This document shows, in pieces, positions 1 to 64,000 of a DNA stretch of 64,000 bases (position 1 is its first letter; each line of letters opens with the position of its first letter). The stretch is from Aneurinibacillus uraniidurans (GTDB lineage: Bacteria > Bacillota > Bacilli > Aneurinibacillales > Aneurinibacillaceae), in contig NZ_CP116902.1 of NCBI RefSeq assembly GCF_028471905.1, positions 842,501 to 906,500 on the forward strand, given 5' to 3'. Made by a program: the position numbers and the translations under genes. The notes beneath the pieces are model-generated. The model saw only the letters and a list, made by a program, of their open reading frames with translations, did not search any database and was not told the origin of the DNA.

Positions 1-279
1 CTGAAAGGCAAGTCGGTTGTGACCGTGCATGGACGTCATCTTGGATTTGTGGCGGACGTTTATCTTGAGCCGCATGCGGGCAAAATAGTAGGGTACGAGC
101 TTTCGGACGGTATTTTGTCCGATATGCTGGATGGCCGCAGGGTGATTCGGGACACACAGCGTATCACGCTAGGGAAAAACGCTGTTGTTGTAGAGGATAT
201 AACAGACAGTGTTCCCTTACATTTGGGAGGATTCAAGTATGATGACGTGCATCAACTGCCAATCGAAAGACATCGGTAA
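1..279 (+). CDS. PRC-barrel domain protein, 3' part (yrrD-like)
   Basis: The reading frame is open from the first base, so this is the C-terminal 92 residues of a gene that starts outside the window. It shows a PRC-barrel pattern: a short beta-rich segment (GRHLGFVADVYLEP) followed by GKIVGYELSDG. PRC-barrel proteins bind RNA or partner proteins. In Bacillus the equivalent gene is yrrD, a little-studied protein upstream of yrzQ/yrrI/alaS, and the genes that follow here match that order. The exact function is unknown. The next gene starts inside its 3' end, a 41-nt overlap that suggests co-transcription. Confidence 0.7.
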   Translation: MKGKSVVTVHGRHLGFVADVYLEPHAGKIVGYELSDGILSDMLDGRRVIRDTQRITLGKNAVVVEDITDSVPLHLGGFKYDDVHQLPIERHR

Positions 280-442
280 GATCGGGACGAATCAGTATTA
301 CTGCTGGAACTGCTGTATTGAGTTCACGCTAGCAGGCAGCAAGGTATCGTCGGTATTCCAAGTGGAAGAAGATGGAAGCCTGCATTCGCTGAATGATCTG
401 TTTTGTGATGATTGCCCGCCGCCATTTGAAACGAACCTGTAA
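239..442 (+). CDS. small zinc-ribbon-like protein
   Basis: A 67-residue protein with two CxxC pairs near the N-terminus (CINC at about residues 4-7 and CWNC at about 21-24), spaced as in a rubredoxin or zinc-ribbon knuckle, and a third pair, CDDC, near the C-terminus. The ATG at 239 is chosen because GGGAGG lies 8-9 nt upstream. It overlaps the PRC-barrel gene and is followed within 12 nt by another small gene, so the three probably form one transcript. Zn binding is inferred from the cysteines; the cellular role is not known. Confidence 0.6.
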   Translation: MMTCINCQSKDIGKIGTNQYYCWNCCIEFTLAGSKVSSVFQVEEDGSLHSLNDLFCDDCPPPFETNL

Positions 443-454
443 GGAGTGAGTGCC

Positions 455-658
455 GTGGGTCGTTCTTTATGGATCGGAGTTGCGCTACTTGCTGTAGCAA
501 TAGGTATAATGCGCCGGAAGCGGCGCAGTCGGGCATGGCAGATGCTTGGCTATGGCCGACGTCTCATGCGCGGTATGGATGTATCTGGTATAACGAGAAT
601 GTCGTCGCGTTATTTGAAGCGAGCGGGTCGTCGTGCGATTCGTGCGATGGCACGGTAG
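455..658 (+). CDS. small basic membrane protein (YrzQ-like)
   Basis: A 67-residue protein with one N-terminal hydrophobic segment (about residues 5-19) followed by a very Arg-rich tail (MRRKRRSR..., RRLMRG..., RRAIRAMAR). GTG 455 is taken as start because AAGGAG lies about 9 nt upstream; the GTG at 446 is inside that ribosome-binding site. Its size, topology and place between the yrrD-like gene and yrrI recall Bacillus YrzQ-type proteins (DUF3918). A terminator follows directly. Function unknown. Confidence 0.55.
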   Translation: MGRSLWIGVALLAVAIGIMRRKRRSRAWQMLGYGRRLMRGMDVSGITRMSSRYLKRAGRRAIRAMAR

Positions 659-672
659 AACGGTAGAACACA

Positions 673-722
673 AGAAGAAGCTGTCCTAAAAGCCAAAGCA
701 TGGCGAATGGGACAGCTTCTTT
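673..722. terminator. bidirectional terminator
   Basis: Inverted repeat GAAGCTGTCC / GGACAGCTTC with a loop of about 20 nt, followed by TTTTG on the + strand and with A-rich flank on the left. It sits between the small + strand gene ending at 658 and the - strand chemoreceptor ending at 725, so it can serve both. Confidence 0.75.
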
Positions 723-724
723 TG

Positions 725-2698
725 TTATACCGTAAACCGCAGCACTTTTTCATGTGTCTCCGTGGCAAGATGCGATAAATTCTCGATAGCTGCTGCCATT
801 TCTTCGGCTGAAGTGCTTTGCTGTTCGGCGGCAACTGCAATCTGCGTAAGACCGGTTGATGTCTCCTGGCTTACATCCGTAATGACACTAATCTGGGTAT
901 GGAGATTGTTGATCAGCTCATGCAACTCCTGTTGCATATGTGTAATTTTTTCCATTTCCTTTTTGGTTTGCTCGGTTTTGCTCACAATGTCATCTAGTGC
1001 GCTTCCACTTCGGTGAACCATATTAATTTGATGTTTCACCTGCTCGACATTCATTTCCATTGAGCGAACCGTGACGGCTGTCTCGCTTTGTACGTGTTCG
1101 ATCAAGTGCATGATTTCCTGTGATGCTTTTGCGGATTCCTCTGCTAGTTTGCGCACTTCGTCTGCGACAACAGCGAATCCTTTTCCTTGCTGTCCGGCGC
1201 GGGCAGCTTCGATGGCGGCGTTTAAGGCAAGCAGATTGGTCTGATCCGCGATTCGGGAAATGACATCAACAATGTTTCCGATCTCTTCCGAGCGTTTGCC
1301 TAACTTTTGAATAGCCTCAGTTGCGAATGTAACGGTTTGGGAGACGACGTCTAAGTGAGTGATCGCATCGTTCACCGCTCCCATGCCGTCTACGGCAGCT
1401 TGCGTTGTCTGAGCTGCTACAGTAAGCGCTTCTTCCGCTGTGAGCGTGGTATGTTCGACTTTTTCCCGCGTTAAATTCATATTGCGATTTACATGTATAA
1501 TTGCTTCTGTTTGCTCTTCGATACTTGCAGCAATCTGATTGACTGTTTGAGCGACCTGTCCAGTGGTAGCGCCGGTTTCTTCTGCGGCAGCTGCCAATTG
1601 TTCCGATGTGGATGATACATTCTCGGATGATTGCTGCATCGTCCGGATCAAAGAGCGTAAATCCTCTGTCATGTGATTAAATCCGTCTGCGAGATGCCCA
1701 ATCTCATCCTGTCGCTTCACAGGAATTTGCACCGTAAGATCTCCCCCGGCGGCTACGCGGAAACTTGCTTCCATCTCGGCGATTGGACGTACGAACATCC
1801 GACGCATGAGGAGTGAGAGAACGATGAGCAGAACGATTAGCGACACAAGAGAGACCCCGAGAATGACGAGGCGCATCGTATGAATCGGCGCATATGCCTC
1901 CGCACTTTCCATTGCCATCGCAACGACCCAGCCGGTTCCTTTGACGGGATGGAAGGCCATGAGCTTTTCTATGCCGTTAAATGTATATTCTAACGTTCCA
2001 TTTTGTTGCTTGAGCATCGTGCGCCCAAAATCATATTTGGAAACATCAAGGGTCGCGATATTTTTAGCATTCGGATGAGCGAGTGTAAGACCTTTTTCAT
2101 TAACGAGAAAAGCATAGCCGGTTTTCCCCATTTTGATCTCGTTAACATAGTGCCCAAGTGAATCGAGCCGAACAGCCGCAGCGAGAATGCTTCGTCCATC
2201 ATTAATCGGTTCGGCAAAATAGAGTACGGGTGTTCCATCTTCGGTTTTGGTAAGTGGACTGACGAAGCTTTTTTTCGTCTGGGCAACCGCTTCGAGCACA
2301 GATGGTTCCGGGAACGTTTTGCCGATCAGATAACCACTTGAGCCGGCAAGAATAGTACCGGTTGGGGAGGCAATGTAGATTGACTCGTATTCTGGTTGAT
2401 TTTTCTGTAAAGATGTAAGAAAACGCCCGGCTTCAAATGCGCGGTCAGGTCGGGTATCAACCGCCTGAATTACCGCAAACCGGGCGAGCTGGAACAATGA
2501 GTTTTGTTTGGCATCGATTTCTTTTTCTATAAGAATAGCGGCTTCATGTGCAGCCTGATCCATGCCCTGCAGAGTAGCGGTACGTAAGGAAGACGTAGAA
2601 CTTCGATCAATGAAGAAATATAGCGTCAAAAAAGCACCGGCAATGGTTAAGGCCAGCATCAGCATGATACGGGTCTGTAGCGTCATCGTTTTTTTCAT
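725..2698 (-). CDS. methyl-accepting chemotaxis protein with dCache sensor
   Basis: A 657-residue transmembrane chemoreceptor. Residues 11-30 form TM1. An extracellular region of about 240 residues resembles a double Cache domain ([46 protein letters not shown]). TM2 follows at about 280-300, then a HAMP linker ([10 protein letters not shown]) and the cytoplasmic signalling hairpin with [15 protein letters not shown] and [18 protein letters not shown], the part that contacts CheA and CheW. The ligand cannot be read; dCache sensors usually bind amino acids or organic acids. AAAGGAG lies 7 nt before the ATG. The STAS gene ends 11 nt upstream, so the two are probably co-transcribed. Confidence 0.95.
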
Positions 2699-2709
2699 AG
2701 CTTGCTCCT

Positions 2710-3075
2710 TTAGTAATCCAGAATGGACAGAGAAGGAGATAGAACAGGGACGTCGTCGTCCAACGCAGCATCTAGTGTGTCGTACAGGTGAAGTACCCGA
2801 TCCAGTTTCGAAAAGTGAAGAAGTCTAGACCATGAAGTCTGGCCGGTTACGACCCGGCTTTCAAATCCCTGGCTGTAGCACTTTTTACAAAAGGAAAATA
2901 GCAAGGCAAGTCCTGTGCTGTCTACACTTGTAAGTTGTGTCGTATCAAGGATGTAGCGCGTGTGGTCGGCTGTAATGGCCGCAAATAATGTTTTTGCGGC
3001 AGCTCGCGAGCGGCTGTAATCAATCTCTCCCTGGAGGGTCAGCACTCGAAAGCCTCGGGTATCCGTTACCAACAT
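2710..3075 (-). CDS. STAS-domain protein (anti-sigma-factor antagonist family)
   Basis: 121 residues, almost all a STAS fold: [12 protein letters not shown], then [20 protein letters not shown]. The DSTGL motif carries the serine that is phosphorylated in SpoIIAA and RsbV. No partner anti-sigma kinase is encoded nearby. Its neighbour, 11 nt downstream, is a chemoreceptor, so it may act on sensory signalling rather than on a sigma factor; that is inference. A strong AAAGGAGAG ribosome-binding site precedes the ATG. Confidence 0.85.
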
Positions 3076-3247
3076 TCGTTCTCTCTCCTTTTTTTAAGGC
3101 TTATGTATTGTCTGGTTTCATGATAGCGCAGGAATTTAGTCCTGATGTTAATCAAATATAAAGATTTAGTTAATATTGCTACATAAAGGAACAAAAGGAT
3201 GGAAACACTAAAAAAATGAATGTCAAGAAAGGGATGGGGGAGACAGG

Positions 3248-4333
3248 ATGGGGCGGTTGCTTACAAGCCGCTGGGCGTATGGAGCGGTCGCGGCGCTGCT
3301 TATATTAGGAATCATTTATGTAGCCGGGCAGGTAAGCCCGTTTTTTCTTGCGATATGTACGATTGTGAAAAAGGTATTAACTCCGTTTTTTCTGGGGCTA
3401 GTTGTTGCCTATTTATTGAATCCAGTAGTCGTATTTTTAACGGATCATCATTTTCCACGTGGACTGGCCATTTTTTTGATTTATATGTTGTTCTTGTTGT
3501 TTGTTGCATTCGCCATTATGAACGGCGGTCCGGTGCTGGTACGGGAATCTCGTGAGCTATCGGAGAAGCTGCCGGAACTTGTGTTTACATACCGGGAATG
3601 GATCGGACAGATGCAGATTCAGCAGGCAGATTTACCATTTCCGCTGCATAGCGGACTAACAGGTGGGCTCAAACGGATGGAGCTTGCTGTGAATAGCTAT
3701 GTAGCAGGATTGTTTACAGAAGTGAATGACTGGCTGGATCGTCTTCTGCTGGTGATGCTCATTCCGTTCATTGTGTTTTATATGCTTAAGGATATGAAGA
3801 CGATGCAGCGAGGAACGCTGTTACTTGTGCCATCGCGCTATCGATCAACGGCGCGGCGTATTTTGTATGATATTGATTATGCGCTTGGTCAGTACGTTCG
3901 CGGTCAGCTTATTGTATGTACGGTGGTTGGAGTGCTAGCATATGTAGGTTATTTTCTGATTGGCCTGCCATACGCAGGAGTATTTGCGCTACTTGTCGCG
4001 GTGACAAATATTATTCCGTATATCGGCCCATTTTTCGGGGCAGTTCCAGCTATTTTGTTCGCACTGACGATTTCATGGAAGGTTGCATTGTACGCAGTCA
4101 TTGTAAATTTGGTTATTCAAATATTGGAGGGCAATATTGTCTCACCGTTTATTGTTGGGCGTTCCTTGCACTTGCATCCATTGTTTATTATTTTTGCGGT
4201 AACGATTGGGGGAGAGATTGCCGGTCTTGCTGGATTGATTTTTGCCGTTCCGGTCGTTGCGTGCCTGAAAGTTGTGATTGAGCACGTTGTCATTCATACG
4301 GTGCGGCGGGAGAAGACGGAAGAGCTAGATTGA
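3248..4333 (+). CDS. yrrI: AI-2E family permease (YrrI-like)
   Basis: A 361-residue polytopic membrane protein of the AI-2E transporter family (PF01594), with about eight hydrophobic segments. There is an N-terminal pair (about 12-35 and 45-70), a central region, and the conserved C-terminal block containing NIIPYIGPFFGAVPA and GNIVSPFIVGRSLHLHP. Members export small molecules or act as Na+/H+ antiporters; the substrate here is not predictable. It directly precedes alaS, as yrrI does in B. subtilis. Its TGA stop lies inside the -35 box of the alaS promoter. The ATG is preceded by GGGGGAGA. Confidence 0.9.
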   Translation: MGRLLTSRWAYGAVAALLILGIIYVAGQVSPFFLAICTIVKKVLTPFFLGLVVAYLLNPVVVFLTDHHFPRGLAIFLIYMLFLLFVAFAIMNGGPVLVRESRELSEKLPELVFTYREWIGQMQIQQADLPFPLHSGLTGGLKRMELAVNSYVAGLFTEVNDWLDRLLLVMLIPFIVFYMLKDMKTMQRGTLLLVPSRYRSTARRILYDIDYALGQYVRGQLIVCTVVGVLAYVGYFLIGLPYAGVFALLVAVTNIIPYIGPFFGAVPAILFALTISWKVALYAVIVNLVIQILEGNIVSPFIVGRSLHLHPLFIIFAVTIGGEIAGLAGLIFAVPVVACLKVVIEHVVIHTVRREKTEELD

Positions 4334-4359
4334 CAGAGAATCACAGGAATTTGTATAAT
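4330..4359 (+). promoter_or_regulatory. sigma-A promoter of alaS
   Basis: TTGACA at 4330-4335 and TATAAT at 4354-4359 with an 18-nt spacer, both perfect consensus. The -35 box overlaps the stop codon of yrrI. Transcription would begin just before the T-box leader. Confidence 0.85.
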
Positions 4360-4394
4360 AGTTTTTGGTGTGAAAAGTTAAATAAGGTAGAAAT

Positions 4395-4640
4395 CGTTGA
4401 GGGAACAAGTAGACGCAAGCCCTTGCTCCAGAGAGGAAACTCCATGGCTGAGAGAGTATCCGAAAGAAGAGGCGTTGAAAGCTGCTCCTGAGAGCGGAAC
4501 GATTGAAGTTCCGCCGGATGCATTATGCATTCGTTATTCCAACAAGGCGACCGCCTGCGTATGTGCGCATGCGGTAAGCAGGGTGGTACCGCGAGAAGAT
4601 AGCTCTCGTCCCTGATAGAGGGATGAGGGCTTTTTATATA
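4395..4640 (+). promoter_or_regulatory. alanine T-box riboswitch leader of alaS
   Basis: The leader holds the invariant T-box sequence AGGGTGGTACCGCG at 4580-4593, which pairs with the NCCA end of uncharged tRNA. It is followed by a terminator hairpin (GCTCTCGTCCC / GGGATGAGGGC) and a T-run at 4602-4638. A specifier region with GCT codons lies near 4480-4490, fitting tRNA-Ala. The alanine identity is supported by alaS following immediately. Uncharged tRNA-Ala should favour the antiterminator and switch alaS on. Confidence 0.92.
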
Positions 4641-4667
4641 TTGAAATAACAGATGGAGGGGTTACAT

Positions 4668-7304
4668 ATGAAACGTTTAAGTTCGGCGGAGATTCGCCAG
4701 ATGTTTCTTGATTTCTTTCAAAGTAAGGGGCATAAAATTGAGCCAAGCATGCCGTTGATTCCAATTGATGATGCATCTCTTTTGTGGATTAATAGTGGCG
4801 TGGCGACGCTGAAAAAATATTTTGACGGACGCGTGATTCCGGATAATCCACGAATTACGAATTCACAAAAGTCGATTCGTACGAATGATATTGAGAATGT
4901 AGGAAAGACAGCACGCCACCATACATTCTTCGAGATGCTGGGTAACTTCTCAATCGGTGATTATTTTAAGGAAGAAGCGATTACATGGGCGTGGGAATTC
5001 CTTACAAGTCCAGAGTGGATTGCATTCGATCCTGAGAAACTGTCGGTTACGATTCACCCGGAAGATGATGAGGCGTATGAGATTTGGAGCAAGAAGATGG
5101 GAGTACCGGATGAGCGTATTGTGCGCTTGGAGGGTAACTTCTGGGATATCGGGGAAGGCCCATGCGGACCGAACAGTGAGATCTTTTTTGATCGTGGTGA
5201 AGCATTCGGCAATGATCCGAGTGATCCAGAACTGTATCCAGGCGGCGAGAATGAACGCTACCTTGAAATCTGGAATCTCGTATTCTCCCAGTACAATCAT
5301 AATCCAGACGGCTCATACACGCCGCTGCCGAAGAAAAACATTGATACAGGTGCCGGCCTTGAACGCCTAGCGTCTGTACTACAAGAAGTAGACAATAACT
5401 TCGAGACGGATCTTCTGTTCCCGATCATTGAAGCAACAGCTAGCATTTCCGGCAAAAAATACGGCGAGTCTGAAGAATTCGACGTAGCCTTCAAAGTAAT
5501 CGCAGACCATGCGCGTACAGTTGTATTCGCAATCGGTGACGGTGCGCTGCCATCGAATGAAGGACGCGGCTATGTTATCCGTCGCCTGCTTCGCCGTGCG
5601 GTTCGCTACGGAAAAGTGCTCGGCATCGAGAAACCATTCCTTGCAAGCTTGACGCCGGTTGTTGGGGAAATTATGAAGGCATACTATCCGGAAGTGCTTG
5701 AGAAGCGTGAATTCATCGAGCGTGTCATTAAAAATGAAGAAGAGCGTTTCCATGAGACACTGAATGAAGGTCTGCACATTCTAGAGCAAATGGTAGAGAC
5801 AGCCAAAGCCGCAGGACAGACACAAATTGCGGGTCCAGAAGCGTTCAAACTGTATGATACGTATGGCTTCCCATTCGACCTCACGGAAGACTTCGCGATG
5901 GAAAAAGGCATGACCGTGGACCGCGAAGGATTCGATGCGGCAATGGAAGAGCAGCGTGCCCGCGCTCGTGCAGCTCGTCATGATGAGAACAGCATGCAAG
6001 TACAGGGCGGTGTTCTTGGCGACATTAAAGTGGCTAGTGAGTTCGTTGGATACACGAATCTTGTAGCGGATGCGAAAATTGTGGCGCTGATTCATGAGAA
6101 TGAACAGGTTGATATGGTAGGTGCAGGGGCTGAATGCCAGATCATTCTGGACCGCACTCCATTCTATGCGGAGTCCGGCGGTCAGGTAGCCGATAAAGGT
6201 ACACTGACAGCAGGTGATACAAAGGCACAAGTAAAAGATACACAGAAGGGACCGAATGGTCAGAACGTGCATACTGTATTGGTGGAGACAGGTACGCTCA
6301 AAATTGGCGATACAGTTGCAGCGCATGTCAATCGGGCATCTCGTGCGGATATCGTGAAAAACCATACCGCGACTCACCTACTGCATCAGGCGCTTAAGGA
6401 CGTGCTTGGCACGCATGTAAATCAGGCTGGTTCCTTAGTATCACCAGAGCGTCTGCGTTTTGACTTCTCTCACTTTGGTGCGGTAACACCAGAAGAGCTC
6501 GAACAAGTTGAAGCAAACGTGAATGAGCAAATCTGGCATAATATTCAAGTTGATATTATGAATAAATCGCTCACAGAAGCAAAAGCTATGGGCGCAATGG
6601 CGTTATTTGGCGAGAAATACGGCGACACCGTTCGTGTTGTACAGGTAGGCGACTACAGCCTTGAGTTGTGCGGGGGCTGCCACGTTCATAACACAGCTGA
6701 GATCGGGCTGTTCAAGATCGTAAGCGAAGTGGGAATTGGCGCTGGTACAAGACGTATCGAAGCTGTAACAGGTCGCATGGCATATGAGTATTTGAACAAG
6801 CAGCTTCAAACGCTTAAATTCGTGGCTGATGAGCTGAAAACAACCGTACCAAATGTTCCACAGCGCATCGAAACGCTCAAAGTTGAGATGAAAGACATGG
6901 AGCGTGAAAACGAATCGCTGCGTGCGAAGTTGAGCAATCTCGAAGCGGCATCCCTGACTGACCAAGTAGAGGACATCAACGGTGTTAGCGTCCTTGCTGC
7001 AAAAGTAAATGGTGTAGATATGGATAACTTGCGCAGCATGGTAGATGATCTGAAACAAAAACTTGGCTCTGCTGTTGTTGTGCTCGGATCTGTGAAAGAG
7101 GATAAAGTAAACCTTGTAGCCGGTGTAACAGCTGATCTCGTTGGGCGAGGTCTACATGCAGGGAAAGCTGTTAAAGAAGCTGCTTCGCGTTGCGGCGGAG
7201 GCGGTGGTGGTCGTCCGGATATGGCGCAGGCTGGCGGTAAAAATCCAGAACAGCTGTCCGACGCACTCGCTTTCGTGAAAAACTGGGTACGCGAACAAAT
7301 TTAG
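4668..7304 (+). CDS. alaS: alanyl-tRNA synthetase
   Basis: 878 residues, normal for bacterial AlaRS. It attaches alanine to tRNA-Ala in the cytoplasm. The N-terminal class II catalytic domain (about 1-240) contains [18 protein letters not shown] and NTGAGLERL-type motif 3 sequence. The tRNA-recognition domain follows. The editing domain has the zinc-binding HTATH (about residue 566) and the CGGCH motif (about 668) that clear mischarged Ser and Gly. The C-terminal C-Ala/DHHA1 part carries a poly-Gly stretch ([16 protein letters not shown]). ATG 4668 is chosen because GGAGGGG sits just upstream; an in-frame ATG at 4653 lies within that site. Controlled by the T-box leader. Confidence 0.98.
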
Positions 7305-7380
7305 TTTTGGCTGGAACAGGAATTTGGCCGAGCGAAGCGAATTATGAAAGGATAGAGATCCTTTGAAAGAGGTGCTAGCA

Positions 7381-7644
7381 GTGAGTTCCATGGATCATAC
7401 AATGAAGTTTACATTTAAACCGGACGATGTGGAAGCGGAAGCCCGCGATGTGCTGCTCAGCGTGTACAGTGCGCTTGATGAAAAAGGGTACAACCCGATT
7501 AATCAGATTGTTGGTTACCTGATCTCGGGTGACCCGGCGTATATTCCGCGTCATAACAACGCACGTACCATGATCCGCAAGCTAGAGCGTGACGAATTAA
7601 TCGAGGAACTTGTTCGTTCGTATCTTCGCCAGCACGGTAGCTAA
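7381..7644 (+). CDS. yrzL: IreB family regulatory phosphoprotein (YrzL)
   Basis: 87 residues, matching the IreB/UPF0297 family along its length, with the signature [19 protein letters not shown] and [17 protein letters not shown]. In Enterococcus, IreB is phosphorylated by the PASTA kinase IreK and lowers cephalosporin resistance; in Bacillus the equivalent is YrzL. GTG 7381 is the likely start: GAGGTG precedes it and the product then begins [10 protein letters not shown], as expected for the family. It sits between alaS and ruvX, the conserved order. Confidence 0.92.
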
Positions 7645-7731
7645 ATTCCGTAGAGCTACGCATCCGGCCAGGCCGCCGTTCATGGGGCAACGAGCCGGAG
7701 CAATTATTAGGCAAGAGCAGGAGACACATGT

Positions 7732-8154
7732 ATGCGCAGGATGGGACTCGATGTCGGAGACAAAACAATCGGAGTGGCAGTCAGCGACGAGCTTGGCTTC
7801 ACTGCCCAGGGAATTGAAACAATCCGACGTGAAGGCAAGAAAAAAGATTATCTCCGTCTCGAAGAACTCATAAAACAGTATGAGATCGGGGAAATTATTG
7901 TTGGGCTTCCCAAGAACATGAACGGTACGATTGGACCTCGGGGAGAACTGTGCCAGGCATTCGGAGAGTACGTGCATAACCGCTCCCGCATTCCGGTTGT
8001 GATGTGGGATGAGAGGCTTACCACGATGGCAGCCGAGCGTACGCTGCTTGAAGCGGATGTAAGCCGCAAGAAGCGAAAACAAGTCATCGACAAAATGGCG
8101 GCGGTCATGATTTTACAAAATTACATGGATGCCAACCCACAAATAGGAGGTTAA
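7732..8154 (+). CDS. ruvX: RuvX/YqgF-type RNase H-fold nuclease (YrrK)
   Basis: 140 residues of the YqgF family. It begins with the RNase H-like [19 protein letters not shown], where the first Asp is catalytic. It continues with [13 protein letters not shown] and [15 protein letters not shown], which supply further acidic residues. Family members take part in 16S/23S rRNA maturation and in Holliday-junction-type processing. AGGAGA precedes the ATG. It is 5 nt upstream of the DUF1292 gene and belongs to the alaS-yrzL-yrrK-yrzB cluster. Confidence 0.93.
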
Positions 8155-8159
8155 TTCGT

Positions 8160-8447
8160 ATGGAAATGGAAAACATGGAAGTAAACGTTGGGGAATACAT
8201 TACAATCACAGACGAAGAATCAGGTCAGGAGATTGAATTCCTGGTAATGTACATCTTCGAAATCGAAGATCGTACGTATCTCTGCCTCGTGCCTGCTGAT
8301 CAGGAAGAAGAGGAAGAGTACGAAGTAGAGTTTATGCGCTATGACGGCTCTGACATGCTGCATCCGATCGAAAACGATGAGGAATGGGAACAGGTTGAAG
8401 CGACATTTGAAACGCTCATGAACGAACTCGATAACGAGGAAGTATAA
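8160..8447 (+). CDS. yrzB: DUF1292 acidic protein (YrzB)
   Basis: 95 residues, very acidic (QEEEEEYEVEFMRYD, IENDEEWEQVEATFETLMNELDNEE). This is the DUF1292/UPF0473 family found after ruvX in most Bacillales. The N-terminal half is beta-rich (YITITDEESGQEIEFLVMYIFEI). The function is unknown. AGGAGG lies 9 nt before the ATG. A terminator follows at 8472. Confidence 0.9.
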   Translation: MEMENMEVNVGEYITITDEESGQEIEFLVMYIFEIEDRTYLCLVPADQEEEEEYEVEFMRYDGSDMLHPIENDEEWEQVEATFETLMNELDNEEV

Positions 8448-8471
8448 GCGTTACTAACGATATGATGTAAC

Positions 8472-8507
8472 ACCGAAACCGCTCACGTACTGGGCGGTTT
8501 TTTGGTG
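8472..8507 (+). terminator. terminator after yrzB
   Basis: CACCGAAACCGC pairs with GCGGTTTTTTGGTG around a short loop, with the T-run inside the 3' arm. It ends the alaS-yrzL-ruvX-yrzB transcript. TATAAT at 8508-8513 immediately after it may be the -10 box for mltG. Confidence 0.75.
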
Positions 8508-8551
8508 TATAATAAACGGATGGAATTGGTGCATAAAGGAGAGGGAGAGTT

Positions 8552-9595
8552 GTGCGACAGATAGCAAAGCTTATGGGGGGGATTCTACTGTTGTTTGCCG
8601 TGCTTGTTGGCGGGATGGGCTACTATGTACACAGCGCGCTGCAACCAGTAGAAGAAAACAAAGGGCAGAAGAAAGTTATTGAGATTCCACCGAGTTCATC
8701 TACAGCAGAGATTGGACAGATTTTAGAAAAAGAAAAGATCATTAAAAATGGGCGAATCTTTTCTTTATATTTGAAGTTCGGAGAAAAATCCCCCGTACTA
8801 AAAGCAGGGAAATATCAGCTGACTATTGGGGATACGATTGAGCAGATTACGGCGAAAATGGAGAAGGGTGAATTTTATAAAGATGATCATGTAGTAACCA
8901 TTCCAGAAGGGTTCACCATTGAGCAGATTGCGACCCGTCTTGAAGAAAAGAAAATTGTGAGCAGGGCTGCATTTTTGAAAGAGGTAAACCAGGGAGTATT
9001 TACACAGGAGATTCTTAAAGGAATTCCGCAAGGGGACAAGCGTATCAAGTATCGTTTGGAAGGATACTTGTTCCCAGATACGTATGAGTTCAAAAAAGGC
9101 AGCACAGCACATGATGTGATCAATAAAATGCTGGATCAAACAGAAGAAGTCTGGAATACGGAATGGAATGCGAAGTTCCAACAGCATCATCTTACGCGCC
9201 ATCAAGCGATTACGCTCGCATCCATTGTGGAACGGGAAGTGCGCGTCGATGAAGAGCGGCCGATTGTCGCAGGTGTCTACTTCAACCGTTTGGCCAAGCA
9301 GATGCCGCTGCAGTCAGATGCGACCGTTCAGTATTTGTTCGGCAAGCAAAAAGAGCGGGTAACCTTTGCTGATTTGAAGCAGGTGAGTCCGTATAACACG
9401 TATAAAGTGAAAGGATTACCGCCAGGTCCGATTGCAAGCCCGGGTAAGAAGTCGCTCGAGGCTGTAGCGAATGCCCAGAAGAATGATTACTTGTTCTATG
9501 TTACGAAAAAAGACGGCTCTGGTGGGCATTACTTTGCGAAAACGTACGAAGAGCATCTGAAAAACATCGAACGCAGCAAACAGAACGAAAAATAG
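8552..9595 (+). CDS. mltG: endolytic murein transglycosylase MltG (YrrL)
   Basis: 347 residues. One N-terminal transmembrane helix (about 9-29) anchors the protein. A LysM-like region (about 45-110) follows, and then the YceG catalytic domain with ITLASIVEREVRVDEER, where the Glu at about 224 is the catalytic acid. YLFPDTYEF and GLPPGPIASPGKKSL are family signatures. MltG cuts nascent glycan strands and sets their length at the membrane. It starts at GTG 8552 with AAAGGAGAGG upstream. It is in the conserved yrrL position. Confidence 0.95.
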   Translation: MRQIAKLMGGILLLFAVLVGGMGYYVHSALQPVEENKGQKKVIEIPPSSSTAEIGQILEKEKIIKNGRIFSLYLKFGEKSPVLKAGKYQLTIGDTIEQITAKMEKGEFYKDDHVVTIPEGFTIEQIATRLEEKKIVSRAAFLKEVNQGVFTQEILKGIPQGDKRIKYRLEGYLFPDTYEFKKGSTAHDVINKMLDQTEEVWNTEWNAKFQQHHLTRHQAITLASIVEREVRVDEERPIVAGVYFNRLAKQMPLQSDATVQYLFGKQKERVTFADLKQVSPYNTYKVKGLPPGPIASPGKKSLEAVANAQKNDYLFYVTKKDGSGGHYFAKTYEEHLKNIERSKQNEK

Positions 9596-9652
9596 ATTTT
9601 ACACTATCAGTATGTTATTATAAAGAAGTTTTGAAGGAAGGATGGTATTCGT

Positions 9653-10300
9653 ATGATTACCGGGGACGCAGTCACACACTATATTGAACGTCTCGTTCCG
9701 GTGCGTGATGAATTGTTGTCGCGTATGGAGCAGGAAGCGGCGGCAGAACATATCCCGATTATTCAGCTTCCAGCCGTGCAAATGCTTCGCTTTCTACTTA
9801 CGATGCATCAGCCGAAGAATATTCTGGAAGTCGGCATGGCGATCGGGTATTCAACGATCTGGCTTGCGCGCGCAGCGGATGAAGCACGCATTACATCCAT
9901 TGAGATTTCGGAGGAAATGGTGCAGCGAGCAACTCGTAATTTTGCCGAAGCTGGCGTAAGCGACCGGATCACGGTGCTGCATCAGGATGCACAGGAAGGT
10001 CTGGCAGATGAGCAGGAATTTGACTGCATCTTTCTAGACGCGGCCAAGGGACAGTATCGGAAGTATTTCGATTTGTACGTCCCGCATCTGAAAAAAGGCG
10101 GCCTTCTGATCTGTGACAATGTTTTATTTCGCGGGATTGTGGCAGAGCCGGATGAGAATGTGCCGAAAAACAAGCGTGGCATGATTACGAAGCTGCGCAG
10201 CTTTAATGAATTTCTTGCAGCCCACCCCGCATTGGAGACGACTTTCGTCCCGATTGGAGACGGGCTTGCGTTATGCATAAAACGGGGGGACCTATCGTGA
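9653..10300 (+). CDS. trmR: tRNA 5-hydroxyuridine methyltransferase TrmR (YrrM)
   Basis: 215 residues of the class I O-methyltransferase family (PF01596). The SAM-binding loop is ILEVGMAIGYSTIWLA, and later motifs are ITSIEISEEM and DCIFLDAAKGQY (Asp for metal/substrate). In B. subtilis YrrM, now TrmR, methylates 5-hydroxyuridine-34 of several tRNAs to 5-methoxyuridine. The assignment rests on family and on its location directly upstream of the two U32 proteins that make the substrate. Its stop overlaps the GTG of trhP1 by 4 nt, so translation is coupled. Confidence 0.9.
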   Translation: MITGDAVTHYIERLVPVRDELLSRMEQEAAAEHIPIIQLPAVQMLRFLLTMHQPKNILEVGMAIGYSTIWLARAADEARITSIEISEEMVQRATRNFAEAGVSDRITVLHQDAQEGLADEQEFDCIFLDAAKGQYRKYFDLYVPHLKKGGLLICDNVLFRGIVAEPDENVPKNKRGMITKLRSFNEFLAAHPALETTFVPIGDGLALCIKRGDLS

Positions 10301-11223
10301 AAAAACCAGAATTACTCTGTACAGCTGCGAACCTTGATGAGCTGGTGCAGATGATGGATGCCGGCGCTGATGCGATAAGCATTGGGCATGAGCGTTTTGG
10401 CTTGCGTGTGGCGGGTAACTTCTCACTCGATGAGATTCGCGAAGCCGTGAAGTTGGCGCATGCTCGCAGCGTAAAAATTTATGTATCGGTAAATGCTGTG
10501 TTGCACAATGCTGATCTAGAGGAATTACCGGACTACTTGAAAGCACTCGATGAGATCGGTGTCGATGCGGTCGTGTTTGGTGATCCAGCCGTGGTTATGA
10601 CGGCACGTCAAGTCGGTTTGAAAGCGCCGCTGCACTGGAATGCAGAAGTGCTGACAACGAACTATGAAACGATGAACTACTGGGGCAGCAAGGGTGCGAC
10701 CCGTGCATTTGTCGCACGTGAGTTAAACATGGATGCGATTATCGAAACGAAAGAAAATGCGGACGTAGAAATTCAAGTACAGGTGCACGGGGCGACATGT
10801 ATTTTTCATTCCCGCCGTGATCTTGTGACAAACTATGAGAAGCACAAAGGTGAGGAAGCCGCACGCCCTGGTCTGGATCGTGGATTGTTCATTACGGAAG
10901 AGAAGCGGGATGAGCTCCAGTATCCGATCTATGAAGACCGAAACGGTACCCATATTATGAGTTCCGAAGACATCTGCATTCTAGAGTACCTGGATGAGCT
11001 GATGGATGCGGAGATTGACAGTTTCAAAATCGAAGGCATTATGAAGGATGCAGCATACAATGCCAAAGTCGTGGCGATCTATCGTGCTGCAATTGATACG
11101 TATATGGAAGATCCAGCTGCATTTCAGGATAAAACAGCAGAATGGATGAAAGAGATTGAGGCCATCCAGCCAGCTGAACGTGAACTGACGACAGGTTTCT
11201 TCTTTAAAGAGCAAGTTTATTAA
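10297..11223 (+). CDS. trhP1: tRNA U34 hydroxylation protein TrhP1 (peptidase U32 family, YrrN)
   Basis: 308 residues of the U32 family. It has a TIM-barrel-like N-terminal part (ADAISIGHERFGLRVAGNF, YVSVNAVLHN) and the C-terminal block DSFKIEGIMKDAAYNAKVV. In B. subtilis YrrN and YrrO are the prephenate-dependent TrhP1/TrhP2 pair that forms 5-hydroxyuridine at wobble position 34. This member lacks most of the cysteine cluster seen in the following gene. GTG 10297 is chosen because GGGGGGA precedes it and it overlaps the trmR stop. Despite the family name, protease activity is not implied. Confidence 0.88.
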   Translation: MKKPELLCTAANLDELVQMMDAGADAISIGHERFGLRVAGNFSLDEIREAVKLAHARSVKIYVSVNAVLHNADLEELPDYLKALDEIGVDAVVFGDPAVVMTARQVGLKAPLHWNAEVLTTNYETMNYWGSKGATRAFVARELNMDAIIETKENADVEIQVQVHGATCIFHSRRDLVTNYEKHKGEEAARPGLDRGLFITEEKRDELQYPIYEDRNGTHIMSSEDICILEYLDELMDAEIDSFKIEGIMKDAAYNAKVVAIYRAAIDTYMEDPAAFQDKTAEWMKEIEAIQPAERELTTGFFFKEQVY

Positions 11224-11237
11224 TCGAGGTGATCCGA

Positions 11238-12533
11238 ATGACGGAATCAAATACAAGTAAAATCATCACACCGCGCGGACCAATTCTGCAAAAGCCAGAA
11301 GTGCTGGCACCAGCCGGTAATTTGGAGAAGTTGAAATATGCGGTTCGCTATGGTGCAGATGCCGTATATATTGGCGGCCAAAGTCTTGGCTTGCGGGCAA
11401 ATGCCGATAACTTTTCTTTCGATGAAATGAAGGAAGCAACCGAGTTTGCCCACGCTCACAATGCAAAAGTCTTCGTCGCAACGAACATCATTGCGCACAA
11501 TGAAGACTTGCACCAGGTAGATGAGTTCATGCGCAACTTGCAGCGTGCAGGCATTGATGCCATTATCGTGGCAGACCCGGCACTTATTCAGCGCACGAAG
11601 CAGGCAGCTCCGGATCTTGAACTGCACTTGAGCACACAGGCATCGACAACGAACTGGCAGACGGTGCAGTTCTGGAAAGAGGAAGGCGTCAGCCGGGTTG
11701 TACTGGCACGTGAAGTGTCTGTACAAGAAATCCGTGAGATTAAAAAGCATGTTGACATCGAGATTGAAGCGTTCATTCATGGTGCGATGTGTATTTCGTA
11801 CTCCGGGCGCTGTGTGTTGTCTAACCACTTTACCGCACGTGATTCGAACCGTGGTGGCTGTTCCCAGTCTTGTCGCTGGCAGTACGACATGTTTGAATCC
11901 CTGCCAAAAGAAGAGGCTGCACTCGGACAGATCGGCAAAAAAGCATTGCCGATGTTTGGTGAGGAAGATCCGATGTTTACAATGAGTTCGAAAGACATGT
12001 GTATGCTCGAATACTTACCGGATATGATCGACGCTGGCGTGGACAGCTTCAAAATCGAAGGCCGTATGAAAAGCATTCACTATGTAGCGACTGTTGTAAA
12101 CCAGTACCGTCGTGCTGTTGATGCCTACTGTGCGGACCCGGACAACTACAAGCTGAGCCCAGAATGGATGGAAGAAATCTGGAAAGCGTCACACCGTTCG
12201 ATGACAACAGGCTTCTTCTATGGAACACCAGCTGAAACCGAGCAACTGTTTGGTGAGAATGAGGACATTCCACAGTATGATTTTGCTGGGCTTGTGCTCG
12301 ATTACGATGCGGAAACAGGCATCGCAACCATTCAGCAGCGTAATAAATTTAGCGTTGGTGATACGATCGAATTTTTTGGTCCGAAGATGGATCGTTTTAC
12401 GCAAACAATTGGTGAGATGTGGAATGACAAAGATGAGAAAATCGAGTCTGCTCCACATGCGATGCAAATTGTGAAGATGCGGGTAGACCGTCCTGTGGCA
12501 CAACACGACATGATGAGAAAAGAGAAAAAGTAA
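11238..12533 (+). CDS. trhP2: tRNA U34 hydroxylation protein TrhP2 (peptidase U32 family, YrrO)
   Basis: 431 residues. The N-terminal barrel (VLAPAGNLEKLKYAVRYGAD) is followed by the U32 signature, which includes EAFIHGAMCISYSGRC and the cysteine cluster SNRGGCSQSCRWQY, likely iron-sulphur ligands. A C-terminal beta-rich domain (about 335-425) follows. It works with TrhP1 to make ho5U34, which TrmR then methylates. ATG 11238 is preceded by GAGGTG. It is 14 nt after trhP1 and ends the operon at a strong terminator. Confidence 0.9.
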   Translation: MTESNTSKIITPRGPILQKPEVLAPAGNLEKLKYAVRYGADAVYIGGQSLGLRANADNFSFDEMKEATEFAHAHNAKVFVATNIIAHNEDLHQVDEFMRNLQRAGIDAIIVADPALIQRTKQAAPDLELHLSTQASTTNWQTVQFWKEEGVSRVVLAREVSVQEIREIKKHVDIEIEAFIHGAMCISYSGRCVLSNHFTARDSNRGGCSQSCRWQYDMFESLPKEEAALGQIGKKALPMFGEEDPMFTMSSKDMCMLEYLPDMIDAGVDSFKIEGRMKSIHYVATVVNQYRRAVDAYCADPDNYKLSPEWMEEIWKASHRSMTTGFFYGTPAETEQLFGENEDIPQYDFAGLVLDYDAETGIATIQQRNKFSVGDTIEFFGPKMDRFTQTIGEMWNDKDEKIESAPHAMQIVKMRVDRPVAQHDMMRKEKK

Positions 12534-12542
12534 TACGGTTTA

Positions 12543-12604
12543 CGCCCCCTTCTGTTTCGGCAAGACTGATGATAACAGTCTGCGTCGAAACAAAGGGGGC
12601 TTTT
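12543..12604 (+). terminator. terminator after trhP2
   Basis: A long hairpin whose outer arms are GCCCCCTT and AAGGGGGC, with extra inner pairing (TGTTTCGgc... / ...cgTCGAAACA) and a short TTTT tail. The next gene begins only 3 nt after it. The GGGGG of its 3' arm is the only ribosome-binding sequence available to that gene. Confidence 0.8.
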
Positions 12605-12606
12605 GT

Positions 12607-14400
12607 ATGTCGATTTCGCGGAAGAAGCGGCGTATTTTTATCGTGGGGCTTTTATTTACGTTTCTTTACACTGGAATTATCAGTCATCTGGCGTGGATTC
12701 AGGTTGTGGCAACGCGATCGTTCTCGCCGCATCATGTTGATTTGGTCGAGCGAGCGGTAGCCCAGCGACGAGAGAAGCTTGTGCTTAACAGTGGGCGTGG
12801 CATGATCTATGACCGACAGGGGACTCCGCTGACTGGAGAAGAAAAAGTAGGTCTGGCGATATTTCCGCTTGTCCGGTATGATCTTGAGAAAAGTGGAAAA
12901 GTTGATAAGCTTGCCCGTATTCTTGGGATGACAGAGACGGAAGCATTTCAGTTGATTAAAGAGCGGAAACATGCAGGATTTTGGGAGGATGGATCAGGGA
13001 GTGTCGTTGCACTTCGACCAGAGCAGGCAAGGGAGATACAGGCACTTAGTATTGCTGGTGTATTGCCGCTTCCGGTTACGGCTCGCTATCCAAAAGATGA
13101 ACTTGCTCCCCATATCATTGGCTATATTGGACAGAACGCGAAGCTCATTCAGGAGAAATATATGGATGATGTGCAGAGTGGCGCTCTTCACCCAAACAGC
13201 AAGATTGGGGTTGCTGGACTAGAGCGGACCTTTCAACCTTTTCTTGCTGGTGTCGGGGAGAAGTCTGTTTCGTACTATGTAGACGGGCGTGGGAATCCAT
13301 TAAATGGTCTTGATATTCGGATGAATGAGGCACAAAATTCTTTTTATCCACTGTCAGTTATGACTACGCTGGATCGAACCATACAGCAAAAAGTAGAAGA
13401 AGCATTGCAGGCATCTCCGCTTCGAAAAGGAGCAGCGGTCATTCTGGATGTCGGAACGAGAGAAGTGCTTGCGAGTGCCTCGAAGCCGAACTTTGACCCG
13501 TCTCGTCCAAATCCAGGGACGAATGATTGGCAGAACCTTGCCATCAAGCAGACCACACCTGGCTCGATTTTTAAAATGGTAGTAGCGGCAGCGGCGCTTG
13601 AAGAAGGACTCGTTAAGCTCGATGATCATTTTGTATGTAAGGGGCAATACGGCAAGTACGGATTTACTTGCTGGAAGGAAGGAGGGCACGGCGAGCTGAC
13701 GTTTGCGGAGGCGTTTGCCGATTCATGCAACATTACGTTTGCGGAGGTAGCAAAAAAAGTTGGGCCAGAGAAGCTTGAACTGTATGCCCGCAAGCTGGGA
13801 CTGAATCAGGAAATTGGCTGGCAGAAGATGCCGTTCTATAAGCTTGGGTTGTTCCGACAATTCGATGGGGAAGAGAGGGGACGCGTGTTTGCACAGGATC
13901 GTCCTGTTCAAGATGAGGGTGTGTTAATTCAGACAGGAATCGGACAGCGGGATGTACAGTTGACCCCGCTGCAGGCAGCGAACATGGCAGCGATTATCGC
14001 GGGAGGTGGACAAAAGCAAAAGGTAAAAATCGTCCAGTCTATTAATTATCAAAATGGCACGACCTTTTATCGCTTTGAAGACCGCCCGCTTGATGGTGGT
14101 ATGATCTCGCCGGAGACAGCGAGTAAGCTGCGTGGTCTTATGGAAGGGGTAGTGGATCACGGTACAGCTACCATGCTGAGAAATTTACCGTGGAAAGCCG
14201 CAGGCAAAAGCGGAACGGCTCAAATTACAGTAAACGGGGTAGCACGCAATAATCAATGGTTTGTCGGGTATGTACCGCGTGAGAATCCAAAGTATGCCAT
14301 CGCTATACTGGCGGCAGACCAGCCGACGAAAGGCGTGAATGAAGCAACAAAACTGTTTGGAGAGATTGTAACCCGGATGGCACAGACAGAGAAGAAATAG
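12607..14400 (+). CDS. class B penicillin-binding protein (PbpI/YrrR-like transpeptidase)
   Basis: 597 residues. An N-terminal anchor (about 10-32) is followed by a PBP dimerisation region (GRGMIYDRQGTPLTGEE, IGVAGLERTF). The transpeptidase domain has the active-site SIFK (Ser about 320), SCN (about 372) and KSGT (about 533). The protein cross-links peptidoglycan outside the membrane. The B. subtilis gene in this place is pbpI (yrrR). The start ATG lies directly after the upstream terminator hairpin, whose G-run is probably its Shine-Dalgarno. This may restrict translation to transcripts that read through or start within the hairpin. Confidence 0.92.
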   Translation: MSISRKKRRIFIVGLLFTFLYTGIISHLAWIQVVATRSFSPHHVDLVERAVAQRREKLVLNSGRGMIYDRQGTPLTGEEKVGLAIFPLVRYDLEKSGKVDKLARILGMTETEAFQLIKERKHAGFWEDGSGSVVALRPEQAREIQALSIAGVLPLPVTARYPKDELAPHIIGYIGQNAKLIQEKYMDDVQSGALHPNSKIGVAGLERTFQPFLAGVGEKSVSYYVDGRGNPLNGLDIRMNEAQNSFYPLSVMTTLDRTIQQKVEEALQASPLRKGAAVILDVGTREVLASASKPNFDPSRPNPGTNDWQNLAIKQTTPGSIFKMVVAAAALEEGLVKLDDHFVCKGQYGKYGFTCWKEGGHGELTFAEAFADSCNITFAEVAKKVGPEKLELYARKLGLNQEIGWQKMPFYKLGLFRQFDGEERGRVFAQDRPVQDEGVLIQTGIGQRDVQLTPLQAANMAAIIAGGGQKQKVKIVQSINYQNGTTFYRFEDRPLDGGMISPETASKLRGLMEGVVDHGTATMLRNLPWKAAGKSGTAQITVNGVARNNQWFVGYVPRENPKYAIAILAADQPTKGVNEATKLFGEIVTRMAQTEKK

Positions 14401-14422
14401 CTAGAAGTAGGGAGGGAGAGAA

Positions 14423-15118
14423 ATGAAACAGACGCTTAGTCGGATGACCAACAAGCTGTCGCCAGGTGGTAGCTTAAGTGTGGTGCTCACGGTTGGGGCT
14501 GTTTTAGCTTTGCTGTTGTTATTTATTTCAACTGCGATTGTAGATGAGGTATTAGAACAGGAAACAGTGCAATTTGATCAGATGGTATATGGTTGGCTGC
14601 ACCAGATGCATAGTGCGGCAATCACTGCTGATGTAATTTTTTTGACGAACATGGGGTCAGCATTTCGCCTGATTCCGATTTATGTGTTGATTGTGATCAT
14701 GCTCTTGATCTGGCGGAAACGGGAAGAAGCGCTTATGTTGACGTTTGCCCTTGGTGGAGGCGGAGCGCTCAATTATGTTTTGAAGCAGATATTCCGCCGC
14801 AGTCGCCCGGATGTGGAGCATCTGGTAGAAGCGGGGGGATATAGTTTTCCGAGTGGGCATGCGATGGTGTCGTTTATTTTTTACGGAATGCTTGCATATT
14901 TAGTCTGGTACTATTTGTACGAGTATCCGGTCTGGCGTTATCTGATTCCTGCTTTGCTTGTTTTGCTTGGGATTAGCATCGGCATTAGCCGTATATATCT
15001 TGGGGTGCATTATGCAACAGATGTTATTGCTGGGTTCACGATCGGGGGAATCTGGTTGATTGCTTGTATTGTCGGACTTCGGGCACTGCATTGGTATAAG
15101 GAAAAGCAAAGCAGTTGA
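14423..15118 (+). CDS. PAP2 family membrane phosphatase
   Basis: 231 residues with about six membrane segments. All three PAP2 motifs are present: KQIFRRSRP, FPSGHAM and SRIYLGVHYATD. The His residues act as nucleophile and acid. The family dephosphorylates phosphatidate, phosphatidylglycerophosphate or undecaprenyl pyrophosphate, and the substrate cannot be told from sequence. Its position 22 nt after a penicillin-binding protein suggests lipid-carrier recycling. GGGAGGGAG precedes the ATG. Confidence 0.92.
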   Translation: MKQTLSRMTNKLSPGGSLSVVLTVGAVLALLLLFISTAIVDEVLEQETVQFDQMVYGWLHQMHSAAITADVIFLTNMGSAFRLIPIYVLIVIMLLIWRKREEALMLTFALGGGGALNYVLKQIFRRSRPDVEHLVEAGGYSFPSGHAMVSFIFYGMLAYLVWYYLYEYPVWRYLIPALLVLLGISIGISRIYLGVHYATDVIAGFTIGGIWLIACIVGLRALHWYKEKQSS

Positions 15119-15200
15119 ACGTATGCGCTTTCTGCTTTGTTTTGTTATAATGGGAAATGGTTAGACAAGCTAGTAAGCACCCATATAAGGAGTGACAAAC

Positions 15201-15944
15201 ATGAGTGAAGCAGTACATACACTGGAAGGCTGGTTTGCCCTGCATGATTTTCGGACGATTGATTGGGTAGCATGGGGAGCCGCTACTGAAGCAGAACGCC
15301 AGGAAGCGATTGAAGAGTTGATGGCGTTTATGAATGATTGGACCGATATGGAAGAAGCGAAACAAGGAAGCAGTACCGCATTTACCGTAGTCGGTCATAA
15401 GGCTGACATTGCGTTTATGCATCTGCGCCCAACGCTCGAAGATATTGAAGAAGTCGAGAATGAATTTAATAAAACTGCATTCGCATCGTATACGGTTCGC
15501 GACTATTCATACGTTTCCGTTGTTGAGCTGAGCAGTTACATGTCACAGGAAGCAGACCCGATGCAGGACCCTGCGATTCGAGCACGTCTGTATCCGGCTC
15601 TACCGAAAACAAAACATGTATGCTTCTATCCGATGAATAAGAAGCGTGAAGGTAACGATAACTGGTACATGCTTAGCATGGAAGAGCGCCGCGGCATGAT
15701 GCGCAGCCACGGCATGATTGGGCGCTCGTACGCTGGTCGCGTGACCCAGATTATTACCGGTTCTGTCGGTTTTGATGATTGGGAGTGGGGCGTGACGCTG
15801 TTCTCGGATGACCCGATCACATTTAAGAAGCTCGTATACGAAATGCGTTTTGATGAAGTGAGCGCACGCTTCGGTGAGTTTGGTTCATTTATCATCGGCA
15901 ATCGCCTGACGAATGAGCGCCTGCCAGAGTATCTTTCTATGTAA
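15201..15944 (+). CDS. chdC: coproheme decarboxylase (HemQ)
   Basis: 247 residues of the chlorite-dismutase-like family. It contains [15 protein letters not shown] at the N-terminus, [13 protein letters not shown], and the heme-binding [17 protein letters not shown]. In Gram-positive bacteria this enzyme oxidatively decarboxylates coproheme III to heme b, the final step of the coproporphyrin-dependent route. ATG 15201 fits AAGGAGTG; an in-frame GTG at 15192 lies inside that site. It has its own downstream terminator. Confidence 0.94.
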
Positions 15945-15959
15945 GTCCTATAAAGAAAG

Positions 15960-16006
15960 GAGCGGTCTTAGAAATCGTGTGTAACGATTGAGACCGCTTC
16001 TTTTTT
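15960..16006 (+). terminator. terminator after chdC
   Basis: AGCGGTCTTAGAAATCG pairs with CGATTGAGACCGCT across a short loop and is followed by TTCTTTTTTT, a typical rho-independent terminator. Confidence 0.85.
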
Positions 16007-16066
16007 TATCTGGGCGGGCATTTTCTAACGTGTAGTAGAGATGCAGAAAAGGAAGTTCCTCAGAAC

Positions 16067-16810
16067 CTATCGTGACATAGCCTCTGCTATGCTAGGGTAT
16101 TCCTTAAACGTAAGTCCGGCAGGTAGAGGAATCGTAAATGTTTTGTTCGAAAACTTCGGATTTACCTCAAACTTTGTAGCAATTTGTAAGACATTATTTG
16201 GAGATGTTTGTTTTACCCAAATTCCTGTGGCTGTATCAATCCAGATATCACCCGCTGGCATTCCCTCATAAGTAGAAGTAAAATGATAAGCCATACGACC
16301 GTTGATTTTTTCTTGGTTTTCATAGACGTACGTGGTTCCGTGTTTACTTGCTTCTTCTAGTCCGTCTATATCTCTAATAAACGTGAATGTTTTCGTATCT
16401 TTCACTTTTATAGCTTTTTTATTTAATGGTAGATACGGGGTATACGCATAAAACCATTGTTTATCATACAAATTGTAAAGGGTAGAACCTTGATTTATCC
16501 GCTTTTCTCCTGTTGGACTGGTTACGACCTGGCTCATCATTTGGGATTTGAGTAGCACCTTGGATTGCTTCACATCTGCCCAGTATTCATTTATGCTTTC
16601 AAGTTCATTTTTCGGATTATATACTTTGTATTCAACGTAATAGGATGACGGGAGCGGGATTTTCTTTAATGTTTTTATAATATCTTGAGTTGATTGTGTA
16701 GATTGTTGTTTGGAGAGAGCTGGTGATTTGTCTTCGGCTAATGCAAGAGGAGATGAAACAAGACCAAGCAAAATTGTGGCTGTTAAAACGGACGTAAGTT
16801 TTTTCTTCAT
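16067..16810 (-). CDS. secreted protein, outer-membrane-lipoprotein-sorting-like fold
   Basis: 247 residues. A clear Sec signal peptide (MKKKLTSVLTATILLGLVSSPLALA, cleavage after ALA) is followed by a Gln/Thr/Ser-rich spacer and a beta-strand-rich domain (YYVEYKVYNPKNELES, MPAGDIWIDTATGIWVKQ). The alternating strands and the phrase GDIWIDTATGIWVK resemble LolA/DUF4367-type lipid-binding folds seen in Bacillus lipoproteins and sporulation proteins. There is no lipobox. The function is not established. AGGAGG lies before the ATG. Confidence 0.7.
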   Translation of the reverse strand: MKKKLTSVLTATILLGLVSSPLALAEDKSPALSKQQSTQSTQDIIKTLKKIPLPSSYYVEYKVYNPKNELESINEYWADVKQSKVLLKSQMMSQVVTSPTGEKRINQGSTLYNLYDKQWFYAYTPYLPLNKKAIKVKDTKTFTFIRDIDGLEEASKHGTTYVYENQEKINGRMAYHFTSTYEGMPAGDIWIDTATGIWVKQTSPNNVLQIATKFEVNPKFSNKTFTIPLPAGLTFKEYPSIAEAMSR

Positions 16811-17010
16811 GATAAAACCTCCTAATGATTTGTAACACCATTTATTTCAACAGGTAAATATCTATTTTATAGTTACTTTTACATATATTACAAAAAATTA
16901 AGAAGTACGTATCAGAGGATTCTGTTCAGGAGTAAGGCAGAGGATCAGGCATTAACGGTTGCGTGTAGGGACGCTCAATTCGGCATTCAGTTTTGCTATA
17001 ATTAAATAAA

Positions 17011-17041
17011 AGAGGCTGGGGACAATCGTCCTCAGCCTCTT
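17011..17041. terminator. terminator downstream of namZ
   Basis: AAGAGGCTG / CAGCCTCTT hairpin with a short loop. It lies 25 nt past the stop of the - strand namZ gene and is A-rich at its left flank (T-rich as read on the - strand). Confidence 0.7.
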
Positions 17042-17065
17042 AGTACATAACGGGATAGTATCTGA

Positions 17066-18271
17066 TTACTGATACAGCAAATAGTTCTTGCGTTCTTCTT
17101 TAAACTTCTTCAATCCTGGTGCATACTTTGCCTCGATTTGCTGCGGTGTTAGTCCTTGCAACAAGTACTGACCAATCTTATCCGTACCCATGATCTTATC
17201 AAACATTACAATTTCCTTGCCGCTGCGTGGTACTTTGAAATTGTTTAACTTGTGTGCATACGCAAGCGCATAAATACCAGTGCGTGCCGGATTGAATGTG
17301 TGATAGTTCGTGATGTTTAAACGTACACCGCCTGAGCTGCCACGCTTTTCAGCTATGAACGTTACACCTGGTAGTTTCGCACCGTTCATCAATGCCGCAT
17401 ATTTTTTCGAATCAATGCCTTTGCCACCAATCCAAGTGAATGGACCATCCTGGAATATCCCCGTTCCCTCACCGAGACCAGTTGCATTATAACCAAATAC
17501 AGACTGCATGTTTGGCATAAGCGGTGAACTTTGTACCCATTTCAGCCCCGTATCCTGGAAGATCATATTGCGCGTATAGCCTTCCATCGGTACGACAGAT
17601 AGATTCGCTTTAATTTTCCGGTTAAAGAAGTAAGCGAGTTCTCCTGCGGTCATGCCGTGTGTCATCGGCAGGTTGTCTACCCCGACGAATGTTTTGAATT
17701 TATCTTCTAGCACTGGACCATCGACAATTGTGCCGCCGAGTGGGTTCGGGCGGTCCAGAATGACAATCGGGATACCAGCTTTTTGTGCGGCCACCATACA
17801 ATAGTTCATTGTCGACATGAATGTATACGAACGAGCTCCGATATCCTGCATGTCAAATACAAGCACATCTACATTTTTAAGCATAGCCGGTGTCGGCATG
17901 CGAGTCGTTCCATACAAACTGTATACCGGGATTTTAAGGGTCGGATGTGTGTAAGATGTTACATACGCTCCTGCTTTTGCTTTGCCATCGAGTCCGTGTT
18001 CTGGGCTGTACAGCGCGGTAAGTGAAGCACCGGGATAGGAGGCTAGCACATCTATCATGCTGACTCCCTTACTGTTGACACCTGTTTGGTTCGTAATTAA
18101 TCCGATACGTTTGCCGTCAATGAGATGAGAATACTTCTCTAGTAAAATATCATCGCCTAACTTAAAAGAGGATGTATCGGGTGCTTGCGGTGCAACAGAA
18201 GCTGATGCAGGCAGGATCATCCCTATAAGCAGTACGATTAGTGCCGTAAGCACTGACAACCATTTTTTCAT
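17066..18271 (-). CDS. namZ: exo-beta-N-acetylmuramidase NamZ (DUF1343)
   Basis: 401 residues with a Sec signal peptide (LTALIVLLIGMILPASASV). The DUF1343 domain contains GKRIGLITNQTGV, YSPEHGL, VLVFDMQDIGARSYTF and GIPIVILDRPNPLGG. In B. subtilis the family member NamZ (YbbC) releases terminal N-acetylmuramic acid from peptidoglycan fragments and is secreted for cell-wall recycling. Here it stands alone, without the nagZ/amiE neighbours found in Bacillus. GGGAGAAAG precedes the ATG. Confidence 0.92.
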   Translation of the reverse strand: MKKWLSVLTALIVLLIGMILPASASVAPQAPDTSSFKLGDDILLEKYSHLIDGKRIGLITNQTGVNSKGVSMIDVLASYPGASLTALYSPEHGLDGKAKAGAYVTSYTHPTLKIPVYSLYGTTRMPTPAMLKNVDVLVFDMQDIGARSYTFMSTMNYCMVAAQKAGIPIVILDRPNPLGGTIVDGPVLEDKFKTFVGVDNLPMTHGMTAGELAYFFNRKIKANLSVVPMEGYTRNMIFQDTGLKWVQSSPLMPNMQSVFGYNATGLGEGTGIFQDGPFTWIGGKGIDSKKYAALMNGAKLPGVTFIAEKRGSSGGVRLNITNYHTFNPARTGIYALAYAHKLNNFKVPRSGKEIVMFDKIMGTDKIGQYLLQGLTPQQIEAKYAPGLKKFKEERKNYLLYQ

Positions 18272-18457
18272 TCTTTCTCCCTGCTTTCCTTTATGTATAT
18301 AACTTGATTATACGTGGATTCATTTCATCTTCCTACCAATTTGGCATGGAATCATTCAAAAGTTCTATGAGATTTTTCGAGAAGAATGAAACTTGTGTGA
18401 CAAGTACCTCGTATAAAAAATCAATGAGAAAACTATGATCGAGGGGGATAATCTCTT

Positions 18458-19441
18458 ATGTTTAAAAAGTTTATGGCCAAGATCGGCATTGGTTCTGCAA
18501 AAGTGAATCTCGTTTTGCATAAAGACGGCTGTGAGATGGGACAGACTGTAACAGGTGATTTGATGATTGAAGGTGGGTCGGTTGAGCAAAGGATTAACCG
18601 GCTGGATGTTGATTTCATGCTGAGTATTCGGACGAAACAAAAAGAATACGTACACCGTGTAGCAACCATTCCGATGTCAGGAGCGTTTGTCATCGGCGCA
18701 TCTGAGCGCAAAGTGCTGCCGTTCTCGTTTGTATTGCCGCCTGATTTACTCGTAAGTGCGCCATCTGTGGCATACTACTTCACGACACATCTTGATATTG
18801 CTGATGGAGTGGACAGTGGTGATCGCGATTATCTTCATGTACTCATGCCGCATCATTTGGCTAACACGGTCGAAGCGTTTCGTTTGCTTGGCCTAATGGA
18901 AAAGCCGAACTCGCGCAAATTTGATGGCTATACACAGCAGTTCGAATTTGCCCCAACTACGATGTGGCGCGGTCAGGTCGAGGAAGTAGAATTTGTGGCG
19001 GCAATGGAGCCAGATGGCATTCGTTTGCTGCTGGAAGTCGATCTGTATTCTTTCGGACGTGAAACGGAGCTGCGCCGTGACGTATACATTCCAGCGGAGA
19101 CAGCGGGTCAGGTGCAGGCACTTGCTGATTATTTACACAGTATGATTGATGAGATGATTGCAAATCCGCAGATGTATATGCATGTGCGCGATTACTTTGG
19201 CCGAGGACACCATCATGATTATCAGAGCTATGGTGCTAACCGCTACGGTGGGTTTGCCGGAGCATTGGGAGGCGTGGCTGTTGGAATGCTTGGTGGCATG
19301 ATCCTTTCTGAAGTCATGGGAGATTTCATGGAAGATGCGCTTGGGGGAATTGGCGATATCGGACAGGAATTGGAGTCTGCGGCAGAAGACTTTGGTGGCG
19401 ATTTGTTTGATGGTGGATTTGACTTTGGTGACGATGAATAA
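18458..19441 (+). CDS. Spo0M-like sporulation control protein
   Basis: 327 residues. Residues 1-230 match the SpoOM family (PF07070) with an arrestin-like fold: KIGIGSAKVNLVLHK, VTGDLMIEGGSVEQRI, VLPFSFVLPPDLLVS, YYFTTHLDIADGVD. Spo0M affects sporulation onset and cell shape in B. subtilis. The C-terminal 100 residues are different: a Gly-rich hydrophobic patch (YGGFAGALGGVAVGMLGGM) and an acidic tail (GGDLFDGGFDFGDDE), which could contact membranes. It is followed by a TelA-like gene, probably on the same transcript. Confidence 0.88.
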   Translation: MFKKFMAKIGIGSAKVNLVLHKDGCEMGQTVTGDLMIEGGSVEQRINRLDVDFMLSIRTKQKEYVHRVATIPMSGAFVIGASERKVLPFSFVLPPDLLVSAPSVAYYFTTHLDIADGVDSGDRDYLHVLMPHHLANTVEAFRLLGLMEKPNSRKFDGYTQQFEFAPTTMWRGQVEEVEFVAAMEPDGIRLLLEVDLYSFGRETELRRDVYIPAETAGQVQALADYLHSMIDEMIANPQMYMHVRDYFGRGHHHDYQSYGANRYGGFAGALGGVAVGMLGGMILSEVMGDFMEDALGGIGDIGQELESAAEDFGGDLFDGGFDFGDDE

Positions 19442-19525
19442 AAGCTCGTAAAAATAGCGATACAAGTAAGAATCAGGTATGTGTTAGGCGGATACTTACA
19501 CAGGCGTTACGAAGGAGGGAATTCC

Positions 19526-20638
19526 ATGGACTTTACCCAACACGCACTTACAGAAGCAGGAAAGATGGAACCGGGGAGCTTACCCCACCTGACAGAAGAT
19601 GAGCGCCGGAAAGCAGAGGAGCTGGCGCGATCAATTCAGGTGAACGATAGCACAGCCGTGCTGCAGTACGGCGCAGCTTTGCAAAACGAGATCTCACAGT
19701 TTTCAGATACGATTCTTGATCATGTACGTGCCAAAGATGGCGGTGAAGTCGGCCAGGCACTTACTGAGTTAATGCTCAAAGTTAAAGAAGTGGATACGAC
19801 GACGCTTTCGGGTCGCAAAGGTGGACTGCTATCGAAGGTACCTGTGTTTGGTTCCATGATGAATTCTGGCAAAAAGATGCTAGCGCAGTATGAAAAGCTG
19901 GGCGGTCAGGTCGCGACGATTACGAAGCAGCTTGGGACGGCGAGTGAACAGCTTTTACGGGATATCAAGCTGCTCGATACGCTGTACGAGAAGAATCGAG
20001 AATTCGTCCGGGAGATTGATTTGTACATTGCGGCTGGGAAAATGAAGCTAGCTGAGCTTGCGACAGAAGTACTGCCTGCGCTGAAGCAGAAAGCAGAAGC
20101 ATCTACTGACCCAGCTGATGTACAGGAGTTAAACGACATGGGTCAGCTGATTGAGCGGCTAGAGAAAAAAGTACATGATCTGCTTTTAACACGTACGGTA
20201 ACGATCCAATCTGCACCGCAAATCCGGCTGGTGCAAAACAATAATCAAGTACTGGTCGAAAAAATTCAATCGTCCATTTTAACAACGGTTCCATTGTGGA
20301 AAAATCAGCTTGTGATCGCAGTGAGTCTCCAGCGTCAGAAGAACGCGCTTGATGTGCAAAAGCAAGTCACTGATACGACGAATGAACTGCTGCTGCGTAA
20401 TTCAGAGCTATTAAAGATGAACTCAATTAACATCGCCAAAGAGAACGAGCGTGGGGTGATCGAGATTGAGACTTTGAAGAAAACACAGTCAAATCTTGTT
20501 GACACACTGGAACAGACATTGCAGATTCAGCGGGAAGGACGAGAGAAACGACAGGCAGCAGAACAGGAAATCACGTATATGCAAAAAGAGCTGAAAGAAA
20601 AATTAACCGCACTGGCAACCGAATATCGGCGCCGGTGA
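19526..20638 (+). CDS. toxic anion resistance (TelA) family protein
   Basis: 370 residues, largely helical, with the TelA family region (PF05816): LPALKQKAEA, RTVTIQSAPQIRLVQNNN, SSILTTVPLWKNQLVIAVSL and NTIQIAKE-like NSINIAKENERG. Family members are linked to tellurite and envelope stress, often beside TerD proteins, but their mechanism is unknown. No ter gene is here. The Spo0M-like gene upstream is the only partner. ATG 19526 is chosen for GAAGGAGGG 6 nt upstream. Confidence 0.9.
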   Translation: MDFTQHALTEAGKMEPGSLPHLTEDERRKAEELARSIQVNDSTAVLQYGAALQNEISQFSDTILDHVRAKDGGEVGQALTELMLKVKEVDTTTLSGRKGGLLSKVPVFGSMMNSGKKMLAQYEKLGGQVATITKQLGTASEQLLRDIKLLDTLYEKNREFVREIDLYIAAGKMKLAELATEVLPALKQKAEASTDPADVQELNDMGQLIERLEKKVHDLLLTRTVTIQSAPQIRLVQNNNQVLVEKIQSSILTTVPLWKNQLVIAVSLQRQKNALDVQKQVTDTTNELLLRNSELLKMNSINIAKENERGVIEIETLKKTQSNLVDTLEQTLQIQREGREKRQAAEQEITYMQKELKEKLTALATEYRRR

Positions 20639-20640
20639 TC

Positions 20641-20681
20641 AAAAAAAAGGTTGGAGCAATATGCTTCAACCTTTTTTTTGT
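20641..20681 (+). terminator. terminator after telA-like gene
   Basis: AAAAAAAGGTTGGAGCA pairs with TGCTTCAACCTTTTTTTT across a short loop, giving a U-tract on the + strand and an A-tract on the other side. Confidence 0.85.
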
Positions 20682-20710
20682 GTCGTTCTTCTAATTACAA
20701 AGATAATAGT

Positions 20711-20733
20711 ATGTTCAGAATATGTTCAGAATC
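20711..20733. repeat. tandem ATGTTCAGAAT direct repeat upstream of GNAT gene
   Basis: ATGTTCAGAAT occurs twice in tandem, 11 nt apart, in an otherwise AT-rich promoter region. A near-identical pair (TTGTTCAGAAT-TTGTTCAG) stands at 42147-42165, upstream of another small transcription unit. This looks like a shared operator, but the regulator is unknown. Confidence 0.4.
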
Positions 20734-20813
20734 ATTTGATAATATAGAGGTGTTCAGTTTATGCTAGTGTGATTTCAAAAAAGCTGAGAATATCCAGAGG
20801 GAGGACAACTCGC

Positions 20814-21308
20814 TTGATTACTAGAAAAAACGTTACGGCGGATGATGTTTCATTTCTCTATCAATTATATAAGGAAACAAGAGGGGAGGCGCTAGTAGTA
20901 ATGGACTGGGACGAGGAAGAGAGGGAAGCATTTCTTCGTATGCAGTTCGATATGCAGAGGAGTTCGTATGCGCTACAACATCTAGCAGCTGATCATGAGA
21001 TTATAAAGCTTGATAAGGTGCCTATCGGTCAGGTTATGACCAAAATCACAGATCATTCCATCTGGCTTATTGATTTATCTTTGCTGGCACAATATCGAAA
21101 CCAGGGGATTGGTACATGCTTGATTCGGGATCTTCAAGAGCGAGGAGAGAAGATGAGGAAGGCTGTGCGCCTGCACGTGCTATATAATAATCCGGCACAA
21201 GATTTGTATGCAAGGCTTGGATTTTATATAACGAGTGAAAAATTTCCGTACCTCGCGATGGAGTGGTTGTCGAGTGAAAAAGTAGAAAGAAATAAGAACA
21301 AAGATTAG
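20814..21308 (+). CDS. GNAT family N-acetyltransferase
   Basis: 164 residues from TTG 20814, chosen because GGGAGG lies about 10 nt upstream; the in-frame GTG at 20769 has no ribosome-binding site. The acetyl-CoA-binding motif A is LAQYRNQGIGTCLIRDL (Q/RxxGxG/A), followed by VLYNNPAQDLYARLGFY, the typical motif B. Substrate unknown; it could acetylate a small molecule or protein N-terminus. It ends close to a 16-bp perfect hairpin. Confidence 0.8.
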   Translation: MITRKNVTADDVSFLYQLYKETRGEALVVMDWDEEEREAFLRMQFDMQRSSYALQHLAADHEIIKLDKVPIGQVMTKITDHSIWLIDLSLLAQYRNQGIGTCLIRDLQERGEKMRKAVRLHVLYNNPAQDLYARLGFYITSEKFPYLAMEWLSSEKVERNKNKD

Positions 21309-21351
21309 GATGAGTGATCAATATGTGGACGAAACTAGGATGTGTACTAGC

Positions 21352-21405
21352 GCATACGCTTCAAAAGGTTGGGGGAAATATACTCCCGCCTTTTGAAGCG
21401 TATGG
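21352..21405. terminator. perfect 16-bp hairpin between convergent genes
   Basis: CATACGCTTCAAAAGG is matched exactly by CCTTTTGAAGCGTATG around a 22-nt loop. It separates the + strand GNAT gene from the - strand AlbA_2 gene, whose stop codon touches it. There is no T-run on either side, so termination would have to be by stem strength or the hairpin acts as a 3' stabiliser. Confidence 0.6.
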
Positions 21406-22125
21406 TTATTCGTCTGCCATGCCGTACACATCAAGCACCTGCTCGATGCGTCGTTGCTTCCGCTCGATGACCCGTTCAATAAATCGCTCGTAGTCATCAT
21501 CGGCCTGCCGATTTCGTTCCGCATATAGATGCTTGAGTTGAGTCAGATGCTCAATGAGTGTTAGATCGGTAGAATAAGCATCACCGGCCTTAACCTTGCG
21601 CAAAATGATCTCTAGCAGTTTTTCATTCGATGCCTCGATTGATTTTGTACCTTGCCGAATGTAGATCGCGCCATAGCGTAACTCGCCTCGACTGATAATC
21701 GAAGTATACGGAACGTATTTCGGATCGTATTCAATAATAAGCACCTGAAACTTTTTATCCGTAAATGGAGCAGATGCTTGCCCATCAAAAATAAAATCTT
21801 CCGTGCGGTATTTGACCCAGCTTGGCAGATAATTGCCGAGTTTATTATCTACGTCGGCCTTATCGAGAAAATCTTGATTAGACAAGCCATCAAGAGAGGA
21901 ACTGCCATCCGCTTGCTGCCCCACTCCAACAATAATCGAGCCGCCACCCGAGTTCGCAATCGCGAGAATATGTTTAGCGAGTTTCGTGAGATCAATCCAC
22001 TTCGCTTTAAAATCGAGAAAGTCTGTTTCTCCTGTATTATGGAGCAGCAAGTCGCACAGTGTATCATGCGTAGGATCAAGCAGAAAATCTTTCAGCTTTT
22101 GTGGCTGAATATCTTCATAAAACAT
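21406..22125 (-). CDS. AlbA_2 (Schlafen-like) putative DNA-binding/ATPase protein
   Basis: 239 residues. The AlbA_2 domain (PF04326) shows FLDFKAKWIDLTKLAKHILAIANSGGGSIIVGVG, i.e. the E/D-K and AxANSxGGxIxxGV motif, at about residues 35-75, then YGAIYIRQGTKSIEAS. The C-terminus is a charged helix (YERFIERVIERKQRRIEQ). Proteins of this type are found in defence and in regulatory loci; nothing nearby indicates which. GGAAGGGCG precedes the ATG. Confidence 0.8.
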   Translation of the reverse strand: MFYEDIQPQKLKDFLLDPTHDTLCDLLLHNTGETDFLDFKAKWIDLTKLAKHILAIANSGGGSIIVGVGQQADGSSSLDGLSNQDFLDKADVDNKLGNYLPSWVKYRTEDFIFDGQASAPFTDKKFQVLIIEYDPKYVPYTSIISRGELRYGAIYIRQGTKSIEASNEKLLEIILRKVKAGDAYSTDLTLIEHLTQLKHLYAERNRQADDDYERFIERVIERKQRRIEQVLDVYGMADE

Positions 22126-22284
22126 CGTATTCGCCCTTCCTTACTCGTTTGCTTGTATTATATCGTATGGAATGGGACAATGTGCATGTATATTTATATT
22201 ATTGGTGATATATTCTCCTAGAAACCTTTGTAAAGGGAAGTCCATACTATAAGGTAAGTGATTCCAAGTAGAGGTGTACTATAT

Positions 22285-22596
22285 ATGAATGGGAATTCTT
22301 CTCTTGTTCTAACGGTCGTTGTACTCGGGTTTATATTCATCCTGGTCATGGTTAGGTCGTTCAAAAGCAGGAAAAATCGCTGTTTAGTTTATACAGCTCT
22401 TAACCATGATGACTATTTTAAAATAGTAGCACGTTTAAAATCTGCCGGGATTAGCTATGCTGTAAAAACACCGTCAAATTCAGGGTATCCCACTCCTTCT
22501 GGCTATTCAACGTCACATGATTATACACAATACGATATTTATGTAAAAAAAGAGAATCAGCATAAGGCACAACAAGCCATTCATAACGGTAAATAA
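22285..22596 (+). CDS. small membrane protein, DUF2007-like
   Basis: 103 residues. One N-terminal membrane segment (SLVLTVVVLGFIFILVMV) is followed by a soluble domain VYTALNHDDYFKIVARLKSAGISYAVKT...YDIYVKKENQHKAQQAI. The second part matches the pattern of DUF2007/putative signal-transducing proteins, a ferredoxin-like fold. GAGGTG precedes ATG 22285. It converges on the large fusion gene and shares a terminator with it. Confidence 0.7.
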   Translation: MNGNSSLVLTVVVLGFIFILVMVRSFKSRKNRCLVYTALNHDDYFKIVARLKSAGISYAVKTPSNSGYPTPSGYSTSHDYTQYDIYVKKENQHKAQQAIHNGK

Positions 22597-22643
22597 ACAG
22601 AAAGCCCTCACTATCCAAAATGGATTGCGAGGGCTTTCTGTTT
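22597..22643. terminator. bidirectional terminator
   Basis: AACAGAAAGCCCTC / GAGGGCTTTCTGTT, a 14-bp perfect stem between convergent genes, with T-rich sequence after it on the + strand. Confidence 0.85.
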
Positions 22644-25600
22644 ATTTATTTACTGCACTTCCTAGCCGTTTAAGCTTATTCCATCCAACTGTGATTCCGC
22701 GCAGCGCAGACCAGATTGACTTTATGACAACATACGTCATGAACTGTCGGTAAATAATTCGCTGCAGGAACAGCCAGATCAAAGGTTTCGGGCTTTCTTC
22801 CTCCAGGCGGAATGCATAGAAGGAGGCAAGAAAATCAACCAGGAAGAACACAACATAGAACAATAATGTTTTTTGCGGCTGTACGCCGAACAGTCCCATA
22901 ACAAAGAGAATGTCAGCGAGCGGTGCAATCAACTGGAATACGTATTGGAACAGCCACATATTAGGCAGGCCAACAAATCCGAGCGATTTTTGTTTCCGAT
23001 TAAAGAGCGCACCCCGGTGTTTCCATAAGCACTGAAGGGTACCGTATGTCCAGCGATAGCGCTGCTTGATCAGGCTGCGGACGTCTTCCGGCGCTTCAGT
23101 ATAGGCGTAAGCTCGTTCTTCGTACATAATCCGATACCCGTTACGCAGAAGCGTCAGTGTAATATCAGTATCTTCCGCTAGAGTATCTTCCTGGAAATAA
23201 CCAACTTCGGCTACCGCTTTTTTGCGCCACGCTCCAATTGCTCCTGGAACGACAGCGATGCAGTTTAGTTCATCGAACGCACGTCGGTCCAGATTAAACC
23301 CAGTGACATACTCCACATGCTGCCATTTGGTCAGCAGGTTACGGGCATTTCCGACTTTTACGTTTCCAGAGACCGCAGCAATGCTAGGATCAACAAAGTG
23401 ACGGGTAAGCAGAGCAATGGCGTCTTTCGCAATGAGTGTATCCGCATCAAGGGCGATGACGATGTCACCGGATGCTTCCATGAATCCGCGGTTTACGGCA
23501 GACGATTTCCCGCCATTTTCTTTGGAAATCAGTTTGACATACGGATATTCTTTAAACGTTTCTTTTACTACTTCCGCTGTAAGGTCAGTCGATCCATCAT
23601 CGACAACAATGATTTCAAAGTCTGGATAATTACTTTCCAAAATCGAATGTACCGTTTTCGCAATAACTTTTTCTTCATTATAAGCTGCGATTACCACGCT
23701 GACCGGCGGAGTAAAATTCATATTTACCGCACGGGCGCGACTTCTTCGCTTCTGTCTAGAAGCAAGATAGATCAGAACGAGGAAGCGAATCATCCCAACA
23801 CCAATGGATAGATAGAATAAAAAGGCAATTCCTTTCTGCCATCCAGAAACAGCTGTGAAGACGGTTTTGTCATACGTCATAAACGGATTTTCCGTGTGTG
23901 AAACAACCGGCATAAGATCATTTGGTGTCTTGCCAAGTAATTGATGCACCGTCGTAAATGTGTAGCCCATATGTTGTAGTTTTTCAATGAGCTTCGGCAG
24001 TGCTTCGACTGTATGAGAACGATCGCCACCCGCATCATGAAGCAGAATAATATTCCCATCCGGTAATTCTTTCAGAACACGTCTTACAATCTCATCACTA
24101 GATGGGTCCTGCCAGTCTTCCGGGTCGACTGCTTCTCCGACCATCGTATAGCCCATCTGCTGTGCCCGTAAAATCGGCAGTAGCTCTTCAGGCGTAGATG
24201 GAGAAGAGTCGGCCACGTAAGGCGGACGAAACATCGTCATGGAGTGCCCGGTCAATTCCTGGAACAGCCGCTGGTTCGCATTTAGCTCCATTTTTGCACG
24301 GATCGGGGAGATTGACGCCACGTTTGGATGGGTAAACGTATGGCTTCCGATCTCATGGCCTTCTCTATACATTCGTCGGATGAGATCTGGATTTACTTGC
24401 GCATTTTCGCCCACAATAAAGAACGAGCCTTTTATATGATATCGATCCAGAATATCAAGAATTTTTGGTGTATATTCTGGATCAGGCCCATCGTCAAATG
24501 TGAGCACAACTTGTTTTCCTGCAGCTTTACCATATCGACTTATCTGGAACGGAGATGGATAAGTTGTATAGGATTCTCCAGAAAGTGTTCCGTCTTCATC
24601 CACAGAAAAGTCACGTTCCCCATCTTTGGCAGACGAAGTAATCTGCAAAATCTCACCGTCTCCTGAATAATGAACAGGTTCCGGGCTTACTAATGTATGA
24701 AGTGTGTTGACTTGTGACTGAAATTGATCCGGCTGGTTCAATACATTCCAGACAGTCGGATCTTCTGAGCCAAGCCGCCACAAGGCGACGCCCTTGGCTC
24801 CATTTTCATGAGCCATTTTCCATTGATTGTACATAGAAACACCATCTAAAAACCAGACAATGTGTTGGTCTTCGCCTTCTTTGTAACGCACATACGGATT
24901 TTGGCTAGCTTGATCCCACTGGATGTGCAGATGGGAAGCGCTCGCCATATCCATAATATCGCCAAATGTCACGACATCGGCAGGGTCACTGCTGTTTTCT
25001 GTCCAGTCGTATCCGTAGCTTCCTAAGCTGACGATCAGCTTGTCAGGTGGGATATCGAGTTGGTCTAATGATTGCTCAAACCAGGAGCTAGAGGCGATCG
25101 GCCCTGGCTTTCCTGTTTGATAATGCTCATCATAGAGCATGACAATCATCCGGTCTGTAACTTTGGCGAGCGCACCGTAATCAAAAGCGTCATCTTTCGC
25201 CGGGACATCCTCAGTTAGCTGCAGACCAGCAGCATGGAACGTATGAGATAACTCTCCCATAAAAGCAGTGAGCGCATCTTGATCTTTCGGATCGATCGAT
25301 TCCAAGTCAATGTTAAAGCCGGAATATCCATTTGTTTTTGCTTCTGTATACAATTGATCAATAACTTTCTTTCTATTTTCAGGCGAAGCAAGCATGTTGT
25401 GGACAAGAGCAGCATCCCATTTTCCATTCACAAAGTTATTGATAAGCGGCATAACTTTTACATGATTATCCGCCGCTAATTTTTGTACATCAGGTTGAAT
25501 GTCTTTTTGTAAGGTTAAATTCGAAGTAAGGTGATACCATTCTGGAATTACGGTAGTCAGGGAACGAATATTTTTTTTCAGTGAGATTTTACTGTTTTCA

Positions 25601-26061
25601 TCCCAATTTACATAGAATCCATATACTTCTTTTTGACCTGACGACTGGACTTTGTTGTCTTTATGATGCTTTTTAAAATCAAGCTGAAAAGTCGGGTGCT
25701 TTTTATCTTCTTCTTTTAGCTGCGCTATTAAAGAGCGCTCATTAATTTTTTCGATGATAGGGCTAATGAGAGCGAACTTGCTGTTTTCATTAAAGGATAG
25801 CCGTGGAAGAGATGGATCCGAATTTAGGCTAAGGCCAAATATACATAAGATAAGAGCCGAAATGAGCCCAAACACGATACTAATCCGTTTTATTAAAGAC
25901 CAGCGATAGCCAGAATCATCATGAAAAATGAAATTTTTTGTTTCCCCTTTTTCAGTACGATTCATTTTTTTACGATACAGCGAAGTAAACAGAAAATAAG
26001 CAAGTGTAATAACGAGAATGATTTCGATAATATGGATAGACGGTATCCATTCATTCATCAT
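22642..26061 (-). CDS. GH18 - polysaccharide deacetylase - GT2 fusion protein
   Basis: 1139 residues joining three enzymes. After N-terminal membrane segments (about 8-25 and 55-80), residues 145-450 form a glycoside hydrolase 18-like barrel (YSGFNIDLESIDPKDQD, ALWRLGSEDPTVW). Residues 515-725 are a NodB deacetylase (VVLTFDDGPDPEYTPKIL, HEIGSHTFTHPNV, MFRPPY). A membrane span (about 750-770) leads to a processive GT2 (VVIAAYNEEKVIAKTV, VVDDGSTDLTAEVV, IALDADT, EDTDITLTLLRNG, QRYRW) and C-terminal spans. It probably makes and trims a beta-linked GlcNAc-type exopolysaccharide. The downstream gene in the same direction, and the two-component system divergent from it, are likely partners. GGAGGATC precedes the ATG. 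Confidence 0.92.
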   Translation of the reverse strand: MMNEWIPSIHIIEIILVITLAYFLFTSLYRKKMNRTEKGETKNFIFHDDSGYRWSLIKRISIVFGLISALILCIFGLSLNSDPSLPRLSFNENSKFALISPIIEKINERSLIAQLKEEDKKHPTFQLDFKKHHKDNKVQSSGQKEVYGFYVNWDENSKISLKKNIRSLTTVIPEWYHLTSNLTLQKDIQPDVQKLAADNHVKVMPLINNFVNGKWDAALVHNMLASPENRKKVIDQLYTEAKTNGYSGFNIDLESIDPKDQDALTAFMGELSHTFHAAGLQLTEDVPAKDDAFDYGALAKVTDRMIVMLYDEHYQTGKPGPIASSSWFEQSLDQLDIPPDKLIVSLGSYGYDWTENSSDPADVVTFGDIMDMASASHLHIQWDQASQNPYVRYKEGEDQHIVWFLDGVSMYNQWKMAHENGAKGVALWRLGSEDPTVWNVLNQPDQFQSQVNTLHTLVSPEPVHYSGDGEILQITSSAKDGERDFSVDEDGTLSGESYTTYPSPFQISRYGKAAGKQVVLTFDDGPDPEYTPKILDILDRYHIKGSFFIVGENAQVNPDLIRRMYREGHEIGSHTFTHPNVASISPIRAKMELNANQRLFQELTGHSMTMFRPPYVADSSPSTPEELLPILRAQQMGYTMVGEAVDPEDWQDPSSDEIVRRVLKELPDGNIILLHDAGGDRSHTVEALPKLIEKLQHMGYTFTTVHQLLGKTPNDLMPVVSHTENPFMTYDKTVFTAVSGWQKGIAFLFYLSIGVGMIRFLVLIYLASRQKRRSRARAVNMNFTPPVSVVIAAYNEEKVIAKTVHSILESNYPDFEIIVVDDGSTDLTAEVVKETFKEYPYVKLISKENGGKSSAVNRGFMEASGDIVIALDADTLIAKDAIALLTRHFVDPSIAAVSGNVKVGNARNLLTKWQHVEYVTGFNLDRRAFDELNCIAVVPGAIGAWRKKAVAEVGYFQEDTLAEDTDITLTLLRNGYRIMYEERAYAYTEAPEDVRSLIKQRYRWTYGTLQCLWKHRGALFNRKQKSLGFVGLPNMWLFQYVFQLIAPLADILFVMGLFGVQPQKTLLFYVVFFLVDFLASFYAFRLEEESPKPLIWLFLQRIIYRQFMTYVVIKSIWSALRGITVGWNKLKRLGSAVNK

Positions 26062-26090
26062 ATCTGATCCTCCATCTTCCAGAGTAGTGA

Positions 26091-27434
26091 TTATGCACGT
26101 GGCGCTGTCTTCGTATAATCAAATGTGTCAGGTGCGAACCATTTAATGCTGATGCTTCGCTTTCCGGTTTGATCCGGAGGGTTATGTTGAACGTCTTTTG
26201 GATCGAGTTCATGTTCACCGATAAAAAGTTCTACGTTATGAGGATCTGCTACGTAGAACGTTATCCCGCGAACATCGTTTATCGTTACAGGACGCGAGCC
26301 AAAGAGCGGGTCTTTAATGGAGTATAGCTGGATTTTTGTTTTTCCTTCCGGCGTGGTCGTAACCGAATAATCAAGAAAATTGTGTGCAACATTGTAGTGA
26401 AGCAGGCGGCTGGTGCGTGCGACTAGAATGCGGCCGCTAGCTTGATAGTAGGCAAGCATACGCAGCGGCTGAATGTTCTTGTTGTCAAACGGATCGAGTC
26501 CATTTCCACCCCCAAAATGCTGGGCAATGATCGAATATTCATGTCTAGCTACCAGTTCATCCAACCTTTTTGATGTTAGTTGCATATACAAAGCCCTCGG
26601 TCCCCACGTCCAGTTCACACCGTGTTTGGTACGGTCAAAAGCATAGCGATGAAATCCCCATATGTTCTGTCCATCACGCAGCCTGATCGGGAAGATGGCA
26701 TTTTTTTCTCCGAATGCAGCGTCTCCCCTTGAGTTCCATACGAAATGCACACCATTCTTACGGATTAGATCCGTATGGTAGTAGGGTGAATATTTATTGT
26801 CACCTTGCTGATAAGCAGTAAAGCTGAACGGAGAATAAGCCCCGAAGTTCTCACGATTTGCTTCATTCCCGTGATTGATCCATATGTCAGGATGGATACC
26901 ATCCTGATTCAGATGATCCCATGCTGCCATCGCAAGGTCTCGCGTACAAAGCCCTTCATTACGGTTTACACGGGAAAAATCACCATACCCATGCATAGAA
27001 TCAATCCAACCTGCACGATAATAATGGTTAATTAAGGCAGCGTCTTTCTTCTTGGTGCGATCTGTGCCAACAAAATAAGTCATAATGGCATTTGACGTAT
27101 GCTTTTGATTGTCCACATAATAAGGATTAGAACTATTCGTATCCATGTACATCCAGAAACTATCGCCAATATCAAGTCCTAATCCAGTTCCCATGGGTGT
27201 AGGGGACTTCGTGTTTAAGAACTGGTGGTATTGAGCAAATTCTTCCGGAGTTGTACCATCAATATCAGAAGCAAACGAAAGCATAGCCTGATATGGATAC
27301 GGAAATGGACGCATCTGTACGTGTGGAATCGAAGAAGTTGAAAAGTCGCTTTTGATAAAAAATATAATGCTGAGCATGGCCGATAAAAATAATGCCACGG
27401 TGATCCAGGGACGGATTAGTACGGTACGGTTCAT
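26091..27434 (-). CDS. membrane-anchored protein of unknown function, deacetylase-like barrel
   Basis: 447 residues. One N-terminal anchor (about 10-28), then an extracytoplasmic domain. Phrases such as MLSFASDIDGTTPEEF, DSMHGYGDFSR and DIWINHGNEANRENFG recall the metal-site Asp-Asp and His motifs of carbohydrate esterase 4-like barrels, but the canonical TFDDGP is missing. The C-terminal 100 residues are beta-rich (ITFYVADPHNVELFIGEHE). It lies 29 nt upstream of the GH18-NodB-GT2 gene on the same strand, so the two are one operon and it probably acts on the same polysaccharide. I do not recognise a named family. Confidence 0.65.
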   Translation of the reverse strand: MNRTVLIRPWITVALFLSAMLSIIFFIKSDFSTSSIPHVQMRPFPYPYQAMLSFASDIDGTTPEEFAQYHQFLNTKSPTPMGTGLGLDIGDSFWMYMDTNSSNPYYVDNQKHTSNAIMTYFVGTDRTKKKDAALINHYYRAGWIDSMHGYGDFSRVNRNEGLCTRDLAMAAWDHLNQDGIHPDIWINHGNEANRENFGAYSPFSFTAYQQGDNKYSPYYHTDLIRKNGVHFVWNSRGDAAFGEKNAIFPIRLRDGQNIWGFHRYAFDRTKHGVNWTWGPRALYMQLTSKRLDELVARHEYSIIAQHFGGGNGLDPFDNKNIQPLRMLAYYQASGRILVARTSRLLHYNVAHNFLDYSVTTTPEGKTKIQLYSIKDPLFGSRPVTINDVRGITFYVADPHNVELFIGEHELDPKDVQHNPPDQTGKRSISIKWFAPDTFDYTKTAPRA

Positions 27435-27547
27435 AGCTTTTGATCCTTTTATTTTTCTCTGTATAGAGAAGCATAAGATAACAAAATAAGAAGGGGCTAA
27501 GAGATATATTAAAATTTGATGAGAGGAAAAAAAAGGAGGGGGAAATC

Positions 27548-28237
27548 TTGCGAAAGATTCTAATCATTGAAGATGAAGAGAACATCGCCCGGTTTATTGA
27601 ACTTGAACTTAAGCATGAAGGATTTAGTGTGGAAATTGCCTATGATGGAAGAAGTGGATTAGAAAAAGCACTGGATGTAGAGTGGGATATGATCTTACTC
27701 GATCTGATGCTCCCGGGTTTGAATGGAATGGAGGTATGCAGGCGAATTCGTCAGACGAAAAATACACCGATCATTATGCTAACAGCTCGTACGAGTGTAC
27801 TGGACCGTGTATCCGGACTTGACAGTGGTGCAGACGATTACATTACAAAACCACTGGCAATTGAAGAGTTACTTGCTAGAATGCGAGCTTTATTCCGGCG
27901 CACAGATAACCGGACGGAAAAAAGGGTGGATTCTATCCTGCGGTATAAAAATGTTGAAGTAAATATGGAATCACAAATTGTAAAACGGGATGGAGAAATT
28001 ATTTCGTTAACAAAACGGGAGTATGATTTGTTAACGATGTTTATGCGTAACATCAATCGAGTCATGACCCGAGACTTACTGCTGGATCTTGTGTGGGGGT
28101 ATGATTCGGCAGTTGAGACAAATGTCGTGGATGTATATGTCCTATATTTACGTAACAAACTCGATACGCCAGGACAGGAAAGCATCATTCAAACTGTGCG
28201 AGGAACAGGGTATGTCATGCGAAACACAGAAGGATAA
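27548..28237 (+). CDS. OmpR-family response regulator
   Basis: 229 residues. Receiver domain with the acidic pocket (IIEDEEN), the phospho-acceptor Asp52 in LLDLMLPG, conserved Thr in MLTAR, and Lys in DDYITKPL. The C-terminal winged helix (TKREYDLLTMFMRN, VDVYVLYLRNKLD, VRGTGYVM) binds DNA. It starts at TTG 27548 with AAAGGAGGGGG upstream. It is 5 nt from its kinase and divergent from the polysaccharide operon, which is a plausible target. Closest in style to ArlR/CssR-type regulators. Confidence 0.93.
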   Translation: MRKILIIEDEENIARFIELELKHEGFSVEIAYDGRSGLEKALDVEWDMILLDLMLPGLNGMEVCRRIRQTKNTPIIMLTARTSVLDRVSGLDSGADDYITKPLAIEELLARMRALFRRTDNRTEKRVDSILRYKNVEVNMESQIVKRDGEIISLTKREYDLLTMFMRNINRVMTRDLLLDLVWGYDSAVETNVVDVYVLYLRNKLDTPGQESIIQTVRGTGYVMRNTEG

Positions 28238-28242
28238 CGGAT

Positions 28243-29643
28243 ATGTATAAAAAACGGACGTCTAATTCTCTTACATCACGCCTAGCCTTTTTATTTACGA
28301 TTGCCATGTTATTCTTTTTGTTGATTACGAATGTATTTGTCTACTGGGCAACGATGCAGCTTGTTTATCGTCACCAGCACCAGCTGCTTCAGTCGAAAGC
28401 TGATGTGATAACAAACGAAATATCAGAAGATTTGTCTACCCATTCCAAGCTGAATGAGGTGCATTTGCGACAAATGCTTAGTAAATTTGTTAATGAATAT
28501 CAGGCAGTTTCCCTTTTCAACGGGGATGGCACAGAAATTATCACGGTAAAAGGATCAAAGTGGAGACCGGAGAGCATAAGTGATATTGAGAAAGTATTTG
28601 AGCCTGAATCGTATTTTATTATTCAGATGAGAGCGTTTCGGGATGATCGAACCTTTTCTGTGCCTGGTTTTGCGAAACCGCTGCGACTTGAAATGTTTGA
28701 GGATGCCAAGCCATTGAACCATTTTATTCGGATTCTTCTCCTTATCCTGGGCACAGCATCCGTTGGAGCCATTGTAATTTCTGGTGTAGGCGGCTATTTT
28801 TTGTCTCGTTTTGGTTTACGTCCATTAAATCGTTTAATGACAGAAATTTATGAGATGAAAGCCGCCTCTTTATCTCCACGGTTGTCGCTCCAATCGACAG
28901 CACAAGAAATTACGGCCCTTACGGATGCGTTTAATGGGCTGTTGGACCGAATTGAAGCTGCATTGGCCAAGCAGAAGCAGTTTGTCTCGGATGCATCCCA
29001 TGAATTACGCACGCCTTTGACGATTATTGACGGGTATTTACGGCTATTAGATAGATGGGGAAAGGATGAAGTAGAAATACGGGAAGAAGCGATACAGGCG
29101 ATGAAGCAGGAATGCGGGCGACTGTTCCATCTCGTAGACGACTTGCTGCTCCTAGCCAAGATGGAGGAGGGAACTGCAGCGGCAGAGACTTTAGAGGTGC
29201 AGGATCTTGAACCGCTTCTAGAAGAAGTACAACAAGCCTGGTCATCAGCTTTTCCTGCTCATTTGAAATTAGTTTGTAAGTGGGAGAGTCCGCTCGTGAT
29301 CGCGATGGATCGGGAGAAATTTCGCCGACTTCTCGATATTTTTCTAGACAATGCACGCAAATATACGGATGAAGGGGAGGTGCGGCTGACAGCCTATAAG
29401 CAAGAAAAACAAGTCCACATCGTTGTAGAGGATACGGGAATTGGGATTGATGAAAAAGAAATTCCCTTCCTTTTTGAACGGTTTTATCGCGTAGATAAAT
29501 CGCGTAATCGTCAAAAAGGCGGTAGTGGACTGGGCCTTGCGATTGCTAAAACGATTATAGAGATGCATAGGGGAGAGGTTACGGTGTGTCGGGCCGAGCA
29601 AGGCGGGACAGTCATACACATTGTACTTCCTGGCTATGGATAA
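28243..29643 (+). CDS. sensor histidine kinase
   Basis: 466 residues. TM1 (about 12-37), an extracytoplasmic sensor of about 125 residues, TM2 (about 166-188), HAMP (FGLRPLNRLMTEI), then the phospho-acceptor H-box SDASHELRTPLTII (His about 253). The ATPase domain has N (FLDNARKYTDEG), G1 (VEDTGIGIDE), F and G2 (GGSGLGLAIAKTI) boxes. It phosphorylates the preceding response regulator. The signal is unknown; the envelope genes on both sides suggest cell-surface stress. Confidence 0.94.
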   Translation: MYKKRTSNSLTSRLAFLFTIAMLFFLLITNVFVYWATMQLVYRHQHQLLQSKADVITNEISEDLSTHSKLNEVHLRQMLSKFVNEYQAVSLFNGDGTEIITVKGSKWRPESISDIEKVFEPESYFIIQMRAFRDDRTFSVPGFAKPLRLEMFEDAKPLNHFIRILLLILGTASVGAIVISGVGGYFLSRFGLRPLNRLMTEIYEMKAASLSPRLSLQSTAQEITALTDAFNGLLDRIEAALAKQKQFVSDASHELRTPLTIIDGYLRLLDRWGKDEVEIREEAIQAMKQECGRLFHLVDDLLLLAKMEEGTAAAETLEVQDLEPLLEEVQQAWSSAFPAHLKLVCKWESPLVIAMDREKFRRLLDIFLDNARKYTDEGEVRLTAYKQEKQVHIVVEDTGIGIDEKEIPFLFERFYRVDKSRNRQKGGSGLGLAIAKTIIEMHRGEVTVCRAEQGGTVIHIVLPGYG

Positions 29644-29651
29644 GTTCTCAA

Positions 29652-29690
29652 CAAAAAAAGAAGAGGTGTATATCCCCTTCTTTTTTTTTA
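29652..29690. terminator. bidirectional terminator
   Basis: AAAAAAAGAAGAGG pairs with CCCCTTCTTTTTTTT around a short loop. It separates the kinase gene from the convergent DUF2653 gene. Confidence 0.85.
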
Positions 29691-29698
29691 CAGTCTTG

Positions 29699-29992
29699 TT
29701 ATGCGATAATGATCTCAGCACCAATTTTTTCAAGCTCAGAAAAAGTAAGATCAACTCGCAGATGTTCAGGAACAAAACAATGATATTCAGCTAAATAAAA
29801 AGCGATTGAATCGACGATGTCTTGCTCATAGAATAACGTATGGGCAAAACGGCTGCGAATATCGGCACTAAATCCTCGGTTTTGATCAAACTGAAGATCG
29901 ACCTCGATGTCCTGTGGATGACCACCATGATGTCGAGTTGCAAACACACAACATGAATCAATTATATCCTGTTCTGAAAAATAAAGCTTCAT
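29699..29992 (-). CDS. DUF2653 family protein (YxcD-like)
   Basis: 97 residues built from two copies of one unit: FSEQDIIDSCCVFATRHHG...IEVDLQFDQNRGFSADI and FYEQDIVDSIAFYLAEYHC...LRVDLTFSELEKIGAEI. This internal duplication is typical of the DUF2653 family of Bacillus (YxcD). The function is unknown. AAGGAGTG precedes the ATG. Confidence 0.8.
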   Translation of the reverse strand: MKLYFSEQDIIDSCCVFATRHHGGHPQDIEVDLQFDQNRGFSADIRSRFAHTLFYEQDIVDSIAFYLAEYHCFVPEHLRVDLTFSELEKIGAEIIIA

Positions 29993-30018
29993 AACCGTTC
30001 ACTCCTTCATGCGCTTGA

Positions 30019-30468
30019 TTATCTGGATACGAGACGGCGAATAAAGAAAAAGCCGATCGCAATAATTACGATATCAACTAGCAAGCCAGTAGAGGAGAAC
30101 CCTGAAGTTCCACCTGCACCGATCCCGCCACCAAACGGATGAAACATGCTGCCAAGCAGCGTTCCAGCTCCAAATGCGGCCGCGTGGGATAAGAATCCGC
30201 CAGATTTTTTTGGAGGATCGGCTTGGTGACTATTGTTTGTATAAGAATGCTGTGTGTAATTGCTCACCTGAGAAGAAGGAGAGCGATAGCCTGAATGGTA
30301 CGTAGTAGAAGCTGAACTTTGCGTGAGACGATTGCTGTTGTGTATACTCAAAGCCCCGCCTTGGTGGTAGGAACTTGAATGACCTCCGCTGAATCCTTTT
30401 GCGAATACAGGTACGGGGGAGAGCAGCATCAATCCTGCAATGAATACAGAGATGATTTTTTTGTACAT
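30019..30468 (-). CDS. secreted Ser/His/Gly-rich protein with C-terminal membrane helix
   Basis: 149 residues. Signal peptide (KIISVFIAGLMLLSPVPVFAKG), a low-complexity middle rich in Ser, His, Tyr and Gln (HSSSYHQGG, YTNNSHQ), a Gly-rich stretch (HPFGGGIGAGGTSGFSS), and a C-terminal hydrophobic helix (LVDIVIIAIGFFFI) followed by RRLVSR. The layout recalls TPM-associated or YgcG-like surface proteins, but no domain is clear. It is 26 nt downstream of the DUF2653 gene's start on the same strand, in the opposite order, so co-transcription is likely. Confidence 0.65.
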   Translation of the reverse strand: MYKKIISVFIAGLMLLSPVPVFAKGFSGGHSSSYHQGGALSIHNSNRLTQSSASTTYHSGYRSPSSQVSNYTQHSYTNNSHQADPPKKSGGFLSHAAAFGAGTLLGSMFHPFGGGIGAGGTSGFSSTGLLVDIVIIAIGFFFIRRLVSR

Positions 30469-30525
30469 AGAGTTCCTTCCTTTCTGTTTGTTCTAGTGTG
30501 GTATGGGTCTATTTTGAAAAAAGAC

Positions 30526-30587
30526 GATTAGAATTAAATTAAAACCTTCTTTAAGCAGAATTTAATTTTTTTTACCAGATTCTAATC
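30526..30587. promoter_or_regulatory. large imperfect inverted repeat in divergent promoter region
   Basis: GATTAGAAT at 30526-30534 and its exact complement ATTCTAATC at 30579-30587 bracket a further mirrored AT-rich pair (TTAAATTAAAA / TTTAATTTTTTTT). It lies between the secreted protein gene and the glycosyltransferase gene. It could be an operator for both, possibly for the neighbouring two-component regulator; that is inference. Confidence 0.35.
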
Positions 30588-30679
30588 AATCTCTTAGTTT
30601 TGCCTAATACTCCTTCATTATAATAATTCGAATGCTGATCAAACACCAAACGACTTGAAAAACCTGGGAGATGGTAAAC

Positions 30680-31813
30680 ATGAAGGCAGTAAGGAAAGAA
30701 AAAGTGTGTATTCTTTCCGGAAACTATGGCGATGGACACCTGCAAGCGGCTCATGCCATTCAGGAATCCGCCCGTTTGCATATACCTGAGGTAGAAACAT
30801 TACTTGTAGACTTTATGGAATGTGTACATCCGTATCTGCATTCCATTGGAAGAAATATTTTCATCGAGGGAGTAAAAAACTTCCCTTCTATATATGGATA
30901 TATTTATCGAAAAACACGTACAGTTAACCGCTTTTCTCTTTTTGTGAAATCATGTAATCACATGGGAATATGGCGTATGATTCGTTTTTTGCAGGAGACA
31001 CAGCCTTCTATTGTAGTAAGTACGTTTCCATTAGCGGCCTGTATGATTTCAAAAATAAAGGAACTAGGGTTAACGAATGCGGATGCTGTAACGGTAATTA
31101 CAGACCATACAGATCATAGCAGTTGGATTCATCCGTATACCGATCGATATATTGTAGGATCAGAATTTGTTCGTACTTCTTTGAATCAACTGAAGGTAGA
31201 GGATGAAAAGATTCGGGTAACCGGTATCCCGGTTCGACCAGAATTTTGCAAGAAGTATGATCGAAATGCGCTTCGGGATAAATTCAATCTTGATCAGGAG
31301 TGCCCGACGATTCTAATTATGGGCGGTGGATTCGGAATTATTGGAAATGGATTGTCGAAGATGTTATCTTCTACTTTCCTCTCACAGCCTTTGCAGATTA
31401 TTGTGGTGTGCGGTCATAATGAAAAGCTGCGACAGGAGTTAGAACGTTACCAGGCAGTTTCAAAGCATCGTCTACTTGTAACCGGGTACGTGAACTACAT
31501 TCATGAGCTAATGGCACTTTCTGACTTTATGATTACAAAACCAGGCGGAGTAACAACAGCCGAAGCCATTGCTATGGAGCTTCCAATGCTTCTCTATAAG
31601 CCGCTTCCTGGTCAGGAAGAGGACAACGCTCAAGTCCTGATTAACAGTGGAGTAGCCTTGTACGCAGAAAACGAGGCAGATTTACAACGTTATCTAATAC
31701 AGGTGTTAGAAAACCCTGAAGTTTTAGCACAGATAAGAGAAAAATCACGGCAGTTACATTCGAAATGGGCGGCTTCGCGAGCACTGGACGTAATTGTAAA
31801 AAAGGAAGTATAG
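30680..31813 (+). CDS. UgtP/MGDG-synthase-like glycosyltransferase
   Basis: 377 residues of the GT28 MGDG synthase type. The N-terminal block VCILSGNYGDGHLQAAHAI is the family signature, followed by VSTFPLAACMISKIKE. The C-terminal nucleotide-sugar half has ILIMGGGFGIIGNGL, VVCGHNEKLRQEL and MITKPGGVTTAEAIAMELP. Homologues transfer glucose or galactose to diacylglycerol, making membrane glycolipids or the lipoteichoic acid anchor. ATG 30680 is favoured by GGGAGATGG. It is 2 nt from a deacetylase gene, so the pair are coupled. Confidence 0.9.
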   Translation: MKAVRKEKVCILSGNYGDGHLQAAHAIQESARLHIPEVETLLVDFMECVHPYLHSIGRNIFIEGVKNFPSIYGYIYRKTRTVNRFSLFVKSCNHMGIWRMIRFLQETQPSIVVSTFPLAACMISKIKELGLTNADAVTVITDHTDHSSWIHPYTDRYIVGSEFVRTSLNQLKVEDEKIRVTGIPVRPEFCKKYDRNALRDKFNLDQECPTILIMGGGFGIIGNGLSKMLSSTFLSQPLQIIVVCGHNEKLRQELERYQAVSKHRLLVTGYVNYIHELMALSDFMITKPGGVTTAEAIAMELPMLLYKPLPGQEEDNAQVLINSGVALYAENEADLQRYLIQVLENPEVLAQIREKSRQLHSKWAASRALDVIVKKEV

Positions 31814-31815
31814 GC

Positions 31816-32574
31816 ATGTTAGACAGTATCGGAAAGTTATGGCTGGATGGAGTACTCGTTTTTTTGTTAGTGTATGCGATTATTCCTGGGATCATGGCAC
31901 GTGTAATCGGGATAGGTGTATTTCGGAAGGGACACAAGAAACAAGGAATTGCCCTTACGTTTGACGATGGACCTGATCCACGCTACACTCCGTACTTGTT
32001 GAATTTGTTAAAAACATACAAAATAAAAGCGACGTTTTTCGTTGTTGGATCAAAAGCGGAGAAGTACCCGGCGATCATTCGACGTATGCATCAGGAAGGG
32101 CATGTAATTGGAATTCACAATTATGTCCACCGTTCCAATTGGATTACGAACCCATGGAAGTTATGGAAACAGGTTCATGATTCAGCTGATATTATCGAGC
32201 GGATCACAGGGGAAAGACCTGTTTATTATCGCCCACCGTGGGGATTGTTTACTGTTTTTGATTTTATAATGGGCAGGCCCTTTTTTTTTGTATTATGGTC
32301 AGCTATGGTCGGTGACTGGCGAATTCGGGTAGATCATCGTGTTCTACGAAAAAGAATTCAAACTTGCCTGCATGGCGGGTGTGTACTCGTTTTGCATGAT
32401 AGTGGTGAAACATTCGGGGCTGACCATGATGCTCCCCTCCATATGCTCAAGGCGTTGGAAGATACATTACGGGATGGCGTAAGTAAGGATTACTCCTTTG
32501 TCTTGATTAATGAAATGATGGGGCATGCATCGGAAAATAGGCAAATGGCTCAAAAGCGTACCGGTACACAGTAG
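31816..32574 (+). CDS. membrane-anchored polysaccharide deacetylase
   Basis: 252 residues. N-terminal membrane helix (VLVFLLVYAIIPGIMARV), then a NodB domain: ALTFDDGPDPRYTPYLL (catalytic Asp and metal-binding Asp), HVIGIHNYVHRSNW (the first metal His is in an unusual IHNYVH rather than SHTxxH form), VYYRPPWG and VLVLHDSG. It would remove N-acetyl groups from an extracellular glycan. AAAGGAAG precedes ATG 31816. Translation is probably coupled to the glycosyltransferase before it. Confidence 0.88.
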   Translation: MLDSIGKLWLDGVLVFLLVYAIIPGIMARVIGIGVFRKGHKKQGIALTFDDGPDPRYTPYLLNLLKTYKIKATFFVVGSKAEKYPAIIRRMHQEGHVIGIHNYVHRSNWITNPWKLWKQVHDSADIIERITGERPVYYRPPWGLFTVFDFIMGRPFFFVLWSAMVGDWRIRVDHRVLRKRIQTCLHGGCVLVLHDSGETFGADHDAPLHMLKALEDTLRDGVSKDYSFVLINEMMGHASENRQMAQKRTGTQ

Positions 32575-32584
32575 CTGTGAAACA

Positions 32585-32632
32585 AATAGACCTCTCCTTC
32601 AGTTTTAGCTTAAGGGAGGTCTATTTTTTATT
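32585..32632 (+). terminator. terminator after deacetylase
   Basis: AAATAGACCTC and GAGGTCTATTTTTTA pair across a loop of about 24 nt, with the U-tract in the 3' arm. Confidence 0.8.
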
Positions 32633-32783
32633 ATTAACTTCTTGTTAATGATAAAAAGCTGTGATATTCTTCTTAAGGAAATATTTACTATGTTAATTGT
32701 GGACCTAAAGTTTTCAAGTCTCAGCAGAACTATAACCTAGGTGGAAGTTTGAAATGCATTGGAAAAATATAGGGGGTGTTAGG

Positions 32784-34481
32784 GTGAGGATTTCTACAAG
32801 TATTAAATTAACAAGTTCAATTGTGTTGGTATTAGCTGTTTTAACTTTTCTTAGCCTGTATTTACTAGATAAAAGCATAAATGAGGAGAAAAAAGTAATA
32901 GAAGAGAAAATAGAGTGTAAACAATTAGGCAACAACCTAATGAAAGCATCCGATTACTTAACCAATGAAGTAAGAAGCTATGTTCAATATGGAGAAAAAG
33001 AATACTATAACAATTATTGGCGTGAGATCAATGAAACAAAAACTCGTGACATGTCAGTAAAAAGACTTGAGGAGATCGGGGTATCCGAGGAATTGCTATC
33101 CTTAGTAAAGGAAGCGAAAATAAAGTCTGACACATTGGCTACACTTGAAGATAGTGCAATGAAAGCAGTCGAGCAAAAGGATTTGAATAGAGCGCGGGCA
33201 CTGGTTTTTGGCAGTGAATATAAAGACATAAAAGGAAACATAACAACTAAGTTAAAGGAATTCGAAACGAAATTAAACCAAAAAGCAGAGCAAGCCTCAA
33301 CTGAAGCAGAAAGCAAGACGCATCTATTCCTGCTACTCTCCATCATACTTACTGTTATTACAGTAACCGCCATGATGCTTACCTTCTTCTTCTTATATAG
33401 AAAAATTGTACAGCCGCTGAGCAAAATAACAGATGCAGCCTATCAGGTGGCAAAGGGTGATTTAAGGGTTGAGAAAATGGAACAGAGCAGTGCCAAAGAT
33501 GAAGTTTCAATATTGTCCAATGCGATTAATGAAATGGTAACGAACCTCCAGGATATCATTAACCAGGTTAACAAGAACGCGGAACAGGTGGCTGCCTCTT
33601 CAGAACAACTAACAGCAAGCTCGGAGCAAAGTACAAAAGCCGCGGAACAACTTACCGCTACTACACAGAGTGTTGCGGAAGGGTCTGAAGAACAGCTAAA
33701 AGGGATTGAGAATGTCTCCAAAACGATTAATCAAATGTCAGCAGAATTTCAACAAATTGCTGCAAGCAGTGAAGAAATGTCCCGTTTAGCAGCAGGCGCG
33801 GTTACCTCATCGGAAGAAGGAGCAAAAACGGTAGAGACCGTTCTAAAAAACATGAATGAGATAAATGAAACCGTTCAAGAAAGTGGAAAGGTAATCAGAA
33901 GCTTAGGAAACCGTTCGCAAGAAATCGGGGAAATCGTTGGAGCGATTAGTGATATTGCCAACCAAACGAATCTTTTAGCACTAAATGCTGCGATTGAATC
34001 AGCACGTGCAGGAGAACATGGGAAGGGCTTTGCTGTCGTCGCGGATGAAGTAAGAAAGCTAGCTGAACAGTCTAAAAAATCGGCAGAACAGATTGCACGT
34101 GTACTTGAAGGCATTCAATATGAAGCAAAGGAAGCCGTGCATGCAATAGAAAATGGAGCAGAAAAGGTACTAGAGGGTCTCGAAAGTACGCAGAAAATCA
34201 ATGTTGTATTCAAAGAAATTAAGAGTTCGATATCAAATGTGAATCATACAGTAAAAGAAGTGGCTACCTCTATTGAGCATATGGCAGGGGGAAGCGAGAA
34301 AATTGTAATGGCCACCGAGATTATAAAAAAAGCTGCGGAAGAGGGATCGCATGCTAGCCAGGAGAATTCCGCGGCTATTGAAGAGCAGCTGGCAACAATG
34401 GAAGAAGTCGCATCTTCTGCTCAATCTCTTTCATACCTCGCTAATGAGTTACAGGAAGCTGTAACCAAGTTTAAACTTTAA
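32784..34481 (+). CDS. methyl-accepting chemotaxis protein, four-helix-bundle-type sensor
   Basis: 565 residues from GTG 32784, which has AGGGGGTG upstream. TM1 (about 8-28), a helical extracellular domain of about 155 residues with Lys/Glu-rich amphipathic helices, TM2 (about 188-210), HAMP ([20 protein letters not shown]), and the signalling hairpin with [18 protein letters not shown] and [18 protein letters not shown]. Several runs of Glu/Gln pairs flanking it are potential methylation sites. Ligand unknown. It is not adjacent to che genes. Confidence 0.93.
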
Positions 34482-34645
34482 TCGATTACAGTAAATAAAA
34501 GGAAGATCGTGCCGGAAGATTACTTAACTAAGGTTTTTTATTGCACGTCGACTTCGCATTCAAAGTTCTGTTTGGCACACACGGAAATCGTTAGTGCAAT
34601 AACACGCGATAATTTTTGGTGGTAAAAATTATTAGGAGGGTGATT

Positions 34646-35014
34646 ATGAATATAGCGAAGGTAGAAGCTGAAGGGGGAAATATTGCTGTCGTGAGCAGCA
34701 GCGAGATATTAATAGAAGATGTTCAGACAGCATTGGATCTTATGGCAACCGTACAATATGAAGCGGGTTGCGATCGTATCGTTATGAACAAATCCCTACT
34801 AAGCGAAAGTTTTTTCGATTTGAAAACACGCCTTGCAGGCGAAATCCTTCAGAAGTTCATTAATTATCGCGTGAAGGTTGCAATTATTGGAGATTTTTCT
34901 ATGTATTCAAGTCAAAGCTTTCAAGATTTCGTCTATGAATGTAATAGTGGACACGATATCTTTTTCTTGCCGACTGAACAACAAGCGATTGAAAAGTTAA
35001 GCATGTTGAGGTAG
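34646..35014 (+). CDS. DUF4180 domain protein
   Basis: 122 residues covering a DUF4180 domain: NIAVVSSSEILIEDVQTALDLMATVQYE, CDRIVMNKSLLSESFFDLKTRLAGEILQKF and VKVAIIGDFSMYSSQSFQDFVYECN. The fold is thought to be STAS-like. The function is unknown. ATG 34646 is preceded by AGGAGGG. It stands 160 nt after the MCP, without a clear terminator between them, so it may be on the same transcript. Confidence 0.8.
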   Translation: MNIAKVEAEGGNIAVVSSSEILIEDVQTALDLMATVQYEAGCDRIVMNKSLLSESFFDLKTRLAGEILQKFINYRVKVAIIGDFSMYSSQSFQDFVYECNSGHDIFFLPTEQQAIEKLSMLR

Positions 35015-35035
35015 AAGATTGTATATATTCATCCT

Positions 35036-35491
35036 TTAGTTATCCTTTAAACGGAACATAAAAAGGTAAAATGTCATAAGTAACAAGATACCTAAAATAA
35101 AGGGAAATATGTATGGAATATTCACAAAGGTTTCTTCGTAGTGTTGAAGTTTGGTTAGATAAACAGCTGGACCAAACACGAGAATAAAAGCACCTATTTT
35201 TTGAAATGAAAATGATGATTTCTGTGCCTTGGGTCTGTATAGGTTGGATATAAACAAAAGAGTTGTTGATGTCCACAGTCCCAAAATAAGAATAGCATGG
35301 GAACAACGTATCCATATAAGTGTTTTAATGGATAGCACGAAAGCAGTAAGTATAATGAAAGCTACTATCGGGGAAACCATGAAAATGATAAATCTTTTTT
35401 TCGAACCAAACGTAACCGTTTTAATTTCCTTGTCACTTAATAGAAAATAATATAGTAAACCAGCCCAAATAAGAAATGAAAAAATTGACAT
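35036..35491 (-). CDS. integral membrane protein, unknown
   Basis: 151 residues with four to five hydrophobic segments (about 4-18, 33-55, 62-80, 96-111 and 125-145). No enzyme motif is visible. AAGGAGC lies a few nt before the ATG. It is a lone gene convergent with the DUF4180 gene. I do not recognise a family. Confidence 0.6.
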   Translation of the reverse strand: MSIFSFLIWAGLLYYFLLSDKEIKTVTFGSKKRFIIFMVSPIVAFIILTAFVLSIKTLIWIRCSHAILILGLWTSTTLLFISNLYRPKAQKSSFSFQKIGAFILVFGPAVYLTKLQHYEETFVNIPYIFPFILGILLLMTFYLFMFRLKDN

Positions 35492-35559
35492 ATACAGCTC
35501 CTTGAATAGTTTCTATGCCTTGATTTTATCATGAAAGTATGAATACAAAAATGTCTAAA

Positions 35560-35607
35560 AAACCTATCCGTGATTGTATTACACAAAACCATGGATAGGT
35601 TTTTACT
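35560..35607 (+). terminator. hairpin upstream of glutamate-synthase-like gene
   Basis: AAAAACCTATCC and GGATAGGTTTTTAC form a 12-bp stem with a U-run. No + strand gene ends just before it, so it may terminate a leader or attenuate transcription into the gene at 35717. Confidence 0.6.
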
Positions 35608-35716
35608 TTTTATTCCGATTGGTTTTCGTAAACATAAAGACGAAAGGGTGATGTTGGATAAAAATCTGTACTTGGTGGAATAATAATCTAATACAAAAGC
35701 TCTGAGGAGAGAAAAG

Positions 35717-37309
35717 ATGAATATAGCGAACTATTTAACCATCATCGAATTTGTTGTGGTTGTTATGCTGCTGTTACTTGTTACTTTTGTTTTAACCTAC
35801 ATGTTTTTCATTGATAAAAGGCAAAAGAGACACCCTGTGTTACGGAATTATCCGGTGCTTGGTCGGATGCGATATTTTCTCGAGAATATCGGGCCGGAAA
35901 TGCGTCAATATTTTTTCGATAATGATACAGAAGGTAAACCTTTTTCCCGTGATGATTATCAGCATATTGTTAGAAGTGCTAAATATAAGCGGGATGTTAT
36001 CGGGTTCGGTTCTAAACGTGATTTTGAGCAGCCCGGTTACTATATCCGAAATTCTATGTTCCCGAAACAAATGGAAGAATTGAACATGGACCGTGAGACA
36101 AAGGTGAAAACAAGAAAATATCTGCTGCTTAAGGAGACGTTATTTACACAACGAAAAGAAGAACTTGTAGATGAAGAGACACTTACCTACTTGCTAAAAG
36201 AGGAAGACGCAGTTGTGATCGGGGAGAAGGCAAGAAATCCTTTTGTGGTTAAAGGACTTATTGGCATGTCAGCCATGAGTTTCGGAGCTCTAGGAAGCAA
36301 TGCGATTACCGCGTTGTCGGAAGGACTAGCGATCGTAAAAGGTACCTGGATGAATACTGGAGAAGGTGGACTCTCCAAGTATCACTTAACAGGTGGGGCT
36401 GATATCATTATGCAAATCGGCCCAGGAATTTTCGGGGTCAGAGATGAAGATGGAAATTTTGATTGGGAAGAGCTGAAGAAAAAAAGTGAGATTCCGCAAA
36501 TTAAAGCTTTTGAACTTAAGTTAGCCCAGGGAGCCAAAATACGCGGTGGACATGTGGATGGTGAGAAGGTAACACCGGAAATTGCGGAAATTCGCAGGGT
36601 TAAACCTTACAAACCAATCGATAGCCCGAACCGTTTTCATCAATTCGGGGATTTACCGACGATGTTTGATTTTATTGAGCGTATCCGTGAGACTACAGGA
36701 AAACCGGTTGGGATCAAAGTTGTAATTGGGAGTTATGATGATGCAGATGAATTGGCAGTGTATATGAAACAGTCAGGAAAGGGCCCAGATTTTATTACAG
36801 TAGACGGAGGAGAAGGGGGAACGGGTGCCACCTTTCAAGAACTGGCAGACAGTGTGGGCTTGCCGATTAAATCAGCTTTACCCATTCTTGATGCCGCCTT
36901 GCACAAGCACGGTGTACGAGATCGTGTAAAAGTAATCGCCTCAGGGAAGCTGTTTACTCCTGATCGGGTTGCCATTGCACTTGCCATGGGTGCCGATCTA
37001 GTAAATATTGCACGTGGTTTTATGATTACAGTAGGTTGTATCCAGGCCCTTAAATGTCATTCTAACGCCTGCCCAGTTGGTGTTGCGACAACTGATCCAA
37101 ATCTTCAGAAGGCGCTAGTCATCGATGAGAAGAAATATCGCGTTGTTAATTATGTAATAACGATGCGCGAAGGCCTCTTTCGATTAGCGGCTGCTGCGGG
37201 AATTGACTCACCTGTTCAATTTGAGCGGAAGCATATTGTGTTTAAGGACGATAAAGGAACTGTTTATCCATTAGAGGATATTTATCGGTCATATCTTAAA
37301 GCATTCTAA
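35717..37309 (+). CDS. FMN-binding glutamate-synthase-like protein (YerD-like)
   Basis: 530 residues. An N-terminal membrane helix (about 8-32) precedes a GltB central/FMN barrel domain (PF01645): GMSAMSFGALGSNAITALSEG, NTGEGGLSKYH, DFITVDGGEGGTGATFQELADSVG and MGADLVNIARGF. A cysteine cluster, CHSNACPVGVATTDP, would ligate a 3Fe-4S cluster. The glutaminase domain of true GOGAT is absent, as in Bacillus YerD. The electron donor and substrate are unknown. GAGGAGAG precedes the ATG. Confidence 0.92.
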   Translation: MNIANYLTIIEFVVVVMLLLLVTFVLTYMFFIDKRQKRHPVLRNYPVLGRMRYFLENIGPEMRQYFFDNDTEGKPFSRDDYQHIVRSAKYKRDVIGFGSKRDFEQPGYYIRNSMFPKQMEELNMDRETKVKTRKYLLLKETLFTQRKEELVDEETLTYLLKEEDAVVIGEKARNPFVVKGLIGMSAMSFGALGSNAITALSEGLAIVKGTWMNTGEGGLSKYHLTGGADIIMQIGPGIFGVRDEDGNFDWEELKKKSEIPQIKAFELKLAQGAKIRGGHVDGEKVTPEIAEIRRVKPYKPIDSPNRFHQFGDLPTMFDFIERIRETTGKPVGIKVVIGSYDDADELAVYMKQSGKGPDFITVDGGEGGTGATFQELADSVGLPIKSALPILDAALHKHGVRDRVKVIASGKLFTPDRVAIALAMGADLVNIARGFMITVGCIQALKCHSNACPVGVATTDPNLQKALVIDEKKYRVVNYVITMREGLFRLAAAAGIDSPVQFERKHIVFKDDKGTVYPLEDIYRSYLKAF

Positions 37310-37318
37310 TCTGCTTAG

Positions 37319-37360
37319 AAAAAAGCGATCCTTTCCAAAAAAGAAGGGATCGCTTTTTGT
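37319..37360. terminator. bidirectional terminator
   Basis: AAAAAAGCGATCC / GGGATCGCTTTTTG hairpin between convergent genes. Confidence 0.85.
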
Positions 37361-37369
37361 ATCTTTATT

Positions 37370-38815
37370 TTATGGTTGGTATACATTCATACGCAGTACG
37401 ACGAGTTTAATATCCATCATTTCCTCCATTGCGTAGCGGATTCCTTCACGACCGCTACCGCTCTCTTTAACCCCACCATACGGCATCTGGTCAACGCGGA
37501 AAGTCGGAATTTGATTAATTAAAACACCACCGGATTCCAATTTTTCTGCTGCCTGGAATGCACGCTCAATATCTTTCGTAAATGCACCGGAGTTTAAGCC
37601 GAATTTTGAGCGGTTAGCCATGTCGATCGCTTCTGACCAAGTCTCGAACGGTGTAATCGTTATAATTGGACCAAAAGCTTCTTCCGTATTTAATTCTGCA
37701 TCTGGAGATACGTTGGTAAGGATCGTTGGCGCCATTACATTGCCTTCAAAGGTGCCTCCTGTTTGAACGACGGCGCCTTTTGAGACAGCATGCTCTACCC
37801 ATTTTTTGAGTCGATCTGCGGCTGTGGTATTGATAAGAGCGGATATATTTGTATCTTCTGCGAGCGGATCGCCGATCTTTAGTTTTTCTGCCCGCTGTAC
37901 CATGCGCTTCACAAAACCGTCGTATATATTTTTGTGCACATAAACCCGTTGAATCGAGATACAAACTTGTCCATCGTAATTAAAGGAACCGTTTGTTGTT
38001 TCGTCCGCAATTTTTTCTAATTCATCAGGGGAAAACCCTTCATCGATGAGTAGCGGCGAGTTTGAACCGAGTTCGAGTGTAACTCTGCGTAAACCAGCTT
38101 GAGCACGAATTAATTTTCCGACCCGTGGACTACCTGTAAAGGTGATAAAAGCTACTTTTGGATGTGTGGTCAGTATTTCACCTAGTTCGGCACCGGAGCC
38201 AGGAATAATGTTTAGTACACCAGCAGGCAAACCCGCTTGCTGAAATAGCTCAGCCAATATGAGTGAAGATAACGGAGTTTGTTCGGCTGGTTTTAGGACA
38301 ATTGTGTTTCCGGCAGCTATGGCTGGTCCTACTTTATGGGCGACTAAATTCATCGGAAAGTTGAACGGTGTAATAGCGGTAACAACACCAAGTGGTTTAC
38401 GCTGTGTATAGGCGATATGATTTTCGCCGTGTGGGGCAGCATCCATCGGAATGGTTTCGCCTCTGTTGTCGCGTGCTGCTTCTGCTGCAAACAAATACGT
38501 TTGAATCGTCCGATCGATTTCACCGCGTGCCGCTTGAATCGGTTTTGCGGATTCTTCGGCTATGAGCCGGGATAATTCTTCGTGTCGCTTTTCCATCGCA
38601 CTTGCAACTTTCCGTAAAATCTCTGCGCGGGTATATGCCGGTACCTTATAAAAGGATTTAAACGCAGCCGCGGCTACCTCAATAGCTTGCTCTGCTTGTT
38701 CGACTGATGCATAGCCGATTTCTGCAATTGGATTTCCATTATAAGGGCTATGTAGTGTCACGGTGCTTGCTCCGGGAATCCACGTATCACCAATCCACAA
38801 TTGTGTTTGTTTCAT
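37370..38815 (-). CDS. aldehyde dehydrogenase family protein
   Basis: 481 residues of the NAD(P)-dependent ALDH superfamily. Signatures are [18 protein letters not shown] (cofactor site), [24 protein letters not shown] (general-base Glu) and [10 protein letters not shown] (catalytic Cys), with [14 protein letters not shown] near the C-terminus. The closest style is glyceraldehyde-3-phosphate- or lactaldehyde-type ALDH, but substrate cannot be fixed. GGGAGG lies before ATG 38815. It is 23 nt downstream of a thiamine-diphosphate enzyme, so the pair may process a keto acid to an acid through an aldehyde. Confidence 0.9.
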
Positions 38816-38838
38816 ATACATCCTCCCATGCATATCTC

Positions 38839-40413
38839 TTAAAGCACAACTTCAATGAGGTTTAACTTGTTACTACCAATGGCAGATTGTAAACAATCGT
38901 CGAATGATTCCGGTGTTTCAGCCCTGTAATATTCAACACCAAAGCTTTTTGCAAGCAATTGAAAGTCTGGGTTGCTAAAAGAGATTCCTGTTACAGCTAA
39001 ATTGGCATCACGCTGTTTCTTTTGAATAAGGCTGTACGTTTTATCGGTGAAAACAATCATGGTGAATGCAGCACCCAGTCGTCTCGCTGTTTCGAGTTCA
39101 TGTACATTCATTAGAAAACCACCATCTCCAGAGACAACAACGACTGAGGAATGAGGTTCAACCAGTTTACTTGCAATACCTGCTGGCAGGGAGCCTCCCA
39201 TTGATGCAAAGCCGTTATAAATGATGGTTCGACCCGGTATTTTTGGCTGATACCATCGTGATACCCATACCTTGTGTAATCCGACATCTGATATAACGAG
39301 TGTGTTCTCGGGGAGTTTCTCTGACAGGGTTAACATTACATGACGCGGCAGTTCCTCCTGGTTATGTGAAATGGAAGTGATTTCTGCCAGGCGATGGGAT
39401 CGAATTTCATTATGCAAGGTAGGTTCCGGCTGCTGCTCAATGAAACGTGTTAGCAGCGTAAGGGTATGACGTAAATCACCAACGAGCTCTGTTACGGTAG
39501 GGAAATGCTCATCTACATCGACAGGTGTCTCATGAATGTGCACAACGCGACGGGCATGGTCAAAGTTCCATGTTGCTGGCTCATATTCAACAAGATCGAA
39601 TCCAATCGCAATGACTAAATCTGCTTCAGATAGGGGTCGTAGTACTTTTTGCGAATACGGTTTTCCGCCTACGGTAAAGAGGTTTCGCGGATGTTCGAAA
39701 GGCAGAATCCCTTTTGCCATAAATGTATTGACTAAAGGAAGATTGGACTTATCTACTAAAGCGCGAACCTCGTTCCACGCTTGTGAGCGAATAACCCCAT
39801 TTCCTGCTAAAATAACGGGACGACTTGCTTGGGAAATGATATCAACAGCCGACTGTATCATCGATTCGTTTACAAGAGGGGGGGAGAGATGCGATTTTAG
39901 TAATGGACGTCCCTCAATATCCTTTTGAGCTACATCTTCTGGTAGTTGAATATGTATAGCGCCGGGGCTTTCCATGACAGCAAGCTGGAACGACTTGCGA
40001 ATCACCTCTGGAATGATACTTGCGTGTAATACTTGCTGACTGTACTTCGTAATTGGTTCAAACATCTTAACGGTATCAATGTTTTGATGAGATTCTTTAT
40101 GCAATCGTGTTCGTGTTGCTTGTCCTGTAATCGCCACAAGGGGAACCCGATCCAGATGTGCGTTGGCCACGCCAGTGACCAGGTTGGCAGCACCTGGGCC
40201 AAGTGTCGCCAGGCAGACACCGGGTTTACCGGTCAGGCGGCCGTACATATCGGCCATAAATGCGGCCCCTTGCTCGTGTCTTGCGATTACAAACTGAATC
40301 GAGGAGCGAGAGATAGAGTCCATTAGATCAATATTTTCTTCACCAGGAATGCCAAAAATGTATTCCACGCCTTCCGCTTCTAAACATTGCACAAATAAAT
40401 CGCTTGCTTTCAT
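38839..40413 (-). CDS. acetolactate synthase-like ThDP enzyme, large subunit type
   Basis: 524 residues with three domains. The N-terminal pyrimidine-binding domain has EYIFGIPGEENIDLMDSI with the activating Glu region. The central domain lies at about 190-330. The C-terminal pyrophosphate domain has GDGGFLMNVHELETARRLG (Mg/ThDP motif). No small regulatory subunit gene is nearby, so it is a catabolic or alternative enzyme of the AlsS/pyruvate-oxidase group rather than the biosynthetic IlvB. The coupled ALDH suggests handling of aldehydes formed by decarboxylation. The ribosome-binding site is weak. Confidence 0.88.
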   Translation of the reverse strand: MKASDLFVQCLEAEGVEYIFGIPGEENIDLMDSISRSSIQFVIARHEQGAAFMADMYGRLTGKPGVCLATLGPGAANLVTGVANAHLDRVPLVAITGQATRTRLHKESHQNIDTVKMFEPITKYSQQVLHASIIPEVIRKSFQLAVMESPGAIHIQLPEDVAQKDIEGRPLLKSHLSPPLVNESMIQSAVDIISQASRPVILAGNGVIRSQAWNEVRALVDKSNLPLVNTFMAKGILPFEHPRNLFTVGGKPYSQKVLRPLSEADLVIAIGFDLVEYEPATWNFDHARRVVHIHETPVDVDEHFPTVTELVGDLRHTLTLLTRFIEQQPEPTLHNEIRSHRLAEITSISHNQEELPRHVMLTLSEKLPENTLVISDVGLHKVWVSRWYQPKIPGRTIIYNGFASMGGSLPAGIASKLVEPHSSVVVVSGDGGFLMNVHELETARRLGAAFTMIVFTDKTYSLIQKKQRDANLAVTGISFSNPDFQLLAKSFGVEYYRAETPESFDDCLQSAIGSNKLNLIEVVL

Positions 40414-40546
40414 AACTATCGCACGCTTGAGAGCCTATTTCGTTACTCAAGCTACCTCCTTTCATGTTACAGTTCTGATTTTATGGTTTCACACTGCGTA
40501 CACATGTATACGTACCTCTGTATAGCAATACCCATATGAAAGTTGC

Positions 40547-40578
40547 TTGACATATACTGATTTTAGAAGTATCATACT
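40547..40578 (+). promoter_or_regulatory. promoter of doxX-pirin unit with palindrome
   Basis: TTGACA at 40547-40552, 17-nt spacer, TATCAT at 40570-40575. The palindrome AGTATCATACT (40568-40578) covers the -10 box and could be an operator. DoxX genes of Bacillus are often controlled by quinone-sensing MarR/DUF24 repressors, but none is encoded here. Confidence 0.55.
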
Positions 40579-40631
40579 AATATAAAGTTTATAACTAAAA
40601 GTAAGTAATAGTATAAATCAAGGAGGATGAA

Positions 40632-41033
40632 ATGATGAATTTTGGTCTATTGCTCATTCGTTTAGTTGTAGGAGTAAGTTTTATGGGGCACGGCGCACAA
40701 AAATTATTTGGTTGGTTCGGAGGATATGGTCCGAAAGGGACTGGAGGTTGGATGGAATCTATTGGAATTAAACCGGGTGTAATGATGGCGGTTCTTGCCG
40801 GATTGAGTGAATTACTCGGAGGATTGCTATTTGCAAGTGGATTCTTGACTCCAATAGGTGCGGCTTTGATTGTGATCACGATGTTGATGGCGATTATCAA
40901 AGTTCATGGACCAAATGGATACTGGGTTACATCCAATGGATACGAATATAACTTACTGCTCATAGTAGTCGCAATAGGTGTGGCTTTGACTGGTGCTGGT
41001 GCATATTCCGTTGATTCCTTGTTAAACATGTAA
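40632..41033 (+). CDS. DoxX family membrane protein
   Basis: 133 residues, four membrane segments. It begins [28 protein letters not shown], the DoxX signature, and has [22 protein letters not shown]. subtilis CatD and related proteins act with quinone or thiol stress responses, perhaps as a membrane oxidoreductase subunit. AAGGAGGATG precedes the ATG. It is followed 23 nt later by a pirin gene. Confidence 0.9.
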
Positions 41034-41056
41034 AAAATGATAGGAGTTGTGAAACG

Positions 41057-41938
41057 ATGGCAGCATTTCGTTCAATTGTGGGAGCCTTTAAAGGGGCTCC
41101 CTTCCATATGGTAGGGGACGGTTTTCGAGTATCAAACTATTTCCCGTCAGGAAATAGTTTTCAGCAGCGTATCAGTCCCTTTATTTTATTGGACTATAAT
41201 TCACCTTTCGAATTTCCACCGAGTTCCACTCCGAAAGGTGTAGGAGCACATCCACATCGAGGTTTTGAAACGGTGACGATTGCCTATGAGGGTTATGTAG
41301 AACATCATGATAATGCAGGAAATCATGGGATCATTGGTCCCGGCGATGTGCAATGGATGACGGCTGGTTCTGGTGTTTTGCATAAAGAATATCAAGAAAA
41401 GTCATTTTCTCAGCGCGGTGGCGAACTTCATATGATTCAATTATGGGTTAATCTCCCAAAACAATATAAAATGAGTTCACCTAAATACCAAGCCCTTTTA
41501 GACGAACAAATGAGTCGGGTGGAGCTTCCAAACGATGGTGGTAGAATCCGCATTATCGCAGGTGAGTTGGAAGGTGTAAAAGGTCCTGCTCAAACATTTA
41601 CTCCTGTCAATCTTTTTGATATTACATTTAAAGAACATGGTAAAGCTCGGTTTACTCTCCCTTCTATGTTCAATACTGGCTTATTAGTGCTTAAAGGAAA
41701 AGTAAAAATCAACGAAACAAATGAATACTCCGAAACCGATTTTGTTTTATTTGAAAATGAACAAGGAGAAATCGAAGTAGAAGGAATCACCGAAAATGCG
41801 CTGGTGATCGTAATGAGCGGTGAGCCAATTAACGAACCGATGATACAGTACGGACCGTTTGTCATGAATACCAAACAAGAAATCGTTCAAGCTTATGAAG
41901 ATTTTCAATCAGGGAAATTTGGCAGCCCTAATTTTTAA
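41057..41938 (+). CDS. pirin family protein
   Basis: 293 residues, a bicupin. The N-terminal cupin has HPHRGFETVTIAYEGYVEHHD and GDVQWMTAGSGVLHKEY, which hold the metal-binding His residues and Glu of pirins. FELKE-type C-terminal cupin sequence follows (TGLLVLKGKVKINE). Pirins show quercetin 2,3-dioxygenase activity or act as redox-sensing regulators. Pairing with DoxX suggests a quinone or flavonoid detoxification unit. A terminator follows at 41996. Confidence 0.92.
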   Translation: MAAFRSIVGAFKGAPFHMVGDGFRVSNYFPSGNSFQQRISPFILLDYNSPFEFPPSSTPKGVGAHPHRGFETVTIAYEGYVEHHDNAGNHGIIGPGDVQWMTAGSGVLHKEYQEKSFSQRGGELHMIQLWVNLPKQYKMSSPKYQALLDEQMSRVELPNDGGRIRIIAGELEGVKGPAQTFTPVNLFDITFKEHGKARFTLPSMFNTGLLVLKGKVKINETNEYSETDFVLFENEQGEIEVEGITENALVIVMSGEPINEPMIQYGPFVMNTKQEIVQAYEDFQSGKFGSPNF

Positions 41939-41995
41939 ATACCCAGCATTCAAAACTAAGAGCAACATGTATCTATGTTGAAAATTGACCAATGT

Positions 41996-42024
41996 AAAAG
42001 CCACATTAATTTGTGGCTTTTTTT
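41996..42024 (+). terminator. terminator after pirin
   Basis: AAAAGCCACATTAAT / TTTGTGGCTTTTTTT, a strong short hairpin with a long U-tract. Confidence 0.85.
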
Positions 42025-42146
42025 ATGGATTGATAAATATTCTGATAGTTCCATTTGAATTAATGTGGCACTACTAGTTCAAAATTAAAAAAATAAAAAT
42101 AAAAATAACTAGTGAGCTACATTATCTGTGTTACATTTATTGGATT

Positions 42147-42165
42147 TTGTTCAGAATTTGTTCAG
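42147..42165. repeat. tandem TTGTTCAG repeat in promoter region
   Basis: TTGTTCAGAATTTGTTCAG, two TTGTTCAG units 11 nt apart, closely matching the pair at 20711-20733. It precedes a possible -10 (TATAAT at 42174) and the small decayed gene at 42235. It may be a shared regulatory site. Confidence 0.35.
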
Positions 42166-42234
42166 TAGCGTAATGTATAATTTGACAATAGTTGCTGCTA
42201 TGCAGCCTATGTTTGATAAAAGGAGGAGTGCATT

Positions 42235-42366
42235 ATGTCCGATACTACACTTTCCTTATAAGTCAAAACCTGAAGCCCTACGCCAATATCAGTTCAGGAT
42301 TCTGCAGACTACGGTATTTGGGATACTATCTGTGTGATTTTTGGGAATGAAGGTGGAGAACTATGA
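42235..42366 (+). pseudogene. small gene with two in-frame stops
   Basis: AAAGGAGGAG followed by ATG at 42235 gives MSDTTLSL, then TAA, three codons, TGA, and then an open frame in the SAME phase (SPTPISVQDSADYGIWDTI and on to GNEGGEL) ending at TGA 42364-42366. The good ribosome-binding site and the continued frame suggest a gene of about 43 codons broken by two nonsense changes. The last codon overlaps the next start as ATGA. What it encoded is not recognised. Other than this, the stretch 42025-42362 shows only the tandem repeat. Confidence 0.4.
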
Positions 42367-42389
42367 ATAAGGAAGAAGTAATATTATGA
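42363..42389 (+). other. 8-codon upstream ORF
   Basis: ATG AAT AAG GAA GAA GTA ATA TTA TGA. Its start overlaps the stop of the upstream decayed gene (ATGA) and its stop overlaps the ATG of the 55-residue gene. Its own codons (GGAAGAAG) provide the ribosome-binding site for that gene. This looks like a translational coupling device, or it may be chance. Confidence 0.3.
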
Positions 42390-42553
42390 AGGAATCATTC
42401 AGTCCCTGTGCAGTAGTCGAGGCATTAATTCATATAAAAGAAGAGATTAAAAATAAAATTATGGATTCATCAATCACTTGGGAAGAACGTCTTTTGCTTT
42501 ATGAAGCGACCCAAAGGATTAACAAATATATCAAAGAGATTAGAGAAGGTTAA
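42386..42553 (+). CDS. small helical protein, unknown (55 aa)
   Basis: MKESFSPCAVVEALIHIKEE and on, 55 residues, predicted all-helical and charged, with heptad-like hydrophobic spacing (WEERLLLYEATQRINKYIKEIREG). GGAAGAAG is 7-8 nt upstream of the ATG. It ends 32 nt before the HD-GYP gene on the same strand and could be its partner. Small helical proteins of this kind often bind kinases or phosphatases, but no family is recognised. Confidence 0.5.
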   Translation: MKESFSPCAVVEALIHIKEEIKNKIMDSSITWEERLLLYEATQRINKYIKEIREG

Positions 42554-42585
42554 ACATAATTATCTAATCTTAGAAGGGAGTCAAG

Positions 42586-43635
42586 ATGAATATAAAGAGG
42601 TCTAACTTTGACTTCGTTGGTTTTTGTTTAAAACATGATATTATTAATCACCATGGCATACTGCTTTTAGCAGCAAACACCACAATAGGTAAAGAACATA
42701 TTGTATTGCTTATGAATAATCATATCATTTTAACCGAACATGATTTCATTTCAGAACAAGAAAATAATCTTGCTCCCCAAAAAGATACGATAACAGAAAA
42801 ACTGATTGAAGAAGCAACCCTACAAGTAAAAGATATTTTTCAATTTGTACGGAAGAGAAATAAAATTCCTATACTAGAAGTGAGAAACCATATTATCCCT
42901 GTAATTCATCAAGCATCTGAAAATAGCGATGTAGTTCAATTGTTTTCCATGCTGCAATCAAAAGATGATTATACCTATCGACATAACATTGGGGTAGGGG
43001 TATTTGCTACTTTGATTGGAAAGTGGTTACATTTACATGAATCTGATTTGAAATTGCTGACCATTTCGGCTACGTTACATGATGTGGGAAAAATGAAAAT
43101 TCCCGATGAGATTTTAAATAAACCAGGTAGATTAACGGCTGCGGAATACGATGAAATCAAGAAACATACGACTTATGGATATGAAATGCTAAAAAAAACA
43201 ATAGGTATTTCTCCTACATGCGCTCTTGTTGCTTTACAGCATCATGAGCGAGAAGATGGAAGTGGATATCCATTTGGATTGAAAGGTGATAAAATTCATC
43301 AATTCAGTAAAATTGTAGCGGTGGCTGATATTTTTCACGCTATGACTTCTAAGCGTGCTTATCACGAACCTGCTCCCTTTTATAAAGTCATTAACCAGAT
43401 GCAAGAAGATCGGTTTGGCAAATTGGACCCTAAAATAATCAGATTATTCTTGCATAAAATCATGATGATTCTTATAGGTAGTGAGGTTGTTCTTTCAGAC
43501 GGAAGAAAAGGGGAAATTGTAATGATTCATACCCATGAACCTGCTCGGCCACTTGTCAAAATAGGAAATGAATTTATTGATTTAAGTAAAAGTTCATCGA
43601 TAAATATAGAACAGATCGCACTTCCTTACGCTTAA
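42586..43635 (+). CDS. HD-GYP domain phosphodiesterase
   Basis: 349 residues. The N-terminal 115 residues are a beta-rich region without a clear family. The C-terminal part is an HD-GYP domain: ATLHDVGKMKIPDEILNKPG (HD at about 165-166), HTTYGYEML, LQHHEREDGSGYPFGLKGD (the GYP motif intact) and VAVADIFHAMTSKRAY. It should hydrolyse cyclic di-GMP. A short C-terminal domain (VVLSDGRKGEIVMIHTHEPARP) is typical of Bacillales HD-GYP proteins. AGAAGGGAG precedes the ATG. Confidence 0.93.
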   Translation: MNIKRSNFDFVGFCLKHDIINHHGILLLAANTTIGKEHIVLLMNNHIILTEHDFISEQENNLAPQKDTITEKLIEEATLQVKDIFQFVRKRNKIPILEVRNHIIPVIHQASENSDVVQLFSMLQSKDDYTYRHNIGVGVFATLIGKWLHLHESDLKLLTISATLHDVGKMKIPDEILNKPGRLTAAEYDEIKKHTTYGYEMLKKTIGISPTCALVALQHHEREDGSGYPFGLKGDKIHQFSKIVAVADIFHAMTSKRAYHEPAPFYKVINQMQEDRFGKLDPKIIRLFLHKIMMILIGSEVVLSDGRKGEIVMIHTHEPARPLVKIGNEFIDLSKSSSINIEQIALPYA

Positions 43636-43690
43636 ATTTAGAATAAAGAAGACAGTCTGGTGTTGGTCCACCAAGCGATCGAGATACAAA

Positions 43691-43716
43691 TAGCCGCTTC
43701 TCCACAAGGAAGCGGC
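43691..43716. terminator. hairpin after HD-GYP gene
   Basis: AGCCGCTTC / GAAGCGGCT, a perfect 9-bp stem. There is no U-run on the + strand, so it is weak as a terminator. Confidence 0.4.
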
Positions 43717-43802
43717 TCAAAGATTCGTATTTCTAGTAATAGACTTCCCAGTGCTTTGCAGGCTCAAAGGAGGTCTATTTTTCTTTCTTCATGACAGCAA
43801 TG

Positions 43803-43842
43803 GTCAGCTCATCCCTCCTTTTCATGCGGGGATGAGCTGACT
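43803..43842. terminator. hairpin between convergent genes
   Basis: GTCAGCTCATCCC / GGGATGAGCTGAC, a perfect 13-bp stem with a 14-nt loop, between the HD-GYP gene and the convergent thioesterase. Confidence 0.6.
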
Positions 43843-43885
43843 ACCCTTGAGAGAGCCATATCTACTTGTTTCTATGTGTGAATAC

Positions 43886-44260
43886 TCATGGTGTGCGAAA
43901 TAAGATCGCTTTAGATTTAGCAACAAGCTCTTGTTTATCGTTATAAATCGAACATTCCGTATGGATTAAAGTTCTACCCTGTTTTTCAATTTGGGCATGT
44001 GCTATCAAGTATGTACCAGTAGCAGGTTTTAAAAAGGAAACATTTAAATCGACGGTTACGACTTGTTGTATACCGTGCTCATTTGCTGGAATCAAGTTTG
44101 ACATGGCTACATCAGCCAATGAAGAAATGACTCCCCCGTGTACAACCCCTGCACTGTTAATGAAGAGGTCTTGAACTGGTAATCGAACTTGTAATTTATT
44201 ATCATCAAGCTTTTTATATTCAAAACCTAAAAATTCGTCAAACAGCTGTTTTATAAACAT
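43886..44260 (-). CDS. PaaI-type hotdog-fold thioesterase
   Basis: 124 residues. The hotdog signature is NSAGVVHGGVISSLADVAMSN, where the Asn/His-Gly-Gly loop and Asp lie in the active site, followed by VVTVDLNVSFLKPATG and a GRTLIHTECSIYND strand. Members hydrolyse acyl-CoA esters; the acyl group is not predictable. ATG 44260 is chosen for the AGGAGGTG just upstream. It diverges from sigK. Confidence 0.88.
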   Translation of the reverse strand: MFIKQLFDEFLGFEYKKLDDNKLQVRLPVQDLFINSAGVVHGGVISSLADVAMSNLIPANEHGIQQVVTVDLNVSFLKPATGTYLIAHAQIEKQGRTLIHTECSIYNDKQELVAKSKAILFRTP

Positions 44261-44390
44261 GCATACACCTCCTAGAGAAAATGACAATATGTATACATTA
44301 CATATTCGTTTATGTTCGTAAGCTATCCTGCCCGTTATTGAAATAAGGAAAGTGTTGAAAAAATAGGCTTATCCTTTGGAACCGTACAGG

Positions 44391-44420
44391 CACGGACTGG
44401 GCGCGGAGTTCATACCCTGA
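44391..44420 (+). promoter_or_regulatory. possible sigma-E/sigma-K promoter of sigK
   Basis: CATACCCTGA at 44411-44420 resembles the -10 element CATAnnnTA used by sigma-K (and CATACA of sigma-E). CAC at 44391-44393 lies near the expected -35. The sigK gene of B. subtilis is read by sigma-E with SpoIIID and then by sigma-K itself. The match here is partial and no SpoIIID site was confirmed. Confidence 0.4.
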
Positions 44421-44452
44421 GATAAGGTGAAAAACATCTCGGGGGTGACGCT

Positions 44453-44821
44453 ATGTCAAGCTTGTTCGCAATGCTAACTATGTTTTTCAAAGACATGATG
44501 ATGTTCGTGTCGTACATTAAGAACAATGCGTTTCCGCAACCGCTCAGTGAGACGGAGGAAAATCGATATCTGGATTTGATGGCGGAAGGTGACAAGTATG
44601 CGCGGAATATGCTGATTGAGCACAACTTACGTTTAGTCGCGCATATAACAAAGAAATTTGAAAACACCGGGGAAGACAGCGAAGATTTGATTTCCATTGG
44701 TACGATTGGACTCATTAAAGCAATTGAAAGTTATAAGAAAAACAAAGGTACGAAGCTGGCAACATATGCAGCACGTTGTATCGAAAATGAGATTTCGATG
44801 TCAATAGTGGTGCGTAAATAA
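44453..44821 (+). CDS. sigK: sigK exon A: N-terminal part of pro-sigma-K (SpoIVCB)
   Basis: Residues 1-112 or so of sigma-K, the late mother-cell sigma factor. The first 20 residues are the membrane-inserted pro-sequence ([20 protein letters not shown]), removed before [11 protein letters not shown]. Region 2 follows with [35 protein letters not shown] and [12 protein letters not shown]. The homology stops at NEI (44786-44794), after which the frame runs into element 1 as SMSIVVRK and a stop at 44821. Alone it cannot be a working sigma factor, because regions 3 and 4 lie 18 kb away. GGGGGTGA precedes the ATG. Confidence 0.95.
44780..44799. other. attL of element 1
   Basis: The exon A/element junction is a symmetric site: ATCGAAA and TTTCGAT form a perfect 7-bp inverted repeat centred on the GA of 44789-44790. 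This is the form expected of a large serine recombinase site with a 2-bp central overlap. GAGATT (44789-44794) recurs at the other junction, 51036-51041. Confidence 0.8.
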
Positions 44822-44935
44822 GTAGAGAGTAGTGAGCGGCCTATTTCTTACAAAGTAACTTTCTGTGTATATTTCCGATTTGTTCATCACAATTTAAATA
44901 CGGAGAAAAGAATTAGTAAAGAGGAGAAGAATGTA

Positions 44936-45658
44936 ATGTCTCATATTCTTGCTGTTTTCCCCCATCCAGATGATGAATCATTTACATGCGGAGGTACACT
45001 AGCGAAGTATGCAGAGCAGGGGATTCCTGTCACTCTAGTTTGTGCAACAAATGGAGAATCAGGTATTCGGATGGGGGATCCTCCTTTTACAACAAAGAAA
45101 GAACTTCCAAGTGTAAGGAAACAGGAATTGCAAAAAGCATGCGAAATATTAGGTGTATCTGAATGTATTTTTCTCCATCTACCCGACAAGGGGATTGAAA
45201 AAATAGAACCCGAACTCCTTACGAAAGTGTTGATTAGAATTATTTGTACAGTTAAGCCCAGTGTTATGATTACATGTGGACCCCAAGGAGAATTTGCTTA
45301 TCATCCGGATCATCGCTCGCTTGGGCGATGTGTAACACATGCTTTTTGTTTATCAGGCAATCCTGAAGTAATTGAAAAAGGATATAATCCGCATAAAGTG
45401 AGCAAGCTCTATTATCCAGTGCTAAGTCGGGAGTACCGCCAGCCAGAAAAGGTAGGGGCTGTCCTAGCTCAGATGACAAAGATCGATATTACAGCGACAT
45501 GGTGCAAAAAAGTGAATGCGTTAAAAGCACATTTAACACAATTTCAACAAGAAGCATGGCTCTGGAATGAAGAAGCGGTAAAAAGAAAATTACCTGACTG
45601 GGAAGGTTTCATTCAATACCACAAGCCTTATCATAATGAGGAAAATGATTTTTTCTAG
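44936..45658 (+). CDS. PIG-L family deacetylase (BshB-like)
   Basis: 240 residues. The zinc-binding PIG-L motif HPDDESFTCGGTLA stands at the N-terminus and the second metal/catalytic block is EFAYHPDHRSLGRCV. Relatives deacetylate GlcNAc-malate in bacillithiol synthesis (BshB1/BshB2) or GlcNAc-phosphatidylinositol. Nothing else from bacillithiol synthesis is nearby, so the substrate stays open. GAGGAGAAG precedes the ATG at 44936. It is the first gene inside element 1 and would lie next to the circle junction after excision. Confidence 0.88.
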   Translation: MSHILAVFPHPDDESFTCGGTLAKYAEQGIPVTLVCATNGESGIRMGDPPFTTKKELPSVRKQELQKACEILGVSECIFLHLPDKGIEKIEPELLTKVLIRIICTVKPSVMITCGPQGEFAYHPDHRSLGRCVTHAFCLSGNPEVIEKGYNPHKVSKLYYPVLSREYRQPEKVGAVLAQMTKIDITATWCKKVNALKAHLTQFQQEAWLWNEEAVKRKLPDWEGFIQYHKPYHNEENDFF

Positions 45659-45690
45659 CACAATTAGAACAGGACTCTAACAGCTATAAG

Positions 45691-45728
45691 ACAACCCCAC
45701 TGTCCGTTTGGGTGGTGGGGATTTTTTA
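45691..45728 (+). terminator. terminator after PIG-L gene
   Basis: CCCCAC ... GTGGGG hairpin followed by ATTTTTTATTTT. A near-copy (CCCGTTTGGGTGGTGGGG core) stands at 47450-47481, directly before the recombinase region. Confidence 0.75.
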
Positions 45729-45931
45729 TTTTGTCAAAAATTATCCCTAGGAATAACAACATGAGAAACACGACGAAAAACAGAGGAATCATAAGATTAC
45801 ATATTATGACATCCGCTTTCATCCTCTTTCAGCACCAATGATTGTCGCTTTCATGAAGGAATATCAACTTTGTGAAAATGCACCATAAAGGTGATAATAA
45901 AGATGTAGTACATACACGGGGGTAATAAAAA

Positions 45932-46150
45932 ATGAATGCAGTTCAAGTTAGGAAATCAGAAATGAAGGGTATCCTACAAGCACTCCTCTTTATTTCTGTT
46001 TTATGGGGCGTACTCGCATTAGCGACTAAAGTAGAAATCATAACACCATCAATAGAAAAATCACCAGAGCAAAAACATATTAATCTCTATGAAGCAAGAG
46101 CAAACTCTGCTAATGTATGGGCAGAACAAATGAAAGTTAATGTTAAGTAA
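45932..46150 (+). CDS. small membrane protein, unknown (72 aa)
   Basis: 72 residues with one membrane helix (ILQALLFISVLWGVLALATKV) and a polar C-terminal tail (SPEQKHINLYEARANSANVW). GGGGGTAA lies about 8 nt before the ATG. The 270 nt before it contain a terminator and no other gene I can support. Not recognised. Confidence 0.55.
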   Translation: MNAVQVRKSEMKGILQALLFISVLWGVLALATKVEIITPSIEKSPEQKHINLYEARANSANVWAEQMKVNVK

Positions 46151-46243
46151 CCAGTAGGAGTCTACGTATAAATTCCTTTCTATGTGGAAATAATCTGGTT
46201 GCTCCACAAGCACGATAAACCATACCAGACTGTATACAGTCAA

Positions 46244-46272
46244 AAGCCTCCCAGATGAACGGGAGGCTTATT
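46244..46272 (+). terminator. terminator
   Basis: AAGCCTCCC / GGGAGGCTT, 9-bp stem with an 8-nt loop, followed by ATTTATT. Confidence 0.7.
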
Positions 46273-46322
46273 TATTGTGTTAAAAAATATCAAAAAGAAG
46301 ATCATTATAAATATTTAATCAC

Positions 46323-46490
46323 TTATCGTCCTCGCATCAGCCAAAGTTTTACTGCCATGGCTATAAACCAAATCGCCGATGTTGCGAACAATGCATAATC
46401 AATCCATCTAAGGTTTGAGTAGTTAGTAGTAGTTAAGGCAATGACTAAGGCAATAGCCAATAAACCATCTGTCCATGTTATACGCTTCAT
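46323..46490 (-). CDS. small two-helix membrane protein (55 aa)
   Basis: 55 residues: MKRITWTDGLLAIALVIALT, a short loop NYSNLRWIDY, then ALFATSAIWFIAMAVKLWLM and RGR. It has two predicted membrane helices and a positive C-terminus. There is no strong ribosome-binding site. Codon usage and hydrophobic pattern support a real gene. Not recognised. It lies on the opposite strand from the recombinase. Confidence 0.5.
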   Translation of the reverse strand: MKRITWTDGLLAIALVIALTTTNYSNLRWIDYALFATSAIWFIAMAVKLWLMRGR

Positions 46491-46601
46491 TTTGTTTGGT
46501 GGTTAATGCTGTGAAGGATTTTATTGTGTAGCCCAATGCAACCACCATCGTTCCTCTCCTCTCCACACCCCAATTTAACATATTTTCGAAAAAAGACTGC
46601 A

Positions 46602-46751
46602 TCACTTTGATTCGATTACTTGAATCATTCCTGTTAGCTGTTTGATTTTCTCAGTATCTGTGCTATCACTTTCCAGCAGTAGTTCCCTTGCCACAAAGTA
46701 AAACATGGTAATGCTTTTTTCGTTATCTTTAATAAACTTTTCCACATCCAT
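46602..46751 (-). CDS. small acidic protein (49 aa)
   Basis: 49 residues, MDVEKFIKDNEKSITMFYFV and on, ending GMIQVIESK; predicted two amphipathic helices. AGGGAG lies 11 nt upstream of the ATG. Very small charged proteins inside recombinase-carried elements are candidates for directionality factors, but there is no sequence evidence for that role here. Confidence 0.5.
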   Translation of the reverse strand: MDVEKFIKDNEKSITMFYFVARELLLESDSTDTEKIKQLTGMIQVIESK

Positions 46752-46862
46752 ACAAAAACAAACTCCCTAATCTATTTAGTCTAATAATACTATATAAGTA
46801 TCAGTATTTACTATACAAGTATATAGACTCTAAGACTATGGGTACTCGGGTATCGTGTGGAA

Positions 46863-47018
46863 ATAAATAAAATCGGCGCGAGGAATTGAGTGGAAAATAG
46901 AAGATGAGAACATCTTGATCCCCGAAGAACTCTGATAGCATATCGGATTAGATACTGGAAATCATCTACAGGTGTATGTAGATGATGGGGAAATTATTTT
47001 GAAGCGAATTTTGGAGTG
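46863..47018 (+). pseudogene. AbrB/SpoVT-type DNA-binding protein remnant
   Basis: One reading phase gives GIEWKIEDENILIPEEL, then TGA TAG, then HIGLDTGNHLQVYVDDGEI and ILKRILE before a stop at 47016-47018. The second half has the swapped-hairpin AbrB look (IPxELRxxIGLxxGxxLxVxxDDGxIILK). Two adjacent in-frame stops in place of the expected Arg-Arg/Glu indicate decay. No start codon with a ribosome-binding site is seen. It could be the remains of an antitoxin or transition-state regulator. Confidence 0.55.
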
Positions 47019-47056
47019 ACCAGCTAATCATTTTCATCCGACTAGCTGGCTTGATA

Positions 47057-47275
47057 TTAAGATATCTGCGGAATAATCCCGATTCTTTTATGTTCATATC
47101 CATACTTTTCTAGATACCTATACTTTTCTTCTGTGTCAATTGGTCGCCAACCATAACATAGTCTTTCGGCATCATTAATCCATTGGTTAGTGAAACAACA
47201 GAGCTTTCTCATACAACCTTCATCTTTTGCCCACCAGCAGTTTTTGCAATTTCTATAGTCTTTTTTGTTATGCAT
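47057..47275 (-). CDS. small Cys/Trp-rich protein (72 aa)
   Basis: 72 residues with six cysteines, CKNCWWAKDEGCMRKLCCF and ERLCYGWRPID. The CxxC...C...CC spacing suggests a small metal-binding knuckle. The C-terminal part is charged (EEKYRYLEKYGYEHKR). GGGGTGTGAGAG precedes the ATG on the - strand. Similar short Cys-rich proteins occur in Bacillus prophages, but I do not recognise a named family. Confidence 0.6.
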   Translation of the reverse strand: MHNKKDYRNCKNCWWAKDEGCMRKLCCFTNQWINDAERLCYGWRPIDTEEKYRYLEKYGYEHKRIGIIPQIS

Positions 47276-47449
47276 CTCTCACACCCCTAACTTTATACTC
47301 GAAAAAAAACATCACATAAAGTTATTTACGGTATTTATGTGACATACATTTTATGGGGTATTTTGATCATTTTTGTTTTTTTCTTACAGGATAATGAACC
47401 TATTTATAAATATTTATAAATGCATGAAGCTCAACGGAAATAATATAAC

Positions 47450-47481
47450 CCTACTGCCCGTTTGGGTGGTGGGGTTTTTTA
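47450..47481 (+). terminator. terminator before recombinase region
   Basis: CCCTAC...GTGGGG hairpin around the same CCGTTTGGGTGGTGGGG core as 45691-45728, then TTTTTTAA. The copy suggests duplication within element 1. Confidence 0.65.
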
Positions 47482-47500
47482 ATCATTTGAACAAGCAGCG

Positions 47501-47550
47501 TCTGCATAGCTTTCAGTAGCGAGGTGATACGCAGATGCATGTGAAAATTG
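47501..47550 (+). promoter_or_regulatory. duplicated segment, possible sigma-E promoter of recombinase gene
   Basis: Contains GCATAG, about 14 nt, then TGATACGC, which is similar to sigma-E -35 (ATATT-like) and -10 (CATACA-like) spacing. The segment TGCATA-CTTTCAGTAGCG is nearly repeated at 50966-51011 next to exon B. spoIVCA of B. subtilis is under sigma-E with SpoIIID, so a mother-cell promoter here fits. The match to consensus is partial. Confidence 0.45.
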
Positions 47551-47628
47551 TGAAAGGTGACTCTACTGATAAAAGAATGCTTGCCTGCTATATGTATCTC
47601 AAAGAGAAGTATAGGAGGGAGAAGCTGC

Positions 47629-49137
47629 GTGATCGGTATCTATGCGAGGGTAAGTACAGAAGAACAGGTGAAGAGTGGCTTCGGTCTGGAGAGTCAGATC
47701 AGGGAGTGTCGGAAGAAGGCCGGGACCACTGAATGCAAAGAGTATGTAGATGAAGGAATTTCTGGAGAGTTTCTAGATCGGCCAGCATTATCACGCCTAC
47801 GCCAAGATGCTCGTGATGGGCTTATTACTAAGATTGTTTGCCTTGATCCGGACCGGTTATCACGTAAGCTTATGAATCAGCTGCTGATCACAGAGGAGTT
47901 TGATCGTCGAGGGGTGGAACTTGTTTTCGTAAATGGTGAATATGCACGCACACCTGAAGGGCAACTTTTTTACAGCATGCGTGGTGCGGTTGCAGAGTTT
48001 GAAAAAGCCAAGATCAATGAGCGAATGAGTCGAGGACGCAGGGAGAAAGCGCGTCAGGGGAAAGTACTGCGTGACTTTCAGGTGTATGGTTACAACTATG
48101 ATAAAGAGACCGGACAGATGGTTATTAATAAAGAAGAAGCAGCTGCTGTTCGTCTTATTTTTAAGTTGTTTACAAAGCCAGGAGAGGTACAGGGGATGAA
48201 CGGGATTGCTCTGTACCTTACCAAAGAAGGGATACCTACTAAAAAAGGAAAGGGTGTATGGCATCGTCAAGTAGTGCGCCAAATCCTAATGAATCAGGCT
48301 TATGTTGGTGAGTTCTATCAGAACCGCTGGAATACAGAGGGGATGCTCGGGAACAAGCATAAAGATCCAGATGAGCGTGTGCAGATGAAAGAACGTCCGA
48401 GAGAGGAATGGATTCATGTTCCTTGCCCACCTATTATCGATCATGAACAATTTGAATATACGCAGGAACTGCTACAGGATTCGCGTCGTCGCTGGGCTAA
48501 AAAAAGTTTAAATCAATATTTATTGAGCGGGGTGCTTCGCTGCGCAGATTGTGGAAATACCTTAACCGGCAGAAAAGCAAAGAACTGGGGCAAATATGTA
48601 TACGAGTATAGTGACATAAAGAATACTGCTGGAGCTAAGATTAGAGGATGTGGCAGAAGAGTAAAAGTTGAAGAGCTGGATCATGAGGTGTGGGAAACAA
48701 TTCGTACCTGGTTAGAGCATCCAGATGAAGTGGCAGCGGCGGCGGAAGTCGAAGGTGAAGAGCACGAAGAAATTCCATTTGAACAGGTAGAGATTGGACG
48801 GCTAGAAAAAGAGATAGAAAAAGTGAAGACGGGACGTAAGAGACTGCTTTCCCTTTTTGCTGTTGGTATGGATATAGGTGAAGAAGAGATTCGGGAAGAA
48901 ATACGGGCTTTGAAGGAGAAGGAAGAAGCAGCTATGAAACAACTGGAAGAGCTGAAGATAAGGTTCAAAGAAGTAAAGGAAGCCGGGTTTAATCAGAACC
49001 TATTGAGTGAGGCAGCTGAATACTATTTGACCAGGAGGCATGATGAGCTAACGTTTGAAGATAAGCAGCAGCTGATTCGCCAGATGGTGCGCGAGATTAT
49101 CGTGTATGAGGACCACATCGAGATCTTTACATACTAG
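47629..49137 (+). CDS. spoIVCA: SpoIVCA-type large serine recombinase of element 1
   Basis: 502 residues (B. subtilis SpoIVCA has 500). It excises element 1 in the mother cell. The catalytic domain has [12 protein letters not shown] with nucleophile Ser9, [29 protein letters not shown] and [11 protein letters not shown]. The recombinase domain has [18 protein letters not shown], then a zinc-ribbon region, [12 protein letters not shown], and a coiled-coil/C-terminal region (about 380-500). Oddity: where SpoIVCA has VYTC, this protein has YEYSD, so the third zinc cysteine seems missing, though GCG follows. GTG 47629 is chosen because AGGAGGG lies 10 nt upstream; the in-frame GTG at 47557 would add 24 unrelated residues. 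Confidence 0.95.
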
Positions 49138-49241
49138 GCAATATTATTGACCTTGGGGTAGAGGATATTTCAATGTTAATAGTAATGCATAAAAATCTCC
49201 TTATTTGGGATAACTATGAACTGTACAAGGAGGTGGATATC

Positions 49242-49487
49242 ATGGCGAAAATTGCAGTGGAACAATCATTGACAGCAGTGAAGCAAGAACTTCAGAATCG
49301 TGGTCATCAAGTTGTTGACCTGAAAAATGAGTCAGATGCAAAAAATTGCGATTGCTGCGTGATTTCAGGTGCGGATAATAATGTGATGGGAATGCAAAAT
49401 GTAGTGACACAAGGATCTGTAATCGATGCAAGCGGCCTCACAGCTGAGGAGGTTTGCCAGCAGGTAGATAACAGCTTCCAAGCATAA
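49242..49487 (+). CDS. YkuS-like UPF0180 protein
   Basis: 81 residues, [20 protein letters not shown] and on, with [23 protein letters not shown] and [19 protein letters not shown]. This is the UPF0180/YkuS family of Bacillales: a short alpha/beta protein, often with a CDCCV motif. Function unknown. AAGGAGGTGG precedes ATG 49242. It follows the recombinase by about 100 nt in element 1; family members usually lie elsewhere in the chromosome, so this is cargo. Confidence 0.85.
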
Positions 49488-49641
49488 TAAGGATCAACTA
49501 TGTAGTGGAGAGGCAATGATATAAGGCCTCTCTTTTTGTTTGTATCAGTGGTGATACATATAGTAATGAAACTACAGGGCCGCGAATTTCGTAATAAAGA
49601 ATAAGCTTCAAAAATCCATATCCTTTATAGGGGGAATCACG

Positions 49642-49956
49642 ATGATCGTTACAACGACACCAACATTGCAAGGAAAAGAAATCGAAGAATATATTTCAAT
49701 TGTAGCGGGAGAGGCTATTATGGGCACGAATGTAGTGCGTGATTTCATGGCAGGCATTACTGATATTATTGGGGGACGCAGCGGCACTTACGAAAACAAG
49801 CTCGCGGAAGGCCGGGAGATCGCGATTAGAGAAATGATTGATAAAGCACGTTCGCTAGGTGCCAACGCAGTTGTTGGTGTTGATCTAGATTTTGAAACGC
49901 TTCGAGAAGGTATGATGATGTGTATCGCTACAGGAACAGCAGTGAAAGTTCGGTAA
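49642..49956 (+). CDS. UPF0145/YbjQ family protein
   Basis: 104 residues. The YbjQ signature includes [40 protein letters not shown] and [14 protein letters not shown]. These form homopentamers with a heavy-metal-binding-like fold, and their role is unclear. A GGGGGAATC sequence lies 9 nt before the ATG. Cargo of element 1. Confidence 0.9.
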
Positions 49957-50014
49957 GTAATAAGACATTACATAACACAAATGTATAAAGTGAAAGCGTG
50001 AATATTTTAAATCC

Positions 50015-50057
50015 AAAGCTGGTATTTCTAAAGTAAAGAAATATCAGCTTTTCTTTG
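50015..50057. terminator. bidirectional terminator
   Basis: AAAGCTGGTATTTCT pairs with AGAAATATCAGCTTTTC around a 6-nt loop, between the UPF0145 gene and the convergent hydrolase. Confidence 0.75.
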
Positions 50058-50075
50058 TTTAACAATGGACTCACA

Positions 50076-50687
50076 TTAGCCCAATATGACTAAATGTCTC
50101 TGAAGAAAAACCAACATTTGGTTAAACGATTTTTTAGCTGATTCTTTGTTATACTTTAGGGAGAATGGATCACTAAATCCGTGTTTTCCATTTAATTTAT
50201 GAACCTCGACTTTATTCTTATTATCTAAAGCCAAAACCAACTCATCAACATTAAAAGACTTTTCTTCCTGCGGAAAAAACAACAATACAGGACATTGAGG
50301 TGATATTTCCATATAATTTCTGATACGAGAACCATAATACCCGATTATTCCATCAACAAGCTGTTCTTCACTACACTGCCAAGCAACAGTTGCTCCTACA
50401 CTGAATCCAACGACAAATATTTTTTTATATTCGTCTTTAATATCCATTAATAAATTTTTTATTGTGACCAAAGCATTTGTAAAACCAACGTTCTTCATAA
50501 AATTAGAGTAAGCATTTTCCTCATTAGAATAATCAAAAGGCAGTTCTCGTTCTAATAAATTCGGACACAAAACATCAAAGTCATATTCAGATAATGATTG
50601 ACAAATAAATTCCATGTGTTTATTGATTCCATAAATCTCGTGAACAACGATAATTGCAGTATCAGAATCTTTTTGTATGCTAAACAT
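50076..50687 (-). CDS. dienelactone-hydrolase-like alpha/beta hydrolase
   Basis: 203 residues. It begins with an alpha/beta hydrolase strand (TAIIVVHEIYGINKHMEFICQ), then VVGFSVGATVAWQCS, where the nucleophile elbow is GFSVG (Ser rather than the Cys of classical dienelactone hydrolase), GIIGYYGSRIRNY, and a late His in KLNGKHGFSDPF. The substrate is unknown. GGGGGAAC precedes the ATG. It is the last gene of element 1; 348 nt to its right hold a small hairpin (AAGCATC/GATGCTT, 50919-50935), the duplicated promoter-like segment and the att site. Confidence 0.85.
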   Translation of the reverse strand: MFSIQKDSDTAIIVVHEIYGINKHMEFICQSLSEYDFDVLCPNLLERELPFDYSNEENAYSNFMKNVGFTNALVTIKNLLMDIKDEYKKIFVVGFSVGATVAWQCSEEQLVDGIIGYYGSRIRNYMEISPQCPVLLFFPQEEKSFNVDELVLALDNKNKVEVHKLNGKHGFSDPFSLKYNKESAKKSFNQMLVFLQRHLVILG

Positions 50688-50965
50688 TTTGTTCCCCCAT
50701 TAAAAGTGTTGTTCCATAAATTCCTCGTGCATCTTTTTCTACTTTTCAGAGGTTTATTCATTTTCCTTTATTATACAAGACTTCTCGTTAGCAGAACAAA
50801 TAAATTGACGTAAATAAAATCGTGAATTGCTTGATGTTTTTAGGTTAAATTTATACTAATTAATGTTCCCGCATAAAATGATATCCAATTACTTTCGCGA
50901 CAACCTGTAAAGCATCCTTGTGATGCTTTTTCATTTTCTCTGACGGGGAATTTGAGCATGCAGCT

Positions 50966-51011
50966 GTTGCATACCTTTCAGTAGCGGGTTGATACGTACT
51001 GCATGTGAATA
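50966..51011 (+). repeat. second copy of promoter-like segment, beside exon B
   Basis: TTGCATACCTTTCAGTAGCG, GGTTGATACG and TGCATGTGAA match the segment at 47501-47550 with few changes. Similarity weakly continues through ACTATTGACTTTAGAATG (here) versus ACTACTGATAAAAGAATG (there). Thus the DNA just before the recombinase gene resembles the right end of element 1. Confidence 0.6.
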
Positions 51012-51029
51012 AGCAACACTATTGACTTT

Positions 51030-51043
51030 AGAATGGAGATTCT
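51030..51043. other. attR of element 1
   Basis: AGAAT and ATTCT form a perfect inverted repeat around GGAG, centred on GA at 51036-51037. GAGATT (51036-51041) matches attL at 44789-44794. Crossing over within GA restores the sigK frame. Confidence 0.8.
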
Positions 51044-51122
51044 CATGCATCTTAGATCTTTGAAGAAAACGAAGAAAGATGTATCTCTTCATGACCCGAT
51101 TGGTACAGACAAAGAAGGAAAT
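51036..51122 (+). CDS. sigK: sigK exon B: 29-codon middle piece of sigma-K
   Basis: The 87 bp encode [20 protein letters not shown] followed by IGTDKEGN, the part of sigma-K that joins region 2.4 to region 3, and almost identical to the start of SpoIIIC. Homology begins at the GA of one junction and ends at the GA of the next. Upstream sequence is element 1; downstream, the frame turns into unrelated [15 protein letters not shown] and stops at 51245. There is no promoter-proximal start meant for it: the ATG at 51033 is in frame by chance of the attR sequence. It is coding only after both elements are removed. Confidence 0.93.
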
Positions 51123-51132
51123 GAGTTTCCTT
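51115..51132. other. attL of element 2
   Basis: AAGGAAA and TTTCCTT form a perfect 7-bp inverted repeat around TGAG, centred on GA at 51123-51124, inside codons GGA-AAT-GAG of exon B. Same geometry as attL of element 1. Confidence 0.8.
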
Positions 51133-51245
51133 TACATGGTTATCTGTTTATAAATAGGCTTCCTCCTCTCTTCTTTCTCAAAAAAGGTCCTCTTTCTTTT
51201 TCGCTTGTGTATCTCACTAATTTACCAGTTGTTAAACGGTTATAG

Positions 51246-51700
51246 GTCAAAAGTACTTATATATAGTGACTGAAATATGACTTATTTGTTTGATATAATT
51301 GATTTTACCTACATATTATTCTTCCTAGCTACTATAAGTTTTAGAGAAAGGGGGCTATTTATTGAGAGTCAATTATTCAAAAGTAAATGAGACTTAGATA
51401 GGAGAAGCATAGTATTTGTTTCAATGCTATGTTTATTGTTGTTGTTGATATCGTGTTTATTTCTAACCAAAGTCGTTGTTGCATCGTTGGGGTTACACAA
51501 GTCATATTAAGTGGAAATATTCAGTTTCAACTTTCTAATAATTATAGAACGTCAACCTAGGCAGCTTGATGATAAGCTAGGGAGCATTATATCAGGCGTT
51601 TGCCTCTAGCACAAAGAGTTACAATGCAATTAACGATCAGATGGTGTCGTAGAATTTAAAAAGACATCATGTAACAAAAAAGGAGAGGGGGTGTCCGGTT
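51246..51700. other. 455-nt gene-free leader of the giant surface protein
   Basis: No coding sequence is supported here. A TATAAT at 51293-51298 may be a -10 box. CATAG...CTATG (51410-51430) and AGCTT...AAGCT (51567-51582) are small hairpins. The long untranslated leader before a very large exported protein could be regulatory; I could not match it to a known riboswitch class. Confidence 0.35.
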
Positions 51701-51739
51701 CTGTATCAGTCTTTTTTTAAAAAATGGGTTGTTCGATTT

Positions 51740-54700
51740 TTGAGCGTGTTTTTGATTTTTGCCATTCTTTGCTCGGTAACTGAGATTCGTTTTTTTGTTG
51801 CTCCGGTAGAAGCTTCCACGGCTTGGACATTGCGTGCCTCTAATACTGGCGGCGACATCAATGGAATAACATATGCCAACGGATTGTTTGTTGGCGCGGA
51901 TAATAGATCATCTAATCTCGTAACTTCTACCGATGGTGCTACGTGGAACGCCAAGAGTTTTAGTGGCAAGGCTACAGCACTGTATTCGTCTGCATATGGC
52001 GCGGGGAAATGGGTATTGGCTGCTAGTGATGGGAAGGTAATTGTTTCTAACGATAACACCGTGACGTGGGGCGCTCCGATTCAAGCTCATTCTCCCGGCA
52101 ATGATTTATGGTCGATTACGTATGGCAACGGGAGATTCATTGCTGTGGGAGCTTCTGGGGCTGTGACGCAATCTGTGGACGGGGTGACTTGGAGCCAATC
52201 CACACTAGGCCCTGGTGCTCCCACATTGTACTCGGTCATCTATGCGGGTGGGCAGTTTGTGACCGTCGGGACGAGTGGGAGTATCTACACTTCTCCTGAT
52301 GGGACGGCGTGGACCAAGGGAACAATCGGTAGCACCACCAACATCAATTCTATTGCTTACGGGAATGGGCTCTACGTCGTGGCTACAGATAATGGACTAT
52401 ACAGTTCAGTAGACGGCATTACGTGGGCAAAACGCTATACGTCCAGCAGCATTATCTATGGAGTAACGTATGGAGGAAATAAATTCGTCGCCGTAGGTGC
52501 AGGAGGCAACGTATACGTTTCACAAGAAGGGATCTTTTGGACGATAGAAGGACCTAGCGGAACTAGTAACGATCTGTATTCAGTGGCATCTGGAGGTGGA
52601 CAGTTTGTTGCAGTCGGTGCTAACGGCATTCTTTTGACGCAATCGCAAAGCAGCGTCGCTGATTTGAGCAGCTTGTTACTCAGCGCCGGAACTTTGTCTC
52701 CGAGTTTCTCGTCGTCTACCACCAGCTATACAGCCTCAGTAAGCAATGCGACGACCAGTTTGAAGGTAACGCCTACTGTGGCTGATGCGTATGCGACGGT
52801 TACGGTCAACGGAGCTTCGGTGACGAGTGGTACAGCTTCTAGTTCGATCCCTCTGACTGTCGGCTCGAACACCATCACGGTGGTGGTTACGGCTCAGGAC
52901 GGCTCGACGACGAAGTCCTACACGATTTCAGTTACTCGTGCAGCGCCTCTTTCTACCAATGCCGACCTTAGCGACCTTGTTCTCAGTCAAGGTACGCTGT
53001 CTCCGGCCTTTAGTTCCGGTACGACTTCTTATACCACCAGTGTTGGGAATGAGGTTACGAGCCTGACGGTGACGCCGACGGTGGCTGACTCGACGGCATC
53101 AGTGAAGGCGAACGGAACGGCAGTTACTTCGGGCAGTGCATCTATTCCGATTACGCTGAATGTGGGATCGAATACCATTACGGTATTGGTCACGGCACAA
53201 AATGGATCGACTAAAACGTACATGGTGACAGTGAATCGAGCATCGTCTAGCAATGCTAATTTGAGCAATCTGACGATAAATCAGGGGACTTTGTCACCGG
53301 CGTTTGCCTCTGGCACAACCGATTATACAACGAGTGTAGCGAATGGGGTAAGCAGCATCGATGTGACATCAACAGTAGCAGATAGTACGGCAACCATGAA
53401 GGTAAACGGTAGCACTGCAACGAGCGGTACTGCATTCAATGTACCACTGACTGTGGGAACAAATCCGATTGCAGTGCAGGTAACGGCGCAGGACGGCATC
53501 ACGCAGAAAACGTACACCGTAATAGTAACCCGGGCGCCATCTAGTAACGCCAACCTAAGTGGAATAACTGTATATGTAGCAGGATTGAATGAACCTTTTT
53601 CACCCGATACAACAACCTATACACAAAGCTTAGCGAACGGAGCCACTGAGACATGGGTGAAACCTACAGTAGCCGATGCTAATGCAACTGTAACTGTGAA
53701 TGGGATTTCTATAGCAAATGGACAGGTAAGCGGAGCGATTCCTTTACAAGTGGGATCGAATACAGTCACGATTGTGGTGACAGCTCAGGATGGAACGACT
53801 AAGATATATAAAATTATCATAACGCGAGCACCGTCTAACAATTCGAATCTGAGCGGTCTGACATCAAGTCATGGAACTTTGTCTCCAGCGTTTGCTTCTG
53901 GCACGACGAGTTACACAGCGAACGTGGAGAATGCAGTGAGCAGTTTGACGGTGACCCCGACCGTGGCTGACTCTACAGCCACGGTGAAAGTGAACAGTAC
54001 TTCCACGACGAGTGGTGTTGCTTCGAACCCGATCTCTTTGAACGTCGGCTCGAACACCATCACCGTTCTGGTCACTGCTCAGGATGGAACGTCAAAGGCG
54101 TATACCGTTACGGTGACACGCGCAGCCCAAACGGATGCAGAAGCGGTGGCGGCAGCCAAAGCAGCTCTGGACATTGGCTATGCCGGAGGCGATAGTGCCA
54201 GCAGCGTGATGCAGAATGTAACGCTGGGTACTACGGGAGCGAATGGCACGACGATTAACTGGGCTTCCAATAATTCAGCGATGATTGCGGCGAATGGTGC
54301 AGTAACACGCCCAACTCATAGCCAAGGCGATCAAACGATAACACTGACCGCTACGATTACCAAAGGTGGGGAAAGTGATACGAAAAGTTTTACCGTGACA
54401 GTAAAAGCTTTAGCCGAAACGGATACAGAAGCGGTGGCGGCAGCCAAAGCAGCTCTGGACATTGGCTATGCCGGAGGCGATAGTGCCAGCAGCGTGACAC
54501 AGAATGTAACGCTGGGTACTACGGGAGCGAATGGCACAACGGTGAGCTGGAGTTCAAGCAATTTGGGTGTTCTTGCGGTGGATGGCACGGTGACGCGTCC
54601 GTCTAATGCAGACGGGAACAAGACAGTAATACTTACCGCAAGCATCAACAAAGGTAGTGTTACTGATACAAAGGAGTTCAATCTTACAGTCATAGCGTTA

Positions 54701-56866
54701 TCTCTATCCCCACCCGTAAATGTACCGATCACAGGCGTGAGCCTGGATCAGTCTACGTTAAGTCTGACAGCAGGCGGAGCGACAGGGACGTTAACGGCTG
54801 CAGTCCTCCCTGCGAATGCGACAAATAAGAAAATCATATGGAGCAGTAGCGACCAAAGTGTAGCGACAGTATTAGGTGGTGTAGTGACTCCATTGCAAAA
54901 GGGAACGACGACCATTACCGTTACATCAGAGTCTGATCCTACGAAACAGGCAACTTGTCTTGTTACAGTAGAAGAGTCGACGACGACTCCAGATACGATA
55001 GCCGTTACAGGAGTATCGCTGGATCAATCCAGTCTTACGTTAACAAAAGGCGGAGCAACAGGAACGTTAACAGCTGCAGTCCGTCCAGCTGACGCAACGA
55101 ATAAAAAAGTGCTATGGTCGTCCAGTGACCCGAATGTGGCAGCGGTAGATGAGAATGGAATCATTACTCCTGTGGAGGTTGGAACGACGACGATCACCGT
55201 GACAACAGAAGCTGGAGGTTATACCGCGACAAGCACAGTCACGGTAAATCCGGCACCACTAGTGAATGTACCGGTGACCGATGTGGTGCTGGATAAAACG
55301 GCGTTGAATCTGACAGCAGGAGGCAGCACAGCACGACTTACGGCTACAGTGAAGCCAGACAATGCAACGAACAAGGAAGTCATGTGGAGCAGTGACAATT
55401 CAAATATAGCCACAGTCGATGCAAATGGTGTGGTGACTCCAAAGTCAGCGGGAACGGCAACCATTACGGTCACAACAGCAGGTGGAAATAAAACCGCCGT
55501 TTGCCTTGTGACAGTACAGCAAGTACCTTCTTCCGGTGGTGGAAGTGCTGGCAGTGGAGGAGGCGGTGGCAGAAGCAGCACACCTGCACTGCCTTCTACT
55601 CCAAGCGTACCAAACACTGGAGTTGAAGTGCTTGTTAATGGGGAAGTGGAGAATGCGGGAACCGCAACCACAACCAAAGTGAATGGCCAGACGGTAACGA
55701 CCATTACGGTTGACGCGAAGAAGATTGAAGAGAAGCTTGCAGCGGAGGGTCAGCATGCCGTCATCACCATTCCGGTCAATGACAAATCTGATGTTGTTGT
55801 TGGAGAAATGACCGGACAGATGGTCAAAAACATGGAACAAAAACAGGCGGTTGTAGAAATCAAAACAAATAATGCTACCTATACACTACCTGCACAGCAA
55901 ATTAACATTGACGCTATATCGGATCAAATCGGCAAAACGGTGGCCCTTCAAGATATTAAAATCCATATCGAAATCGCCAAACCGACAGCGGGGACAGTCA
56001 AAGTGGTGGAAAACTCCGCAGCAAAAGGAGAATTTATGATCGTTGCTCCGCCACTCAATTTCACGGTCAAAGGCACATATGGAGATAAAACAATTGATGT
56101 ATCCAAGTTTAATGCATATGTAGAAAGAACGATTGCGCTCCCTGAAGGTATAGATCCGAATAAAGTTACAACAGGAGTGGTTGTTGACCCGGATGGAACT
56201 GTACGTCATGTACCAACTAAAATTGTTGTCATTAATGGTAAGTATTTTGCCAAAGTGAACAGCTTGACGAACAGCACGTATTCTGTCGTATGGCATCTAT
56301 TGGAATTTAAGGATGTCGAACATCACTGGGCAAAGCAGGCGGTAAATGACATGGGGTCTCGAATGGTCATCAGTGGCACTGGCAATGACCTTTTTCATCC
56401 GGATCAGGATATTACACGCGCCGAGTTTGCGGCAATTATCGTTCGGGGACTGGGACTCAAGTTGGAGAACGGTCCAAACCCATTTGCGGACGTAAAGGCT
56501 GTTGATTGGTACAGTAGCTCCGTGCAAACCGCCTATAAGTATAATTTAATCAGCGGATTTGAAGACGGTACGTTCCACCCAATGGACAGAATTACTCGGG
56601 AGCAGGCAACGGTCATCATCGCTAAAGCGATGAAAACAACCGGTCTTCACGCAAAACTTCAGGCGAAAGAAGCTGAGGAACTGCTGCAGCCATTCACAGA
56701 TGCGAAAAAGGCATCGGAGTGGGCGAAGAGCAGTCTAGCGGATTGCCTGCAGGCAGGGCTTGTGTCTGGAAGAAACGGCAAGCAGTTGGCACCAAAAGAG
56801 TACATCACAAGAGCAGAAGTTGCAGCAATTGTTCAGCGGCTTCTCCAAAAGTCTGAGTTTATTTAA
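51740..56866 (+). CDS. giant SLH-domain surface protein with propeller, cadherin-like and Ig-like repeats
   Basis: 1708 residues. A hydrophobic signal segment (LSVFLIFAILCSV) is followed by: about six short beta-propeller repeats (30-300; e.g. GGQFVTVGTSGSIYTSPDG); five cadherin-like repeats of about 97 residues (305-795; ADLSSLLLSAGTLSPSFSS, LTVGSNTITVVVTAQDG); two near-identical aBig-type repeats (797-990); three BIG2 domains (994-1260; VSLDQSTLSLTAGG); a Gly/Ser linker; a unique domain (1292-1510); and three SLH repeats (1517-1705) that bind pyruvylated wall polymer. TTG 51740 is the listed start, but AAGGAG at 51680 and the in-frame YQSFFKKWVVRF upstream, an ideal signal-peptide n-region, suggest a start near 51701. 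Probably a cell- or spore-surface adhesin. Confidence 0.9.
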   Translation: MSVFLIFAILCSVTEIRFFVAPVEASTAWTLRASNTGGDINGITYANGLFVGADNRSSNLVTSTDGATWNAKSFSGKATALYSSAYGAGKWVLAASDGKVIVSNDNTVTWGAPIQAHSPGNDLWSITYGNGRFIAVGASGAVTQSVDGVTWSQSTLGPGAPTLYSVIYAGGQFVTVGTSGSIYTSPDGTAWTKGTIGSTTNINSIAYGNGLYVVATDNGLYSSVDGITWAKRYTSSSIIYGVTYGGNKFVAVGAGGNVYVSQEGIFWTIEGPSGTSNDLYSVASGGGQFVAVGANGILLTQSQSSVADLSSLLLSAGTLSPSFSSSTTSYTASVSNATTSLKVTPTVADAYATVTVNGASVTSGTASSSIPLTVGSNTITVVVTAQDGSTTKSYTISVTRAAPLSTNADLSDLVLSQGTLSPAFSSGTTSYTTSVGNEVTSLTVTPTVADSTASVKANGTAVTSGSASIPITLNVGSNTITVLVTAQNGSTKTYMVTVNRASSSNANLSNLTINQGTLSPAFASGTTDYTTSVANGVSSIDVTSTVADSTATMKVNGSTATSGTAFNVPLTVGTNPIAVQVTAQDGITQKTYTVIVTRAPSSNANLSGITVYVAGLNEPFSPDTTTYTQSLANGATETWVKPTVADANATVTVNGISIANGQVSGAIPLQVGSNTVTIVVTAQDGTTKIYKIIITRAPSNNSNLSGLTSSHGTLSPAFASGTTSYTANVENAVSSLTVTPTVADSTATVKVNSTSTTSGVASNPISLNVGSNTITVLVTAQDGTSKAYTVTVTRAAQTDAEAVAAAKAALDIGYAGGDSASSVMQNVTLGTTGANGTTINWASNNSAMIAANGAVTRPTHSQGDQTITLTATITKGGESDTKSFTVTVKALAETDTEAVAAAKAALDIGYAGGDSASSVTQNVTLGTTGANGTTVSWSSSNLGVLAVDGTVTRPSNADGNKTVILTASINKGSVTDTKEFNLTVIALSLSPPVNVPITGVSLDQSTLSLTAGGATGTLTAAVLPANATNKKIIWSSSDQSVATVLGGVVTPLQKGTTTITVTSESDPTKQATCLVTVEESTTTPDTIAVTGVSLDQSSLTLTKGGATGTLTAAVRPADATNKKVLWSSSDPNVAAVDENGIITPVEVGTTTITVTTEAGGYTATSTVTVNPAPLVNVPVTDVVLDKTALNLTAGGSTARLTATVKPDNATNKEVMWSSDNSNIATVDANGVVTPKSAGTATITVTTAGGNKTAVCLVTVQQVPSSGGGSAGSGGGGGRSSTPALPSTPSVPNTGVEVLVNGEVENAGTATTTKVNGQTVTTITVDAKKIEEKLAAEGQHAVITIPVNDKSDVVVGEMTGQMVKNMEQKQAVVEIKTNNATYTLPAQQINIDAISDQIGKTVALQDIKIHIEIAKPTAGTVKVVENSAAKGEFMIVAPPLNFTVKGTYGDKTIDVSKFNAYVERTIALPEGIDPNKVTTGVVVDPDGTVRHVPTKIVVINGKYFAKVNSLTNSTYSVVWHLLEFKDVEHHWAKQAVNDMGSRMVISGTGNDLFHPDQDITRAEFAAIIVRGLGLKLENGPNPFADVKAVDWYSSSVQTAYKYNLISGFEDGTFHPMDRITREQATVIIAKAMKTTGLHAKLQAKEAEELLQPFTDAKKASEWAKSSLADCLQAGLVSGRNGKQLAPKEYITRAEVAAIVQRLLQKSEFI
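54131..54253 (+). repeat. near-perfect direct repeat, copy 1
   Basis: About 123 bp (from ACGGATGCAGAAGCGGTGG) recur 288 bp later at 54419-54541 with very few changes. Each encodes EAVAAAKAALDIGYAGGDS at the start of an aBig-type domain. The near identity at DNA level indicates a recent in-frame domain duplication or gene conversion. Confidence 0.85.
54419..54541 (+). repeat. near-perfect direct repeat, copy 2
   Basis: Second copy of the 54131-54253 unit. The downstream halves of the two domains have diverged strongly, so only the first half of each domain was copied or homogenised. Confidence 0.85.
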
Positions 56867-56879
56867 GGAATGGAAGGGC

Positions 56880-56921
56880 TATTCTCTAAACGATCGAATG
56901 AGCGTTTTGGAGAATAGCCCT
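56880..56921 (+). terminator. terminator after surface protein gene
   Basis: AGGGCTATTCTC and GAGAATAGCCCT, a 12-bp perfect stem with additional inner AAACG/CGTTT pairing, followed by GTTTCATTT. Confidence 0.75.
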
Positions 56922-57022
56922 GTTTCATTTCCATTTCGTTGCTTTAAAAATAACTATTTGCCTAATTATCGAGAGATACAGATAAACATTAATTGTCGTT
57001 GTTCCTAATAACCGAATAAGGA

Positions 57023-57526
57023 TTATGAATTTGTCCACCTGACTATAATGGAGAATAGGACAAACCGTTGGTATCTCTTGGGACAAGACAAATTATTGGT
57101 ACAATGTGCTCGGTGAATAATTTGTTCGCCTTCCCTTTGAAGCATGGAACCTAAGATTAACTCGAAAAATTCTGCAATAGGTGTGTACTCCATTGAAAGC
57201 TCTTGTTCAGCGGTAAAAATAACGTTTACCTTTTGCGCACGTAATTTGTGATAAATCAACAAGTGCTGAAGGGTATTTCTGGCTAGTCGATCTCTCTTGT
57301 ATACAATCAGATTTTTAACTTTACCTTGATCAACGAGGTCCAATATTTGATGTAGCGCTTTTCTCTCTTGGATATTTGTTTGGCGGGCAGAAACGGCATC
57401 ATCAATAAACTCCTGATCGATAATTAGACTATGTTTAATGCTACATTGAAGTGCTTTAAACCTTTGCATCTCGATGGAGTGTTCTTGGATCGTAGATGAT
57501 CGGCGATAGTATGCAACGGTAAGCAA
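57023..57526 (-). CDS. truncated small serine recombinase (catalytic domain only)
   Basis: 167 residues. It shows a resolvase/invertase catalytic core: AYYRRSSTIQEHSIEMQ with nucleophile Ser10 in YxRxS, NLIVYKRDRLARNTLQHLL, and FFELILGSMLQREGEQIIHR. In complete family members the last phrase leads into a DNA-binding or large recombinase domain; here the frame ends after 25 unrelated residues. It is therefore a remnant, or a stand-alone catalytic protein. TTG 57526 is preferred over the far-upstream ATG because GGAGGTG lies 5 nt before it. Confidence 0.75.
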   Translation of the reverse strand: MLTVAYYRRSSTIQEHSIEMQRFKALQCSIKHSLIIDQEFIDDAVSARQTNIQERKALHQILDLVDQGKVKNLIVYKRDRLARNTLQHLLIYHKLRAQKVNVIFTAEQELSMEYTPIAEFFELILGSMLQREGEQIIHRAHCTNNLSCPKRYQRFVLFSIIVRWTNS

Positions 57527-57578
57527 GTGGACACCTCCAGATTTCTTTTTACAAATACGTATGCGTACAGCGAAGGTA

Positions 57579-57737
57579 CTAGTCCTTTCGCTCAAGTTTG
57601 GAGCATTCATGTAACAGCTCTTTTTTGGCGAGCTTTACCCATATGTCAAACCATTTCATGTTGGAATCCGGGTCTAGTGAATAGCTAATGGAGCGAATTT
57701 CGATTTTGTTTTTCTTCTTCTTTGTCAAATTAGACAC
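57579..57737 (-). CDS. small basic protein upstream of truncated recombinase (52 aa)
   Basis: 52 residues from GTG 57737: Lys-rich start (NLTKKKKNKIEIRSISYSLD) and a helical end (MKWFDIWVKLAKKELLHE). It lies 52 nt upstream of the truncated recombinase on the same strand and may be its partner or part of the same transfer unit. No good ribosome-binding site is visible, so confidence is modest. Not recognised. Confidence 0.4.
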   Translation of the reverse strand: MSNLTKKKKNKIEIRSISYSLDPDSNMKWFDIWVKLAKKELLHECSKLERKD

Positions 57738-57759
57738 CTACTTTTAGGAGGAATACGTC

Positions 57760-58167
57760 ATGAAGCATGAATTCGGCAAGCAGGTGCGCTTGCTTCGTGA
57801 ACAACAGGGAATCAGTCTGAATGCTATGGCCAAAATGTTAGGTGTTTCTACAGGCTATCTGAGTAATTTAGAAAGTGGCAAAACGGAAACCGTCAACTTA
57901 ACCGTCCTACAAAGATTGTTTAGTATGCTTGAGATTAAAGCTTGTCCTTTATGCCAGCAAGAAAAGAGTTCTTCAAAGTCATCTGAGGGCAGCTCATTGA
58001 ACTGGCGGGTTCATCGCCTTTACCAAACCATGATTGATTTAGCAAGTAGTGATCCCATGGTGCTTGAACACCAGCTTCAATTGCTTGAATCGGGTTTTCT
58101 ATTTTCTAAAACTGCTCTACGTCATTCTGTGTCCACTCCTATCTCTGATCATTCCATCATCAATTAG
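57760..58167 (+). CDS. XRE-family helix-turn-helix regulator
   Basis: 135 residues. The HTH spans about 5-60: FGKQVRLLREQQGISLNAMA, KMLGVSTGYLSNLESGKTE. A short CPLC pair (about 67-70) follows, then a helical tail (LNWRVHRLYQTMIDLA). The CxxC recalls AimR/SinR-like or phage repressors with a metal-binding linker. It diverges from the recombinase remnant and could control it. AGGAGGAATACG precedes the ATG. Confidence 0.85.
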   Translation: MKHEFGKQVRLLREQQGISLNAMAKMLGVSTGYLSNLESGKTETVNLTVLQRLFSMLEIKACPLCQQEKSSSKSSEGSSLNWRVHRLYQTMIDLASSDPMVLEHQLQLLESGFLFSKTALRHSVSTPISDHSIIN

Positions 58168-58235
58168 AATGCCAACTTATATCTGGATTATTCATCACAA
58201 TGAAAACATCTTGTTCACCTGAATGAATACAAAAG

Positions 58236-58282
58236 CAAAAAGGAGACAGCCTAACATCGATGGGCTGCCTCCTTTTTGCTTT
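58236..58282. terminator. bidirectional terminator
   Basis: GCAAAAAGGAGACAGCC and GGGCTGCCTCCTTTTTGC pair almost perfectly, with a T-run on the + strand and A-run on the left. Confidence 0.85.
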
Positions 58283-58352
58283 TTAAGATATGTATGATTG
58301 TACGTCTGGAATAAGGTCTATGGATGTAGTTTTCGCCATAGCGTGTAATGTA

Positions 58353-58520
58353 TCAAAGGATTTTACTCTCCTCCTTCTCCTGTATTTCTTCAAGGATAGC
58401 CCACCCGGCAAAATGGAATTCGTCTAAAATCCGTTCAATTTCGCTATCTGTTACTGAGGAAGGCGCCACAAAACAGATGGTCGTCTTTCCTACTTTGATG
58501 GTCATGTCATACGCTTCCAT
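58353..58520 (-). CDS. small acidic protein divergent from recombinase 2 (55 aa)
   Basis: 55 residues, MEAYDMTIKVGKTTICFVAP and on, then SSVTDSEIERILDEFHFAGW and an acidic end (LEEIQEKEESKIL). Beta-strands followed by a helix. AGAGGTGATG precedes ATG 58520. It is divergent from the large recombinase with only 82 nt between the starts. By position and size it is a candidate recombination directionality factor, by analogy with SprB of phage SPbeta, but it shows no clear similarity to SprB. Confidence 0.6.
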   Translation of the reverse strand: MEAYDMTIKVGKTTICFVAPSSVTDSEIERILDEFHFAGWAILEEIQEKEESKIL

Positions 58521-58602
58521 GTAAACATCACCTCTACATGATGTGTATGCAGCCATAAGCTGAGGACGGGCCTGATTTTTTAGTTTGTAGGGAGGTTTCG
58601 TG

Positions 58603-60174
58603 ATGGAACGAGTCTGCATGTATCTAAGAAAATCGCGTGCCGACCTGGAATCAGAGGCACGTGGCGAGGGAGAAACGCTTGCTAAACATAAAAAAGCTTT
58701 ATTAAAGCTGGCTAAAGAGAAGAAATTAAATGTCATTAACATATATGAGGAAATCGTATCGGGAGAAAGTTTGGTACATAGGCCACAGATGCTGGAGTTG
58801 CTGAAAGAAGTGGAAGCTGGCGTATACGAAGCGGTTCTTTGCATGGATTTGGATCGCTTAGGCCGTGGAAATATGCAGGAGCAGGGCTTGATTTTGGATA
58901 CGTTTAAACGTTCCAAAACGAAGATTGTTACACCTAGAAAGACATATGACTTAATGGATGAGTGGGATGAGGAATACAGCGAGTTTGAGGCTTTTATGGC
59001 ACGCAAAGAATTAAAGATTATTACTCGTCGGCTGCAAAGTGGCCGTATCCGATCTGTGGAGGAAGGAAATTATATTGCCACTACCCCTCCATATGGATAC
59101 CAGATAAAAAAAACGGATAAAGAACGATATCTTATCCCTGATCCTGAGCAGGCTCCTATTGTAAAAATGATTTTTGAATGGTACACGCATGAAAATCCAA
59201 AGATTAGATTAGGAAGCGGCAAAATTGCTAACGAATTGAATCGATTAGGATACAAAAGTTCAACAGGACAGGAATGGAAGAGTCATTCTGTACTTAATGT
59301 CATTAAAAATGCGGTATATGCTGGTCGGATTCAATGGAAAAAGAAAGAGGGAAAGAAATCAAAAGAACCAGGAAAGAAAAAAGATGTTCGTACTCGGCCA
59401 CGTGAAGAATGGATTGATGTAGAGGGGAAACATGAACCATTAGTTTCGATGGAAACATATGAGAGAGCGCAGGAAATATTAAATAAAAAATATCATGTGC
59501 CGTATCAGCTTGTAAACGGAATTAAAAATCCGTTAGCAGGTTTGATTAAATGTGGGATGTGTGGGGCCTCTATGGTTCTGCGACCGTATGGGAAGCAGAA
59601 GCCGCATATTATGTGCTATAACAAGTCGTGCAAAAATAAAAGTAGCCAATTTGCTTATGTGGAAGCCCGTTTGCTAGAAGGATTAAGGCACTGGTTGAAG
59701 ACGTATGAAGCGGAATGGGATAAACGGAAACCAAAAGACAACAAGGAGCAGAGTGATAATGAATTAGTGATTAAGGAGCAGGCACTTTTAAATCTGCAAC
59801 AGGAGATGAAACATCTAATCCAGCAAAGGGATAAGCTCCATGATTTTTTAGAGAGAGGGATTTATGACGAGGAAACGTACCTCACCCGTTCACAAAACAT
59901 AGCCGATAGAAAGGAAAAGATAAAGGATTATATTGAAAAGGTTCAACAGGAAATTGAAACAAAAAAACGTCAGGAGAAAGCGAAACAAAAGATTATTCCT
60001 AATGTAAAGCATGTTTTGGATTTGTATGAGAAAACAGATGATGCTGCAAAGAAGAATAGTATGTTGAGGTCTGTACTAGAATATGCTACCTATCGGAAAG
60101 AAAAGCAACAGAGAAATGATGATTTTATACTTGTTATTCATCCTAAATTATCAAATAGTTATCAGGGGTTATAA
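58603..60174 (+). CDS. large serine recombinase of element 2
   Basis: 523 residues. Catalytic domain with MERVCMYLRKSRADLESEAR (nucleophile Ser11), VLCMDLDRLGRGNMQEQGL and ARKELKIITRRLQSGR. Recombinase domain (about 165-290; TTPPYGYQIKK, GQEWKSHSVLNVIKNAVYAG). Zinc ribbon intact: CGMCGAS and MCYNKSC. Long coiled coil (about 385-470), then a C-terminal domain. Only distantly related to the SpoIVCA-type protein of element 1. It should excise element 2. ATG 58603 is used; GGGAGG lies upstream. A terminator follows. Confidence 0.93.
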   Translation: MERVCMYLRKSRADLESEARGEGETLAKHKKALLKLAKEKKLNVINIYEEIVSGESLVHRPQMLELLKEVEAGVYEAVLCMDLDRLGRGNMQEQGLILDTFKRSKTKIVTPRKTYDLMDEWDEEYSEFEAFMARKELKIITRRLQSGRIRSVEEGNYIATTPPYGYQIKKTDKERYLIPDPEQAPIVKMIFEWYTHENPKIRLGSGKIANELNRLGYKSSTGQEWKSHSVLNVIKNAVYAGRIQWKKKEGKKSKEPGKKKDVRTRPREEWIDVEGKHEPLVSMETYERAQEILNKKYHVPYQLVNGIKNPLAGLIKCGMCGASMVLRPYGKQKPHIMCYNKSCKNKSSQFAYVEARLLEGLRHWLKTYEAEWDKRKPKDNKEQSDNELVIKEQALLNLQQEMKHLIQQRDKLHDFLERGIYDEETYLTRSQNIADRKEKIKDYIEKVQQEIETKKRQEKAKQKIIPNVKHVLDLYEKTDDAAKKNSMLRSVLEYATYRKEKQQRNDDFILVIHPKLSNSYQGL

Positions 60175-60212
60175 ATAAAGGGCGGTTTTAGATTACGCCC
60201 TTTATTTATAAC
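60172..60212. terminator. terminator after recombinase 2
   Basis: ATAAATAAAGGGCG and CGCCCTTTATTTATA form a 14-bp stem; the stop codon TAA of the recombinase lies in the 5' arm. Confidence 0.8.
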
Positions 60213-60305
60213 TATTAGAAAGAGATGCATTTTCACAGTCTGTTCGTGATGTCTCGGACAATTATTTGTTGGTATGAAGCTTTTATATCCAATTTAGAAC
60301 ATTCA

Positions 60306-60464
60306 TTATTGTCCCTTATAGAACGGCACAGGAAACAAGGACCTCGCATACATCTTATCCAGCTCTTCATTCACCAGTTTCTGCAATATAAACGTAAAAG
60401 GCAGCAGCAGTAACAAATATCTAGTTTTCAATTTTTTTGCATAAGAACGAATGTGTTGAATCAT
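60306..60464 (-). CDS. small membrane protein (52 aa)
   Basis: 52 residues: MIQHIRSYAKKLKTRYLLLL and LPFTFILQKLVNEELDKMY. One hydrophobic helix lies between two charged regions. A very strong ribosome-binding site (TTAGGGGGAGATCAA) precedes the ATG at 60464, which is why this start is preferred over a longer frame. Not recognised. Confidence 0.5.
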   Translation of the reverse strand: MIQHIRSYAKKLKTRYLLLLLPFTFILQKLVNEELDKMYARSLFPVPFYKGQ

Positions 60465-60571
60465 TTGATCTCCCCCTAATTCATTGTCATCGACTACAAA
60501 CAAAGTGTAATGTCTTCCGTAATGAGAGAGTCAACGATGAATGTATAGAGAATTATAGCTGCTTGAAATTC

Positions 60572-60601
60572 CATAACTAGTACTGTATAGTACTAGTTAT
60601 G
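60572..60601. promoter_or_regulatory. TetR operator 1, covering the tetR start codon
   Basis: A nearly perfect 30-bp palindrome: CATAACTAGTACT and AGTACTAGTTATG arms around GTAT. Its right arm contains the ATG (60599) of the regulator. It shares the AGTACT half-site core with the second palindrome at 61208. Autorepression of tetR is the simple reading. Confidence 0.75.
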
Positions 60602-61183
60602 GGAAATCCAAAAAGAATGAACCGACATCGAGTTGTTGAAGCAGCAGCAAAATTATTTTTAGAAAAAGGATATGCTTATACGAGTATCGATGAACTTGTT
60701 CGGGTAAGCAAAGTATCAAAATCCAATGTATATTACCATTTTTCCAATAAGGAGGAGCTATTAGCAGGTGTAATCGAGTATTGGATCAATACGTATAACG
60801 ATGCCATTGAAAAAATTCTTGTACAGGATCATCTATCAGTTGAGAGTCGAGTTATGCTCTTTTTAACGCATTTATCGCAGGGGATTCAAGAGAGGGAGTT
60901 TAAGGGGAGCTGTCCATTTATTACGCTTTACATTCAAAGTCCTGAGCAGGCTGCTCAAATGAAAGAAAAAATCGCGGGCTTTTTCTTCGAATTACAAGCA
61001 AGAATAGGTTTATTATTAAAACAGGGGATTGAAAGGGGAGAATTTAGAAACAACATACATATACATGAAGTCTCTGCGCTATTTGTAACTAATCTTGAAG
61101 GTGCTTTGTTTATTTCAGAAGCCTTGAAAGATGCATCGGTTGTCACAAATACTGCACAGCAATTTTTTAATCTGCTTCGGTAA
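60599..61183 (+). CDS. TetR/AcrR family transcriptional repressor
   Basis: 194 residues. The HTH is at about 10-55 (VVEAAAKLFLEKGYAYTSID, VSKVSKSNVYYHFSNKEEL); the C-terminal helical ligand-binding domain is of the LfrR/AcuR-like type (FKGSCPFITLYIQSPEQA). There is no ribosome-binding site before ATG 60599, because that position is operator DNA. Either the mRNA is leaderless or translation starts at ATG 60617. It precedes the reductase/hydrolase gene, whose promoter has a similar operator, so it most likely controls both. Confidence 0.88.
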   Translation: MGNPKRMNRHRVVEAAAKLFLEKGYAYTSIDELVRVSKVSKSNVYYHFSNKEELLAGVIEYWINTYNDAIEKILVQDHLSVESRVMLFLTHLSQGIQEREFKGSCPFITLYIQSPEQAAQMKEKIAGFFFELQARIGLLLKQGIERGEFRNNIHIHEVSALFVTNLEGALFISEALKDASVVTNTAQQFFNLLR

Positions 61184-61207
61184 TAGAGGCATTTTTTTTG
61201 TAATTAA

Positions 61208-61227
61208 TTAGTACTAAATAGTACTAA
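61208..61227. promoter_or_regulatory. TetR operator 2, before the fusion gene
   Basis: TTAGTACT and AGTACTAA arms around AAAT, a perfect 20-bp palindrome. It shares AGTACT cores with operator 1 and lies 14 nt before the start of the next gene. Confidence 0.75.
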
Positions 61228-61240
61228 AAGGGAGGAAGCG

Positions 61241-63100
61241 ATGAAGACAATATTTTTAACCGGGAGTACAGGTTTTATAGGCAAACAATTAGTTCAGGAA
61301 TTAATGAAGGAAAAGGTAAAAGTTTTACTGCTCGTTCGTTCAAAAATAAAAGCTGCAACTATCTTTGAAGAAATGGGGATTTTTAATCCGGAAATCATGG
61401 AATTCGTCGAAGGAGATTTAACAAAAAAAAACCTGGCATTACGTGATGAAGATCGAAGAAAAGTATTACAAGCAGATATTATTATTCATGCTGGCGGACC
61501 TATGGATATTCAATTGGGGGAAAAGGAAGCTGTTTCTTCTTTTTTACAAGGCGCAAAGTATATAGGGGAAGTAGCCAAAAGCATTCACGAATCGAAGGGT
61601 CTGGAACAATTTGTTCATATTGTTGGTTATATGAGCCCTTTTGATGATGACAATAGCCGGATTTCCATTGATGTCTTTAAAGAAGGAAATGAGTATTTGA
61701 AAATAAAAAATCCTTATGAAAGAACAAAGTTTTTAGCAGACCTCTATATTCGACAACAAGCAGCTTCCATTGGGTACCCCCTTTCCGTTATTAATCCACC
61801 TACTGTCGTCGGATCGAGCAAAACAGGCAGCACGGAGCAAATGGAAGGCCTGGGATTGCTTGTCTCAGCTGTAAGAAAAGGCTTTATGCCTGTTGTACCT
61901 GGAGGGAAAAAATATCGATTACCGATCATACCAAACGATAAATTGGCTGCATTCATTACCCGAGTTTCCATGATGGAAGCTTCGTCCATTAAGACTTATA
62001 CATTGGTTCCTGATAAACATACAGACCTTGATATATATGAGCTATTATCAGTGATGGCAGAAAGTATGAATATGAAACCCCCGACGATTTCCGTTCCAAA
62101 AGGGCTAATAAAACTGCTCCTGAAAAGTGGAGGAAGCAAATTGACCGGAACTTCTTCTGAATCACTAGCCTTCATTACGAACAGAGAGTTTTCAAATGAA
62201 TCAGCGAAAAAAATAGTGAACAAAGGATGGCTTGAAGACGGAAGTGTAAAAAATCTCATCCCTGTAGTTGTGGCCGATTTAGACTATCGGTTGACGTATC
62301 AGAATCACCAAATGGACAAAAGATTTGAAAGAACACGTGTGGAACATACAACTGTTTATCGATTAAAAGGAGAAGGGAACCCCTTTATTTTATTTCATGG
62401 ACTCCTTTGCGATGGGGAAGATCTTTTTCCATTGGGCATACGTATTCATGAAAAAACGGGTCATCCTGTATGGATTGTCGATCTTCCTGGTTTAGGACGT
62501 TCGCCTTTTCTACGAGAAAAAAAGCTTCTTGCTCCTTACATTCATAGTGTAAAAAAACTTTTGAAAGAATCTGCCAGCGGCGCCTATCTTATTGGACACT
62601 CCTTTGGCGCCCTGACTTTATTAGAAGCATTGAAAGAAAATGTGATACGGACACAAGATTCTCTTATCCTTCTTCAACCCCCTATAAAAAAACAAGTAAC
62701 AGCATTAGATCGATTCCCTTCTATAAGCAAGTGGTTGCTGAAATTGGCTACCCCGAACAAAATCGAACAATACATATTGAAACAAGGATTATTTGACCAT
62801 AAGGAGACGATTCCAGCAGGGTATATAAAGAAAGTCGCACAAAGCTTTACTTCACCTAGAATATTACATACAACCGTTCAACTGAATTCCTTTTTGTCAG
62901 AGACAATGGAAAAGAATGTGGATACTCATCCAAATCGTGAAATTCATATTATTTGGGGGAACAAAGATGCTGTTTATACGCCGCCAATATCACTTGGTAC
63001 TATGGATTATGTACCCTTCGGCCATCACTTTCCTATCTCTCATCCTGATGAAACGGCAGAGAGGATTATTCATCATCTAAACAAACAGGGACTTTCTTGA
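61241..63100 (+). CDS. extended-SDR reductase fused to alpha/beta hydrolase
   Basis: 619 residues in two enzymes. Residues 1-335: a Rossmann NAD(P) reductase with TGSTGFIGKQLVQEL, VEGDLTKKNLAL, IIHAGGPMDI and the YERTK catalytic pair (Tyr about 159, Lys about 163), of the thioester-reductase/epimerase-like extended SDR type. Residues 360-615: an alpha/beta hydrolase with FILFHGLLCDGED, GHSFGALTLLEAL (Ser about 454) and the late His in PFGHHFPISHPDE. It could act on fatty acyl or sterol-like esters: hydrolysis, then reduction. It is controlled by TetR and lies at the right end of element 2. GGGAGGAAGCG precedes the ATG. Confidence 0.88.
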   Translation: MKTIFLTGSTGFIGKQLVQELMKEKVKVLLLVRSKIKAATIFEEMGIFNPEIMEFVEGDLTKKNLALRDEDRRKVLQADIIIHAGGPMDIQLGEKEAVSSFLQGAKYIGEVAKSIHESKGLEQFVHIVGYMSPFDDDNSRISIDVFKEGNEYLKIKNPYERTKFLADLYIRQQAASIGYPLSVINPPTVVGSSKTGSTEQMEGLGLLVSAVRKGFMPVVPGGKKYRLPIIPNDKLAAFITRVSMMEASSIKTYTLVPDKHTDLDIYELLSVMAESMNMKPPTISVPKGLIKLLLKSGGSKLTGTSSESLAFITNREFSNESAKKIVNKGWLEDGSVKNLIPVVVADLDYRLTYQNHQMDKRFERTRVEHTTVYRLKGEGNPFILFHGLLCDGEDLFPLGIRIHEKTGHPVWIVDLPGLGRSPFLREKKLLAPYIHSVKKLLKESASGAYLIGHSFGALTLLEALKENVIRTQDSLILLQPPIKKQVTALDRFPSISKWLLKLATPNKIEQYILKQGLFDHKETIPAGYIKKVAQSFTSPRILHTTVQLNSFLSETMEKNVDTHPNREIHIIWGNKDAVYTPPISLGTMDYVPFGHHFPISHPDETAERIIHHLNKQGLS

Positions 63101-63182
63101 GTAAGCATCTTTGTTTTCTTTTTATCCAGTTTCTCCGGCCTTCCACCCAGGCCTCCTCTTGCTAAATTCAGCAAACGCCGCA

Positions 63183-63215
63183 AACAGATAACCTGTTAGC
63201 AGAAACGAAATCAGC
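63183..63215. other. attR of element 2
   Basis: The junction reads GCAGAAAC-GA-AATCAGCC with GA at 63207-63208. It shares GAAA.GA with attL at 51118-51124. It lacks the inverted symmetry of the other sites, but a small palindrome AACAG-ATAAC-CTGTT lies at 63183-63197 inside the element. The reconstructed circle junction would read GAAAC-GA-GTTTC, which is perfectly symmetric. Confidence 0.7.
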
Positions 63216-63497
63216 CTAATTGATATTCTTGGAACCGAAGCTAATGAAATCGAAGACCTTGTTCAGCTCAAAATCGAAAAAAATAAAATCTATAAGCACA
63301 TCCATATTCTTGACGAGCGGGAAAAGGAAGTCATCATCGGTCGGTTCGGACTCGATAATGAAGAAGAACGTACCCAGCGTGAGATTGCGCGGGAGCTGGG
63401 GATTTCGCGGTCTTATGTATCACGAATCGAGAAGCGGGCATTGCTTAAATTGTTCCACGAGTTTTACCGAAAGAATGAAAACGAAGTGAAAAATTAA
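63207..63497 (+). CDS. sigK: sigK exon C: C-terminal part of sigma-K (SpoIIIC-like)
   Basis: 96 codons plus stop. It begins [20 protein letters not shown], covering regions 3 and 4 of sigma-K, and includes [20 protein letters not shown], then the helix-turn-helix [20 protein letters not shown] that reads the -35 element, and [12 protein letters not shown]. No start codon or ribosome-binding site serves it in the interrupted state. Spliced with exons A and B it yields a 237-residue protein (B. subtilis pro-sigma-K has 241). Confidence 0.95.
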
Positions 63498-63517
63498 TGA
63501 TTTGATCCATTTTCATA

Positions 63518-63555
63518 AAAAAGGACGCTTCCCGAGGGAGAGCGTCCTTTTGCAT
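63518..63555. terminator. bidirectional terminator for sigK and cspA
   Basis: AAAAAAGGACGCT and AGCGTCCTTTTG arms around a short CCCGAGGG loop, which itself can pair. It serves exon C (+) and the cold-shock gene (-). Confidence 0.85.
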
Positions 63556-63564
63556 GATTGAGTC

Positions 63565-63768
63565 TTACAGCTTAACTACGTTTTCAGCTTGCGGTCCACG
63601 GTTTCCTTGAACGATCGAGAACTGAACGCGTTGACCTTCTTCTAACGACTTGAATCCTTCGCCTGTAATTGCGCTGAAGTGAACGAATACATCGCTGCCG
63701 CCTTCAACTTCGATAAAACCAAACCCTTTTTCAGCATTAAACCATTTAACTGTTCCTGTTGTTTGCAT
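63565..63768 (-). CDS. cold-shock protein, CspA/CspB family
   Basis: 67 residues, one cold-shock domain. RNP1 is KGFGFIEV and RNP2 is [20 protein letters not shown] is the usual beginning. It binds single-stranded RNA/DNA and keeps mRNA unfolded in the cold. ATG 63768 is chosen because GGAGGTTCC lies 7 nt upstream. It shares a terminator with exon C. Confidence 0.97.
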
Positions 63769-64000
63769 GAAAGGAACCTCCAAAAAATTAGTATTTATAT
63801 AAGGTCTCTATTTACCGGGTAAATAAACACGCATATATCAAAAAGTGAATGGTACTTTTGACATCTCAAAACAATGAAAGCCCTACCTCTCTTTCATCCT
63901 TACGGTTCCGATGACCGTGCCAGTGTGAATTGCATGGCAAAAATATAAACCGATACTTAGTATCACCGTTTCTTACAGGATTATACATGGAGTTGATCAG
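63769..64000 (-). promoter_or_regulatory. 5' leader region of the cold-shock gene
   Basis: 232 nt upstream of the cold-shock ATG to the window edge hold no gene. Such genes usually have a long temperature-sensitive leader; AT-rich sequence with small hairpins fits, but no defined promoter or motif could be fixed. Confidence 0.35.

Follow-up and report, generated by a model that had tools for sequence, protein, structure and literature searches.

The window (the whole analysed stretch of 64,000 nucleotides from the soil-type bacterium Aneurinibacillus uraniidurans) encodes a large fusion protein in which a glycan hydrolase (GH18), a CE4 deacetylase and a GT2 synthase are joined. This fusion is widespread and little described, and its link to the 447-residue protein of the preceding gene (U447) is confined to one bacterial family. 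Comparison of sequences suggests that the fusion acts on its own as a membrane-bound synthase for a surface polymer of GlcNAc type, with U447 as an accessory and with two-component control, a reading to which we give slightly better than even chances. If true, the making, deacetylation and trimming of a polymer would be combined in one widespread protein.

The fusion (1139 residues; positions 22642-26061, minus strand) was delineated from its open reading frame, from Pfam, NCBIfam and PDB profiles and from motif alignment, and exhibits hydrophobic segments at about residues 11-29, 60-78, 745-763 and 1037-1084. The GH18 domain (residues 146-431; positions 24769-25626, minus strand; Pfam and alignment) scored 90.9 bits, above the cut-off of 29.6 for PF00704. 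Its motif, SGFNIDLE, contains D252 and E254, and MxYD is present as MLYD; the first motif position is Ser, whereas the canonical GH18 motif has Asp. The CE4 (NodB-type) domain (residues 512-709; positions 23935-24528, minus strand; profiles and motif alignment) gave a Pfam match of 120.5 bits over residues 512-617, and all of its motifs are intact: TFDDGP, HTFTH (HxxxH), RPPY and LLHD (LxH). The GT2 domain (residues 785-1007; positions 23041-23709, minus strand; Pfam, NCBIfam and motifs) scored 123.7 bits in Pfam and has the complete set of processive-synthase motifs (DDG, DAD, AED and QRYRW). A preliminary description of this DNA had proposed a single protein with GH18, deacetylase and processive GT2, and had named missing GH18 or GT2 catalytic residues as grounds for refutation; the three domains were indeed found, with the motifs of each of them present.

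The highest scoring NCBIfam model for the GT2 domain was PgaC_IcaA (TIGR03937; 208.7 bits, below the cut-off of 422.3), with NodC at 100.1 bits. The domain may still function as a PgaC/IcaA synthase despite this score, and since the score lies under the curated cut-off both a beta-1,6 and a beta-1,4 linkage of the polymer are possible. By analogy with the PgaC/MatB family, the C-terminal GT2 domain would polymerise the chain and extrude it via the membrane helices of the fusion itself, and the intact CE4 motifs suggest that some N-acetyl groups would then be stripped at the outer face to yield a cationic polymer.

The activities for GlcNAc polymers are split over several proteins in E. coli and Staphylococcus. 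The PgaB/PgaC and IcaA/IcaB systems resemble the fusion in having a PgaC/IcaA-type synthase and a CE4-type deacetylase, and PgaB also contains a glycoside hydrolase (PMC5933820). Unlike in the fusion, the activities reside on separate proteins, and the PgaB hydrolase belongs to GH153 and not to GH18; another study links the hydrolase domain exclusively to pga operons of Gram-negative bacteria (PMC7112194). A closer parallel is MatB of the MatAB poly-N-acetylglucosamine system, which is a single membrane protein that places CE4 on the outside and a GT2 synthase domain on the inside, is required for PNAG in Streptomyces lividans, and has a partner, MatA, described there as having no known domains (PMC5972031). 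CE4 and GT2 are common to MatB and the fusion, whereas GH18 is found in the fusion only. Plasmid proteins from Streptomyces and Kocuria align solely with CE4-GT2 (over residues 518-1135 and 504-1138, respectively, at 36-42%), which is the MatB architecture; for those from Streptomyces the value is about 41%.

U447 (positions 26091-27434, minus strand; profiles and alignment) is an exported protein of an orphan family and is encoded by the first gene of a putative operon. As had been proposed, its gene directly precedes that of the fusion; the gap is 29 bp (positions 26062-26090, minus strand), holds a GGAGG at positions 26069-26073 and has no terminator-like hairpin listed. U447 was also expected to be anchored and new, and both expectations agree with a single N-terminal hydrophobic segment (residues 9-27) and with a family for which no relative of credible score was found in Pfam, NCBIfam, PHROGs or PDB. 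U447 itself matched nothing in Pfam or NCBIfam with E values of up to 1, its profile had none in PHROGs, and 93 pattern matches in viral contigs included no relative. The best profile hit in PDB (E 0.022, a stretch of a surface lipoprotein) was taken as a chance match, a second PDB search giving none, and so was the best Pfam hit with single members and the consensus (0.0087, Asparaginase_C, below its cut-off). The export routes differ within the family, with lipobox, Tat-type or plain signals recognised by regular expressions.

The same description had assigned to U447 an Asp-Asp/His barrel. The residues are real: among the 50 invariant columns of 25 aligned sequences are D57, D59, H148, D152, H188 and H306 (25/25 proteins). 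The CE4-like barrel, on the other hand, found no profile support. Pfam gave neither a CE4 nor a DUF2334 match, and the hhalign probabilities were 0.04% and 0.07% against two CE4 sets and 0.12% against DUF2334, in a test that is weak in that the positive control, DUF2334 against CE4, reached only 18% and 13%. The hhalign comparison had looked attractive, H148 being placed at the first HxxxH histidine, but kinship to CE4 or DUF2334 was dropped because equal or better scores came from profiles shuffled in blocks (40/40 and 34/40 for the CE4 sets, 31/40 for DUF2334). An AlphaFold2 model from two sequences (window and A. aneurinilyticus) had a mean pLDDT of 39.9.

A response regulator of OmpR type (positions 27548-28237, plus strand, TTG start; ORF, Pfam/NCBIfam) and a sensor histidine kinase (positions 28243-29643, plus strand; ORF, Pfam) are divergent from U447, as originally noted. 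The extracytoplasmic region of the kinase weakly resembles ArlS_N (22.5 bits, below the cut-off of 27). Alignment of intergenic regions revealed an A/T-rich block ending in ATGAGA (positions 27498-27524, no strand assigned), a candidate regulatory site that aligned in all five divergent U447/response-regulator regions compared; in its longer, 27-bp form it has a single occurrence genome-wide at up to three mismatches. The pair TGAGA-N17-TGAGA is present in these five regions with no mismatch in two and one mismatch in three, and shuffles reach one mismatch in 1-6% each. Since the window holds fewer matches with one mismatch allowed (3) than expected by chance (5.6), the spaced pair alone is uninformative. 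Promoter-like sites were no more frequent than in shuffled sequence. We regard the divergent two-component system as the probable regulator of the U447-fusion operon, whose two genes would be co-transcribed.

Within the family of the window (11 genomes) the fusion is present in four and U447 in six. In 4/4 fusion genomes U447 is adjacent and accompanied by the two-component pair, with a gap of 26-29 bp (window, L005, L048 and L052). The association (4/4 vs 2/7) has a hypergeometric value of 15/330 = 0.045, calculated by hand and uncorrected for kinship. Among genomes drawn from the class outside this family, 36 have U447 without the fusion, 11 have the fusion without U447 and none has both, so that U447 could not be upheld as a general partner of the fusion. 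Relatives of the two-component system occur near the fusion in just one of 11 Bacillota loci outside the family (L093, low identity).

These distributions would also be expected if U447 were a lodger, governed by the two-component system for some other task in the envelope and placed before the fusion by an accident of lineage, and we put the chances of this only a little below even. It draws on the missing co-occurrence outside the family, on a second U447 copy elsewhere in the window genome with no fusion beside it, and on genome G487 (L051), in which U447 diverges from the gene of a response regulator with 73% identity and the block between them is retained without a fusion. The tight spacing and constant adjacency in the four family loci argue against it, as do the near neighbours of U447 elsewhere, which tend towards glycan and surface genes. 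At positions 1-2 (122 genes from 31 loci) these included CE4, glycosyltransferase group 1, GtrA and SLH (3 each) and GT2 and sortase (2 each), none of which, among the first 25 families listed, had at least two members in the 98 genes at positions 5-6. Before counting, 8 of 39 mapped U447 loci were set aside, namely the fusion-linked L005, L048 and L052, the kin of kept loci L049, L062, L076 and L078, and L074 on an A. dauci plasmid; ORFs truncated at an end did not enter the far set, and the ORFs in the maps are mechanical, some not being genes. We infer that U447, being exported, membrane-anchored and in the same putative operon, is most likely an accessory enzyme acting on the product of the fusion or on some other glycan of the surface.

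The fusion is no peculiarity of this region. Among 26 matching PLSDB plasmid records 22 showed a coverage of at least 80%, and full-length relatives are found across phyla, on plasmids of Deinococcus, Sphingomonadales, Rhodobacterales and Prevotella. Every one of 17 aligned proteins retains the motifs of CE4 and GT2, whereas the GH18 active site (Asp-x-Glu) is degenerate in six (L089-L093 and Sulfitobacter L145), the last of these having no Pfam GH18 match at E up to 1e-5. This pattern, together with the CE4-GT2 relatives devoid of GH18, speaks for GH18 as a glycan-binding or guide domain that does no trimming, the functional unit being synthase plus deacetylase as in MatB. We consider this account somewhat less likely than not. 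Against it stands that D252, E254 and MxYD persist in the window fusion and in the three relatives from its family, and that the fusions of Deinococcus, Prevotella and Sphingomonadales retain Asp-x-Glu. Cutting or release of chains is the probable role of GH18 in the lineage of the window; elsewhere no more than a binding or guide function may survive. The originally envisaged self-contained system for making, trimming and deacetylating a GlcNAc polymer stands as regards the trimodular fusion with motifs intact in the window, the closely spaced gene pair, the divergent two-component system and the UgtP-like/CE4 pair, while trimming is doubtful as a family-wide function because of the six degenerate sites.

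The UgtP-like enzyme and second deacetylase placed beyond the kinase in the preliminary description are both there, the pair starting 1 kb past the kinase. The first (positions 30671-31813, plus strand; MGDG_synth/GT28; Pfam, NCBIfam) scored 295.3 bits against PRK13609, diglucosyl-diacylglycerol synthase, below the cut-off of 500, and is termed UgtP-like only; the listed start of the CE4 gene (positions 31765-32574, plus strand; ORF, Pfam/NCBIfam) overlaps it. That the pair makes a glycolipid anchoring the polymer, all six genes forming one pathway, seems unlikely. The pair does lie near the fusion in three Aneurinibacillus genomes (window, L048 and L005), and in a distant genome (L085) U447, UgtP-like and CE4 genes follow in this order on a single strand, but neither G552 (L052) nor any of 11 Bacillota loci with a fusion beyond the family showed the pair close to the fusion, and no requirement for a lipid anchor is known for PgaC-type polymers. 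Action on peptidoglycan or spore cortex is very improbable: YdhD, YaaH and a cortical-lytic enzyme are among the nearest solved structures by sequence, with matches restricted to the GH18 part, and CE4 resembles PdaB and PgdA models in profile comparison, yet GT2 is of processive-synthase type and plasmids that carry the fusion come from Deinococcus, Alphaproteobacteria and Prevotella, which are not known to form spores.

In Sphingomonadales the fusion is accompanied by AcvB/VirJ, MprF and a response regulator-kinase pair in 6/6 loci examined (of 12 records), a neighbourhood that fits control of surface charge. The MprF and AcvB/VirJ homologues there recall the lpiA-acvB (MprF-AcvB) lysyl-phosphatidylglycerol operon (PMC13197417); neither of them accompanies the fusion in the window or at the 11 further Bacillota loci tested. 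A broader and doubtful proposal is that the fusion is a cross-phylum, one-protein route to a cationic surface polymer, co-regulated via two-component systems with membrane charge (lysyl-phosphatidylglycerol, in Sphingomonadales), and that the Aneurinibacillus family recruited U447, which would found a new family of exported, probably metal-dependent glycan-active enzymes. The Sphingomonadales gene order allows a direct test of whether polymer and lipid charge are set together, and the orphan U447 family is a clear target for structure determination and assay. No paper on a GH18-CE4-GT2 protein was found by title or abstract start in the open-licence PMC literature, and the annotated records of fusion relatives that were examined bear the name 'glycosyltransferase' only.

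The gene of the exported 447-aa orphan-family protein (26091-27434, reverse strand) is the first of a consecutive pair, and the three-domain fusion gene (22642-26061, reverse strand; 1139 aa) follows after a gap of 29 bp. Genes for a response regulator and a histidine kinase are divergent from this pair, and a UgtP-like gene and a CE4 gene lie 1 kb further on from the kinase gene, with a DUF2653 gene (29699-29992, reverse strand) and a small gene without any family above its cut-off (30019-30468, reverse strand) in between. The host genome is 3.85 Mb; among named relatives, Aneurinibacillus aneurinilyticus ATCC 12856 is the nearest to share this gene order. A 97-aa gene family, of the same size as the DUF2653 protein, recurs at that position in L005 (A. 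aneurinilyticus) and in L048 and L052, two other fusion-linked relatives. About 500 bases past the downstream end of the fusion, 21406-22125 encodes a Schlafen/AlbA_2-domain protein (47.2 bits), and 17066-18271 encodes a secreted protein that seems to resemble the DUF1343/NamZ cell-wall family.

The fusion carries GH18, CE4 and GT2 in that order, all scoring well over their own Pfam cut-offs. By hydropathy, GH18 is preceded by hydrophobic segments, a single segment separates CE4 from GT2, and several more lie beyond GT2; GH18 and CE4 are accordingly predicted to lie outside the membrane and GT2 on its cytoplasmic side. In its mode of action the fusion would resemble MatB and the Pga/Ica machinery, though its score places it outside the PgaC/IcaA equivalog; PgaC_IcaA is the nearest synthase model, at about half its cut-off and twice the NodC score. 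One survey (PMC7112194) assigns the hydrolase domain exclusively to the pga operons of Gram-negative bacteria; for Gram-positive bacteria, a GH18 domain in cis would be a parallel solution. GH18 goes unmentioned in an excerpt of a CAZyme survey of the genus (PMC7996765), and no paper on a GH18-CE4-GT2 protein was found, by title and abstract start, among the open-licence papers listed.

At a strict limit (E up to 1e-100), which excludes shorter relatives, the fusion was matched in 15 of 398 genomes of the class-level draw. Among 72,556 plasmid records 26 matched, 22 of them with coverage of 80% or more (Sphingobium, Sulfitobacter, Sphingomonas, Novosphingobium, Deinococcus, Prevotella, Limimaricola); matches were restricted to CE4-GT2 in Streptomyces (2) and Kocuria (1), and to GT2 in one Sphingomonas record. 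By Pfam, the Deinococcus, Prevotella and Sphingomonas proteins each contain GH18, CE4 and GT2, and that of Sulfitobacter has no GH18 match (E up to 1e-5). Since the GH18 Asp-x-Glu pair is lost in six of 17 aligned fusion proteins (intact in 11), while every one of the 17 retains intact CE4 and GT2 motifs, the alignment indicates that the GH18 domain outlasts its own active site within this architecture. In three Bacillota loci (L094, L096 and L097; genomes G638, G509 and G410) the fusion is two ORFs or has an internal stop, reflecting decay, a frameshift or an assembly error.

In all four fusion genomes of the window's family, one of which (G453) has the region also seen in A. aneurinilyticus L005, the 447-aa gene adjoins the fusion and the two-component pair is divergent from it. 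Around the fusion in the 11 Bacillota loci from other families, no relatives of the 447-aa gene, MprF, VirJ or DUF3131 were found, and distant two-component relatives occurred in one. AcvB/VirJ, MprF and a regulator-kinase pair, in differing orders, were present within the fetched stretch in all six Sphingomonadales loci examined (of 12 such records; L142, L143, L146, L147, L150 and L151): one from Sphingomonas, two from Novosphingobium and three, closely related to each other, from Sphingobium, the identities in L151 being based on annotation and equal gene lengths. In Sphingobium, the AcvB/VirJ, MprF and regulator-kinase genes are arranged head to tail in a single run, their ends overlapping or almost touching. 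A DUF3131 gene directly follows the fusion in the three Rhodobacterales plasmid loci examined, of nine such records (L145, 8522-10942; L148, 9021-11510; L149, 9075-11525). A diguanylate cyclase gene is next after the fusion in Deinococcus, and the Prevotella locus had no telling neighbours.

Within the family, the genomes with the fusion (4/11) are a subset of those with the 447-aa gene (6/11). Outside it, the class draws contained the 447-aa gene in 36 genomes and the fusion in 11, none with both. The four linked copies group together in the fusion tree (support 96/95), and in the 447-aa tree the corresponding four linked copies are not resolved either way as one clade (support 54/60). The simplest reading is a putative single event that joined the two genes in the ancestor of the family and was followed by losses.

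An A/T-rich block ending in ATGAGA is kept in the intergenic regions of all five divergent pairs, including that of G487 (locus L051), where the fusion is absent, suggesting that the two-component system is tied no less to the 447-aa gene than to the fusion. The outer part of the kinase weakly resembles ArlS_N, below the cut-off. The most likely mechanism as a whole is one in which GT2 would synthesize and extrude the polymer, CE4 would partially de-N-acetylate it, GH18 would cut or hold it, the 447-aa protein may assist, and the two-component system would control the system. Since lysyl-phosphatidylglycerol genes lie near the fusion in Sphingomonadales, gene order suggests that the purpose may be a positive surface charge under envelope stress.

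Relatives of the 447-aa protein were found in 42 of 398 genomes (class draw) and seven of 398 (phylum draw), and on an Alicyclobacillus dauci plasmid. A 25-member profile recovered the strong matches (down to E 2e-171, the next at 0.058) with no intermediate ones; a weak phylum-draw match in G018 was not recovered. The 25 sequences share 50 invariant columns, in which Asp, His, Arg and Trp are frequent. By simple patterns, the N-termini were lipoprotein in 9 of 39, Tat-like in 4 and other in 26, a crude division in which L059, L061 and L080, counted as other, are also lipoprotein-like. The genomic setting varies, and near neighbours are richer in glycan and surface families than farther genes, with small counts. 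The window genome has a second copy (60% identity; L047, 7927-9249; C1:3146971-3148245), near genes for a PRC-barrel protein, a regulator and an alpha/beta hydrolase. In one distant genome (L085, 6311-9918), the 447-aa, UgtP-like and CE4 genes are all on the same strand.
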